DNA from: Acetobacteraceae bacterium
Lineage (GTDB): Bacteria > Pseudomonadota > Alphaproteobacteria > Acetobacterales > Acetobacteraceae
DNA: 38,034 nucleotides
NCBI GenBank assembly: GCA_027326105.1
Contig: DAHWFB010000104.1
Coordinates: 1-38,034 of the forward strand
Direction: 5' to 3'
Position numbers and translations under genes: made by a program. Under the pieces are notes generated by a model. The model saw only the letters and a program-made list of their open reading frames with translations, was not told the DNA's origin and searched no databases. Positions 1 to 38,034 of this stretch are shown piece after piece; position 1 is the first letter of the stretch, and each line of letters starts with the position of its first letter.

Positions 1-296
1 TGGTCGCCGCCGAGAAAGAGCGCCACGCCTTCCGCGCTCGCCGCGTAGGCGGCCTCGGTGATCACTGCGATCCAGGCCGCGATCTCGGGCAGCCGGCGGA
101 TCGCCGGGTTGGGGTGGGAGATCGCCGGCGCCGGTCCGGGATGCAGATCGCCCCGATCGTGCAGCGCGAAGCCGAGGCCGCGCACCGCCTCGGCGAGGCC
201 CGCGGTACGCAGGGCGCTCGGCCCCATCTCGCAGCCCATGCGTCCAGCCCCGTCCTGCACCGGGATGCCAACCAACGTGCAGACCTTCCCCGTCAT
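1..296 (-). CDS. Arginase family protein, N-terminal part (runs off window start)
   Basis: The reverse strand from 296 encodes 98 residues in frame to the window edge, opening MTGKVCTLVGIPVQDGAGR and ending LFLGGD followed by the first two bases of a His codon. The GGDH motif is the first manganese-binding motif of arginase/agmatinase ureohydrolases, and the opening (short strand, then a GAGR-MGCEMGPSALR stretch) is typical of RocF-type arginases that convert arginine to ornithine and urea. The start at 296 has GGAG a few bases upstream; an in-frame ATG at 338 would add 14 residues without clear family similarity. The gene is divergent from an Lrp/AsnC regulator, a common arrangement for amino-acid catabolic genes. 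Arginase versus agmatinase cannot be settled from this fragment, but the GAGRMGCEMGP region favours arginase. Confidence 0.8.
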   Translation of the reverse strand, partial: MTGKVCTLVGIPVQDGAGRMGCEMGPSALRTAGLAEAVRGLGFALHDRGDLHPGPAPAISHPNPAIRRLPEIAAWIAVITEAAYAASAEGVALFLGGD

Positions 297-357
297 CCCC
301 GCCTCCGCTCCGACCCTGCCATTGGAGCCCAACCGCATGGCGAACGGAACAACAGGA

Positions 358-386
358 TTGGCAGAATCGATCGTCCAACCTACCAT
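358..386 (+). promoter_or_regulatory. Candidate sigma-70 promoter for the Lrp/AsnC gene
   Basis: TTGGCA at 358-363 and TACCAT at 381-386 are separated by 17 bases and lie about 33 bases ahead of the regulator start at 419. The 122-base gap between the arginase start and the regulator start would also carry the arginase promoter and any Lrp-type operator; I see no clear palindrome there. Based on consensus resemblance only. Confidence 0.3.
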
Positions 387-418
387 AATGGCACCCGACG
401 CCGCCATTTCGGAAAGCG

Positions 419-856
419 ATGGACGATCTGGACCAACGCCTCATCACCCTCCTGCGCCACAACGGGAGGTCGTCCATCGCCTCCCTCGCGGCGGGCCTCG
501 GCGTCTCGCGCGCCACCGTCCGGGCGCGGATGCAACGGCTGGAGGAAAGCGGCGCGATCCTCGGCTACACGGTCATCCTGCGCGCCGATGCGCTCGATCT
601 GCCGGTCCGCGGCATCACCTTGATCGAGATCGAGGGTCACGCGACCGAACGGGTGATCCGCGGGCTCGGCGGCTTCGCCGAAATCGCCGCCATCCACACC
701 ACCAACGGGCGCTGGGACCTGGTCGTGGAAGTGGGTGCCGCGACGCTCCCCGAGCTCGACGCGGTGCTGCGCCGCGTCCGCCTGATCCCTGGCATCACCG
801 CGAGCGAAACCAGCCTGCTGCTCGCCACCCCGCGCAGCAGCCGCGCCCGGCTGTGA
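419..856 (+). CDS. Lrp/AsnC family transcriptional regulator
   Basis: This 145-residue protein has the full Lrp/AsnC architecture. An N-terminal helix-turn-helix (residues about 1-50, MDDLDQRLITLLRHNGR followed by LAAGLGVSRATVRARMQRLEE) is joined to a C-terminal RAM/AsnC ligand-binding domain (about 65-140, with the ITLIEIEG strand and the GRWDLVVEV strand). The length equals the family norm. GGAAAG at 411-416 supports the start at 419. The gene is divergent from the arginase gene, so the simplest inference is a local regulator of arginine breakdown responding to an amino acid; the ligand is not readable from the sequence. The next gene begins 71 bases downstream on the same strand and may or may not be co-transcribed. 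Confidence 0.9.
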   Translation: MDDLDQRLITLLRHNGRSSIASLAAGLGVSRATVRARMQRLEESGAILGYTVILRADALDLPVRGITLIEIEGHATERVIRGLGGFAEIAAIHTTNGRWDLVVEVGAATLPELDAVLRRVRLIPGITASETSLLLATPRSSRARL

Positions 857-927
857 GCGTTTGTGGGTCCGCCGTCGCCGGTCTATGCTCGGTTTCCGCA
901 GCTTCGCCGATCGGAAAGGAAGAAGCG

Positions 928-1935
928 ATGAGCACGCCGGTCTCCTGGGGCATCCTGAGCACCGCCAAGATCGGGGTGCAAAAAGTCGTCCCCGCCCTGC
1001 AGAAGAGCCCGCGTCTCGCGGTCGCCGCCATCGCCTCGCGCGATGGTGCCCGCGCCGCGGCGGTGGCGCGGACCCTCGGCATCCCGCGCGCCTATGGCTC
1101 CTACGAGGAACTGCTCGCCGATCCCGGGATCGAGGCGATCTACAACCCGCTGCCCAACCATCTCCACGTGCCCTGGACGCTGCGCGCGCTCGCAGCCGGC
1201 AAGCACGTGCTGTGCGAAAAGCCGCTGGCACTCGATGCCGCCGAAGCCCGCACCCTCCTTGCCGCCCGCGAGAGGAGCGGTCGCCTGGTCGCTGAGGCCT
1301 TCATGGTCCGCTACCACCCGCAATGGCGGCGCACCCGCGAACTGCTCCGCGCCGGGGCGATCGGCGAGGCCCGGGCGATCACCACCGAATTCGCCTATTT
1401 CCTGCGTGACCCCGCCAACGTCCGCAACCAGGCCGGGATCGGCGGCGGCGGGCTGATGGATATCGGCTGCTACGCGGTCGCCACCGCCCGCTACCTTTTC
1501 GCCGCCGAACCGCTGCGCGCCGCGGCCGTGATCGACCGTGACCCTGACTTCGGAGTGGACCGGCTGACCAGCGGCCTGCTGGAGTTCCCCGAAGGACGGC
1601 GGCTCGCCTTCACCTGCGCCACCCAGCTCGCCGCCCGCCAGCGCGTCAGCGTGCTCGGCACCCAGGGGCGGATCGAGGTGATGGTGCCCTTCAACCCATC
1701 CCCCGACCGTTCGTCCCGCATCGTGATCGACGACGGGCGCGACCTCGAAGGCGGCGGCGCGCGGGAGGAGATGTTCCCCGCCTGCGACCAATACACCCTC
1801 CAGGGCGAAGGCTTCGCCGCCGCGATCCGCGGCGAGGCGCCGCTCGAACACGAGATCGAAGACGCGGTCGCCAACATGGCCGCGATCGACGCCCTCTTCC
1901 GCGCCGCCGCTTCGGGCCGCTGGGAGGCGGTCTGA
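928..1935 (+). CDS. Gfo/Idh/MocA family NAD(P)-dependent oxidoreductase
   Basis: The product has 335 residues. The N-terminal Rossmann domain starts with a short WGILSTAKIG dinucleotide-binding segment (residues about 6-15), and the family signature CEKPLALDA lies near residue 99, where the Lys is the usual catalytic residue. The C-terminal half has the GFO_IDH_MocA alpha/beta domain, including a GGGGLMDIGCYAV stretch where family members place the active-site region. GGAAAGGAAGAAG just before 928 is a strong ribosome-binding site; reading further upstream gives only low-complexity translation. Family members oxidise or reduce sugars, inositols and related polyols. The WGILSTAKI start resembles the glucose-fructose oxidoreductase/xylose dehydrogenase (trans-dihydrodiol dehydrogenase-like) branch, but the substrate cannot be named. 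It may form an independent unit. Confidence 0.88.
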   Translation: MSTPVSWGILSTAKIGVQKVVPALQKSPRLAVAAIASRDGARAAAVARTLGIPRAYGSYEELLADPGIEAIYNPLPNHLHVPWTLRALAAGKHVLCEKPLALDAAEARTLLAARERSGRLVAEAFMVRYHPQWRRTRELLRAGAIGEARAITTEFAYFLRDPANVRNQAGIGGGGLMDIGCYAVATARYLFAAEPLRAAAVIDRDPDFGVDRLTSGLLEFPEGRRLAFTCATQLAARQRVSVLGTQGRIEVMVPFNPSPDRSSRIVIDDGRDLEGGGAREEMFPACDQYTLQGEGFAAAIRGEAPLEHEIEDAVANMAAIDALFRAAASGRWEAV

Positions 1936-1943
1936 GGCCGTCT

Positions 1944-1975
1944 ATAACGACATAAGGATATGTTTATGTCGTTAT
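1944..1975. other. AT-rich 32-bp palindrome between convergent genes
   Basis: Two perfect 12-base arms (1944-1955 ATAACGACATAA and 1964-1975) flank an 8-base centre containing ATAT, so 28 of 32 positions are symmetric. It fills the 50-base gap between the oxidoreductase stop (1935) and the glutaredoxin stop (1986). As RNA it would make a 12-bp stem acting as a bidirectional terminator, but neither side has a T-run. As DNA it resembles a dimeric repressor operator. Its AT content contrasts sharply with the surrounding sequence. Confidence 0.6.
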
Positions 1976-1985
1976 GGATGGCCGG

Positions 1986-2324
1986 TCAGGCCGCGGACTT
2001 GGCCGGGATACCCGCCTTTTCGAACAGGCCCGCGAGTTCGCCGGACTGGAACATCTCGGTCACGATGTCGCAGCCGCCGACGAACTCGCCCTTGACGTAG
2101 AGCTGGGGGATGGTCGGCCAGTTGCTGAATTCCTTGATGCCGTCGCGCAGCTCGGGGTCTTCGAGCACGTTCGCGGTCTTGAAGGGCACGTTCATGTGGG
2201 AGAGAATCTGCACCACCCGGGCGGAGAAGCCACATTGGGGGAACATCGCGTTCCCCTTCATGTAGAGCATCACCGGGTTCTCGGTGATGTCGGACTGGAT
2301 ACGCTCGAAAACCGGGTTGCTCAT
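1986..2324 (-). CDS. grxD: Monothiol glutaredoxin, Grx4 type
   Basis: This is a 112-residue protein of the single-domain monothiol glutaredoxin family. It has the invariant CGFS active site (in [10 protein letters not shown], about residue 31), the WPTIPQLYV cis-proline segment and the GGCDI glutathione-binding motif. Such proteins bind a glutathione-coordinated [2Fe-2S] cluster as a homodimer or with a BolA partner, and act in cytosolic iron-sulfur cluster delivery and iron sensing. AAGGAG lies just before the ATG at 2324, which fixes the start; a longer frame reading up to 2483 is antisense read-through. The BolA-like gene ends 22 bases upstream, matching the physical partnership of the two families. 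Confidence 0.96.
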
Positions 2325-2346
2325 CACGTACTCCTTGGGGAAGGGA

Positions 2347-2580
2347 TCAGTCGGGGGCGGAGGTCTGGAGCGCGAGCGCGTGCAACTCGCCCCCCATTCG
2401 CCCGCGCAGTGCGGCATAGACGATCTGGTGCTGGCGCACGCGGGAGAGGCCGCGGAACTGGGCGCTGACGACGGTCGCGGCATAGTGGTCGCCGTCGCCG
2501 GCGAGATCCTCGACCGTCACCAGCGCGTCCGGCAGGGCTTCCCGGATCAGCGCCTCGATCTCACCCGCCGCCATCGCCAT
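2347..2580 (-). CDS. BolA/IbaG family protein
   Basis: This 77-residue protein covers a complete BolA domain: an N-terminal helix ([13 protein letters not shown]), the [12 protein letters not shown] strand, the helix region with [17 protein letters not shown], and the terminal [12 protein letters not shown] strand. The conserved His in the RVRQHQ segment is the residue used for [2Fe-2S] ligation in BolA-glutaredoxin heterodimers. The short form lacking an N-terminal extension resembles BolA2/IbaG. It lies immediately upstream of the CGFS glutaredoxin on the same strand, so the two are probably co-expressed and form a complex. Two in-frame ATGs (2580 and 2574) are possible starts; neither has an obvious Shine-Dalgarno sequence, so the start is uncertain by two residues. 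purL ends 20 bases upstream. Confidence 0.92.
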
Positions 2581-2600
2581 GGAGGTTCGCCCCGCCCCAT

Positions 2601-4784
<2,184 letters not shown>

Positions 4785-4787
4785 GGC

Positions 4788-5471
4788 TCAGGCCGCCGTC
4801 AGCGCGGCGAACAGCGGCTTGCCGTCCTCGCCGCCGATCAGCGGATCGACCAGATCCTCGGGGTGCGGCATCAGGCCGAGCGTGCGCAGATTTTCCGAGA
4901 AGATGCCGGCGATGGCGCGGGCCGAACCGTTGCGGTTGGCCGCGGGCGCGAGATCGCCCGCGGGCGTGCAATAGCGGAAGGCGACGCGATTCTCACCCTC
5001 CAGACGGTCGAGAGTTGCGTCGTCAGCGAAATAATTTCCATCTCCGTGCGCCATCGGTGCGCAAAAGACGTCGCCCTCGCGCCACAGACGGGTGAATGCG
5101 GTATCCGGCCGCTCGACGCGGAGGTGGCAGTCCATGGCGAGGAAACGCAGGCCCGCGTTGCGCAGGAGCGCGCCGGGCAGCAGCCCGGCCTCGGTGAGGA
5201 TCTGGAAGCCGTTGCAGACGCCGAGGATGTAGCCGCCGCGGGCGGCGTGGGCGCGGACGGCGGCCATCACCGGCGAGCGGGCGGCCATGGCGCCGCAGCG
5301 CAGATAGTCGCCGAACGAGAAGCCGCCGGGAATGACCAGGAGATCGAGACCCGCGAGGTCCGTCTCCTGATGCCAGACCAGGCGCGGGCGATGGCCGGCC
5401 GCCTGGGTCAGCGCGATGATGATATCGCGTTCCCGGTTGATGCCGGGGAACAGAATGACGCCCGCCTTCAT
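4788..5471 (-). CDS. purQ: Phosphoribosylformylglycinamidine synthase glutaminase subunit PurQ
   Basis: This 227-residue class I glutamine amidotransferase supplies ammonia to PurL. The catalytic Cys lies in LGVCNGFQI (about residue 88). The His/Glu pair of the triad lies in [10 protein letters not shown] near residue 210, and the N-terminus carries the FPGINRERD segment of PurQ. The ATG at 5471 is chosen over an in-frame upstream start at 5492 because GCGGAG precedes it and family members start at MKAGVI-like sequences. The third subunit gene, purS, usually lies directly upstream of purQ in alphaproteobacteria, but the 155 bases up to tRNA-Trp contain no purS frame, so it must be elsewhere. 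Confidence 0.97.
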
Positions 5472-5573
5472 GTCCGCTCCGCCGGCCCGCACGCCGGGTT
5501 GTCCTGCTGCGGCATTCTCTTAAGGAAGTTGACGCCGGCGCGCAAAGCCCGCGGCCGGCGCTCGTCACCGGGC

Positions 5574-5602
5574 TTGACACCGGGCCCGGCGCATTGTGTC
5601 TA
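5574..5602 (+). promoter_or_regulatory. Promoter of tRNA-Trp (secE-nusG)
   Basis: A perfect TTGACA at 5574-5579 is followed after 17 bases by TGTCTA at 5597-5602, 24 bases ahead of the tRNA-Trp 5' end. The spacing is ideal for sigma-70, and the site may drive the tRNA-Trp-secE-nusG transcript. Confidence 0.6.
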
Positions 5603-5626
5603 GGCCCCCTCGCGCACGCGGGACGC

Positions 5627-5703
5627 AGGGGTGTAGCTCAATTGGCTAGAGCGCCGGTCTCCAAAACCGGAGGCTGGGGGTTCGAGACCCTCCACCCCTG
5701 CCA
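5627..5703 (+). tRNA. tRNA-Trp (anticodon CCA)
   Basis: The acceptor stem AGGGGTG (5627-5633) pairs with CACCCCT (5693-5699). The D-arm GCTC/GAGC is present. The anticodon stem CCGGT/ACCGG encloses loop CTCCAAA with anticodon CCA, and the T-arm contains GGTTCGAGACC. The discriminator base is G5700 and CCA is encoded at 5701-5703. It lies 54 bases ahead of secE, the widely conserved tRNA-Trp-secE-nusG arrangement. Confidence 0.97.
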
Positions 5704-5757
5704 GAGCGGAAGGTGGCAGCCGGGCGGCGGGATGTCCAACGAAGGAGATGGCGTGAC

Positions 5758-5949
5758 GTGACGGTCAATCCGGCGAAGTTCCTGCGCGAAGTGCGGAGCG
5801 AGGTGAGCAAGGTCACCTGGCCCACGCGCAAGGAGACCCTGGTCACGACCGGGCTGGTTCTGGCGCTGATCTTTCTGTTCGCAGTCTTTTTCCTGGTGGT
5901 GGACCAGGTCATCGGGCTTGGCGTGCGGCTGTTGTTCGGCGCGGGCTGA
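5758..5949 (+). CDS. secE: Preprotein translocase subunit SecE
   Basis: This 63-residue single-domain SecE is the essential small subunit of the SecYEG channel in the inner membrane. The amphipathic segment with the signature FLREVRSEVSKVTWPTRKE (residues about 7-25) is followed by one transmembrane helix (about 28-52), the minimal form found in most bacteria. The start is taken as GTG 5758 because AAGGAG at 5742-5747 lies at suitable spacing. An in-frame GTG at 5713 would add an Arg-rich stretch not found in SecE, and the ATG at 5748 runs straight into a stop. nusG follows, its GTG frame abutting the secE stop. Confidence 0.95.
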   Translation: MTVNPAKFLREVRSEVSKVTWPTRKETLVTTGLVLALIFLFAVFFLVVDQVIGLGVRLLFGAG

Positions 5950-5964
5950 GTGGGAGTTTCCGGT

Positions 5965-6495
5965 ATGGCGATGCGTTGGTATGTGGTCCATGTCTATTCG
6001 GGGTTCGAGAAGAAGATCGCCGAACAGATCCGCGAGCAGGCGGCCCAGAAGGGGCTGGCGGGCGCGATCGACGAGATCCTGGTGCCCGCCGAGGAAGTGG
6101 TGGAGATGCGGCGTGGCCAGAAGGTGAATGCCGAGCGCAAATTCTTCCCCGGCTATGTGCTGGTGCGCATGGAACTGTCCGACGAGGTCTGGCACCTGGT
6201 CAAGGACACCCCCAAGGTGACCGGCTTCCTCGGCAGCCGCACCCGCCCGAGCCCGATCCCGGACGCCGAGGCCGAACGCATCAAGACCCAGACCCGCGAA
6301 GGGGTGGAGCATCCGCGCCCCTCGGTGCTGTTCGAGGTCGGCGAACAGGTGCGGGTGGCGGACGGGCCCTTCACCAGCTTCAACGGGGTGGTGGAGGAAG
6401 TGGACGAGGACAAGGGCCGCCTCAAGGTCAGCGTATCCATCTTCGGCCGCGCGACGCCGGTGGATCTCGAGTATGGGCAGGTGGAGAAGCTGTAG
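5965..6495 (+). CDS. nusG: Transcription termination/antitermination factor NusG
   Basis: This 176-residue NusG has an N-terminal NGN domain opening with [19 protein letters not shown], the [10 protein letters not shown] strand that contacts the RNA polymerase clamp helices, and a C-terminal KOW domain (about 125-176, [21 protein letters not shown]) that binds Rho or ribosomal protein S10. The ATG at 5965 is preferred over GTG 5950 because GGGAG at 5952-5956 is correctly spaced and family members begin at MAMRWYVVH-like sequence. It follows secE closely. Unusually, the ribosomal genes rplK-rplA-rplJ-rplL that normally follow nusG are absent; the next gene is rnhA on the other strand. Confidence 0.97.
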
Positions 6496-6543
6496 CAGCG
6501 GTTGGCCTCCAGCCCTGGCCGGCCCGTCGCCGTAAAGCCCGAA

Positions 6544-6561
6544 GCCACGGTCGACCGTGGC
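6544..6561. terminator. 18-bp perfect palindrome, possible bidirectional terminator
   Basis: GCCACGGTC and its exact complement are adjacent at 6544-6561 in the 85-base gap between the convergent genes nusG and rnhA. The RNA would form a GC-rich hairpin with a tight loop. No T-run follows on either strand, so a factor-independent terminator is not proven; the location suggests a transcript-ending role. Confidence 0.35.
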
Positions 6562-6580
6562 AGCTCCCTGTGCCGCAGCC

Positions 6581-7039
6581 CTACACCCCGCCGCCGGATA
6601 GCGCCTCCCGCGCCCGGGTCGCCAGCCGGTCGGCGCGGTTGTTCATGGCGTCTGCGGCGTGGCCGCGGACCCAGCGCCAGTCGATCTCGTGTGGCGCGGC
6701 CGCCGCGAGCACGCGCTGCCAGAGGTCATAGTTGGCGACCGGATCCCCCGCCGCGTTGCGCCAGTTGCGCCGCACCCACCCCTCCCGCCAGCGGGTGATG
6801 CCGAGGCGGAGATATTCGCTGTCGGTGTGCAGCACCACCCGGCACGGCCGCTTCAGCGCCGCGAGCGCCTCGGCCGCGGCGGTGAGTTCCATGCGGTTGT
6901 TGGTGGTCATCGCCTCCGCCCCGGAGAGTTCCCGCTCCCGCCCGCCGCTGGCCAGGATCGCGGCCCAGCCGCCCGGACCCGGGTTGGGGCGGCAGCCGCC
7001 GTCGGTCCAGATCTCCACCAGCGCCGGGTCAGAGCCCAT
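6581..7039 (-). CDS. rnhA: Ribonuclease HI
   Basis: This 152-residue RNase HI cleaves the RNA strand of RNA-DNA hybrids (R-loops, Okazaki primers). All catalytic acids are visible: Asp13 in WTDGG, Glu51 in NRMELTA, Asp73 in HTDSEY and Asp137 in NRADRLA, plus the flexible-loop His127 in VRGHA. The basic protrusion ([14 protein letters not shown], about 82-95) is present, as in the E. coli type. The length is normal. The ATG at 7039 lies inside the end of thrB (11-base overlap), so translation is coupled to thrB, and the thrB-rnhA order is common in alphaproteobacteria. Confidence 0.97.
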
Positions 7040-7988
7040 AGAGCGCGCCGTCCTCGAGGCCGAGATGAAAGCGCAGCCGGCGCAGATAGTCGCGCGGGTC
7101 CTTGGGCGTCACCAGCGCGCCTTCCTGCGTGTTCAGCCAGTCGTGCAGGCGGGTGAGCAGGAAGCGCAGCGCGGCTCCCTGGCATAGCACCGGCAGCGCC
7201 GCCACCTCCGCCTTCGACAGCGGACGGGCGGCGGCGTAGGCGCCGAGCAGGGCGCGGCCCTTGGTGACGTTGAAGGAGAAATCCGCCTCGAAACACCAGG
7301 CGTTGAGGCAGACCGCGAGATCGTACGCATAGAGATCGGTCGCCGCGAAATAGAAATCGATCAGGCCCGAGATGCGTTCCTCGAGGAAGAACACGTTGTC
7401 GGGAAAGAGATCGGCGTGGATGTGCCCGCGCGGCAGGTCTTGCGGCCAACCCGCGAGGATCGAGTCGTGCGCCGCCCGCAGCTCCGCGCCGAGGCCGGGG
7501 GATACGCCGTCCGCCCGTGGCAGCGAGCGGGCGAGCAGCGGCCCCCACGCGGGCGGGCCGAGCGCGTTGGGGCGCACCGGCGCATAGTCCTCGCCGGCCC
7601 GGTGCAGGGCGGCGAGGGCGGCGCCGAGCGGGCCGCAGTGGCGAATCTGCGGCCGGCGCGGCCAGATCCCGGGCAGGAAGGTGGTGATCGCGGCATGGCG
7701 CCCGGCGAGCCGGCGCAGCGCTGCACCATCCTTGCCCCGCACCGGCAAAGGGCAGGGAACCCCTCGCCCCGCCAGATGCTCCATCAGCCCGAGGAACCAG
7801 GGCAGGTCGGCGGGATCGACGCGCTTTTCATAGAGGGTGAGGATGAAGTCCCCGGCTTCGGTGCGCAGCGAGAAATTGCTGTTCTCCACCCCTTCCGCGA
7901 TGCCGCGGAAGGCGACCAGCCGGCCGAGCGGATAGGACTGGAGGAACTCCGCCAGCGCCTCGTCGGTGACCTCGGTATAGACCGCCAT
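7029..7988 (-). CDS. thrB: Homoserine kinase, ThrB type II (APH fold)
   Basis: This 319-residue homoserine kinase is of the aminoglycoside-phosphotransferase-like type used by alphaproteobacteria and pseudomonads for threonine synthesis. Signatures are the N-terminal [20 protein letters not shown], the GVENSNFSL nucleotide-loop segment, the catalytic [14 protein letters not shown] loop (Brenner-type HxD...N) and [11 protein letters not shown] carrying the magnesium-binding Asp. The start at 7988 gives a family-length protein; further upstream the frame reads antisense sequence. No strong ribosome-binding site is seen. Often ispH precedes thrB in this group, but here the upstream neighbour is a divergent lipoprotein gene 193 bases away. 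Confidence 0.94.
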
Positions 7989-8181
7989 CAGCGGCTGGCC
8001 GGCGAGCGAAGGCGGGCGAAGGTGCGGCGGGGGTTCAGCGGCGGGCTCCTCGGCGACGTGCGGCGCGGTTTTCGCAATCCCGCCGCCTCCCGTCCAGCCC
8101 CGGCGGCGCCGCGCGGCGGGGTGCGGCTTTTCATCCCAGCCGCTCTCGCGCACACTCAAGCACCGTTGCCAGGAGTGACCG

Positions 8182-8718
8182 ATGCCGCGCCTTCGCCTGC
8201 CGCTTCTCGCCGCCGCCGCGGCCCTCGCCCTGCTCTCCGGCTGCGCCAGAGCCACCAGCGGCCCGACCACGCTGGTCTGCCCGGGTGCCGCGGTGCTCGC
8301 GACCGCGGCCCATCTGGCGCGGTTCCGCGCCGGCGCGGCGGAGGATGTGCGCGACCTCGCGCTCACCGCCCGCCTCCATCCGCCCACCGGGTCCTGCACT
8401 CCGGCCGGGCACGGGCTGATGCGGGTGAAGGCCAGCATCAGCCTGACCGCGGCCCTCGGTCCGGGTGCCACCAGCCGCGCGGCCACCATCGCCTATTTCG
8501 TCGCGGTGACGCGGGGAAACACGATCCTGAGCAAGTCGGTGGTCGCGCTGCCGCTGACCTTTCCGCCCGGGGTCGACCGGCTCGCCGTCACCGGGCGGCC
8601 GCTGGTGTTCGAGGTGCCGCTGCCCGCGAGCGGTTCGGCCGCCGCCTACCAGGTGCTGGCGGGATTCCAGTTGACCCCGGCCGAGCTCGCCTACAACCGC
8701 GCCCATCCGGCGCCCTAG
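8182..8718 (+). CDS. Putative lipoprotein of unknown function
   Basis: This 178-residue protein starts with a lipoprotein signal peptide: a basic N-terminus (MPRLRLP), a hydrophobic Ala/Leu core, and the lipobox LSGC with the lipid-modified Cys at residue 21. After Cys the next residues are ARATSGP, with no Asp at +2, so outer-membrane sorting is expected. The mature domain is about 158 residues with beta-rich character (RVKASISLTAALGPG, AYFVAVTRGN), resembling uncharacterised Acetobacteraceae/Rhodospirillales lipoproteins. CAGGAG about 10 bases before the ATG supports the start. It precedes two membrane/glycan glycosyltransferase genes with a 10-base gap, so it may share their transcript and serve an envelope role. 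I assign no function. Confidence 0.8.
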   Translation: MPRLRLPLLAAAAALALLSGCARATSGPTTLVCPGAAVLATAAHLARFRAGAAEDVRDLALTARLHPPTGSCTPAGHGLMRVKASISLTAALGPGATSRAATIAYFVAVTRGNTILSKSVVALPLTFPPGVDRLAVTGRPLVFEVPLPASGSAAAYQVLAGFQLTPAELAYNRAHPAP

Positions 8719-8728
8719 GGCCGGCCCG

Positions 8729-10369
8729 ATGGGGCGCGGGCGGGAGGTGGCGCTCGTCGTCGGCGGGCTCGCGCTCGCGCTCGCGCTCTTCTTCCATGTC
8801 CAGATCGGCAATGGCTTCACCGTCCTGTTCGGCGACCGGTTCGACGGGGTGATCGAGGTCGCGCTCCAGCAGCACTGGTGGAACGTGTTCACCGGCCGGG
8901 CGGCGTGGAACCGGACCGGCTGGTTCTACCCCTGGCCGGACACGCTCGGCTACAACGATGGGTATTTCCTCTACGGAATCGCCTTCTCGCTCGCCCGCGC
9001 GCTCGGTGCCGATCCGTTCCTTGCCACCGCCTTCTCGCACCTGCTCGCCAAGGCGGTCGGCTTCGTCGCCTTCTATGCGCTGCTGCGCCGCGCCTTCGCG
9101 CGCGGCCCCTGGCCGAGCCTGCTCGGCGCCCTGCTCTTCACCATCGCCGACAACAGCCTGGTCCAGGCCGAACACGGGCAGTTGCTCATGGTGGGCTTCG
9201 CCCCCGTCGCCGCCCTGATGCTGTGGGAGTTGCGCCGCGCGCTCGCCGGGGCGCGCGGATGGCGGGTGCTGGGCTGGGGGGCGGCACTCGATCTGTTCTG
9301 CGGCGCCTGGCTGCTCAGCGGCTATTACATGGCCTGGTTCTTCGGCTATTTCATGATCGCGCTGGGCCTGCTGCTCGCGCTCCTCGCCCCGCGCGGCGCT
9401 TGGCGCGCGCTGTTCGCCGATCTTCGCCGCCACGCCGGCGCGCTCGGCCTGGTGCTCGTGCTGGCGGGGTTGAGCATCGCGCCGTTTCTGATGGTCTATC
9501 TGCCCACCGCGCGCCAGACCGGCATGCACCCGCTGATCGACGTCGTGCCCTATATCGCCGATCCGCTCGCCATCCTCGACATCGGCACCGGCAACCTCCT
9601 GTGGGGCCGGCTCGATGCCGCCCTGGCGCTGCGTCTCCCCGCCCAGTTTCCGGCCTACAGCGAATGGACGAGCGGCTTTCCGCCGCTGCTGCTCGCCTGC
9701 TTCCTCGCCGGCGGACTGATCGCCTGGCGTCGGCGCGCGACGCTCCCCGGCGCGATGGCGCTGGCGGCGATCCTCACCTGGCTCGCTACCCTGCGCTTCG
9801 GCAACTTCGTCGTCTGGCCGATGGTGATGGCGCTGGTTCCCGGTGCCCGCGGCCTGCACACCATCTCGCGCTATCCGATCTTCCTCGCCGGGCCGGTGGT
9901 GATCGTCGCCGGCTGCGCGCTCGAGCACTTGCATCGCCGCGGCCGGCGCGCGCTCGCCCTCGCGCTCGCCCTCGCCCTGGTGGCGGAGGAGATCAACCTC
10001 TCGCCGCCGGTCGCTCTCGACCGGGTGGCGGAGTTGCGCTTTCTCGCCGCGATCCCGCCGCCGCCTGCCGGCTGCCGGGTGTTCTTCACCGCCGATCCAC
10101 GCCCGTCACGGATCGCCAACGCCGCGATCCGCGCGCTCTACAGTCATAATGTGGACGCGATGCTGATCGCGTCACTCGACCATCTGCCCACCCTCAACGG
10201 CTATTCGACCTTCAACCCGCCGGACTGGAATTTCGGCTCCCCGACCCGGGCGGACTATCCCGCCCGGGTCGAAGCCTACGCGCGTGTTCACCATCTGCGC
10301 GGTCTCTGCCGGCTCGATCTCGCCCATCCGCGCTGGCGGCGCCACCCGTTCGCCGGGAGCGCGCGATGA
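8729..10369 (+). CDS. Polytopic membrane protein, GT-C-like glycosyltransferase
   Basis: This 546-residue protein has about ten to twelve predicted membrane helices (first at about 7-25; others around 100-120, 130-150, 175-215, 240-265, 320-400) and a soluble C-terminal tail from about residue 430. A large loop after the first helix (about 40-75, with HWWNVFTGRAAWNRTGWFYPWPD) resembles the periplasmic loop 1 of GT-C fold enzymes that take sugars from polyprenyl-phosphate donors. It overlaps the following GT2 gene by 4 bases (ATGA at 10366), and that enzyme is of the type that makes polyprenyl-phosphate sugars. I infer a pair that builds the lipid-linked donor and transfers the sugar on the periplasmic side. 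The acceptor (O-antigen, lipid A or protein) is unknown. Confidence 0.7.
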   Translation: MGRGREVALVVGGLALALALFFHVQIGNGFTVLFGDRFDGVIEVALQQHWWNVFTGRAAWNRTGWFYPWPDTLGYNDGYFLYGIAFSLARALGADPFLATAFSHLLAKAVGFVAFYALLRRAFARGPWPSLLGALLFTIADNSLVQAEHGQLLMVGFAPVAALMLWELRRALAGARGWRVLGWGAALDLFCGAWLLSGYYMAWFFGYFMIALGLLLALLAPRGAWRALFADLRRHAGALGLVLVLAGLSIAPFLMVYLPTARQTGMHPLIDVVPYIADPLAILDIGTGNLLWGRLDAALALRLPAQFPAYSEWTSGFPPLLLACFLAGGLIAWRRRATLPGAMALAAILTWLATLRFGNFVVWPMVMALVPGARGLHTISRYPIFLAGPVVIVAGCALEHLHRRGRRALALALALALVAEEINLSPPVALDRVAELRFLAAIPPPPAGCRVFFTADPRPSRIANAAIRALYSHNVDAMLIASLDHLPTLNGYSTFNPPDWNFGSPTRADYPARVEAYARVHHLRGLCRLDLAHPRWRRHPFAGSAR

Positions 10370-11295
10370 GTGCCGCGCCGCCGCGCATCGCGGTGCTGAT
10401 CCCCTGCCACAACGAGGCCGCGGCGATCGCCTCCGTGGTGGCGGGCTTCCGCGCCGCCCTGCCCGAGGCCGCGATCCATGTCTACGACAACAACTCCACC
10501 GACCGCACGGCGGCGCTGGCCGCGGCCGCCGGGGCGCTGGTCGCGCGCGAGGGCTTGCAGGGCAAGGGCCATGTGGTGCGCCGGATGTTCGCCGACATCG
10601 AGGCCGATATCTACCTGCTGGTCGATGGCGACGGCACCTACGACCCCGCCGCCGCGCCGGCGATGGTGCAGAGGCTGCTCGCCGAGCGTCTCGACATGGT
10701 CACGGCGGCGCGGCGCGGGGTGGGGTCGGCGGCCTGGCGGCGCGGCCACCGCTTCGGCAACCGGCTGCTCTCGGGGGCGGTGAGCCGCCTCTTCGGCCGG
10801 CCGGTGGGTGATCTTCTGTCGGGCTACCGCGCCTTCTCGCGTCGCTTCGTCAAATCCTTCCCCGCTCTTGCCACCGGCTTCGAGACCGAGACCGAATTCA
10901 CCATCCATGCGCTGACCCTGGCGATGCCGATCGCCGAACTCACCGCCGCCTACGGCGATCGGGCGGAGGGCTCGGGCTCGAAACTGCGCACGCTCGCGGA
11001 TGGGGCGCGCATCGGCGGCACCATTCTGCTGCTGCTCAAGGAGGAGCGCCCGCTGGCGCTGTTCGCGGCCGCCGGGGCGGCGCTCTTCGTGCTCGGCGTC
11101 GGGCTCGCGGTGCCGATCTTCCTCACCTACGCCCGCACCGGCCTGGTGCCGCGCCTGCCCACGGCGGTGCTGTCCACCGGGCTCGTGCTGCTGTCCTTCC
11201 TCAGCCTCGCCTGCGGGCTGATCCTCGATTCGGTCGCACGCGGGCGGCGGGAGGCCAAGCGCATGGCCTATCTGCGCATCCCGCCGCCGGGGTGA
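10366..11295 (+). CDS. Polyprenyl-phosphate GT2 glycosyltransferase
   Basis: This 309-residue protein has a GT2 catalytic domain at the N-terminus (VLIPCHNEAAAIASVV, then VYDNNSTDRTAALA) and the metal/nucleotide-binding DGDGTYD at about residues 87-93. The LLSGYRAFSRRFVKSFP segment and a C-terminal pair of membrane helices (about 235-257 and 268-290) match the dolichyl-phosphate mannose synthase / GtrB / ArnC-like group, which transfers a sugar from a nucleotide donor to polyprenyl phosphate at the inner membrane. The sugar cannot be told from sequence. ATG 10366 overlaps the stop of the upstream GT-C-like gene, indicating translational coupling and a joint function. Confidence 0.88.
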   Translation: MSAAPPRIAVLIPCHNEAAAIASVVAGFRAALPEAAIHVYDNNSTDRTAALAAAAGALVAREGLQGKGHVVRRMFADIEADIYLLVDGDGTYDPAAAPAMVQRLLAERLDMVTAARRGVGSAAWRRGHRFGNRLLSGAVSRLFGRPVGDLLSGYRAFSRRFVKSFPALATGFETETEFTIHALTLAMPIAELTAAYGDRAEGSGSKLRTLADGARIGGTILLLLKEERPLALFAAAGAALFVLGVGLAVPIFLTYARTGLVPRLPTAVLSTGLVLLSFLSLACGLILDSVARGRREAKRMAYLRIPPPG

Positions 11296-11309
11296 GCCGC
11301 GGGCCCGGT

Positions 11310-11338
11310 TTGCATCCCCCGCACGGCTTCGCTATAGC
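11310..11338 (+). promoter_or_regulatory. Promoter of tRNA-Asn
   Basis: TTGCAT at 11310-11315 and TATAGC at 11333-11338 are separated by 17 bases; the -10 ends 13 bases before the tRNA 5' end at 11352. Confidence 0.6.
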
Positions 11339-11351
11339 TTCCGCCCCGCGT

Positions 11352-11427
11352 TCCCGGATAGCTCAGTCGGTAGAGCAAGCGGCTGTTAACCGCTGGGTCG
11401 CAGGTTCGAGTCCTGCTCCGGGAGCCA
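11352..11427 (+). tRNA. tRNA-Asn (anticodon GTT)
   Basis: This is a complete 76-base cloverleaf. Acceptor TCCCGGA (11352-11358) pairs with TCCGGGA (11417-11423). The D-arm is GCTC/GAGC, the anticodon stem GCGGC/GCCGC-like encloses loop CTGTTAA with anticodon GTT, and the T-arm contains GGTTCGAGTCC. The discriminator is G11424 and CCA is encoded at 11425-11427. Confidence 0.96.
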
Positions 11428-11510
11428 CTCCTTTCGCCATCGTATCGAGGGTGTGGGGACGGTTTCGGCGTCGCCCGAATAGCTCCGTTCGGCGGCCCGG
11501 CGGCAGTTGT

Positions 11511-11609
11511 TCAGCGCGGGGTCATCGCCCGCAGGACGAGATCGAGCGCCAGCAACGCCAATACCCCGGCGAGCCAGAGGGCCGCGAACCAGAGCAGGCG
11601 GCGTTTCAT
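11511..11609 (-). CDS. Small bd-oxidase-associated membrane protein, DUF2474 type
   Basis: A 32-residue peptide follows cioB on the same strand after a 66-base gap. It starts MKRRLLWFAALWLAGVLAL, continues with a hydrophobic LALDLVLRAM stretch and ends TPR: a Lys/Arg-rich N-terminus, then one membrane helix with two Trp. This is the profile of the DUF2474 family, tiny proteins found downstream of cyanide-insensitive bd oxidase genes and thought to act like CydX as an accessory subunit. The assignment rests on position and composition; at this length similarity alone is weak. The ribosome-binding site is poor (only CCCGGG ahead of ATG). Confidence 0.7.
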   Translation of the reverse strand: MKRRLLWFAALWLAGVLALLALDLVLRAMTPR

Positions 11610-11675
11610 CCCGGGCGGGGACGCAGGGCTCCGCCCTGCACCGGCCGGGGGCTGGCGGCCCTGGGCAGCCGGATT

Positions 11676-12698
11676 TCAGTGATAGTGGGTTCCGGCATGG
11701 ACCTTGCCGCGGAACACCCAATAGGCATAGCCGGTGTAGGCCAGGATCAGCGGGACCAGCACCAGGGCGCCGACCAGCAGGAAGGCCTGGCTCGCCGGGG
11801 GGGCGGCGGCCTGCCAGATGGTGAGCGACGGGGGCACGATCTCCGGCCACAGGCTGATGCCGAGCCCAAGGTAGCAGAGCACGAACCAGCCGATGACACA
11901 GAAAAAGGGCGCACGCTCCTGGCGCCGCGACATCGCCCGCCAGAAGCCCCAGGCGAGCAGCGCGACCAGGATCGGCACCGGGCTGGTCAGCAGGATCCCC
12001 GGCCAGGAGAACCAGCGGCGGGAGAAAGCCGGCGAGAGCATCGGCGTCCACAGGCTGACCACGACGATCAGGCCGAGGACGGCGGCGGCGAGTGCGCGGG
12101 CGTGGCGGCGGGCGCGGAATTGCAGCGCCCCCTCGGTGCGCCAGACCAGCCAGGTGGCGCCGAGCAGCGCGTATCCCGCCACCACCGCGATGCCGCAGAG
12201 CAGGGTGAACCCGGTCAGCCAGTCGAACCATCCCCCGGCGTAGGCGTCGTGGACCACCTTGATGCCCTGGACCAGCCCGCCGAGCGCCAGCCCCTGGCAG
12301 AAGGCGGCGGCGGTGGAACCCAGCGCGAAGGCCGCATCCCAGCCGCGCCGGCCGCGCACGGAGGTGGCGCGGTAGCGGAACTCGAAGGCGACGCCGCGGA
12401 AGACGAGGGCAAGCAGCATGGCGATGATGGCGGGGTAGAGGGCGGGCATGATGACCGCGTAGGCGGTGGGAAACACCGCGAACAGCCCGCCGCCGCCGAG
12501 GATCAGCCAGGTCTCGTTGCCGTCCCACACCGGCGCGACCGAATTGAGCATCACCCCGCGCGCCTCGTCCTCGCGTTCGACCGCGAACAGGATGCCGACG
12601 CCGAGATCGAATCCGTCGAGCACCACGTAGGCGAGAACCGCGAACGCGATGAGGACCGCCCAGATCAGCGGCAGGTCGAGGAAGGGGAGCGTCATCAT
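11676..12698 (-). CDS. cioB: Cytochrome bd-type quinol oxidase subunit II
   Basis: This 340-residue integral membrane subunit has about eight or nine helices. Signatures at the N-terminus are IWAVLIAFAVLAYVVLDGFDLGVG and the SVAPVWDGNETWLI loop, typical of CydB/CioB, with the C-terminus ending in YTGYAYWVFRGKV. It pairs with the subunit I encoded immediately upstream (stop of cioA at 12703, start here 12698) to form a bd-family quinol:O2 oxidoreductase. GGGGAG within the cioA end provides the ribosome-binding site. The CIO naming follows from the short Q-loop of subunit I and the DUF2474-type gene behind it. High-affinity, cyanide-tolerant respiration is common in acetic acid bacteria. Confidence 0.95.
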   Translation of the reverse strand: MMTLPFLDLPLIWAVLIAFAVLAYVVLDGFDLGVGILFAVEREDEARGVMLNSVAPVWDGNETWLILGGGGLFAVFPTAYAVIMPALYPAIIAMLLALVFRGVAFEFRYRATSVRGRRGWDAAFALGSTAAAFCQGLALGGLVQGIKVVHDAYAGGWFDWLTGFTLLCGIAVVAGYALLGATWLVWRTEGALQFRARRHARALAAAVLGLIVVVSLWTPMLSPAFSRRWFSWPGILLTSPVPILVALLAWGFWRAMSRRQERAPFFCVIGWFVLCYLGLGISLWPEIVPPSLTIWQAAAPPASQAFLLVGALVLVPLILAYTGYAYWVFRGKVHAGTHYH

Positions 12699-12702
12699 GG
12701 CA

Positions 12703-14118
12703 CTACTCCCCCGCCGCCGGATGTTGCAGCGGCGGCGTCGGCGTGATGCCGGTAGAGCGGAGCGGCAGATCGGGCGACGGACCCGCCTCGCCCGGCGCGG
12801 GCGGGCGCGCCATCAGATGCAGCACGAACCGCAGCCCCGAGCCATAGACCACGAGGTAGACCAGGGCGAAGGCGGCAAGCGACGTGCCGACCCCGGCGGC
12901 GCCGATCGGCGAGGCGCTCTCCGCCGTGCGCAGGATGCCATAGACGGTCCACGGCTGCCGGCCGGCCTCCGTCACCGTCCAGCCGGCGAGCAGCGCCACG
13001 AAGCCCGCCGGCGCCATGGCGAGCACGACCCGCGGGAGCCAGCGCGTGTCATAGAGCCGCCCCCGCCAGCGCAGCCAGAGCGAGGCGAGGCCGATGCCGG
13101 CGATCAGGAAGCCGAGCCCGACCATCAGCCGGAAGGCCCAGAACACCAGCGGCACGTAGGGCTCGTCGTTGCGGGGGAAGGCGCGCAGGCCCTTGATCGT
13201 CCCGTTCCAGCTGTGGGTGATGATCAGCGAGCCGAGATGGGGAACTTCGATCTTGTCGATGGTGTGCTGGGTCTTCATGTCGGGCCAGCCGAACAGCACC
13301 AGAGGCTGGCCGCTGCGGGTGGTGAAATCCCCCTCCATCGCCGCCAGCTTCGCGGGCTGGTAGCGGAAGGTATTGATGCCATGGGCATCGCCGGCGAGGA
13401 TCTGCAGCGGTCCGAGGATCGCCGCCATCCACAGCGCCATCGAGAACATCAGCCGCGCCGCCTCGTTGCGGGGGCTGCGCAGGAGATGGAACGCGCCGAC
13501 CGCACCCACCGCGAAGGCGGTGGAGAGATAGGCGGCGAAGACCATGTGCACGAAGCGATAGGGAAAGGACGGGTTGAAGATCACCGCCCACCAGTTCGCC
13601 GGCAGGAAGCGCCCGCCGGGGCTGATCACGTAGCCCGCGGGCGTCTGCATCCAGGAGTTGGCGGCGAGGATCCAGAAGCCGCTCGTCAGCGTGCCGAGGG
13701 CAACCAGGCAGGTGGCGAGAACGTGCAGCCTCGGTCCGACCTTTTCCCGCCCGAACAGCATCACGCCGAGAAAGCCCGCCTCGAGAAAGAACGCGGTGAG
13801 CACCTCGTAGCCGAGCAACGGGCCGAGGACCGGGCCGGTGCGCTGCGCGAAGACGCTCCAGTTGGTGCCGAACTGGTAGGACATCGGCACGCCCGAGACC
13901 ACGCCCATGGCGAAGGAGACGGCGAAGATCTTGAGCCAGTACTGGAAGACGTCGAGATAGACCTGCCGGCCGGTGAACAGCCACAGCGCTTCCAGCACCA
14001 TCAGGAAGGAGGCGAGCCCGATCGAGAAGGCGGGCAGGATGATGTGCAGACCGATGGTGAAGGCGAACTGGATGCGGGCGAGCAGGACCGCTTCCGCGAC
14101 ATGGTGCACCACTGACAT
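12703..14118 (-). CDS. cioA: Cytochrome bd-type quinol oxidase subunit I (CIO type)
   Basis: This 471-residue subunit carries the haems and the quinol site. The N-terminal ARIQFAFTIGLHIILPAFSIG contains a haem-ligand His at residue 25. FFLEAGFLGVMLFG near residue 115 holds the conserved helix with the proton-path Glu, and FVHMVFAAYLS near residue 190 holds the second axial His. The quinol-binding Q-loop (QPLVLFGWPDMKTQ onward) is short, as in cyanide-insensitive oxidases rather than E. coli CydA. GAGGGGG lies ahead of the ATG at 14118. It is transcribed first in the operon cioA-cioB-small subunit from a promoter at 14188-14215. Confidence 0.95.
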   Translation of the reverse strand: MSVVHHVAEAVLLARIQFAFTIGLHIILPAFSIGLASFLMVLEALWLFTGRQVYLDVFQYWLKIFAVSFAMGVVSGVPMSYQFGTNWSVFAQRTGPVLGPLLGYEVLTAFFLEAGFLGVMLFGREKVGPRLHVLATCLVALGTLTSGFWILAANSWMQTPAGYVISPGGRFLPANWWAVIFNPSFPYRFVHMVFAAYLSTAFAVGAVGAFHLLRSPRNEAARLMFSMALWMAAILGPLQILAGDAHGINTFRYQPAKLAAMEGDFTTRSGQPLVLFGWPDMKTQHTIDKIEVPHLGSLIITHSWNGTIKGLRAFPRNDEPYVPLVFWAFRLMVGLGFLIAGIGLASLWLRWRGRLYDTRWLPRVVLAMAPAGFVALLAGWTVTEAGRQPWTVYGILRTAESASPIGAAGVGTSLAAFALVYLVVYGSGLRFVLHLMARPPAPGEAGPSPDLPLRSTGITPTPPLQHPAAGE

Positions 14119-14187
14119 GCCGACACCCCCTCGGCGGACCGTGCCGTCGCAGCAACGAGACGACGTAGGCCTCCATTACAACTATTT

Positions 14188-14215
14188 CATATAAAGAGAT
14201 ATCCGGTTGCGTCAA
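14188..14215 (-). promoter_or_regulatory. Promoter of the cioAB operon
   Basis: On the minus strand TTGACG (14210-14215) and TATATG (14188-14193) are separated by 16 bases, in an AT-rich island (14174-14204) ending about 70 bases before the cioA start. The promoter starts directly after the stop codon of the DUF2125 gene at 14217. No clear FNR-type TTGAT-N4-ATCAA box is visible. Confidence 0.6.
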
Positions 14216-14216
14216 C

Positions 14217-15200
14217 TCACGATCGTGGCCAGGCCAGCGGCGGCAGGCGTAGGATCGGCAAGCCACCGAGGGTGAGCAGGCCGCCGTGGAGCAGCAGGGG
14301 AAGCGCGATCCGGTCCTTGCTGCCCGGCGCGCCGGTATCGCCCAGCAGCGAAAGCATCGCCTTGAGCGCCGTAGCGGAGCCAGCGGGCAAGGTGCCGGCA
14401 TGCGCCGCCTGATCGAGAGCCGCGGCAGCACCGCGCAACGTGGTGGTGCCCCGTCCGGCCGGCTGGAGTGCGGAATCGAGATGCAGACGCAGGCGTGCGT
14501 CCAGCACCAGGGCGCCGGCGCGCAGATGGAGCGGCGCGATCGCGACCCGCCCGCCGGCGGCGCGCCAGGCGGCGGCGGAGGCGACTCCGCCGGGCGAGGG
14601 TGCGACGGTCGCGGCGAGCCGTGCGCTGTCGAGCGTGGCGCCCCGCGGCAGCAGCGGGCCGGGTGGCAGCACGAGGCCCCCGGCCCGCGCCGCGACCGCG
14701 AGCCCGGCGCCCGGCTTTTCCGCGAGCTGTGCCGAAAGGGCGCCGATGCGCAGGGTGGGGCCGGCAAGGCCCGGCGCGAGCGTGAGGGCCGCGGCCTGCA
14801 CCCGCAGCGGCTTGCCGCCACCGAACGGGACCAGCACCCGGAGCCGCCGCGCGTCAAGATCGAGCGTCAGTCCGGGCAGCAGTAGCGTGCTCCGCCCCGG
14901 TGCGGCGAAGGCGAGGCGCAGCGGATGGGCGAGCGCCACGCCGATCGTCACCGCATCGGCGTGCAGGGCCGCCCCGGGCGCGGACAGACCGATCCGGGGG
15001 ACGGTCACCCGTGCGGCGAGCGGCCAGCCGCCGCGGACGTAGGGGGCGTGGCTGACGCGCCAGCCCTGACCGCGGGTCTCCCGTTCCCAGCGACGGAATC
15101 CCGCCTCGATCCGCCAGCAGGCGCCGAACCAGACCGCCGTGTCGGCGACCGCGACCAGCACCAGCAGCGACAGGAGGGAAAGGATGCGCCGGCGGATCAT
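14217..15200 (-). CDS. DUF2125 domain-containing protein
   Basis: This 327-residue protein begins with a basic tail and one hydrophobic segment (residues about 5-27, IRRRILSLLSLLVLVAVADTA), so it is anchored in or exported across the inner membrane. The following region has the DUF2125 hallmarks: WFGACWRIEAGFRRWERETRGQGWRV, then HAPYVRGGWPLAARVTVP and a long run of beta-strand repeats (ALHADAVTIGVAL, PGLTLDLDARRLRV) resembling AsmA/DUF945-like periplasmic beta-taco folds. Function is unknown in the family. The C-terminus (LLHGGLLTLGGLPILRLPPL) is also typical. It lies 159 bases downstream of plsC on the same strand, separated by an AT-rich gap that could hold its own promoter. Confidence 0.85.
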   Translation of the reverse strand: MIRRRILSLLSLLVLVAVADTAVWFGACWRIEAGFRRWERETRGQGWRVSHAPYVRGGWPLAARVTVPRIGLSAPGAALHADAVTIGVALAHPLRLAFAAPGRSTLLLPGLTLDLDARRLRVLVPFGGGKPLRVQAAALTLAPGLAGPTLRIGALSAQLAEKPGAGLAVAARAGGLVLPPGPLLPRGATLDSARLAATVAPSPGGVASAAAWRAAGGRVAIAPLHLRAGALVLDARLRLHLDSALQPAGRGTTTLRGAAAALDQAAHAGTLPAGSATALKAMLSLLGDTGAPGSKDRIALPLLLHGGLLTLGGLPILRLPPLAWPRS

Positions 15201-15321
15201 CGGGCGCCATTCTGGGGCCGTGGCGCGATTGCCGGAAGCCCTTTCGGCAAGACATTACGATATCCGTTCGAATTGGCGGAAACCGGCGCCTCGTCCCCAT
15301 CTCATCGAGCATCGGGGCGCT

Positions 15322-15366
15322 TGGCAAAAAATCCTTATTTATATAATGATTTCAATAAATTATTCG
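15322..15366. other. AT-rich intergenic island
   Basis: Within the 159-base gap between plsC and the DUF2125 gene, a run of about 45 bases is almost all A/T (TTATTTATATAATG and CAATAAATTATT lie within it). On the minus strand it contains TTGAAA and TATAAA-like elements, so it probably carries the promoter of the DUF2125 gene; exact boxes cannot be fixed. No GC-rich hairpin with a T-run is seen for plsC termination. Confidence 0.4.
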
Positions 15367-16118
15367 CGTCCTTTACGGTCGCTTACGAAGCCTGAAGCGG
15401 CGGTGCCCACAGAGTTTTCCACACCCTCCGCCGGTCTCGAGAAGGCGCTTTCGAGGCGAGCCATGACGGTGGCGCGGTCGAGCCCGGCCGGGATCGGCGG
15501 AACGAGGTCGATGTGGATGGTGCCGGGCAGCTTGCGGAACGCGCGTCGGCCCCAGCGGCGCCCCGAATCGGTGCGGGCCGGGATGATGGGCAGGCCCGAG
15601 GCGGCCTGCATGGCGGCGACGCCAGGGTGGAGGCGGGCGCGGGTGCCGAACTCCACCCGCGTGCCCTCGGGGAAGATCACGATCTGCCGACCTTCGCTCA
15701 TCGCCCGCAAGGTCTCGCGCCGAAGATGGCGCAGCGCTGCCGCTCCCCCCGAACGGTCGAGCAGGATCATGCCGCCGATCCGGGTCAGCCGTCCGAACAG
15801 CGGCACGCGCAGCAGTTCGCGCTTGAGCACGTAGCAGCAGTCCGGTAGCAACGTCAGCCAGACCAGCGTGTCGAAGGCGGACTGGTGCTGCGGCGCGATC
15901 AGGGCCGCCCCGCCGGGCGGCAGATGCTCGCGGCCGGAGACCGTGACCCGAATGCCACAGAGCAGGCGAAGCGCGCCAAGGTTGAGCCGGGCCCAGAGCC
16001 GGGCGAGAGCCACGATCCGGCGCGGTGCGAACGGCCCGATCACGGTGCCGATCAGGCTGCCGAGCGCGGTCAGCACCACGAAGCAGAGGTTGAACAGGGC
16101 CGAGCGCAGCACGACCAC
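15360..16118 (-). CDS. plsC: 1-acyl-sn-glycerol-3-phosphate acyltransferase (PlsC family)
   Basis: This 252-residue inner-membrane acyltransferase makes phosphatidic acid from lysophosphatidic acid. An N-terminal membrane helix (about 7-30) precedes the catalytic motif HQSAFD (HX4D, near residue 77), the KRELLRVPLFG block near residue 100, and the phosphate-binding FPEGTR near residue 148, followed by LPIIPARTDSG. The start is GTG 16118, six bases after the stop of the upstream YdcF-like gene, giving an ftsE-ftsX-ydcF-plsC series. The C-terminal 20 residues (AEGVENSVGTAASGF) are low in similarity to the family and probably disordered. Confidence 0.92.
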   Translation of the reverse strand: MVVLRSALFNLCFVVLTALGSLIGTVIGPFAPRRIVALARLWARLNLGALRLLCGIRVTVSGREHLPPGGAALIAPQHQSAFDTLVWLTLLPDCCYVLKRELLRVPLFGRLTRIGGMILLDRSGGAAALRHLRRETLRAMSEGRQIVIFPEGTRVEFGTRARLHPGVAAMQAASGLPIIPARTDSGRRWGRRAFRKLPGTIHIDLVPPIPAGLDRATVMARLESAFSRPAEGVENSVGTAASGFVSDRKGRE

Positions 16119-16124
16119 GGCGGC

Positions 16125-16757
16125 TCAGCGCTCCAGCCAGGCCAACAGCCGGGTAGCGGGGCGGGTCAGGCCGAGGCGGGCGAGGACCAGCTTGACGTAT
16201 TCGGTGACCAGCAGCCGCGCCAGACGCAAGCGTGGCAGGCGGGCGAGCGTCGGCGGATCGACCGGAAGGGGATAGAGGCGCACCTTCGGCATCGCCGCCG
16301 CCATCTCGGCCAGCGCACGCGGCATGTGATAGTCGGCGGTGACGACGATGAGGGAGCGCAGCCGGTGCGCGGCCGCCCAGGCGGCGGTTTCGCGGGCGTT
16401 GCCGAGGGTGGAATGGGCGTCGAAGCCAAGGCTGACGCGCTCCTCCAGCGGAGCCGCGCGGTAGCCCGCGAGATGGGCGATCTCCGCGAAGGTGACGTCG
16501 GGGCCGACGCCCGAGATGAGCAGCCGCGGGGCTATCCGCCGGGCGAGCAGGCCGAGCGCGGTGCGCACCCGGTCCGTCCCTCCGGTGAGCACGACGATTC
16601 CCCCGGCCCGGGCCGGCAGCGGCGGGGCGGGAGCGAACGCCGCCGCGAGGTACCACAGGAAGCCGGCGCACCACAGGCCGATGACCGCGATCGCGGTCAG
16701 GCGCAAGGCCCGGCGCCAGGGCGCGGAGCGGCGGGGCGGGGCGGGGCGCCCGCTCAC
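16125..16757 (-). CDS. YdcF-like (DUF218) membrane-anchored protein
   Basis: This 210-residue protein has one N-terminal membrane helix (about 18-40, LRLTAIAVIGLWCAGFLWYLA) and a DUF218/YdcF domain: GGIVVLTGGTDRVRTALGLL, the LLISGVGP strand, the STLGNARETAAWAA segment and LIVVTADYHMPRALAEM. These motifs are shared with the SanA/ElyC/YdcF group involved in envelope metabolism. The start is GTG 16757, whose GTGA overlaps the ftsX stop, so it is translationally coupled to ftsX. Reading the frame further upstream gives Arg-rich antisense sequence. The ftsEX-YdcF-PlsC neighbourhood recurs in alphaproteobacteria. The precise substrate is unknown. Confidence 0.88.
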   Translation of the reverse strand: MSGRPAPPRRSAPWRRALRLTAIAVIGLWCAGFLWYLAAAFAPAPPLPARAGGIVVLTGGTDRVRTALGLLARRIAPRLLISGVGPDVTFAEIAHLAGYRAAPLEERVSLGFDAHSTLGNARETAAWAAAHRLRSLIVVTADYHMPRALAEMAAAMPKVRLYPLPVDPPTLARLPRLRLARLLVTEYVKLVLARLGLTRPATRLLAWLER

Positions 16758-17683
16758 GGCAGCAGTCGCAGCCAGACCCGCACCGTGATCCGGGCGGTGA
16801 GATGGCCGATCAGCCCGGCGCCGAGCGGCAGCACCGGCAGCGCGAGCAGAAGCGCGAGTGGCACCGGCCCACCGCTGCCCGCGCCGCCGCCACCCAGACC
16901 GACGAAGGGGGCGGCCAGACTGCCGAGCCAGAACAGCACGGGTACCGCGAGCAGCGTGCCGGCAAGCCCGCCGAGCCCGGCGAGGCGGCGGGTGCGGCGG
17001 GCGAAGAGACCGGCGATGTGCCCGTCCGTCGCGCCCAGGCAATGGACGATCTCGATCGCCTCGCGCCGCGCCGCGAGCCCGGCCCGCGTCGCCACCGTCA
17101 CCACCGCGGCCGCGACCAGCGTGACCAGCAGCAGGATCACTGCCGCACAGGCCTGGAGGCTCCGCGCCAGGGCCGCGATCCGCCCCGCCCAGCTCGCGTG
17201 GCGTTCGACCAGCACCCCCGGCGCGGCAGCGGCGAGCCGCGCGGCGAGGCCGGCGGGAGGCACCGTTCCGGCGGCGAGCCGGACCGCGATCACCGCCGGC
17301 AGTCGCAGCGGCAGCTTGCCCGCGTCGCTGCCCAGCCAGGGGCGCAGCAGCGCCTGGAGTTCCGCGCCCGTGAGCTGCCGTGCGGTGGCGATGCCCGGAC
17401 TCGACCGCAGCAGGGCGAGGACGGCGGAGTCTCGGCTGCCCGCCGCGCCGGCTGCGGGTGCGGCGGGATCGGGCACCTGCACGGTGAGCGCGCGGCCCGC
17501 GCCCGCCCGCCAGTGCGCCGCGACGGCGGCGGCGGCGATGGCGCCGGCCAGGGTCAGCGCCGCGAGAAAGCTCATGGCGGCGACCAGCAGCGGCAGCAGG
17601 CGGTCGCCCAGCGCACGGTCGAGCCCGAGTTCGTCGAAGCGGCGCGGGTGGGTGCCCCGGTGCGGGAGTCGCGGCTCAGCCAC
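16754..17683 (-). CDS. ftsX: Cell division protein FtsX (ABC permease)
   Basis: This 309-residue permease partners FtsE to regulate peptidoglycan hydrolases at the septum. A cytoplasmic N-terminus (about 1-28) is followed by the first membrane helix (about 30-55), a large periplasmic domain (about 60-170) and three more helices (about 172-200, 220-245, 262-300). Between helices 2 and 3 lies the FtsX signature around RREAIEIVHCLGATDGHIAGLF. The Ala-rich periplasmic domain is typical of the alphaproteobacterial version. It overlaps ftsE by 8 bases at its start and the ydcF-like gene by 4 bases at its end. Confidence 0.93.
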   Translation of the reverse strand: MAEPRLPHRGTHPRRFDELGLDRALGDRLLPLLVAAMSFLAALTLAGAIAAAAVAAHWRAGAGRALTVQVPDPAAPAAGAAGSRDSAVLALLRSSPGIATARQLTGAELQALLRPWLGSDAGKLPLRLPAVIAVRLAAGTVPPAGLAARLAAAAPGVLVERHASWAGRIAALARSLQACAAVILLLVTLVAAAVVTVATRAGLAARREAIEIVHCLGATDGHIAGLFARRTRRLAGLGGLAGTLLAVPVLFWLGSLAAPFVGLGGGGAGSGGPVPLALLLALPVLPLGAGLIGHLTARITVRVWLRLLP

Positions 17684-18341
17684 CCGAGACCAGCCTGCCG
17701 TGATCGAGGGCGAGCGCGGGCGCCGGATGGCGCGCGACCAGCGCCTCGTTGTGGGTCGCCACGACGACGGTGGTGCCGAGGCGGTTGAGCTCGCGGATCA
17801 GGCGCATCAGCCGCTCGGCCTGGGGTTCGTCCAGGTTGCCGGTGGGCTCGTCGGCGAGCAGCAGGCTGGGGCGGGCGATCACCGCCCGGGCGATGGCGAC
17901 CCGCTGCTGCTCGCCCCCCGAAAGCTCGGCGGGGAGCGCATCGAGCCGGCCCGAAAGCCCGACCCAGCGCAGCATCTCGCTCACGTCCGAGCGCACCTCC
18001 GCCTCGGGGCGGCGGGCGATGCGCAGCGGCAGAGCCACGTTCTCGAAGGCGGAGAGGTGGGGCAGCAGCCGGAAATCCTGGAATACCACCCCGATGCGCC
18101 GGCGCAGCCGGGGCAGGCTCGCGCGCGGGGCGCGGGCGGCATCGGTGCCGAACAGGCGCAGCGTGCCCCGCGAGGGGCGGATGGCGAGATAGAGCAGCTT
18201 GAGCAGGCTGGTCTTGCCGGCGCCGGAGTGGCCGAGCAGCCAGCGGAAGCCGCCCTCGGGGACCGCGAAGTCGAGATCGCGCAGGATCTCCGCCGATCCC
18301 TGCGCCCCGTAGCGCAGCCCCACGCCCTCGCAGCGAATCAC
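17676..18341 (-). CDS. ftsE: Cell division ATP-binding protein FtsE
   Basis: This is a 221-residue ABC ATPase from GTG 18341, which is preferred because GGGAGAGG lies directly upstream; an in-frame GTG at 18377 would add 12 atypical residues. Walker [11 protein letters not shown]-loop VFQDFRLL, signature [14 protein letters not shown], Walker [13 protein letters not shown] and switch His in VVATHNE are all intact. [12 protein letters not shown] and the D-loop match FtsE rather than other small ABC ATPases, and ftsX overlaps its end. FtsEX couples ATP hydrolysis to septal cell-wall splitting. Confidence 0.95.
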
Positions 18342-18407
18342 CCGCGCCTCTCCCGCTGTCCGGCCGCCATCATACACGCAAGAGTGGCGTCCCGCGCGAG
18401 GGGGCGC

Positions 18408-20207
18408 CTATTCCGTCCGGGCCACCGGCCGGGCCGCGGGCTTGAGGTCGAGCTTGAGGGAAAGCTCGCGCAGCCGCTCGGGCGAGACCGGCGCCGGCGC
18501 GCCCATCATGGGGTCCTCGCCTTGCTGGTTGAGCGGGAAGAGGATGACCTCGCGGATATTGGGCTCGTCGGCGAGCAGCATCACCATGCGGTCGATCCCC
18601 GGGGCCGCGCCGCCGTGGGGTGGTGCCCCGTAGCGGAAGGCGTCGAGCATGCCGCCGAAGCGCGCCTCCACCTCCTCCGCCCCGTAGCCGGCGAGCGCGA
18701 AGGCGCGCAGCATGATGTCCGGCCGGTGGTTGCGGATCGCGCCCGAGGAAAGCTCGATCCCGTTGCACACGATGTCATACTGGAACGCCTTGATGGCCAG
18801 CGGATCCTGGCTCTCCAGAGCGGCGAGCCCGCCCTGGGGCATGGAGACGGGATTGTGGCTGAAGTCGATCGCGCCGGTTTCCTCGTTGCGCTCGTACATG
18901 GGGAAATCGGTGATCCAGCAGAAGCGGAACGCGCCCGCTTCGAGGAGGCCGAGCTCCTCGCCCAGCCGGGTGCGCACCTGGCCGGCGAATTTGCCCGCGG
19001 TCTCGGCCGGGCCGGCGGCGAAAAAGACGGCGTCTCCGGGGGCCAGCCCGCAGGTGGCGCGTATCGTCTCGGCACGGGCGGGCTCTAGGTTGCGTGCGAT
19101 CGGCCCCTTGGCGCCGCCTTCCTCGAAGACGATGTAGCCCAGGCCACCCGCCCCTTCCTCGCGCGCCCAGGCGTTGAGCTTGTCGAAGAAGGAGCGCGGC
19201 TGGGTGGCGGCGCCCGGGGCGGGGATCGCGCGCACCACCCCGCCTTCGGCCACGATCCGCGCGAACAGCCCGAATCCGCTCGCCGCGAAGGCCGCCGAGA
19301 CGTCGGCGATGCGCAAGGGGTTGCGCAGATCGGGCTTGTCCGAACCATAGGCCAGCATCGCCTCGGCGTAGGGGATGCGCGGGAACGGCGGCGCGGTGAC
19401 CGCCCGCCCGGCCCCGAACTCCTCGAACACGCCGGCCATCACCGGTTCCAGCGTCGCGAACACGTCCTCCTGGGTGACGAAGCTCATCTCGAAGTCGAGC
19501 TGGTAGAATTCGCCCGGCGAGCGGTCGGCGCGGGAGGCCTCGTCGCGGAAGCAGGGTGCGATCTGGAAATAGCGGTCGAAGCCGGCGACCATGCAGAGCT
19601 GCTTGAACTGCTGCGGCGCCTGGGGCAGGGCGTAGAACTTGCCGGGATGGAGGCGGGCGGGCACCAGGAAGTCCCGCGCCCCTTCCGGCGAGGAGGCGGT
19701 CAGGATCGGGGTCTGGAACTCGGTGAATCCGGCCGCCATCATCCGCCGCCGCAGGGAGGCGATCACCGCCGAGCGGAGCATGAGGTTGCGATGGATCTTC
19801 TCGCGCCGGAGATCGAGGAAGCGATATTTCAGCCGCAAATCCTCGGGGTAGTTCGACTCGCCGGCGACCGGCACCGGCAGCACGTCGGCCGCCGACTGCA
19901 CCGCGAGATGCTCGGCGCGGACCTCGACCTCGCCGGTGGGCAGCCTTGGGTTGACGGTGCCTGCCTCGCGCGGGACGACGCGGCCGGTGACGGTGACGAC
20001 GCTTTCCACCCGCATCCGCTCGGCCGCGGCGAACGGCTCCGAGCCCGCCGCGAAGACGCATTGGGTGAGGCCGTAGTGGTCGCGCAGATCGAGGAACAGG
20101 AGGCCGCCATGGTCGCGCCGGGCGTGGACCCAGCCCGAAAGGCGCACGCTGGCGCCGGCGTCGGCGGCGCGCAGCGCGCCGCAGTGGTGGGTGCGATAGG
20201 GGTGCAT
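18408..20207 (-). CDS. aspS: Aspartyl-tRNA synthetase
   Basis: This 599-residue class II synthetase is the usual bacterial length. It has an N-terminal OB-fold anticodon-binding domain (about 1-105, [27 protein letters not shown]), the motif 1 region, motif 2 around [22 protein letters not shown], a GAD insertion domain (about 290-410) and motif 3 near [12 protein letters not shown] with the ATP-binding Arg. The ATG at 20207 has GAGGAAC upstream; a longer frame to 20303 is unsupported. Whether it is discriminating (Asp only) or non-discriminating (Asp and Asn) cannot be read here; a GatCAB pathway is common in this group. The 5' region overlaps the promoter area of the divergent pqqA. Confidence 0.97.
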
Positions 20208-20288
20208 GTTCCTCGGATTCCGCGGCCAGGGGCGGGAGATGAGCCGCGCTGGCGCAGCGAAGTCAAGGTCGCGACGGATACCCGGGCC

Positions 20289-20316
20289 TTGCATTGCCGC
20301 CATGGTCGGCTATTCT
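20289..20316 (+). promoter_or_regulatory. Candidate promoter of the pqq operon
   Basis: TTGCAT (20289-20294) and TATTCT (20311-20316) are 16 bases apart, with the -10 ending 57 bases before the pqqA start. Expression of pqqA from its own strong promoter is common because the peptide is needed in excess. Confidence 0.45.
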
Positions 20317-20373
20317 GCGGGTGCCCGCGGTGAGGGCCGGGGCACAGCAACAATGTTTTCGGGAGCGAATGTC

Positions 20374-20451
20374 ATGTGGACGAAGCCGAAGCTGATCGAA
20401 ATCGCCGTGGGTCTGGAAATCAACGCATACGCTTGCGCGGACGTCGGCTGA
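20374..20451 (+). CDS. pqqA: PQQ precursor peptide PqqA
   Basis: This 25-residue ribosomal precursor begins MWTKPKLIEIAVGLEINAY. The invariant Glu15 and Tyr19 (E-x3-Y), whose side chains become the pyrroloquinoline quinone skeleton, are present. GGGAG at 20361-20365 supports ATG 20374. An in-frame ATG at 20353 would add seven residues (MFSGANV) and is less likely, since most PqqA peptides start at MxWxxP-like sequence. The C-terminus ACADVG differs slightly from the common TSAEL/ACAEL type. It lies 49 bases ahead of pqqB and leads the pqqABCDE operon. Confidence 0.95.
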   Translation: MWTKPKLIEIAVGLEINAYACADVG

Positions 20452-20500
20452 GCGACTGAGCAGCCCAGCCCGGGAGTGGCCTTGAGGGGGGTCGCTTCCG

Positions 20501-21427
20501 GTGCATGTCATCATCCTGGGCGCCGCGGCGGGTGGCGGATTCCCGCAATGGAATTGTGCGTGCGCGAATTGCGATCGAGCCCGCAGGGGTGATCCGGCGG
20601 CCGGTCCGCGCGGACAGTCCGGGGTTGCGGTTTCCGCGGACGGAGAGCGCTGGTTTCTGCTGAATGCATCTCCCGATTTGCGGGCGCAGATCGGGCGTGA
20701 GCGGTGTCTGCAGCCTCGAGTGGGCGGTGGGCGCGCCAGCCCGGTCGCGGGGGTGGCGCTGACCGGAGCCGATGTCGACTTCGTTGCCGGGTTGCTCGAT
20801 CTGCGCGAAAGCCAGCCGCTCGCCCTCCATGCAACCGCGCGGGTACTCGCCCAGCTCGCGGCCAGCCCGATCTTCAACGTGCTCGACCCGCGCTTCGTCA
20901 CCCGCCACGAGTTGCCGCTTGACCGCGAGGTCTCGCTGCTCTGCCCGGACGGGTGCCCGAGCGGGCTCGTGGTGGAGGCCTTCGCGGTGCCCGGCAAGGT
21001 CGCGCTCTATGCCGAGGATGGAGCCGCAGCGCCGGAACTGGGAACGCTCGCGGGTGACGCGGTAGGCCTGCGGGTGGGCGCCGGTGACCGCTCCTTCTTC
21101 TATATCCCCGCCTGCGCCGGGATGACCGCGTCGCTCGCCGGGCGGTTGCGCGGTGCCGATCTGGTGCTGTTCGACGGCACCCTCTGGCACGACGAGGAAA
21201 TGATCGCCCTCGGGCTCGGCACCAAGACCGGCGCGCGCATGGGCCACCTCAGTGTCTCCGGGCCGGGGGGAACGATCGCGTTGCTCGCGCCGCTCGGCAT
21301 CGGCCGGAAGATCTTCGTCCATATCAACAACACCAACCCGATGATCCTTAACGACAGTCCCGAACGCGCGGCGGCGGTGCGCGCAGGATGGGAAGTCGCG
21401 GAGGACGGCATGGAGATCACGCTGTGA
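20501..21427 (+). CDS. pqqB: PQQ biosynthesis protein PqqB
   Basis: This 308-residue metallo-beta-lactamase-fold protein starts at GTG 20501. It is recognised by the N-terminal VIILGAAAGGGFPQWNCACANC, the ASPDLRAQI segment, the GTLWHDEEM and RMGHLSVSGPGG blocks, and the C-terminal FVHINNTNPMIL. PqqB is implicated in hydroxylating the Glu-Tyr intermediate before PqqC. The segment that reads D-H-x-x-G-L-L in many PqqB proteins is D-F-V-A-G-L-L here, so one metal-ligand His is replaced by Phe; I recall relaxed conservation at this site in some acetic acid bacteria. Its TGA overlaps the GTG of pqqC. Confidence 0.95.
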   Translation: MHVIILGAAAGGGFPQWNCACANCDRARRGDPAAGPRGQSGVAVSADGERWFLLNASPDLRAQIGRERCLQPRVGGGRASPVAGVALTGADVDFVAGLLDLRESQPLALHATARVLAQLAASPIFNVLDPRFVTRHELPLDREVSLLCPDGCPSGLVVEAFAVPGKVALYAEDGAAAPELGTLAGDAVGLRVGAGDRSFFYIPACAGMTASLAGRLRGADLVLFDGTLWHDEEMIALGLGTKTGARMGHLSVSGPGGTIALLAPLGIGRKIFVHINNTNPMILNDSPERAAAVRAGWEVAEDGMEITL

Positions 21428-22161
21428 CGGAACTTCTGAGCCCCGCCGCCCTCGAGGCCGCGCTGCGCCAGGTGGGCGAGGAGCGCTACCACAACCGCCA
21501 TCCGTTCCACGCGCTCCTGCACGGCGGCAGGCTGTCCCGACGCCAGGTCGAGGCCTGGGCGCTCAACCGCTTCTACTACCAGAGCCGGATCCCGATGAAG
21601 GACGCGGCGCTGATGGCGCGCTGCGAGGACCCGGCACTGCGCCGCGCCTGGCGCCAGCGGCTGATCGACCACGACGGGACGGCGCCCGGGGAGGGTGGCA
21701 TCGCCCGCTGGCTGGCGTTGACCGATGGGCTCGGGCTGGACCGCGGCTATGTCGTCTCGGGCGCCGGGATTCTGCCGGCGACGCGCTTCGCCGTCGATGC
21801 CTATGTGCGTTTCGTCGCCGAGCGGACGCTGCTCGAGGCGGTGGCCTCCTCGCTGACCGAGATGTTCTCTCCCGCCATCATCGGCGAGCGCGTGGCGGGC
21901 ATGCTTGCCGGATACGACTTCGTCACCCGCGAGACGCTGGCCTACTTCAACGCCCGTCTGACCCAGGCGCCGCGCGATGCCGATTTCGCGCTCGCCTATG
22001 TGATGCGCGAGGCCCGCACGGTGGCGGCGCAGGCGGCCGCGATTGCCGCGCTGATCTTCAAGTGCGACGTGCTGTGGGCCCAGCTCGACGGCCTCCATCA
22101 CGCCTATGTCGCGCCCGGGCACGTGCCGCCGGGCGCGTTCGGCTACGGGGCGGAGGAATGA
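21424..22161 (+). CDS. pqqC: Pyrroloquinoline-quinone synthase PqqC
   Basis: This 245-residue cofactor-free oxidase catalyses the last ring closure and eight-electron oxidation to PQQ. Signatures are the N-terminal YHNRHPFHALLHGG with its active-site His residues, WALNRFYYQSRIPMKDAAL, the DHDGT block, and the TEMFSPAII / RVAGMLAGYDFV region. GTG 21424 is taken as the start because GTGA overlaps the pqqB stop, and homologues begin at MTELLSP-like sequence; longer in-frame readings are not conserved. The length matches the family (about 240-250). Confidence 0.96.
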   Translation: MTELLSPAALEAALRQVGEERYHNRHPFHALLHGGRLSRRQVEAWALNRFYYQSRIPMKDAALMARCEDPALRRAWRQRLIDHDGTAPGEGGIARWLALTDGLGLDRGYVVSGAGILPATRFAVDAYVRFVAERTLLEAVASSLTEMFSPAIIGERVAGMLAGYDFVTRETLAYFNARLTQAPRDADFALAYVMREARTVAAQAAAIAALIFKCDVLWAQLDGLHHAYVAPGHVPPGAFGYGAEE

Positions 22162-22442
22162 CGGAGGGAACGCTGGCGCCGGACTGTCGTCCGCGGTTGG
22201 CCCCCCACGTGAGGCTGCGCTTCGATGCGGTGCGGGCCCGGCAGGTGCTGCTCGCGCCCGAGCGGGTGCTGATGCCGGACGAGACCGCGGTCGCCGTGCT
22301 ACAGCTTTGCGACGGTGAGCGCAGCTTGGCCGCCATCGCCGCGGAGCTTGCCGTCCGCTACCAGGCGCCGCCGGCGGTAGTGGCGGCCGATATCGCCGAG
22401 ATGCTCCAGGATCTGGTCGACAAGGGATTGGTGCTGGCATGA
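22158..22442 (+). CDS. pqqD: PqqA-binding peptide chaperone PqqD
   Basis: This 94-residue protein is the RiPP recognition element that binds PqqA and presents it to the radical SAM enzyme PqqE. The PqqD winged-helix pattern is visible: PHVRLRFDAVRARQVLLAPER, then MPDETAVAVLQLCDGERSLAAIAAELA and DIAEMLQDLVDKGLV at the C-terminus. GGAGGA directly precedes ATG 22158, which overlaps the pqqC stop by 4 bases. Some related bacteria carry a PqqC-PqqD fusion; here they are separate. Confidence 0.95.
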   Translation: MTEGTLAPDCRPRLAPHVRLRFDAVRARQVLLAPERVLMPDETAVAVLQLCDGERSLAAIAAELAVRYQAPPAVVAADIAEMLQDLVDKGLVLA

Positions 22443-23554
22443 ACGCTTCCCCGCCCGAGGGGCTTGCCCCGCCGCTCGCGGTGCTGCTCGAACTCACCCA
22501 CCGCTGCCCGCTGCGCTGCCCCTACTGCTCGAACCCGCTCGAACTCGAACGCGCGCGCGGCGAGCTCGCCACCGGGCAATGGACGCGGGTGCTGGACGAG
22601 GCTGCTGCGATGGGTGTCCTGCAGGTGCATTTCTCGGGGGGCGAGCCGACGGCGCGGACGGATCTCGAAGCCCTCGTCGCCCATGCCGCCGGGCGCGGGC
22701 TCTATACCAACCTCATCACCTCGGCGGTGCTGCTCGATCGGGCGCGGATCGCCGCGCTCGCGGCCGCCGGGCTCGACCATGTGCAGATCAGCTTCCAGGA
22801 TTCGGAAGCCGCCGGCGCTGACCGGATCGGCGGCTACCCCGGCGGGCACGCGAAAAAGCTTGCGGCGGCCCGGGAGGTGAAGGCGGCCGGGCTCGCGCTC
22901 ACCCTGAACGCGGTGATGCACCGGCAGAATCTCCACCATCTGCCGGAAATGATCGAGCTCGCCCTCGACCTTGGCGCCGGGCGGCTCGAAGTCGCGCACG
23001 TGCAGTATTACGGCTGGGGTCTGGCCAACCGGGCGGCGTTGATCCCGACCCGGACCCAGCTCGAAGCGGCGACCGCGACCGTCGAGGCGGCGCGGGTGCG
23101 GCACAAGGGCCGGCTCGTGATCGACTATGTGGTGCCGGACTATTACGCACGGCGGCCGAAGGCCTGCATGGGGGGCTGGGCACGGCAGTTCCTCAACATC
23201 TCCCCCTCCGGCAAGGTGCTGCCCTGCCATGCCGCGGAGAGCATTCCCGGGCTTTCCTTCGAGAACGTGGCCCAGCGTCCGCTTGCCGCGATCTGGGCCC
23301 AGTCGGAGGCATTCCAGCGCTTCCGCGGCACCGGCTGGATGCCCGAGCCCTGCCGCTCCTGCGCACGCGCCGAGATCGACTGGGGCGGCTGCCGCTGCCA
23401 GGCGTTTGCGCTCGCCGGCGACGCGGCGCTCACCGACCCCGCCTGCGCCCTGTCCCCCCACCATGGCGCGGTGCTGGCCCTCGCCGAGGCCGAGAGCGAG
23501 GCGGGGCGGGAGGCGTTCGTCTATCGCCAGATCGGGGCGCGCATCCCGGCCTGA
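22439..23554 (+). CDS. pqqE: PqqA peptide cyclase PqqE (radical SAM)
   Basis: This 371-residue radical SAM/SPASM enzyme forms the Glu-Tyr carbon-carbon bond in PqqA. The SAM-cluster motif CX3CX2C is at Cys23, Cys27 and Cys30 (HRCPLRCPYCSN). The FSGGEP SAM-binding segment is near residue 64. The C-terminal SPASM region contains Cys residues around GKVLPCHAA and CRSCARAEIDWGGCRC for the auxiliary clusters. ATG 22439 overlaps the pqqD stop. No pqqF/pqqG protease gene follows in this window. Confidence 0.97.
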   Translation: MNASPPEGLAPPLAVLLELTHRCPLRCPYCSNPLELERARGELATGQWTRVLDEAAAMGVLQVHFSGGEPTARTDLEALVAHAAGRGLYTNLITSAVLLDRARIAALAAAGLDHVQISFQDSEAAGADRIGGYPGGHAKKLAAAREVKAAGLALTLNAVMHRQNLHHLPEMIELALDLGAGRLEVAHVQYYGWGLANRAALIPTRTQLEAATATVEAARVRHKGRLVIDYVVPDYYARRPKACMGGWARQFLNISPSGKVLPCHAAESIPGLSFENVAQRPLAAIWAQSEAFQRFRGTGWMPEPCRSCARAEIDWGGCRCQAFALAGDAALTDPACALSPHHGAVLALAEAESEAGREAFVYRQIGARIPA

Positions 23555-23661
23555 TGCCGCGACCTTGCGCGCCGGCCGGCCGTGGCGGATGATCCGCCCG
23601 TGTTCGCAGGGGGGGATGCCATGCGGATCATCGTGCGTCTGCCCGCGGCGCCTTCGAGGGC

Positions 23662-24444
23662 ATGATGCTTTCGGCCGCGGCGGCGCGGGCGCCGTGGCGG
23701 CGGGCGGTGGCAGGGGCGCGCTGGCTGCGCGAAACCGTGGGGTTCTATCTGCTCTACGCGACCTTCGCGATCGGCTGCTTCCTGCCTGGACTGGTCTGCT
23801 TCCTGTTGTATCTGGTGCTGCCGTGCCGCCTCGGCGGGCCGATCGGGCGCGGCCTCATCGCGGGCTGGTTCCGCCTCTATCTGGCGCTGCTGCGCGGGGC
23901 CGGGCTGCTGGAGGATGATCTCTCCGCGCTCGATGGGCTGCGCTGCGAGCGAGGGCTCGTCGTCGTCGCCAACCATCCGTCGCTGCTCGACGTGGTGCTG
24001 CTGCTTTCGCGCCTGCCGCCCACCGTCTGCATCGCCAAGCCCGCGATCTGGAACAACCCGCTGCTCGGCGGGGGAGCGCGGTTGGCCGGATATCTGCCCA
24101 ACGATTCCCCTCTGCGGCTGGTGCGGCGGGCCCGGGCTGCCCTCGGCGCGGGCCGATGCCTGCTGATCTTCCCGGAAGGGACGCGGACCCGGCGGATCGC
24201 GGTGAACGGGTTCAAGCCGGGCTTCGCGCTGATCGCCCGCCAAGCGCGCGCGCCGGTGCAGACCGTCTTCATCGAGGCGGGCACGCCCTTCCTCGGAAAA
24301 TCCTGGCCGCTGCTGCGCCGCCCGCCGCTGCCACTGCGCTTTCGCGTCCGTCTTGGGCGGCGGTTCATGGTGAGCGAGGACCCGGCCGGCTTCACCGCGC
24401 GGATCGAGCGCTACTTCCGCGACGAGATGAGCGCCCCGCGGTGA
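23662..24444 (+). CDS. Lysophospholipid acyltransferase family protein (ApeD-like)
   Basis: This 260-residue membrane-bound acyltransferase has a hydrophobic hairpin at about residues 28-55, the catalytic NHPSLLD (His105-x4-Asp110) and FPEGTR (170-175), the PlsC superfamily active site. Sequences of this type with the KPAIWNNPLLGG block are found in aryl-polyene and related clusters, where they are thought to help attach the polyene to a lipid or glycolipid. ATG 23662 is followed by a second ATG at 23665; no strong ribosome-binding site is seen (GAGGGC). It starts 107 bases after pqqE and is 10 bases ahead of the GT2 gene, beginning the polyene region. Confidence 0.85.
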   Translation: MMLSAAAARAPWRRAVAGARWLRETVGFYLLYATFAIGCFLPGLVCFLLYLVLPCRLGGPIGRGLIAGWFRLYLALLRGAGLLEDDLSALDGLRCERGLVVVANHPSLLDVVLLLSRLPPTVCIAKPAIWNNPLLGGGARLAGYLPNDSPLRLVRRARAALGAGRCLLIFPEGTRTRRIAVNGFKPGFALIARQARAPVQTVFIEAGTPFLGKSWPLLRRPPLPLRFRVRLGRRFMVSEDPAGFTARIERYFRDEMSAPR

Positions 24445-24454
24445 CACCGGCTCC

Positions 24455-25204
24455 GTGACCGCCGCGCGTTTCCGGCCGCTGGTGCTGATCCCGAGCTACA
24501 ATACCGGGCCCCGCCTGGCGGAGACGGTGCGCGAGGCGCGCGCCCAAGGGGCTCCGGTGCTGGTGGTGATCGACGGCAGCGACGATGGTTCGGCAGATCT
24601 TCTGGAGCCTGCCCCGGGGCTCGAATTGCTGGTGCTGGCGGCCAATGGCGGCAAGGGGGCGGCGGTGGCGGCCGGGGCGCGGGCGGCGGGCGCGCGCGGC
24701 TTTACCCACCTGCTGACCCTGGACGCGGACGGGCAGCATCCGGCGACTGCCATCCCCGCCTTCCTCGCCGCCGCAGCCGCCGCGCCGACGGCGATGATCC
24801 TCGGCTGGCCGCTGTTCGGGCCGGAGGCGCCAGCGGCGCGGGTGCGGGGGCGGCGCATCTCCAACGCGCTGGCGAAGATCGAGGCGCCCGGCGGCGGCAT
24901 CGGCGATTGCCTGTTCGGGTTTCGGGTCTATCCCCTGGCGCCGTTGCTCGCGGTGCTTGCCGAGGGACGCTGGATGCGCGGCTTCGACTTCGACCCCGAG
25001 GTGGCGGTACGGCTGGCCTGGCGTGGGGTGCGCGCGGTCAATCTGCCGGCGCCCTGCCGCTACCTCGGCGCCGCGGAAGGCGGCGTGTCACACTTCCGCT
25101 ACGGGCGCGACAATCTGCTCCTCGCCGGGATGCACCTGCGCCTGCTCGCGGGCATGGTGCGCCGCCGCCTGCTCGGCCGCGGCGAGCGCCATCGGCAGCG
25201 ATAG
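24455..25204 (+). CDS. GT2 family glycosyltransferase of the aryl-polyene cluster
   Basis: This 249-residue protein starts at GTG 24455. The GT-A nucleotide-binding fold is visible: VLIPSYNTGPRLAETV, VVIDGSDDGSADLL, the donor/metal motif LDADGQH (Asp90-Asp92), and GFDFDPEVAVRLAWRG near residue 182. The C-terminal VSHFRYGRDNLLLAGMHLRLL matches the short GT2 proteins found in aryl-polyene and flexirubin-type clusters. It probably adds a sugar during building of the lipid anchor; the substrate is unproven. Its last 117 bases overlap, tail to tail, the 3' end of the deacetylase gene on the minus strand. Confidence 0.85.
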   Translation: MTAARFRPLVLIPSYNTGPRLAETVREARAQGAPVLVVIDGSDDGSADLLEPAPGLELLVLAANGGKGAAVAAGARAAGARGFTHLLTLDADGQHPATAIPAFLAAAAAAPTAMILGWPLFGPEAPAARVRGRRISNALAKIEAPGGGIGDCLFGFRVYPLAPLLAVLAEGRWMRGFDFDPEVAVRLAWRGVRAVNLPAPCRYLGAAEGGVSHFRYGRDNLLLAGMHLRLLAGMVRRRLLGRGERHRQR

Positions 25205-25984
25205 GGCGCGCAGGCCGCGGGCGGCGAGACAGTCGAGCAGGCGGGGCAGCACCTCGAGCACCACCGGCCGGCCCGCCGGGTCCGCCGCCGAGCGCCCGTC
25301 GTGCAGCATCAGAATGTCGCCGCTGGCGAGCCCGCGCGTCAGCCGGGCGAGGACCCGGGCGGGGTCGGCGTCGATCCCGTCCCGTCCGCGCCGCGTCCAG
25401 CCGGCGTAGGAGAGGCCGGCGCGGGCGAGCAGGAAGTCGAGGAAGGGGCTGCGCAGCCCGACCGGCGCGCGGAACAGGCCGGGGCTGGCGCCGGCGGCGA
25501 TGATGCTCTCCTGCGCGCGGGCGATTTCGCGTCCCATCGCGCGCGGGCCGTAGGCCGCGAAGAGCGCTGGGTGGGTTTCCGTATGGTTCTCGACGCTGTG
25601 GCCGGCGGCGAGGATCTCGCGCACCAGGGCGGGATGGGCGCGGGCGCGGACGCCGATCACGAAAAAGCTCGCCCGCGCCCCGGCGCGATCGAGCAGCGCG
25701 AGGACGCGCGGGGTCACCCCGGGCTCGGGTCCATCATCGAATGTCAGCGCCACCTCGCCGCGCCGGGCGCAGGGTTCGGGCAGGTTGGTGAGGTTGGGAC
25801 CGAGGGCGGTGCCACGCGGCATCAGCCCGGCCGCGCCCATCGCCAGATGGTCGGCGAGCACCACCCCGAGCAGAAAACGCCAGAGCGCAGGGTCGGCGGC
25901 GGCGGCGGCGAGCGCTGCGCCGTGCAGCCAGAGCGAGGCCCGCACCAACGGGGCCGGCCGGTAGCCGCGCAGGCGCGCGTTCAC
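25088..25984 (-). CDS. Polysaccharide deacetylase family protein (CE4)
   Basis: This 298-residue protein has hydrophobic segments at about 13-30 and 36-52, then a NodB/CE4 catalytic domain with all metal and acid-base motifs: TFDDGP (Asp83, Asp84), the metal-binding H-x3-H pair His134/His138 in ENHTETHP, FRAPVG (Arg172) and the final LMLHDG (His228). It should remove acetyl groups from a glycan or N-acetyl group, but its target here is unknown. GTG 25984 overlaps the stop of the upstream membrane-protein gene as GTGA. The last 38 residues lie inside the 3' end of the GT2 gene and look non-conserved. Confidence 0.87.
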   Translation of the reverse strand: MNARLRGYRPAPLVRASLWLHGAALAAAAADPALWRFLLGVVLADHLAMGAAGLMPRGTALGPNLTNLPEPCARRGEVALTFDDGPEPGVTPRVLALLDRAGARASFFVIGVRARAHPALVREILAAGHSVENHTETHPALFAAYGPRAMGREIARAQESIIAAGASPGLFRAPVGLRSPFLDFLLARAGLSYAGWTRRGRDGIDADPARVLARLTRGLASGDILMLHDGRSAADPAGRPVVLEVLPRLLDCLAARGLRALSLPMALAAAEQAAAHHAREQAQVHPGEEQIVAPVAEV

Positions 25985-26490
25985 CACCCCGCCCGGCGCG
26001 CGGGGAATGCGCGCAGCATCGCCCGTGGCCCGGAATGGGTGTGGCCGCGGTAGCGCAGCCGGCGCCAGAGATATTCGAGGCCGAACATCCCCAGTACCAG
26101 CGGCAGGTCGAATACGGTCACGAACGCCAGCCAGACCGGGCGCGGTGCGAGCGCGAAGAGCACCGCCGAGCCCAGCAACTGGGCGGCGAAAAAGATCGCC
26201 CAGGCCAGCGTCACCCGCCTGGTGTAGCGTTCGATCTCGGGCGGCAGCGGGCCGCGCAGGCGGCGGGCCATCGCGCTCGCCAGCGGCTCGCGCCCGGGCC
26301 GCAGAGTGCCCGCGAAGAGCAGGAAGAGGCCGCCGAAGACGAAGCCATGGGAGAGACCGGCCGCCACCGCGAGGCCGTCCCGCAGCGCGCTGCCGCCCCA
26401 GCCCGCCGCCGAGGCGAGATGGACGAGCAGCGGGGTGGCGAGTGCTGCCACCAGCACCGCCCAACCTTTCGCCCTTCCGCCAGCCGCCAT
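25981..26490 (-). CDS. COG4648-like membrane protein (ApeG-like)
   Basis: This 169-residue protein has about four to five membrane helices (KGWAVLVAALATPLLVHLA at about 8-26, LSHGFVFGGLFLLFAGTL near 50, LAWAIFFAAQLLGSAVLFAL near 100, LAFVTVFDLPLVLGMFGLEYLWRR near 125). The loop with IERYTRRVTLAW and the C-terminal RYRGHTH region match the COG4648 membrane proteins that accompany acyl carrier and AMP-ligase genes in aryl-polyene clusters. Their role is not established. GAGGGG precedes ATG 26490. It is divergent from the ACP gene and coupled to the deacetylase by a 4-base overlap. Confidence 0.8.
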   Translation of the reverse strand: MAAGGRAKGWAVLVAALATPLLVHLASAAGWGGSALRDGLAVAAGLSHGFVFGGLFLLFAGTLRPGREPLASAMARRLRGPLPPEIERYTRRVTLAWAIFFAAQLLGSAVLFALAPRPVWLAFVTVFDLPLVLGMFGLEYLWRRLRYRGHTHSGPRAMLRAFPARRAGW

Positions 26491-26517
26491 TTGCGCCCCT
26501 CTTCCCCGCCGCGCGGT

Positions 26518-26546
26518 TTGCAATGAAGCAGCCGCGCCAGTATGAT
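26518..26546 (+). promoter_or_regulatory. Promoter of the main aryl-polyene operon
   Basis: TTGCAA (26518-26523) and TATGAT (26541-26546) are separated by exactly 17 bases, in the 85-base gap between the divergent COG4648-like and ACP genes. A start near 26553 would leave a very short leader before GGGAGAAG at 26561-26568. This is among the best sigma-70 matches in the window and should drive the ten-plus-gene operon. Confidence 0.6.
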
Positions 26547-26575
26547 CCGAATGGGACTCTGGGAGAAGCGCCGCG

Positions 26576-26860
26576 TTGGAAAGCCCCGCTGATCTGCGTA
26601 CCGCAACCGGGTTCGAAATGGAACTCGCCGGGCTCATCGTTGAGGCTCTGCAACTCGAAGTAGCACCTGCCGCGATCCTCCCCACCGCGCCGCTGTTCGG
26701 GGACGGGTTGGGGCTCGATTCGATCGATGCGCTGGAATTGGCACTGGCCATCTCGCGCCGCTATGGCGTCGCCCTGAAGTCCGACGACGAGCGCAACGGC
26801 CGCATCTTTGCCTCGCTGCGGGCGCTCGCCGCCCATGTGGACGGCGAGCGCAGGCGCTGA
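26576..26860 (+). CDS. Acyl carrier protein of the aryl-polyene system
   Basis: This 94-residue ACP begins at TTG 26576 (GGGAGAAG at 26561-26568 is well spaced); an alternative ATG 26618 would give 80 residues, closer to the usual size. The phosphopantetheine attachment motif LGLDSIDALELA has its Ser at residue 49. The LFGDGLGLDSID context and the following ISRRYGVALK are characteristic of ApeE-type ACPs rather than fatty-acid AcpP. The growing polyene would be tethered here during elongation. Known clusters often carry two ACPs; only this one is present in the window. The ligase starts 12 bases downstream. Confidence 0.92.
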   Translation: MESPADLRTATGFEMELAGLIVEALQLEVAPAAILPTAPLFGDGLGLDSIDALELALAISRRYGVALKSDDERNGRIFASLRALAAHVDGERRR

Positions 26861-26872
26861 GCCGCCGCCACC

Positions 26873-28207
26873 ATGGCGCCCTCCTACCCGCTGATCGGCC
26901 GGGCAGCGGATGCGGTGCTGTTCCGCCATTCCGGCGGCGTGGTCACCGCCGCCGGCTTCCTAGCCGCCGCCGAGGATCTCGCCGCACGGTTGCCACCGGG
27001 CGCGCCGGTGATCGATCTCTGCCGGGACCGCGCCGCCTTCGCCGTCGCCTTCGCCGCCGCCCTGCTCGTGGACTCGGTCAGCCTGCTCGCGGGCGAGCGT
27101 TCGCCCGAGCGGCTGCGGTCGCTGGCCGAAGCTCATCCCGGCGCGGTCACGCTCTCCGAAGACGCCACGCCGCCTGGCCCGATGCCGCATCGGAGGGTCT
27201 GCCCCGACTGGTCCGGAACGCCGGTGGGGCCGATGCGCTGGCTGCAGGCGGAGCGATTGGCTGCAATCGTGTTCACGTCCGGCAGTACCGGGGAGCCGGT
27301 CGCGCATCGCAAGCGGTGGGGCGCGCTCGCGGTGCGCAGCATGGCGGCGGCGGCGCAGTTCGGGCTTGATCCCTGGCGGCCCGCCGAGGTGCTGGCGACG
27401 GTGCCGCCGCAGCACATGTACGGGTTCGAGACCTCGGTATTGCTGCCGCTGCACGCGCCGGCGGCGAGCTGGTCGGGGGCGGCCTTCTATCCCGATGATG
27501 TGCGCATGGCGCTCGCCGCCCTTCCCGCGCCCGTGCTCCTGGTCACCACACCCTTGCAATTGCGCGCGCTGCTGGATGCTCCCGTGACGGCCGGCGGTGA
27601 CGGGCCGGCGGGGGTGATTTCCGCGACCGCGCCCCTCGACCCGGCGCTCGCCGCCCGCGCCGAGGAGCACTGGGGCTGCTGGGTCCAGGAGATTTTCGGC
27701 GCCACCGAAGTAGGCTCGATCGCGAGCCGGCGCACCACGGCGGAGCAGGCGTGGACCCTCTATCCCGGGCTCGAACTGGCCGAGGAAGAGCAGGGCGCCA
27801 CGGTTGCCGGTCCCTTTGCGCCACCGACACCGCTCGCCGACCGCGTAGCACTGCTGCCGAGACGGCGCTTCCACCTGCTCGGACGGAGCAGCGACCTCGT
27901 CAAGCTGGGCGGGCGGCGAGCCTCGCTCTCCGGCCTCACCCGCATCCTGGCGGCGATCCCGGGCGTGGAGGATGGGGTGTTCCTCGCCCCCGACGATCTC
28001 GAGGCGCGGCCGAGCGCGCGGCTGATGGTGCTCGCGGTTGCCCCGCGGCGCAGCGCCGAGGAGATTCTGGCGGAGCTGCGCCCACGTGTCGATCCGGTGT
28101 TCCTGCCGCGCCGGGTGCAGCTGGTCGCGGCGCTGCCGCGCAACGAGCTCGGCAAGCTGCCGCGTGCCGCCCTGCTCGCGCTCGCTACCGGCGCGCGCGA
28201 TGGCTGA
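26873..28207 (+). CDS. Aryl/acyl-ACP ligase, AMP-binding family (ApeH-like)
   Basis: This 444-residue adenylate-forming enzyme has the phosphate loop IVFTSGSTGEP (about 132-142), EIFGATEVGSIA (the A5-type ATE motif, about 281), GRSSDLVKLGGRRAS (hinge region) and the catalytic Lys in LPRNELGKLPR (Lys428). It is shorter than typical acyl-CoA synthetases (about 500-550), as in ApeH proteins, which activate an aromatic acid (such as 4-hydroxybenzoate or coumarate) and load it on the ACP as the polyene starter. Specificity cannot be read. Its end overlaps the dehydratase start by 8 bases. Confidence 0.9.
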   Translation: MAPSYPLIGRAADAVLFRHSGGVVTAAGFLAAAEDLAARLPPGAPVIDLCRDRAAFAVAFAAALLVDSVSLLAGERSPERLRSLAEAHPGAVTLSEDATPPGPMPHRRVCPDWSGTPVGPMRWLQAERLAAIVFTSGSTGEPVAHRKRWGALAVRSMAAAAQFGLDPWRPAEVLATVPPQHMYGFETSVLLPLHAPAASWSGAAFYPDDVRMALAALPAPVLLVTTPLQLRALLDAPVTAGGDGPAGVISATAPLDPALAARAEEHWGCWVQEIFGATEVGSIASRRTTAEQAWTLYPGLELAEEEQGATVAGPFAPPTPLADRVALLPRRRFHLLGRSSDLVKLGGRRASLSGLTRILAAIPGVEDGVFLAPDDLEARPSARLMVLAVAPRRSAEEILAELRPRVDPVFLPRRVQLVAALPRNELGKLPRAALLALATGARDG

Positions 28208-28523
28208 GATCGGGGGCTGGCGCGAGGGCGGCTGCTTCGCCATCGACCCCGACCATCCCGCCCTCCCCGGCCATTTTCCGGGCCGGCCGCTGGTGCCGGG
28301 CGTGCTGCTGCTCGAGGAGGCGTTGGCGCGCATCCTTGCCGCCCTGCCGGGGCGGCGGCTCGCCGGGCTCGCGGTGGTGAAGTTCCTCCGCCCGGTCTGC
28401 CCGGGGGAGAGGCTGGCGCTCACCTGGGCGCCCGCGCCACCCGACGGGGTGGCCTTCGCGCTCGCGGTCGGCGGCGAGGCGGCGCTGCGCGGGCGGGCGC
28501 TGCTCGACGGGGCGGCGGCATGA
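28200..28523 (+). CDS. FabZ-like 3-hydroxyacyl-ACP dehydratase (ApeI-like)
   Basis: This 107-residue hotdog-fold protein has the FabA/FabZ catalytic pattern ALPGHFPGRPLVPGVLLLEEA, with His25 at the position of the FabZ active-site His and Glu39/Glu40 near the acidic partner. In studied aryl-polyene systems this type of dehydratase pairs with an ApeP-type hotdog subunit as a heterodimer; the ApeP-like partner is encoded at 34389-34844. ATG 28200 lies within the end of the ligase gene (8-base overlap) and the stop overlaps the next gene (ATGA). It removes water from each beta-hydroxy intermediate to set the conjugated double bond. Confidence 0.88.
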   Translation: MAEIGGWREGGCFAIDPDHPALPGHFPGRPLVPGVLLLEEALARILAALPGRRLAGLAVVKFLRPVCPGERLALTWAPAPPDGVAFALAVGGEAALRGRALLDGAAA

Positions 28524-29443
28524 ACGGAGGGACCGCGGCGTGGGCGCGCGAGCGCGAACGCGGCGGGCGGCTGGTTTTGCGGCTGATGATCCGGCTGAGC
28601 CTTGGGCTGGGGCAGCCGGTGGGGGAGGCGCTCTTGACCCCGATCACGCTCTGGTTCCTCGCCGCCTCGCCGGGAGCGCGCGCCGCCTCGCGCAGTTTCC
28701 TCGCCCGCGCGCTCGGGCGGCCGGCGCGGGCGGGGGAGGTGTGGCGGCATTTCCGCTGTTTCGCCTCGGTCATTCTCGACCGGGTCTTCCTGCTCGCCGG
28801 CCGCGGCGGAGGGTTCGATTTGCGGGTCAAGGGGCTGGCGGCGCTGGAGGCGGCGCTTGCGGGCGGCCGGGGCGCGCTGCTCCTCGGCTCCCATCTCGGC
28901 AGCTTCGAGATCCTGCTTGCCTTCGCCGCCGGCGCGCCGGCACCGGTGCGGGCGCTGATGTATCGCGCCAACGCGGGGGCACTGAGCGCGCTGCTCGCCG
29001 AGCTCGACCGCGCCCGTCCCGCCGGTACCATCGACATCGGCGCGCCGGAGGCGATGCTGGAAGTTCGCGAAGCGCTGGCGCGCGGCGAGATCGTCGCCCT
29101 GCTCGCCGACCGCAGCCCGGCAACGGACCGGCAAGTGCTGGTGCCGTTCCTTGGTGCTCCGGCCGCGTTTCCCACCGGGCCGTTCCTGCTCGCGGCGATC
29201 CTGGAAGCGCCGGTGCTGCTGTGTTGGGGCATCCGGCTCGGGCCGCGGCGATACCAGATCCGCTTCGAACCCTTCGCAGAGCGCCTGGTGCTGGAGCGGG
29301 GGGAGCGGGCGCCGGCACTGGAGGCGGTGGTCGCGCGCTACGCCGGGCGGCTCGCCGCCATGGCCCGGCGCCACCCCTGCAACTGGTTCAACTTCTTTCC
29401 CTTCTGGGAGCAGCCCCGCAATGCAGGGGGGCCGCCGCGGTGA
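28520..29443 (+). CDS. LpxL/HtrB-like lipid acyltransferase
   Basis: This 307-residue member of the LpxL/LpxM (lipid A late acyltransferase) superfamily has the catalytic HX4E motif in LLGSHLGSFEILLAF (His125, Glu130), followed by the IVALLADRSP segment and the FPTGPFLLAAILEAPVLLCW block. Such proteins occur in aryl-polyene clusters, in some combined with a GT2 domain; here the two are separate genes. The likely job is transfer of an acyl or polyenoyl group to the lipid anchor at the inner membrane. It overlaps its neighbours by 4 bases at both ends. Confidence 0.85.
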   Translation: MNGGTAAWARERERGGRLVLRLMIRLSLGLGQPVGEALLTPITLWFLAASPGARAASRSFLARALGRPARAGEVWRHFRCFASVILDRVFLLAGRGGGFDLRVKGLAALEAALAGGRGALLLGSHLGSFEILLAFAAGAPAPVRALMYRANAGALSALLAELDRARPAGTIDIGAPEAMLEVREALARGEIVALLADRSPATDRQVLVPFLGAPAAFPTGPFLLAAILEAPVLLCWGIRLGPRRYQIRFEPFAERLVLERGERAPALEAVVARYAGRLAAMARRHPCNWFNFFPFWEQPRNAGGPPR

Positions 29444-30063
29444 ACACGCCCGCTGGTCGGCGGAGCTTTGGCCGGGGGGTGCTGCTCGCGCTCGGAGCCA
29501 CCCTGCTGCACCCCTGGCCGGTCGCGGCGGACCCGGCCGTGCCCAGTGCAGGCGAGGCTTCGCTGCTCGCGACGATCATGGCAGGTCTGGCGCGGGTGGA
29601 GAGCGCGCGGGCGCGCTTCGTCGAGACCCGCACGCTCGCCGCGCTCGACCGGCCGGTGGCCAGCACCGGCCGGCTGATTTATCAGCGCGGGGTGCGGTTC
29701 GCCAAGATCACCGACCCGCCGCATGCCGAGCGGATGGTGGTGGCCGGCGGCACATTGACCCTTGCCATCGCGGGGACGGCACCGCGCCGGATCGCGCTTT
29801 CCTCCCACCCGCGGCTCGCCGCCATGATCGATGCCATCCGCGCGCCGCTCGCGGGCGATCTCGCGCTGCTGCGCTCCGACTGGCGGGTGAGCGCGCGCGG
29901 CACGCCCGCCCGCTGGCGGCTCGATCTCGTCCCGCGCGGTGCCGCGCTCGCCCGCTGGGTGCGGCGGGTGCGCATCGAGGGCGAGGGGGATGGGCTGCGC
30001 TCGGTGCTGACGATCTCCGCCAACGGAGACCGCGACCTGCTCGCCATCGCGCCGCTGCCGTGA
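29440..30063 (+). CDS. LolA-like outer-membrane lipoprotein carrier
   Basis: This 207-residue protein from GTG 29440 (GTGA overlapping the previous stop) has a signal peptide (residues 1-30, basic then hydrophobic, ending PVAADP) and a LolA-like fold. Visible features are LARVESARARFVETRTLAALDRPVASTGRLIYQ and the RRVRIEGEGDGLRSVLTI strands. Aryl-polyene clusters regularly encode a LolA homologue and an MMPL protein next to each other; together they are thought to carry the lipidated polyene to the outer membrane. The MMPL gene follows with a 4-base overlap. Confidence 0.85.
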   Translation: MNTPAGRRSFGRGVLLALGATLLHPWPVAADPAVPSAGEASLLATIMAGLARVESARARFVETRTLAALDRPVASTGRLIYQRGVRFAKITDPPHAERMVVAGGTLTLAIAGTAPRRIALSSHPRLAAMIDAIRAPLAGDLALLRSDWRVSARGTPARWRLDLVPRGAALARWVRRVRIEGEGDGLRSVLTISANGDRDLLAIAPLP

Positions 30064-32387
30064 GCGGGGCCGGCGCACGGCGGGCGCTGCCGCTGCTGTC
30101 GGCACTCGTGGGCGCCGCGCTGGTGCTCGCGCTCGCCCTGCGGGCGGCGCCGATGTCCACCGACATGGCGGATTTCCTGCCCCGCGCGGGTGGCGAGCGG
30201 CGGTTGCTCCTGGCGACGCTCACCTCCGGACCGGCGAGCCGGCTGGTGCTGGTCGGGATCGACGGCGCGCCGCCGGACCGGCTGGCGCGGCTGAGCCGAG
30301 GGCTCGCCGGGGCGATGGCCGCGAGCGGGTGGTTCTCGCTGGTCGCCAACGGAGCCGGTGGGCTCGGGCGGGCGGAGCGGCGGGCGCTGTTCCGCTACCG
30401 CTATCTGCTCGCGCCCGCCCCGGCGCGGGATTTCTCGGTGCCCGCCCTGCGGCGGGCTTTGCGCGGCGTGCGGCGCGGGTTGCTTTCCTCCGCCTCGCTG
30501 CTGGTCGCTCGCTATGGGTTGGCTGACCCGACCGGCGCATTTCCCGCGACCCTCGCCCGCCTGGCCGGCACTACGCGGCTGCGGCGGGTGGGAGGGGTGT
30601 GGTTCGCGCCGCGTGCCGCGCGGGCGCTGCTGGTCGCGCAAAGCCGCGCCGGCGCGCTCGACCCGCAGGCGGCGGCGGCGATGGAACGCTTCGTGCGGCG
30701 GGCGTTCGCCGGGCTCGGGCCGGGCGGGGCGCGGCTGCTGCTCGGCGGACCGGCGGTGCTCGGGGCGGCGGCTGCGCGGGTGGTGCGCGGGGATGTCGGG
30801 CGGCTGGCGTTGCTTTCCACCCTCGCGGTGCTCGCGCTCCTGTTCTGGCGCTTCCGCTCGCTTGCGGTGGTGGCGGCGATCGCGGTGCCGGTGATGCTCA
30901 GCGTCGCCGCCGCGACGCTGGCGCTCGCCCTCGCCTTCGGCACGGTTCCCGCCCTCGCCTTCGGCTTCGGCATGACCATGCTCGGGGTGAGCGTCGATTA
31001 TCCGGTGCTGCTGATCGGCCATCGCAAGCCGGGCGAGGCGGCGGCGGGAACCTTGCAGCGTATCGGCGCGGCGCTGGCGCTGACGGTCGCCGCCGCCGCG
31101 CTCGGGCTCTGCGGGATGGTGTTTTCGGGCTTTCCCTGGCTCGAGCAGCTCGGTCTCTTCGCCGTCGCCGGGCTGCTCGGTGCCTATGGGGCGACGCGGC
31201 TGCTGCTGCCGCGGCTGATCGTCGCCGCCGATCTCGCGCCGGTGCCGGCCGGCGATCCCGCCCGCTTCCTCGCCGCCGAGCGCTGGCGGCGGTTTCGCCG
31301 CCCCGCGCTCGCCGTTCCCGCCGCCGCCGCCCTGGTTCTGCTCATTCATCCGCCGCGTTTCGCGCAGAGCCTCGCCCGGCTGAGCCCGGTTCCCGCCGCC
31401 GCGCGGCGGACCGACGCGGCGCTGCGGGCCGCGCTCGGCGCGGCCGAACCCGGGGTGCTCGTGCTGGTGCGGGGCACCAGCGCCGAGGCGGTGCTGCGGC
31501 GGGAGGAGAGGCTCTCGCCGCTGCTCGCCGCCCTGCGCGCGCGCCATGCCATCACCGGGGCCGCGTTCGCCGCCCGCCTCCTGCCATCCGCGGCGCGCCA
31601 GCGCGCCCGGGCGGCGGCGCTGCCCGATGCGTCCACACTGGCCTCCCGGCTGGCCCGGGCGCGGCGCGGGCTGCACTTCCGCGCCGGTGCCTTCGCCCGC
31701 TTCCGTGCCGCGGTGGCGGCGAGCCGGGCGCTCGCGCCGCTTACTCCGGCGACCCTTCCCGGGCCGGTCCTGCGTGCCCGCCTTGCCCCATTGCTGTTCG
31801 CGCGCGGGGGGGTATGGAACGGGGCGATCCTGTTTTCCGGGGTTGCCGACCCGGCGGCGCTCGCCACGGCACTGGCCGGGCGGGCCGGCGTGCGGGTGGT
31901 CGAGGTCGCGCGCACGCTCGACGCGCTGGCGGCCTTCTATGCCCGCCGCGCCGGCGTGCTGCTCGGGCTCGGGGCGGGGGCGAGCCTGCTGCTTCTCGCC
32001 GCCGTGCTGCGGCGCGAGCGGCGGCGCTTGTTGCGGGTCGCGGGCAGCCTCGCGGCCGCCCTGCTGGTGACACTGGCCGTGCTCGACAGCGCGGGGGTGC
32101 GGATATCGTTCCTGCACATTCTGGCGCTGCAACTGGTGCTGGGCATCGGGCTCGATTATGCGCTCTTCTTCTCCCGCCCCCGACTGGACGCCGAGGAGCG
32201 TATCCGCACCCTGCGCACGCTGATCACCTGCAACGGCCTCACCCTCGCCGGCTTCGGCCTGCTCGCGTTCGCCCGCACCCCGCTGCTGCGCGAGATCGGG
32301 GTGACGGCGGGGGTGGGTGCGCTCGCCGCCATGGTCTTTGCCTTTCTCTTTGCCGGGCCGCCGCCGGGCGCCGAAGCAGCGCGATGA
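30060..32387 (+). CDS. MMPL-family (RND-like) exporter
   Basis: This 775-residue inner-membrane transporter starts at GTG 30060, overlapping the LolA-like stop. The arrangement is a first helix (about 8-30), a periplasmic domain (about 35-240), five helices (about 245-400) containing MLGVSVDYPVLLIGH, a further helix near 420, a second periplasmic domain (about 440-620), and five C-terminal helices with LGIGLDYALFFSR. The paired VDYP and LDYALFF motifs sit at the proton-relay positions of MMPL/RND proteins. The size and motifs match the exporters of aryl-polyene clusters (COG4258). It probably passes the polyene lipid from the inner leaflet to the LolA-like carrier. Confidence 0.92.
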   Translation: MSGAGARRALPLLSALVGAALVLALALRAAPMSTDMADFLPRAGGERRLLLATLTSGPASRLVLVGIDGAPPDRLARLSRGLAGAMAASGWFSLVANGAGGLGRAERRALFRYRYLLAPAPARDFSVPALRRALRGVRRGLLSSASLLVARYGLADPTGAFPATLARLAGTTRLRRVGGVWFAPRAARALLVAQSRAGALDPQAAAAMERFVRRAFAGLGPGGARLLLGGPAVLGAAAARVVRGDVGRLALLSTLAVLALLFWRFRSLAVVAAIAVPVMLSVAAATLALALAFGTVPALAFGFGMTMLGVSVDYPVLLIGHRKPGEAAAGTLQRIGAALALTVAAAALGLCGMVFSGFPWLEQLGLFAVAGLLGAYGATRLLLPRLIVAADLAPVPAGDPARFLAAERWRRFRRPALAVPAAAALVLLIHPPRFAQSLARLSPVPAAARRTDAALRAALGAAEPGVLVLVRGTSAEAVLRREERLSPLLAALRARHAITGAAFAARLLPSAARQRARAAALPDASTLASRLARARRGLHFRAGAFARFRAAVAASRALAPLTPATLPGPVLRARLAPLLFARGGVWNGAILFSGVADPAALATALAGRAGVRVVEVARTLDALAAFYARRAGVLLGLGAGASLLLLAAVLRRERRRLLRVAGSLAAALLVTLAVLDSAGVRISFLHILALQLVLGIGLDYALFFSRPRLDAEERIRTLRTLITCNGLTLAGFGLLAFARTPLLREIGVTAGVGALAAMVFAFLFAGPPPGAEAAR

Positions 32388-33586
32388 ACCCGATGCGCCC
32401 GCTCGCGATCTCCGCGCTCACCGCCGTCAGCGCCATGGGCCGCGGCGGGGCGGCGACGCTCGCCGCGCTCGTCGGGCGGAGGAGCGGGCTCGCGCCTTGC
32501 GACTTCGCCGGCGTGCGGGAAGGGTTCGTCGGCGCGGTCGGCGGGCTCGCGGAGCAGCCGCTGCCCGCCGGCCTCGGCCGCTTCGACTGCCGCAACCACC
32601 GGCTCGCCGCCATGGCGCTCGCGACCGACGGGTTCGCCGCCGCGGTGGCGGGGGCGGCCGCGCGCTACGGGGCGGGACGGGTCGCGGTGGTGCTCGGCAC
32701 CAGCACTTCGGGCATTCTCGCCGCCGAGCAGGCGTACCGGGCGCGCGAGACGCCGGGCGGGGCGCTGCCCGGGTGGTTCGACTATGCCGCGAGCCAGGAT
32801 ATCGGTGCGCTCGCGGTCTTCGTGCGCGCGGCGCTGGGGCTCGCGGGGCCCGGCTATGTCGTCTCCACCGCCTGCACCTCGAGCGCGCGGAGCTTCGTCG
32901 ATGGCGCGCGGCTGATCGCCGCCGGGGTGGTCGATGCCGCGGTGGTGGGCGGCGCGGACAGTCTCTGCGCCACCACGCTGCGCGGGTTCGCCGCGCTCGA
33001 GCTGGTCTCGCCCGGGCCGTGCCGGCCGCTGGATGCCGCGAGGTGCGGGCTTTCGATCGGCGAGGCGGCGGGCTTCGCCCTGCTCGAACGCAGGGACGGG
33101 CGGGCGGCGGCCGCGGCGGCGGAGCTGCTGCTGCTCGGCCATGGCGCGAGCAGCGACGGGCATCACATGTCCGCGCCCCACCCGGCGGGAGCGGGGGCGA
33201 TCGCGGCCATGCGCGGGGCGCTGGCGCGGGCGGGTCTCGCGCCCGCGGCGGTGGACTACGTCAATCTGCACGGCACCGGCACGCGGGCCAACGACGCGGC
33301 GGAAGACGGGGCGGTGTTCGCGGTGTTCGGCGCGCAAACCGCGTGCAGCTCGACCAAGGGCTGGTCCGGCCACACGCTCGGCGCCTCGGGGGTGCTGGAG
33401 GCGCTGGTCGCGGCGCTCGCGATCCGCGCCGGGCTGATGCCGGGCTGCCTCGGGGTCGAGCGGGTCGATCCCGCCTTCCGCTGCCGGGTGCTGACGGAGA
33501 ATGTTCGCGCCCCGGTGCGGCGGGTGATGAGCAACGCCTTCGGCTTCGGGGGCAGCAATTGCGCGCTCCTGTTCGGGGCGCCATGA
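32384..33586 (+). CDS. Beta-ketoacyl-ACP synthase (ApeO-like KS)
   Basis: This 400-residue condensing enzyme of the FabB/FabF superfamily has an intact triad: Cys164 in STACTSSA, His296 in LHGTGT and His330 in KGWSGHTLGASG, with Lys325 alongside. It is the elongating ketosynthase of the polyene machinery and would act with the chain-length-factor-like protein encoded directly downstream; such KS:CLF pairs are known in the E. coli/Xenorhabdus type aryl-polyene system. ATG 32384 overlaps the MMPL stop and its own stop overlaps the next start. It is the only catalytically complete ketosynthase in this window. Confidence 0.93.
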   Translation: MNPMRPLAISALTAVSAMGRGGAATLAALVGRRSGLAPCDFAGVREGFVGAVGGLAEQPLPAGLGRFDCRNHRLAAMALATDGFAAAVAGAAARYGAGRVAVVLGTSTSGILAAEQAYRARETPGGALPGWFDYAASQDIGALAVFVRAALGLAGPGYVVSTACTSSARSFVDGARLIAAGVVDAAVVGGADSLCATTLRGFAALELVSPGPCRPLDAARCGLSIGEAAGFALLERRDGRAAAAAAELLLLGHGASSDGHHMSAPHPAGAGAIAAMRGALARAGLAPAAVDYVNLHGTGTRANDAAEDGAVFAVFGAQTACSSTKGWSGHTLGASGVLEALVAALAIRAGLMPGCLGVERVDPAFRCRVLTENVRAPVRRVMSNAFGFGGSNCALLFGAP

Positions 33587-34392
33587 AGGCGGCGATCCTG
33601 AGCGCCTCGGTGTGGGGGCCGGGTCTGTGCGGCTGGGCGGCGGCGGCGCCGCTGCTGCGCGCCGGTGTGGTGGCGGCGGAGGGCGGGACCGTGCCGCCGC
33701 CGCCGGCACTCCTGCCCGCCAACGAGCGCCGGCGCGCCGGGCTGCTCACCCGGCTGGCGCTCGCGGTCGCGGTGGAGGCGGCGGCGGACGCGGGGATCGC
33801 GCCCGCCGCACTGCCCGCGGTGTTCGCGAGCGCGAGCGGGGACGGGGCGGTGGTGCATGATCTGCTGGTCACGCTGGCGGTCCCGGAGGGTGAAGTATCG
33901 CCCACCCGGTTCCACAATTCGGTGCACAACGCGCCGGCCGGCTACTGGTCGATCGGCGCCGGCGCCCAGGCCGAGACCGCGAGCCTCGGCGCCCATGACG
34001 AGACCGCCGCCGCCGCGCTGCTCGCCGCGGCAACCGCCGTTTGCGCCGAGGACGAGGCCTGGCTGATGGTGGTGGCGGATGCGCCGATGCCGGCCCCGCT
34101 CGCCATCGCCCGCCCCATCGGCCCCGCCTTCGCCGCCGCCCTGGTGCTGGCGCCGGAGGGAGGAACAGCGACGCCCGGGGCGGCCAGGCGCGTGGCGCTG
34201 GCACTCGATTTCATCCCCGGGGCGGCCGCGTGGGACCTGCCGCGGTCGCCGGGGCTCGCCGCACTCGCCGCCGCCACCCCGGCCGCGCGCCTGCTGCGGC
34301 TGCTCGAATCGCTTGCCGCCGGCCGTGCCGACCGGTTTTCGCTGCCCCTCGCCGGCGGCCGCCTCGCCGTCACGCTCGCGCCGCCGCCATGA
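33583..34392 (+). CDS. Beta-ketoacyl synthase-like chain length factor (ApeC-like)
   Basis: This 269-residue protein of the Ketoacyl-synt_2 type corresponds to the N-terminal part of a condensing enzyme. The characteristic motif FHNSVHNAPAGYWSIG (residues about 110-125) is intact, while no active-site Cys in a TACSS-like context is present. In studied systems such proteins form an inactive partner (chain length factor) of the elongating ketosynthase. ATG 33583 overlaps the KS stop (ATGA), consistent with stoichiometric production of a heterodimer. Its C-terminal third is Ala-rich and poorly conserved. Confidence 0.88.
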   Translation: MKAAILSASVWGPGLCGWAAAAPLLRAGVVAAEGGTVPPPPALLPANERRRAGLLTRLALAVAVEAAADAGIAPAALPAVFASASGDGAVVHDLLVTLAVPEGEVSPTRFHNSVHNAPAGYWSIGAGAQAETASLGAHDETAAAALLAAATAVCAEDEAWLMVVADAPMPAPLAIARPIGPAFAAALVLAPEGGTATPGAARRVALALDFIPGAAAWDLPRSPGLAALAAATPAARLLRLLESLAAGRADRFSLPLAGGRLAVTLAPPP

Positions 34393-34844
34393 CGGTCGAT
34401 CACGCGACGCTCGATCGCGCCGGGATCGCGGCACTCATTCCCCAGGCGGGGGCGAGCTGTCTCCTGGAGCGGCTGCTGCGCTGGGACGCGGGAAGCATCC
34501 TCTGCGCGAGCCGGACCCATCTCGACCCCGCCAACCCCTACCGGCGCGCGGGGACGCTCGGTGCGCTCGTGGGCATCGAATACGGGTTGCAGGCGGCAGC
34601 GCTGCACGGGGCGATGGCGGCGGGCGGACGGCGCCAGCCGGCAGGGCGGGTGGCGGCGCTGCGCGAGGTGCGAATCGCCCTCACCCGGCTCGATGACCCC
34701 GCGGTGGGCACGCTGGCGGTGACCTCGACGCTGGAAGCGGCAGAGGCGGCCGGACTCGCGTTCTCCTTCTGCCTTACCGCAGAGGACGGGCGCTTCCTGC
34801 TCGGCGGACGTGCCCTGATCGCGCTTCCCGGGGGGCGGGGATGA
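34389..34844 (+). CDS. Hotdog-fold dehydratase subunit (ApeP-like)
   Basis: This 151-residue protein has the COG4706 (ApeP) pattern: an N-terminal LIPQAGASCLLERLLRWDAGSI block, then SRTHLDPANPYRRAG followed by GALVGIEYGLQAAALHGAM, where His and the Glu of GIEY are the conserved residues. The first block usually reads P-H-x-G; here it is P-Q-A-G, so the first His is Gln, though that residue is probably structural. It is expected to form the dehydratase heterodimer with the FabZ-like protein encoded at 28200-28523. ATG and stop both overlap neighbours by 4 bases. Confidence 0.85.
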   Translation: MTVDHATLDRAGIAALIPQAGASCLLERLLRWDAGSILCASRTHLDPANPYRRAGTLGALVGIEYGLQAAALHGAMAAGGRRQPAGRVAALREVRIALTRLDDPAVGTLAVTSTLEAAEAAGLAFSFCLTAEDGRFLLGGRALIALPGGRG

Positions 34845-35560
34845 AGCGCGCGCTGGTCACCGGCGGCGCGAGCCCGCTGGGCGCTGCGATCTGCCGCCAC
34901 CTCGCCGCCGCCGGTTGCGAGGTGATCGTCCATGTCCATGCCGGGCGCGATCGCGGCGAAGCGCTCGCCGCCGAATTGCGCGCGGCCGGGGCGGTGGCGC
35001 AGGCGCTGGTACTTGATCTCACCGATGTCGCGGCGGCGGAGCGGGTGCTCGCGCCGCTGGCGGAGGAGCGGGCGGTGCAGATTCTCGTCCACAATGCCGG
35101 CACCCACCAGGATGTGCCGCTCGCGGGAATGGCGGAGTGGCAGTGGCGGCAGGTGATCGAGGTTTCGCTGACCGGGTTCTACGCCGTCACGCGCCCGCTG
35201 CTCCTGCCGATGATGGCGACCCGCTGCGGACGCATCCTGGCGATTTCCTCGGTCAGCGCGCTGCTCGGCAATCGCGGCCAGGTCAACTATGCCGCCGCCA
35301 AGGCCGGGCTGATCGGGGCGGTGAAGGCGCTCGCGCGCGAGGTGGCGAGCCGGGGGGTGACGGTGAACGCCATCGCCCCCGGGATCATCGCCTCGCCCGC
35401 GGTGGAGGCCGCGCTTGATTCCCGCCGGATCGCCGAGCTGGTGCCGATGCGCCGTGCCGGGCGGCCCGAAGAGGTCGCCGCGCTGGTGGGCTTTCTCTGC
35501 TCCGACGCGGCGGGATATATTACCGGCCAGACGGTTTCGATCAACGGCGGGATGGCGTGA
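34841..35560 (+). CDS. 3-oxoacyl-ACP reductase, FabG/ApeQ-like
   Basis: This 239-residue short-chain dehydrogenase has the cofactor motif VTGGASPLGAAI near residue 6, LVHNAGTHQD (NAG, about 83), and an intact catalytic Ser-Tyr-Lys in ISSVSALLGNRGQVNYAAAKAG (about 138-155). The C-terminal YITGQTVSINGGMA is typical of FabG. It would reduce each beta-keto intermediate of the polyene chain with NADPH. ATG 34841 overlaps the ApeP-like stop; the stop overlaps the next GTG. In known clusters the KR gene is commonly followed by a further ketosynthase (ApeR); here a flavoprotein follows instead. Confidence 0.93.
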   Translation: MKRALVTGGASPLGAAICRHLAAAGCEVIVHVHAGRDRGEALAAELRAAGAVAQALVLDLTDVAAAERVLAPLAEERAVQILVHNAGTHQDVPLAGMAEWQWRQVIEVSLTGFYAVTRPLLLPMMATRCGRILAISSVSALLGNRGQVNYAAAKAGLIGAVKALAREVASRGVTVNAIAPGIIASPAVEAALDSRRIAELVPMRRAGRPEEVAALVGFLCSDAAGYITGQTVSINGGMA

Positions 35561-36894
35561 GCGCGTCGTTGCCACGAGGTTCGCGCTGGCAGCGCATGGA
35601 GCGGGGACGGATGGACGAGCGGGCGGAAACCGGTGCTGGCGCCGAGCCTTGCGATGTCGCCATCATCGGGGGAGGGCCGGCGGGTTCGACCGCGGCGGCA
35701 CTGCTCGCCGGACGCGGGGTCGCGGTGCGGCTGTTCGAGAAGGAGGCCCATCCGCGCTTTCATATCGGGGAGTCGCTACTGCCGCGCAACCTCGCCGTGC
35801 TCGATCGCCTCGGGCTGCGCGAGCGGGTGGCGGCGATCGGGGTGCTGAAGCCGGGGGCGGAGTTCGTTTCCGACGAAACCGGCGAGCGGGTGTCCTTCTG
35901 CTTCGCCAATTCGCTGCATCAGGACTACACCTTCAGTTACCAGGTGCGGCGCGCGGAGTTCGACGCCATGCTCTTCGCCCATGCCCGCGCGCAGGGGGCG
36001 CGGCTGCACGAGAACACCAGGGTGACCGAGGTGGCATTGCCGCAAGCGGGTGGGCGAGGGCTGGTGACGGTGCGCGATGGCGCCGGCGCGACCGCGCGCT
36101 TCGCCCCCCGCTTCGTGCTCGATGCCTCCGGGCGCGATACCTTCCTCGCCGGCCGGCTGGGCCTCAAGCAATCGAACAAGGTCATCAACAACGCCGCGGT
36201 GTTCGCCCATTTCCGCGGCGTCGCCCGCCGCGCCGGCGCGACCGAGGGGTATATCAGCGTCCATCTCTCCGAGGATGGGTGGTTCTGGATGATTCCGCTG
36301 CCCGAGGGGGTGATGAGCGTGGGTTTCGTCGGCACCCAGGCGGCGTTCAAGCGGCGGTCGGGCCCGGTCGAGAGCCTGTTCCTGGAACGGCTGCGGACGA
36401 GCCCGACGGTTGCCGCGCGCATGGCCGGGGCCGAGCGCATCTCCGACATCCGCACCGCCGCCAACTACTCCTACCGCGCCCGCCGGGCCTGGGGGGAGGG
36501 CTATTTCCTGATGGGTGACGCCTTCGCCTTCCTCGATCCGGTGTTTTCGAGCGGGGTGCTGCTGGCGATGACCGCGGGCGAGTTCGGCGCCGACATCGCC
36601 ACCGAGTGGATGGCAGAGCCCGCCCGCGGGCGCGCCGCGGCGCGCGCGGCCGAGCGCTGGCTGCACCGGGCGATGGCGCGCATCTCCTGGCTGATCTACC
36701 GCATCAACGACCCGGTACTGCGGCGGCTGTTCCTGTCGCCGTCCAACGCGCTCTACATGCGCGACGCCATCATCTCCATCCTTGGCGGCAATCTCGCGCC
36801 CGACCTGCGCTCGGAGCTTCCCTATCTCGCCTTCAAGGCGATCTATCACGCCCACGCGCTGGCCGGCCGCCTGGGGCGGCACCAGGCTGCCTGA
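35557..36894 (+). CDS. FAD-dependent halogenase-like oxidoreductase
   Basis: This 445-residue flavoprotein starts at GTG 35557, overlapping the KR stop (an ATG at 35596 or 35614 is possible). The FAD-binding GGGPAGS is at 38-44 and the HIGESLLP segment at about 69-76. Three features specific to flavin-dependent halogenases are present: Lys98 in GVLKPGAEF, equivalent to the catalytic Lys of tryptophan and phenolic halogenases; WFWMIP at 242-247 (the WxWxIP motif); and FLDPVFSSG at 325-333 (the FxxPxxSxG motif). Halogenating flavoproteins are known in xanthomonadin (brominated aryl-polyene) clusters. The motifs also occur in some non-halogenating relatives, so the activity is inferred. The likely site is the aryl head. 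Confidence 0.85.
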   Translation: MSASLPRGSRWQRMERGRMDERAETGAGAEPCDVAIIGGGPAGSTAAALLAGRGVAVRLFEKEAHPRFHIGESLLPRNLAVLDRLGLRERVAAIGVLKPGAEFVSDETGERVSFCFANSLHQDYTFSYQVRRAEFDAMLFAHARAQGARLHENTRVTEVALPQAGGRGLVTVRDGAGATARFAPRFVLDASGRDTFLAGRLGLKQSNKVINNAAVFAHFRGVARRAGATEGYISVHLSEDGWFWMIPLPEGVMSVGFVGTQAAFKRRSGPVESLFLERLRTSPTVAARMAGAERISDIRTAANYSYRARRAWGEGYFLMGDAFAFLDPVFSSGVLLAMTAGEFGADIATEWMAEPARGRAAARAAERWLHRAMARISWLIYRINDPVLRRLFLSPSNALYMRDAIISILGGNLAPDLRSELPYLAFKAIYHAHALAGRLGRHQAA

Positions 36895-36904
36895 GCCGCG
36901 CGGG

Positions 36905-37561
36905 GTGGGCGATGCGAGCGCCGCGCTCGCCCGCACCGCGGCGCGCTACCGCGCGACCGACCGGTTCTCGCGACACTATGTTGCCGCCAAGCTCCGCCGC
37001 GACCCGGTCTACGCCGCGCTCCTGGCGCTCGCCACCGAAGCCCCCCTCGGCGAGGTGCTCGACCTCGGCTGCGGACGCGGACAGGTTGCCCTCGCACTGC
37101 TCGAGGCCGGGCTGGCGAGCGCGGTGCAGGGGTTCGACTGGCCCGGCGAGGCGCTCACCGCCGCCGCCCGCGCCGGCACCGGCCTGCCGTTTCGCGCGGT
37201 GCCCGCGGATCTCGCCACACTTGCGGTCCTGCCGGCGGCCGATACCGTGCTGTTCATCGATGTGCTGTACCAGATCGAGGAGTCTGCGCAGGCACGGCTG
37301 CTCGCACTGGCGGCCGCGGCGGCGCGGCGGCGGGTGCTGGTCCGTACTCTCGACCCGGGGCACGGGGCGCGCAGCAGCTTCACCCTGGCGCTCGAACTCC
37401 TCGGGCGGCGGTTCTGGCCGAATACCGGGGAGACGGTGCGGCCGGTGCCGCCGCGCGCGATCGCGGCGCAACTGGAGGCGGCAGGCTTCACGGTGACGAT
37501 TTCGCCCTGTTGGCGCGGAACCCCGTTCGCCAACGTGCTGCTCGACGCGCGGCGGGAGTAG
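36905..37561 (+). CDS. SAM-dependent methyltransferase (class I)
   Basis: This 218-residue protein starts at GTG 36905, 10 bases after the halogenase-like gene; the ribosome-binding site is weak, so the start could be a few codons different. Motif I VLDLGCGRGQVALALLEAG (about 51-69) is the SAM-binding Rossmann signature, followed by the acidic GFDWPGEAL segment and the VLFIDVLYQIEE strand/helix. An N-terminal YRATDRFSRHYVAAKLRRDP segment is typical of the methyltransferases seen in aryl-polyene clusters, which may O-methylate or C-methylate the aryl head. It is the last gene of the operon. Confidence 0.85.
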   Translation: MGDASAALARTAARYRATDRFSRHYVAAKLRRDPVYAALLALATEAPLGEVLDLGCGRGQVALALLEAGLASAVQGFDWPGEALTAAARAGTGLPFRAVPADLATLAVLPAADTVLFIDVLYQIEESAQARLLALAAAAARRRVLVRTLDPGHGARSSFTLALELLGRRFWPNTGETVRPVPPRAIAAQLEAAGFTVTISPCWRGTPFANVLLDARRE

Positions 37562-37989
37562 CCGCGCGGCGTTTCAGCCCAGGGCCGCGAAGCCGGCCGC
37601 CGCGAGCAGGCCGGGCAGAGCGGCGTTGCCGAGCAGGATGACAGGAGGAAGGGCAGTACCCGGGCGGCGAGGCGCTGCCAGGCGCGGGCCATCCCGTCGG
37701 CTTGGCAGCGGGACTACAACGAAGTGCGGCCACACTCCGGGCTGGGCGGACACCCCGGCCTCGATCGTGCCGCCGCCGTGCTCGCCGCCGTCAAGGCCGC
37801 GTGCCGCGCCGCTTGCGCGGCGGCCCGCCAGCGCGGGCCGTCCTTGACCGCACCTCCGCGCCCCGGCCCAGCGAACCCAGGCCGGAGCGGAACAACGCCG
37901 CCCCGGCCGAACGGAAAGGCGGATTTTGGTCCTATCGAACAGGCATTTCTTCCTTGTGCCCGGGCCGCCTTTCGCGCATCCTTCCCGCC
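37562..37989. other. Decayed intergenic region without intact genes
   Basis: These 428 bases hold no intact gene. On the minus strand 37574-37640 reads a short hydrophobic tail (VILLGNAALPGLLAAAGFAALG then stop) that could be the end of a broken membrane-protein gene. A methionine-started fragment MARAWQRLAARVLPF in another frame (from 37692) may belong to the same ruined gene. The IS3-type remnant at about 37700-37760 follows. At 37803-37821 there is a 7-bp GC-rich hairpin with a 5-base loop. Apart from these I see nothing. Confidence 0.5.
37700..37760 (+). pseudogene. IS3-family transposase C-terminal remnant
   Basis: About 20 codons read AWQRDYNEVRPHSGLGG, matching the conserved terminal segment of IS3-family transposases (W-x-x-DYN-x-x-RPHSSLG, after the last catalytic Glu). 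No upstream catalytic domain or second open frame is present, and the reading frame then continues into unrelated Ala/Pro-rich sequence. Terminal repeats were not recognised. This is a relic marking a past insertion near the end of the polyene cluster. Confidence 0.65.
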
Positions 37990-38034
37990 ATGGCGCTCCT
38001 CACCCTCCCCACCACCCCCGCCGAACGCTTCGCC
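37990..38034 (+). CDS. Possible start of a gene cut by the window end
   Basis: ATG 37990 opens 15 codons, MALLTLPTTPAERFA, to the window edge. The TP-x-x-RFA pattern is reminiscent of the N-terminus of haloalkane dehalogenase-type alpha/beta hydrolases, but 15 residues are far too few to assign a family. No clear ribosome-binding site is visible. It may equally be non-coding. Confidence 0.25.
   Translation, partial: MALLTLPTTPAERFA

Follow-up and report, generated by a model that had tools for sequence, protein, structure and literature searches.

The window, i.e., the whole stretch of 38,034 nucleotides that was analysed, is the entire contig C79. The genome it belongs to, from the family Acetobacteraceae, is a draft assembly of small size (2.55 Mb) and 82% completeness. 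It carries a group of 16 genes that closes with a methyltransferase gene ending at 37561, leaving 473 bases to the contig end. Each gene is an intact open reading frame, most are translationally coupled, active-site motifs are conserved across the frames checked, and profile or family matches support nearly all of them, the exceptions being two genes that lack a Pfam match (25981-26490 and 34389-34844). In their order along the window, the genes are:

23662-24444, plus strand: PlsC-type (lysophospholipid) acyltransferase, arcD/ApeD-like (PF01553, 2e-17; conserved beside the GT2 gene in related clusters)
24455-25204, plus strand: family 2 glycosyltransferase (GT2), arcE-like (PF00535, 6e-17; conserved neighbour)
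25088-25984, minus strand: polysaccharide deacetylase, arcN-like, with motifs TFDDGP and HxxxH (PF01522, 3e-26; motif check)
25981-26490, minus strand: small membrane protein in the ApeG/COG4648 position (orthology and position)
26618-26860, plus strand: acyl carrier protein (ACP), the only one of the cluster, with motif GLDSIDALE (PF00550; NF006617, 111 bits, cutoff 70)
26873-28207, plus strand: AMP-forming aryl-ACP ligase, ApeH/ArcT-like, predicted loader of the aromatic starter (PF00501, 3e-14; TIGR02372, partial)
28200-28523, plus strand: hotdog 3-hydroxyacyl-ACP dehydratase, FabA/ApeI-like (PF07977, 2e-6; PF22818 ApeI-like, 5e-5, under its cutoff)
28520-29443, plus strand: lipid-A-type acyltransferase, arcR-like (PF03279, 5e-11)
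29440-30063, plus strand: LolA-like periplasmic carrier (PF19574 LolA_3, 1.5e-24; NCBIfam LolA2_flexi, weak)
30060-32387, plus strand: MMPL/RND-type exporter, ApeM-like (PF03176, 8e-14)
32384-33586, plus strand: ketosynthase (KS), ApeO-like, with motifs TACTSS, HGTGT and GHTLG (NF006618; PDB matches; tree)
33583-34392, plus strand: chain-length-factor-like protein (CLF), ApeC-like (PF13723, 2e-27; top PDB matches 7f28_A and 6qsp_B)
34389-34844, plus strand: second hotdog dehydratase, ApeP-like (orthology and position)
34841-35560, plus strand: ketoreductase (KR), FabG/ApeQ-like (PF13561, 3e-49; NF004200, above cutoff)
35611-36894, plus strand: FAD-dependent halogenase-family flavoprotein, XanB1/ArcA-type (PF04820, 99 bits; PDB matches; conservation; co-occurrence with the KS)
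36884-37561, plus strand: class I SAM methyltransferase, arcM-like (PF13489, 2e-8)

Translation of the ACP may instead begin at an upstream TTG (26576); the start of the methyltransferase is uncertain, with a GTG at 36905 likely.

Taken together, these genes are those of an aryl-polyene (APE) cluster, and the first-pass annotation, which had read them as a type II PKS system for aryl polyenes in a genome of this family, is upheld by gene content, family matches and a tree of the KS, with all 16 genes lying where it had put them. An ApeO-type KS is paired with an ApeC-type half-CLF; a dedicated ACP stands beside an AMP-forming ligase of predicted aryl substrate, whose top NCBIfam match is a partial one to 4-coumarate ligase (TIGR02372); a KR accompanies two hotdog dehydratases; and the MMPL exporter and LolA-like carrier occur with acyltransferases. 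Orthologs of the second dehydratase, which is assigned by orthology and position only, hold the same place in their clusters, one being annotated as a hydroxymyristoyl-ACP dehydratase and the Xanthomonas ortholog being weakly ApeP-like. The KS scores 489 bits against NF006618/PRK09185 (cutoff 407), and its top match in the PDB is 6qsp_A (ApeO), followed by 7f28_B. A position of the KS in a fatty-acid clade had been named beforehand as the outcome that would speak against a polyene pathway; in the tree that was run, the KS groups with ApeO (6qsp) and 7f28 and is split at 100/99 support from the genome's own FabF, which is encoded separately on contig C10. On the PDB matches of both KS and CLF and on this tree, a fatty-acid-synthase reading of the pair was rejected.

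Comparison with characterized systems narrows the type. The window shares with the APE_Ec and APE_Xd clusters (ape genes) the ligase, an ACP, the ApeO/ApeC pair, ApeI/ApeP, ApeQ, LolA and MMPL components, but those clusters have two ACPs, the thioesterase ApeK, the LolB-like ApeN, a third KS (ApeR) and the lipoprotein ApeA, and are without a flavoprotein. No second ACP, ApeK, ApeR or ApeN was found among the 16 genes, which places the cluster outside the APE_Ec subtype as defined in PMC8253772, and ApeA is also absent from the cluster. As a correction to the first pass, the cluster has one ACP and not two. A single ACP together with a XanB1/ArcA-type flavoprotein marks the xanthomonadin/arcuflavin subtype, and both are present here. 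The xanthomonadin (pig) cluster of Xanthomonas likewise has a single ACP, ligase, MMPL exporter and acyltransferases, with XanB1 as the ortholog in the place of the window flavoprotein; unlike the window, it includes XanB2, its product is known to be brominated, and in Xanthomonadaceae relatives there is a further flavoprotein, only distantly similar. The likeness to the arc (arcuflavin) genes of Azoarcus sp. BH72 (PMC3949708) extends over halogenase, methyltransferase, polysaccharide deacetylase, exporter, LolA, acyltransferases, dehydratases, AMP ligase, ACP, glycosyltransferase, KR, CLF-like protein and KS, whereas the Azoarcus genes lie in two loci, include XanB2 (arcB), an outer membrane protein and an antiporter, and feed a dialkylresorcinol hybrid. 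We conclude with high confidence that the window encodes xanthomonadin/arcuflavin-type aryl-polyene biosynthesis and export, and, as far as can be read from sequence, the gene set for a yellow, light-protective membrane pigment looks complete.

At first pass the deacetylase and membrane protein had been taken for extras that the known system lacks. The arc gene list includes deacetylase, methyltransferase and halogenase (PMC3949708), and all three supposed extras of the window (deacetylase, methyltransferase, membrane protein) belong to that Azoarcus cluster; the idea of a cluster-specific extra was abandoned, the pair being the counterpart of arcN and a protein in the ApeG position. The deacetylase is also annotated in Roseomonas and Azospirillum clusters, and homologs of the membrane protein sit between ACP and ligase in related clusters (L037, L044). 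The methyltransferase is 48% identical to that of the Roseomonas cluster and 34% to that of the Azospirillum cluster.

Gene content, family membership, conservation and co-occurrence are established by the analysis; the catalytic steps, the product and, above all, its halogenation we infer as follows. The ligase would load an aromatic acid (3- or 4-hydroxybenzoate) onto the ACP, and KS and CLF would elongate this starter with malonyl units, with reduction by the KR and dehydration by the two hotdog enzymes yielding a conjugated polyene. The flavoprotein may halogenate the free starter, the carrier-bound starter or the finished polyene, and the methyltransferase probably O-methylates a ring hydroxyl. 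Acyltransferases, GT2 and deacetylase would construct or attach a lipid/sugar anchor, the PlsC-type acyltransferase being the probable enzyme of attachment to lipid, and transport of the finished pigment to the outer membrane would fall to the MMPL and LolA-like proteins; its role there would be to quench light and radicals. No starter-acid gene lies within the cluster. XanB2 is absent from it and gave no TIGR04444 match above cutoff in the genome (82% complete), where UbiC was likewise not found; contig C19 encodes one distant XanB2-like protein with a weak TIGR04444 match (44.7 bits) and no Pfam match. These observations on starter supply were counted against the APE reading.

The combination of genes had also been thought unusual for the lineage, and this did not hold. 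The KS occurs in 74 of 200 same-family genomes, 71 of which also encode the flavoprotein (KS alone in three, flavoprotein alone in one). Many family members share the gene order; it is seen at loci of Roseomonas, Acetobacter, Bombella and Belnapia, as well as in named records from Roseomonas and Azospirillum. Cultured relatives that have the entire cluster in one linked piece include Acidomonas methanolica DSM 5432, Acetobacter cibinongensis and Roseomonas haemaphysalidis. A 2021 survey (PMC8776678) described KS-defined APE clusters of Acetobacteraceae that also encode ligase, dehydrogenase and transporters, together with "a probable halogenase"; 19/43 acidophilic type strains had them, as did 28/96 acetous ones. 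The cluster type, halogenase-like enzyme included, has already been reported as common in the family, to which the window adds one more genome; a combination unique to this lineage is rejected by the family-genome counts, the shared gene order and that survey.

As first-pass inspection had proposed, the flavoprotein carries every halogenase signature looked for: the GGGPAGS FAD site, the catalytic Lys (K80), WxWxIP (WFWMIP, 224-229) and FxDPxFSxG (FLDPVFSSG, 307-315). In an alignment-column check the Lys and both motifs were kept in 99/99 relatives, and all halogenase hallmark residues are common to CmlS, CndH, ChlB4, Mpy16 and FasV; these enzymes, with PltA and Bmp2, share fold, Lys and both motifs with it, the aligned parts being about 26-32% identical. 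The predicted model (pLDDT 90) finds FasV, PltA, ChlB4 and Bmp2 as top fold matches (TM 0.81-0.86), and all top sequence and fold matches of known activity are halogenases. By sequence and modelled fold, then, it is a genuine member of the FAD-halogenase family, and it corresponds to the flavoprotein of XanB1/ArcA type, the gene for which adjoins XanB2, maker of 3-/4-hydroxybenzoate, in many beta- and gammaproteobacterial loci, a neighbourhood that points to the aryl head. In much of the Proteobacteria, flavoproteins of this type occur together with APE synthases. Most likely it is a regular pathway member, a halogenase acting on the electron-rich aryl end; given an APE cluster, we put addition of a halogen in this pathway at slightly better than even.

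Somewhat less credible is that the cluster makes an aryl polyene while the flavoprotein is a flavin monooxygenase, e.g., a ring hydroxylase, or another redox enzyme of the aryl head that retains the halogenase fold. Azoarcus BH72, the only chemically studied strain with a halogenase-annotated gene in this place (arcA, beside XanB2), makes a non-brominated pigment without halogen (C41H52O4), which was counted against the halogenase step; yet bromide-free medium may account for a non-brominated pigment in one strain, and the orthology of arcA was drawn from gene order only. In Xanthomonadaceae the second flavoprotein (27% identity), often in the same cluster, could be the brominase, and the authors of the Lysobacter pigment work required a ring hydroxylase for which no gene was assigned. 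The APE flavoproteins, of predicted activity, form their own clade on long branches from tested halogenases (about 28-32% identity), but a relaxed function would not demand the invariance of Lys and motifs seen here, and the matches of known activity favour halogenation. In the literature searched, XanB1 has been assigned no function beyond its annotation, and the unlinked flavoprotein genes of other family members (L026, L049) have ordinary housekeeping neighbours that give no hint. A decayed or silent cluster is very unlikely, for although the draft genome is small and incomplete and starter supply was not found there, all 16 frames are intact and coupled with conserved motifs. A role of KS, CLF and the genes around them in fatty-acid or phospholipid metabolism, as the FAS-like character of KS, KR and dehydratases at family level might suggest, is largely refuted by the tree and by a context of CLF, aryl ligase, LolA, MMPL and deacetylase as in arc and xanthomonadin clusters, and deserves almost no credence.

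The analysis confirms relatives of acetic acid bacteria as carriers of a xanthomonadin-type pigment system in which the halogenase-like enzyme almost always accompanies the synthase (71/74 KS-bearing genomes), and this pairing makes pigment halogenation versus another role concretely testable in cultured Roseomonas, Acidomonas and Acetobacter. It is conceivable, if somewhat less than an even bet, that XanB1/ArcA-type flavoproteins are a functionally distinct halogenase-family clade whose conserved step takes place on the aryl starter or at the end of the polyene. They would act there as a second halogenase, responsible for the other of the two halogens in dibrominated xanthomonadins, or else as a non-halogenating oxygenase that keeps all halogenase residues. 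Were this true, the Acetobacteraceae would make chlorinated, brominated or ring-oxidised polyenes not yet described.

The sixteen tightly packed open reading frames that span 23662-37561 occupy part of a contig (C79, of which the window is the entirety) belonging to a draft genome of 2.55 Mb that is 82% complete. Family searches identify among them a PlsC acyltransferase, a GT2 glycosyltransferase, a polysaccharide deacetylase on the reverse strand, an acyl carrier protein (ACP), an AMP ligase, an ApeI/FabA-like dehydratase, a lipid-A-type acyltransferase, a LolA_3 protein, an MMPL exporter, a ketosynthase (KS), a half chain-length factor (half-CLF), a FabG ketoreductase, a halogenase-family flavoprotein and a methyltransferase. 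The remaining two, a second dehydratase and a small membrane protein, had no match in the Pfam search and are assigned by orthology and place, so that the gene content proposed in the first-pass annotation stands. The features on which the discussion turns are as follows.

Principal features of the pigment locus and its genome
20501-23554: pqqB, pqqC, pqqD and pqqE, immediately before the pigment genes, identified by Pfam
25981-26490: small membrane protein
32384-33586, forward strand: KS
33583-34392, forward strand: CLF-like protein
34389-34844: second dehydratase
35611-36894, forward strand: halogenase-family flavoprotein
Contig C19, 13372-13911: L127, a distant XanB2/FkbO-Hyg5-like protein (TIGR04444, 44.7 bits)

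By its sequence the cluster is an aryl-polyene (APE) cluster. Against NCBIfam NF006618 the KS scores 489 bits, above the cutoff of 407, its closest solved structures are 6qsp_A and 7f28_B, and the CLF-like protein matches the partner chains of the same complexes, 7f28_A and 6qsp_B; 6qsp is the Xenorhabdus ApeO/ApeC pair. Membership of the KS in a fatty-acid clade, the outcome previously named as counting against this identity, was not borne out by a tree in which the KS, all KS sequences of related clusters, 6qsp and 7f28 stand apart from the genome's own FabF and that of Listeria with support of 100/99. In contrast to the E. coli APE system (PMC8253772), the cluster has a single ACP and lacks both a thioesterase and a third KS, and for these reasons we place it with the xanthomonadin/arcuflavin subtype. 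The assignment of the host to the Acetobacteraceae rests on the clustering of its KS and flavoprotein sequences with those of named members of that family.

The signatures and predicted fold of the flavoprotein indicate that it belongs to the FAD-dependent halogenase family. It matches PF04820, its sequence retrieves the solved structures of FasV, ChlB4, CmlS, Mpy16, CndH and PltA, and an AlphaFold model built from an input of 14 natural sequences (pLDDT 90) has as its first fold matches FasV, PltA, ChlB4, the unassigned Cytophaga hutchinsonii flavoprotein 3nix and Bmp2, with TM-scores of ~0.81-0.86. The halogenase motifs noted earlier are confirmed, in that 99 of 99 relatives, like the reference halogenases, retain the catalytic lysine (K80 here), WxWxIP and FxDPxFSxG. 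On balance we lean slightly towards the enzyme being a halogenase; that it has another oxidative role is a credible possibility that falls somewhat short of probable. The comparison of loci calls for caution about a halogenated product. Several Xanthomonadaceae carry two flavoproteins per APE locus, one of which (43-48% identity to that of the window) sits between the ACP and the chorismatase XanB2, in the place of XanB1, while the other, beyond the ketoreductase, has only ~27% identity; the window's protein is of the first type. XanB1 has itself been labelled a "putative reductase/halogenase", with a separate halogenase given as well (PMC3838355). Flavoproteins of the XanB1 type directly precede XanB2 in many beta- and gammaproteobacterial loci, which is the arcA-arcB order of the arcuflavin cluster (arc) of Azoarcus sp. 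BH72, and the Azoarcus pigment, C41H52O4, contains no halogen. This weakens the case for halogenation and does not refute it, since arcA is placed in the clade of the window's flavoprotein by gene order and bromide may have been absent from the medium. In Lysobacter enzymogenes, which is without a halogenase, the pigment is non-brominated. The second, distant flavoprotein (25-29% identity, ~550 residues, with WxWxIP and LDPFYSPGSDF) occurs in Xanthomonadaceae and Hydrogenophaga APE loci (L106, L114, L078, L081, L102, L118, L103, L104 and L116), and it is a candidate for the enzyme that in fact brominates xanthomonadin.

No gene for supply of the starter acid lies within the cluster. A search of the draft for UbiC found none (18% of the genome is missing), and only L127 resembles XanB2, distantly; it has no Pfam match, its C-terminal end carries the EIEGV motif of XanB2, and it is a candidate hydroxybenzoate source. 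The reported pqq genes are indeed present, and their adjacency to the cluster looks incidental, as no pqq genes flank the contiguous related APE loci examined.

Two expectations of novelty did not hold. The deacetylase/membrane pair had been regarded as an addition to the known system, yet the arc gene list (PMC3949708) includes a polysaccharide deacetylase along with a halogenase, methyltransferase, exporter, LolA, acyltransferases, dehydratases, ligase and ACP; the pair is thus no addition. Nor is the combination undescribed for the lineage. Among 200 same-family genomes the flavoprotein occurs in 72, the KS in 74 and both in 71, the sole flavoprotein-only genome having its KS truncated by a contig edge. 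Of the 71, 43 carry the pair on a single contig within 20 kb; in several cases, on complete or long contigs, a large distance separates the genes, yet they still co-occur. Named examples of the linked cluster lie in Acetobacter cibinongensis, Acidomonas methanolica, Bombella intestini, Belnapia moabensis and Pseudoroseomonas, on an Azospirillum plasmid, and on a plasmid of Roseomonas haemaphysalidis, where the flavoprotein is annotated as a tryptophan 7-halogenase.

The flavoproteins of two Paraburkholderia loci (L056 and L058, 58-59% identity to the window's) nest within the Acetobacteraceae/Roseomonas clade, which suggests gene transfer. The closest one found (65% identity) lies beside APE genes in L062, from a metagenome-assembled genome labelled Deltaproteobacteria/Myxococcota, and would reflect either transfer or a mis-binned contig. 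Tandem copies in two small same-family genomes (G161, contig C25, 79362-81988; G198, contig C17, 12425-15050) may have subfunctionalised. For the family as a whole, a survey published in 2021, which covered 141 type strains of Acetobacteraceae, had recorded that 44% of acidophilic and 29% of acetous species carry APE clusters and had credited these with "a probable halogenase" (PMC8776678); the pairing of an APE cluster with a halogenase-family enzyme is common in the Acetobacteraceae and already known.
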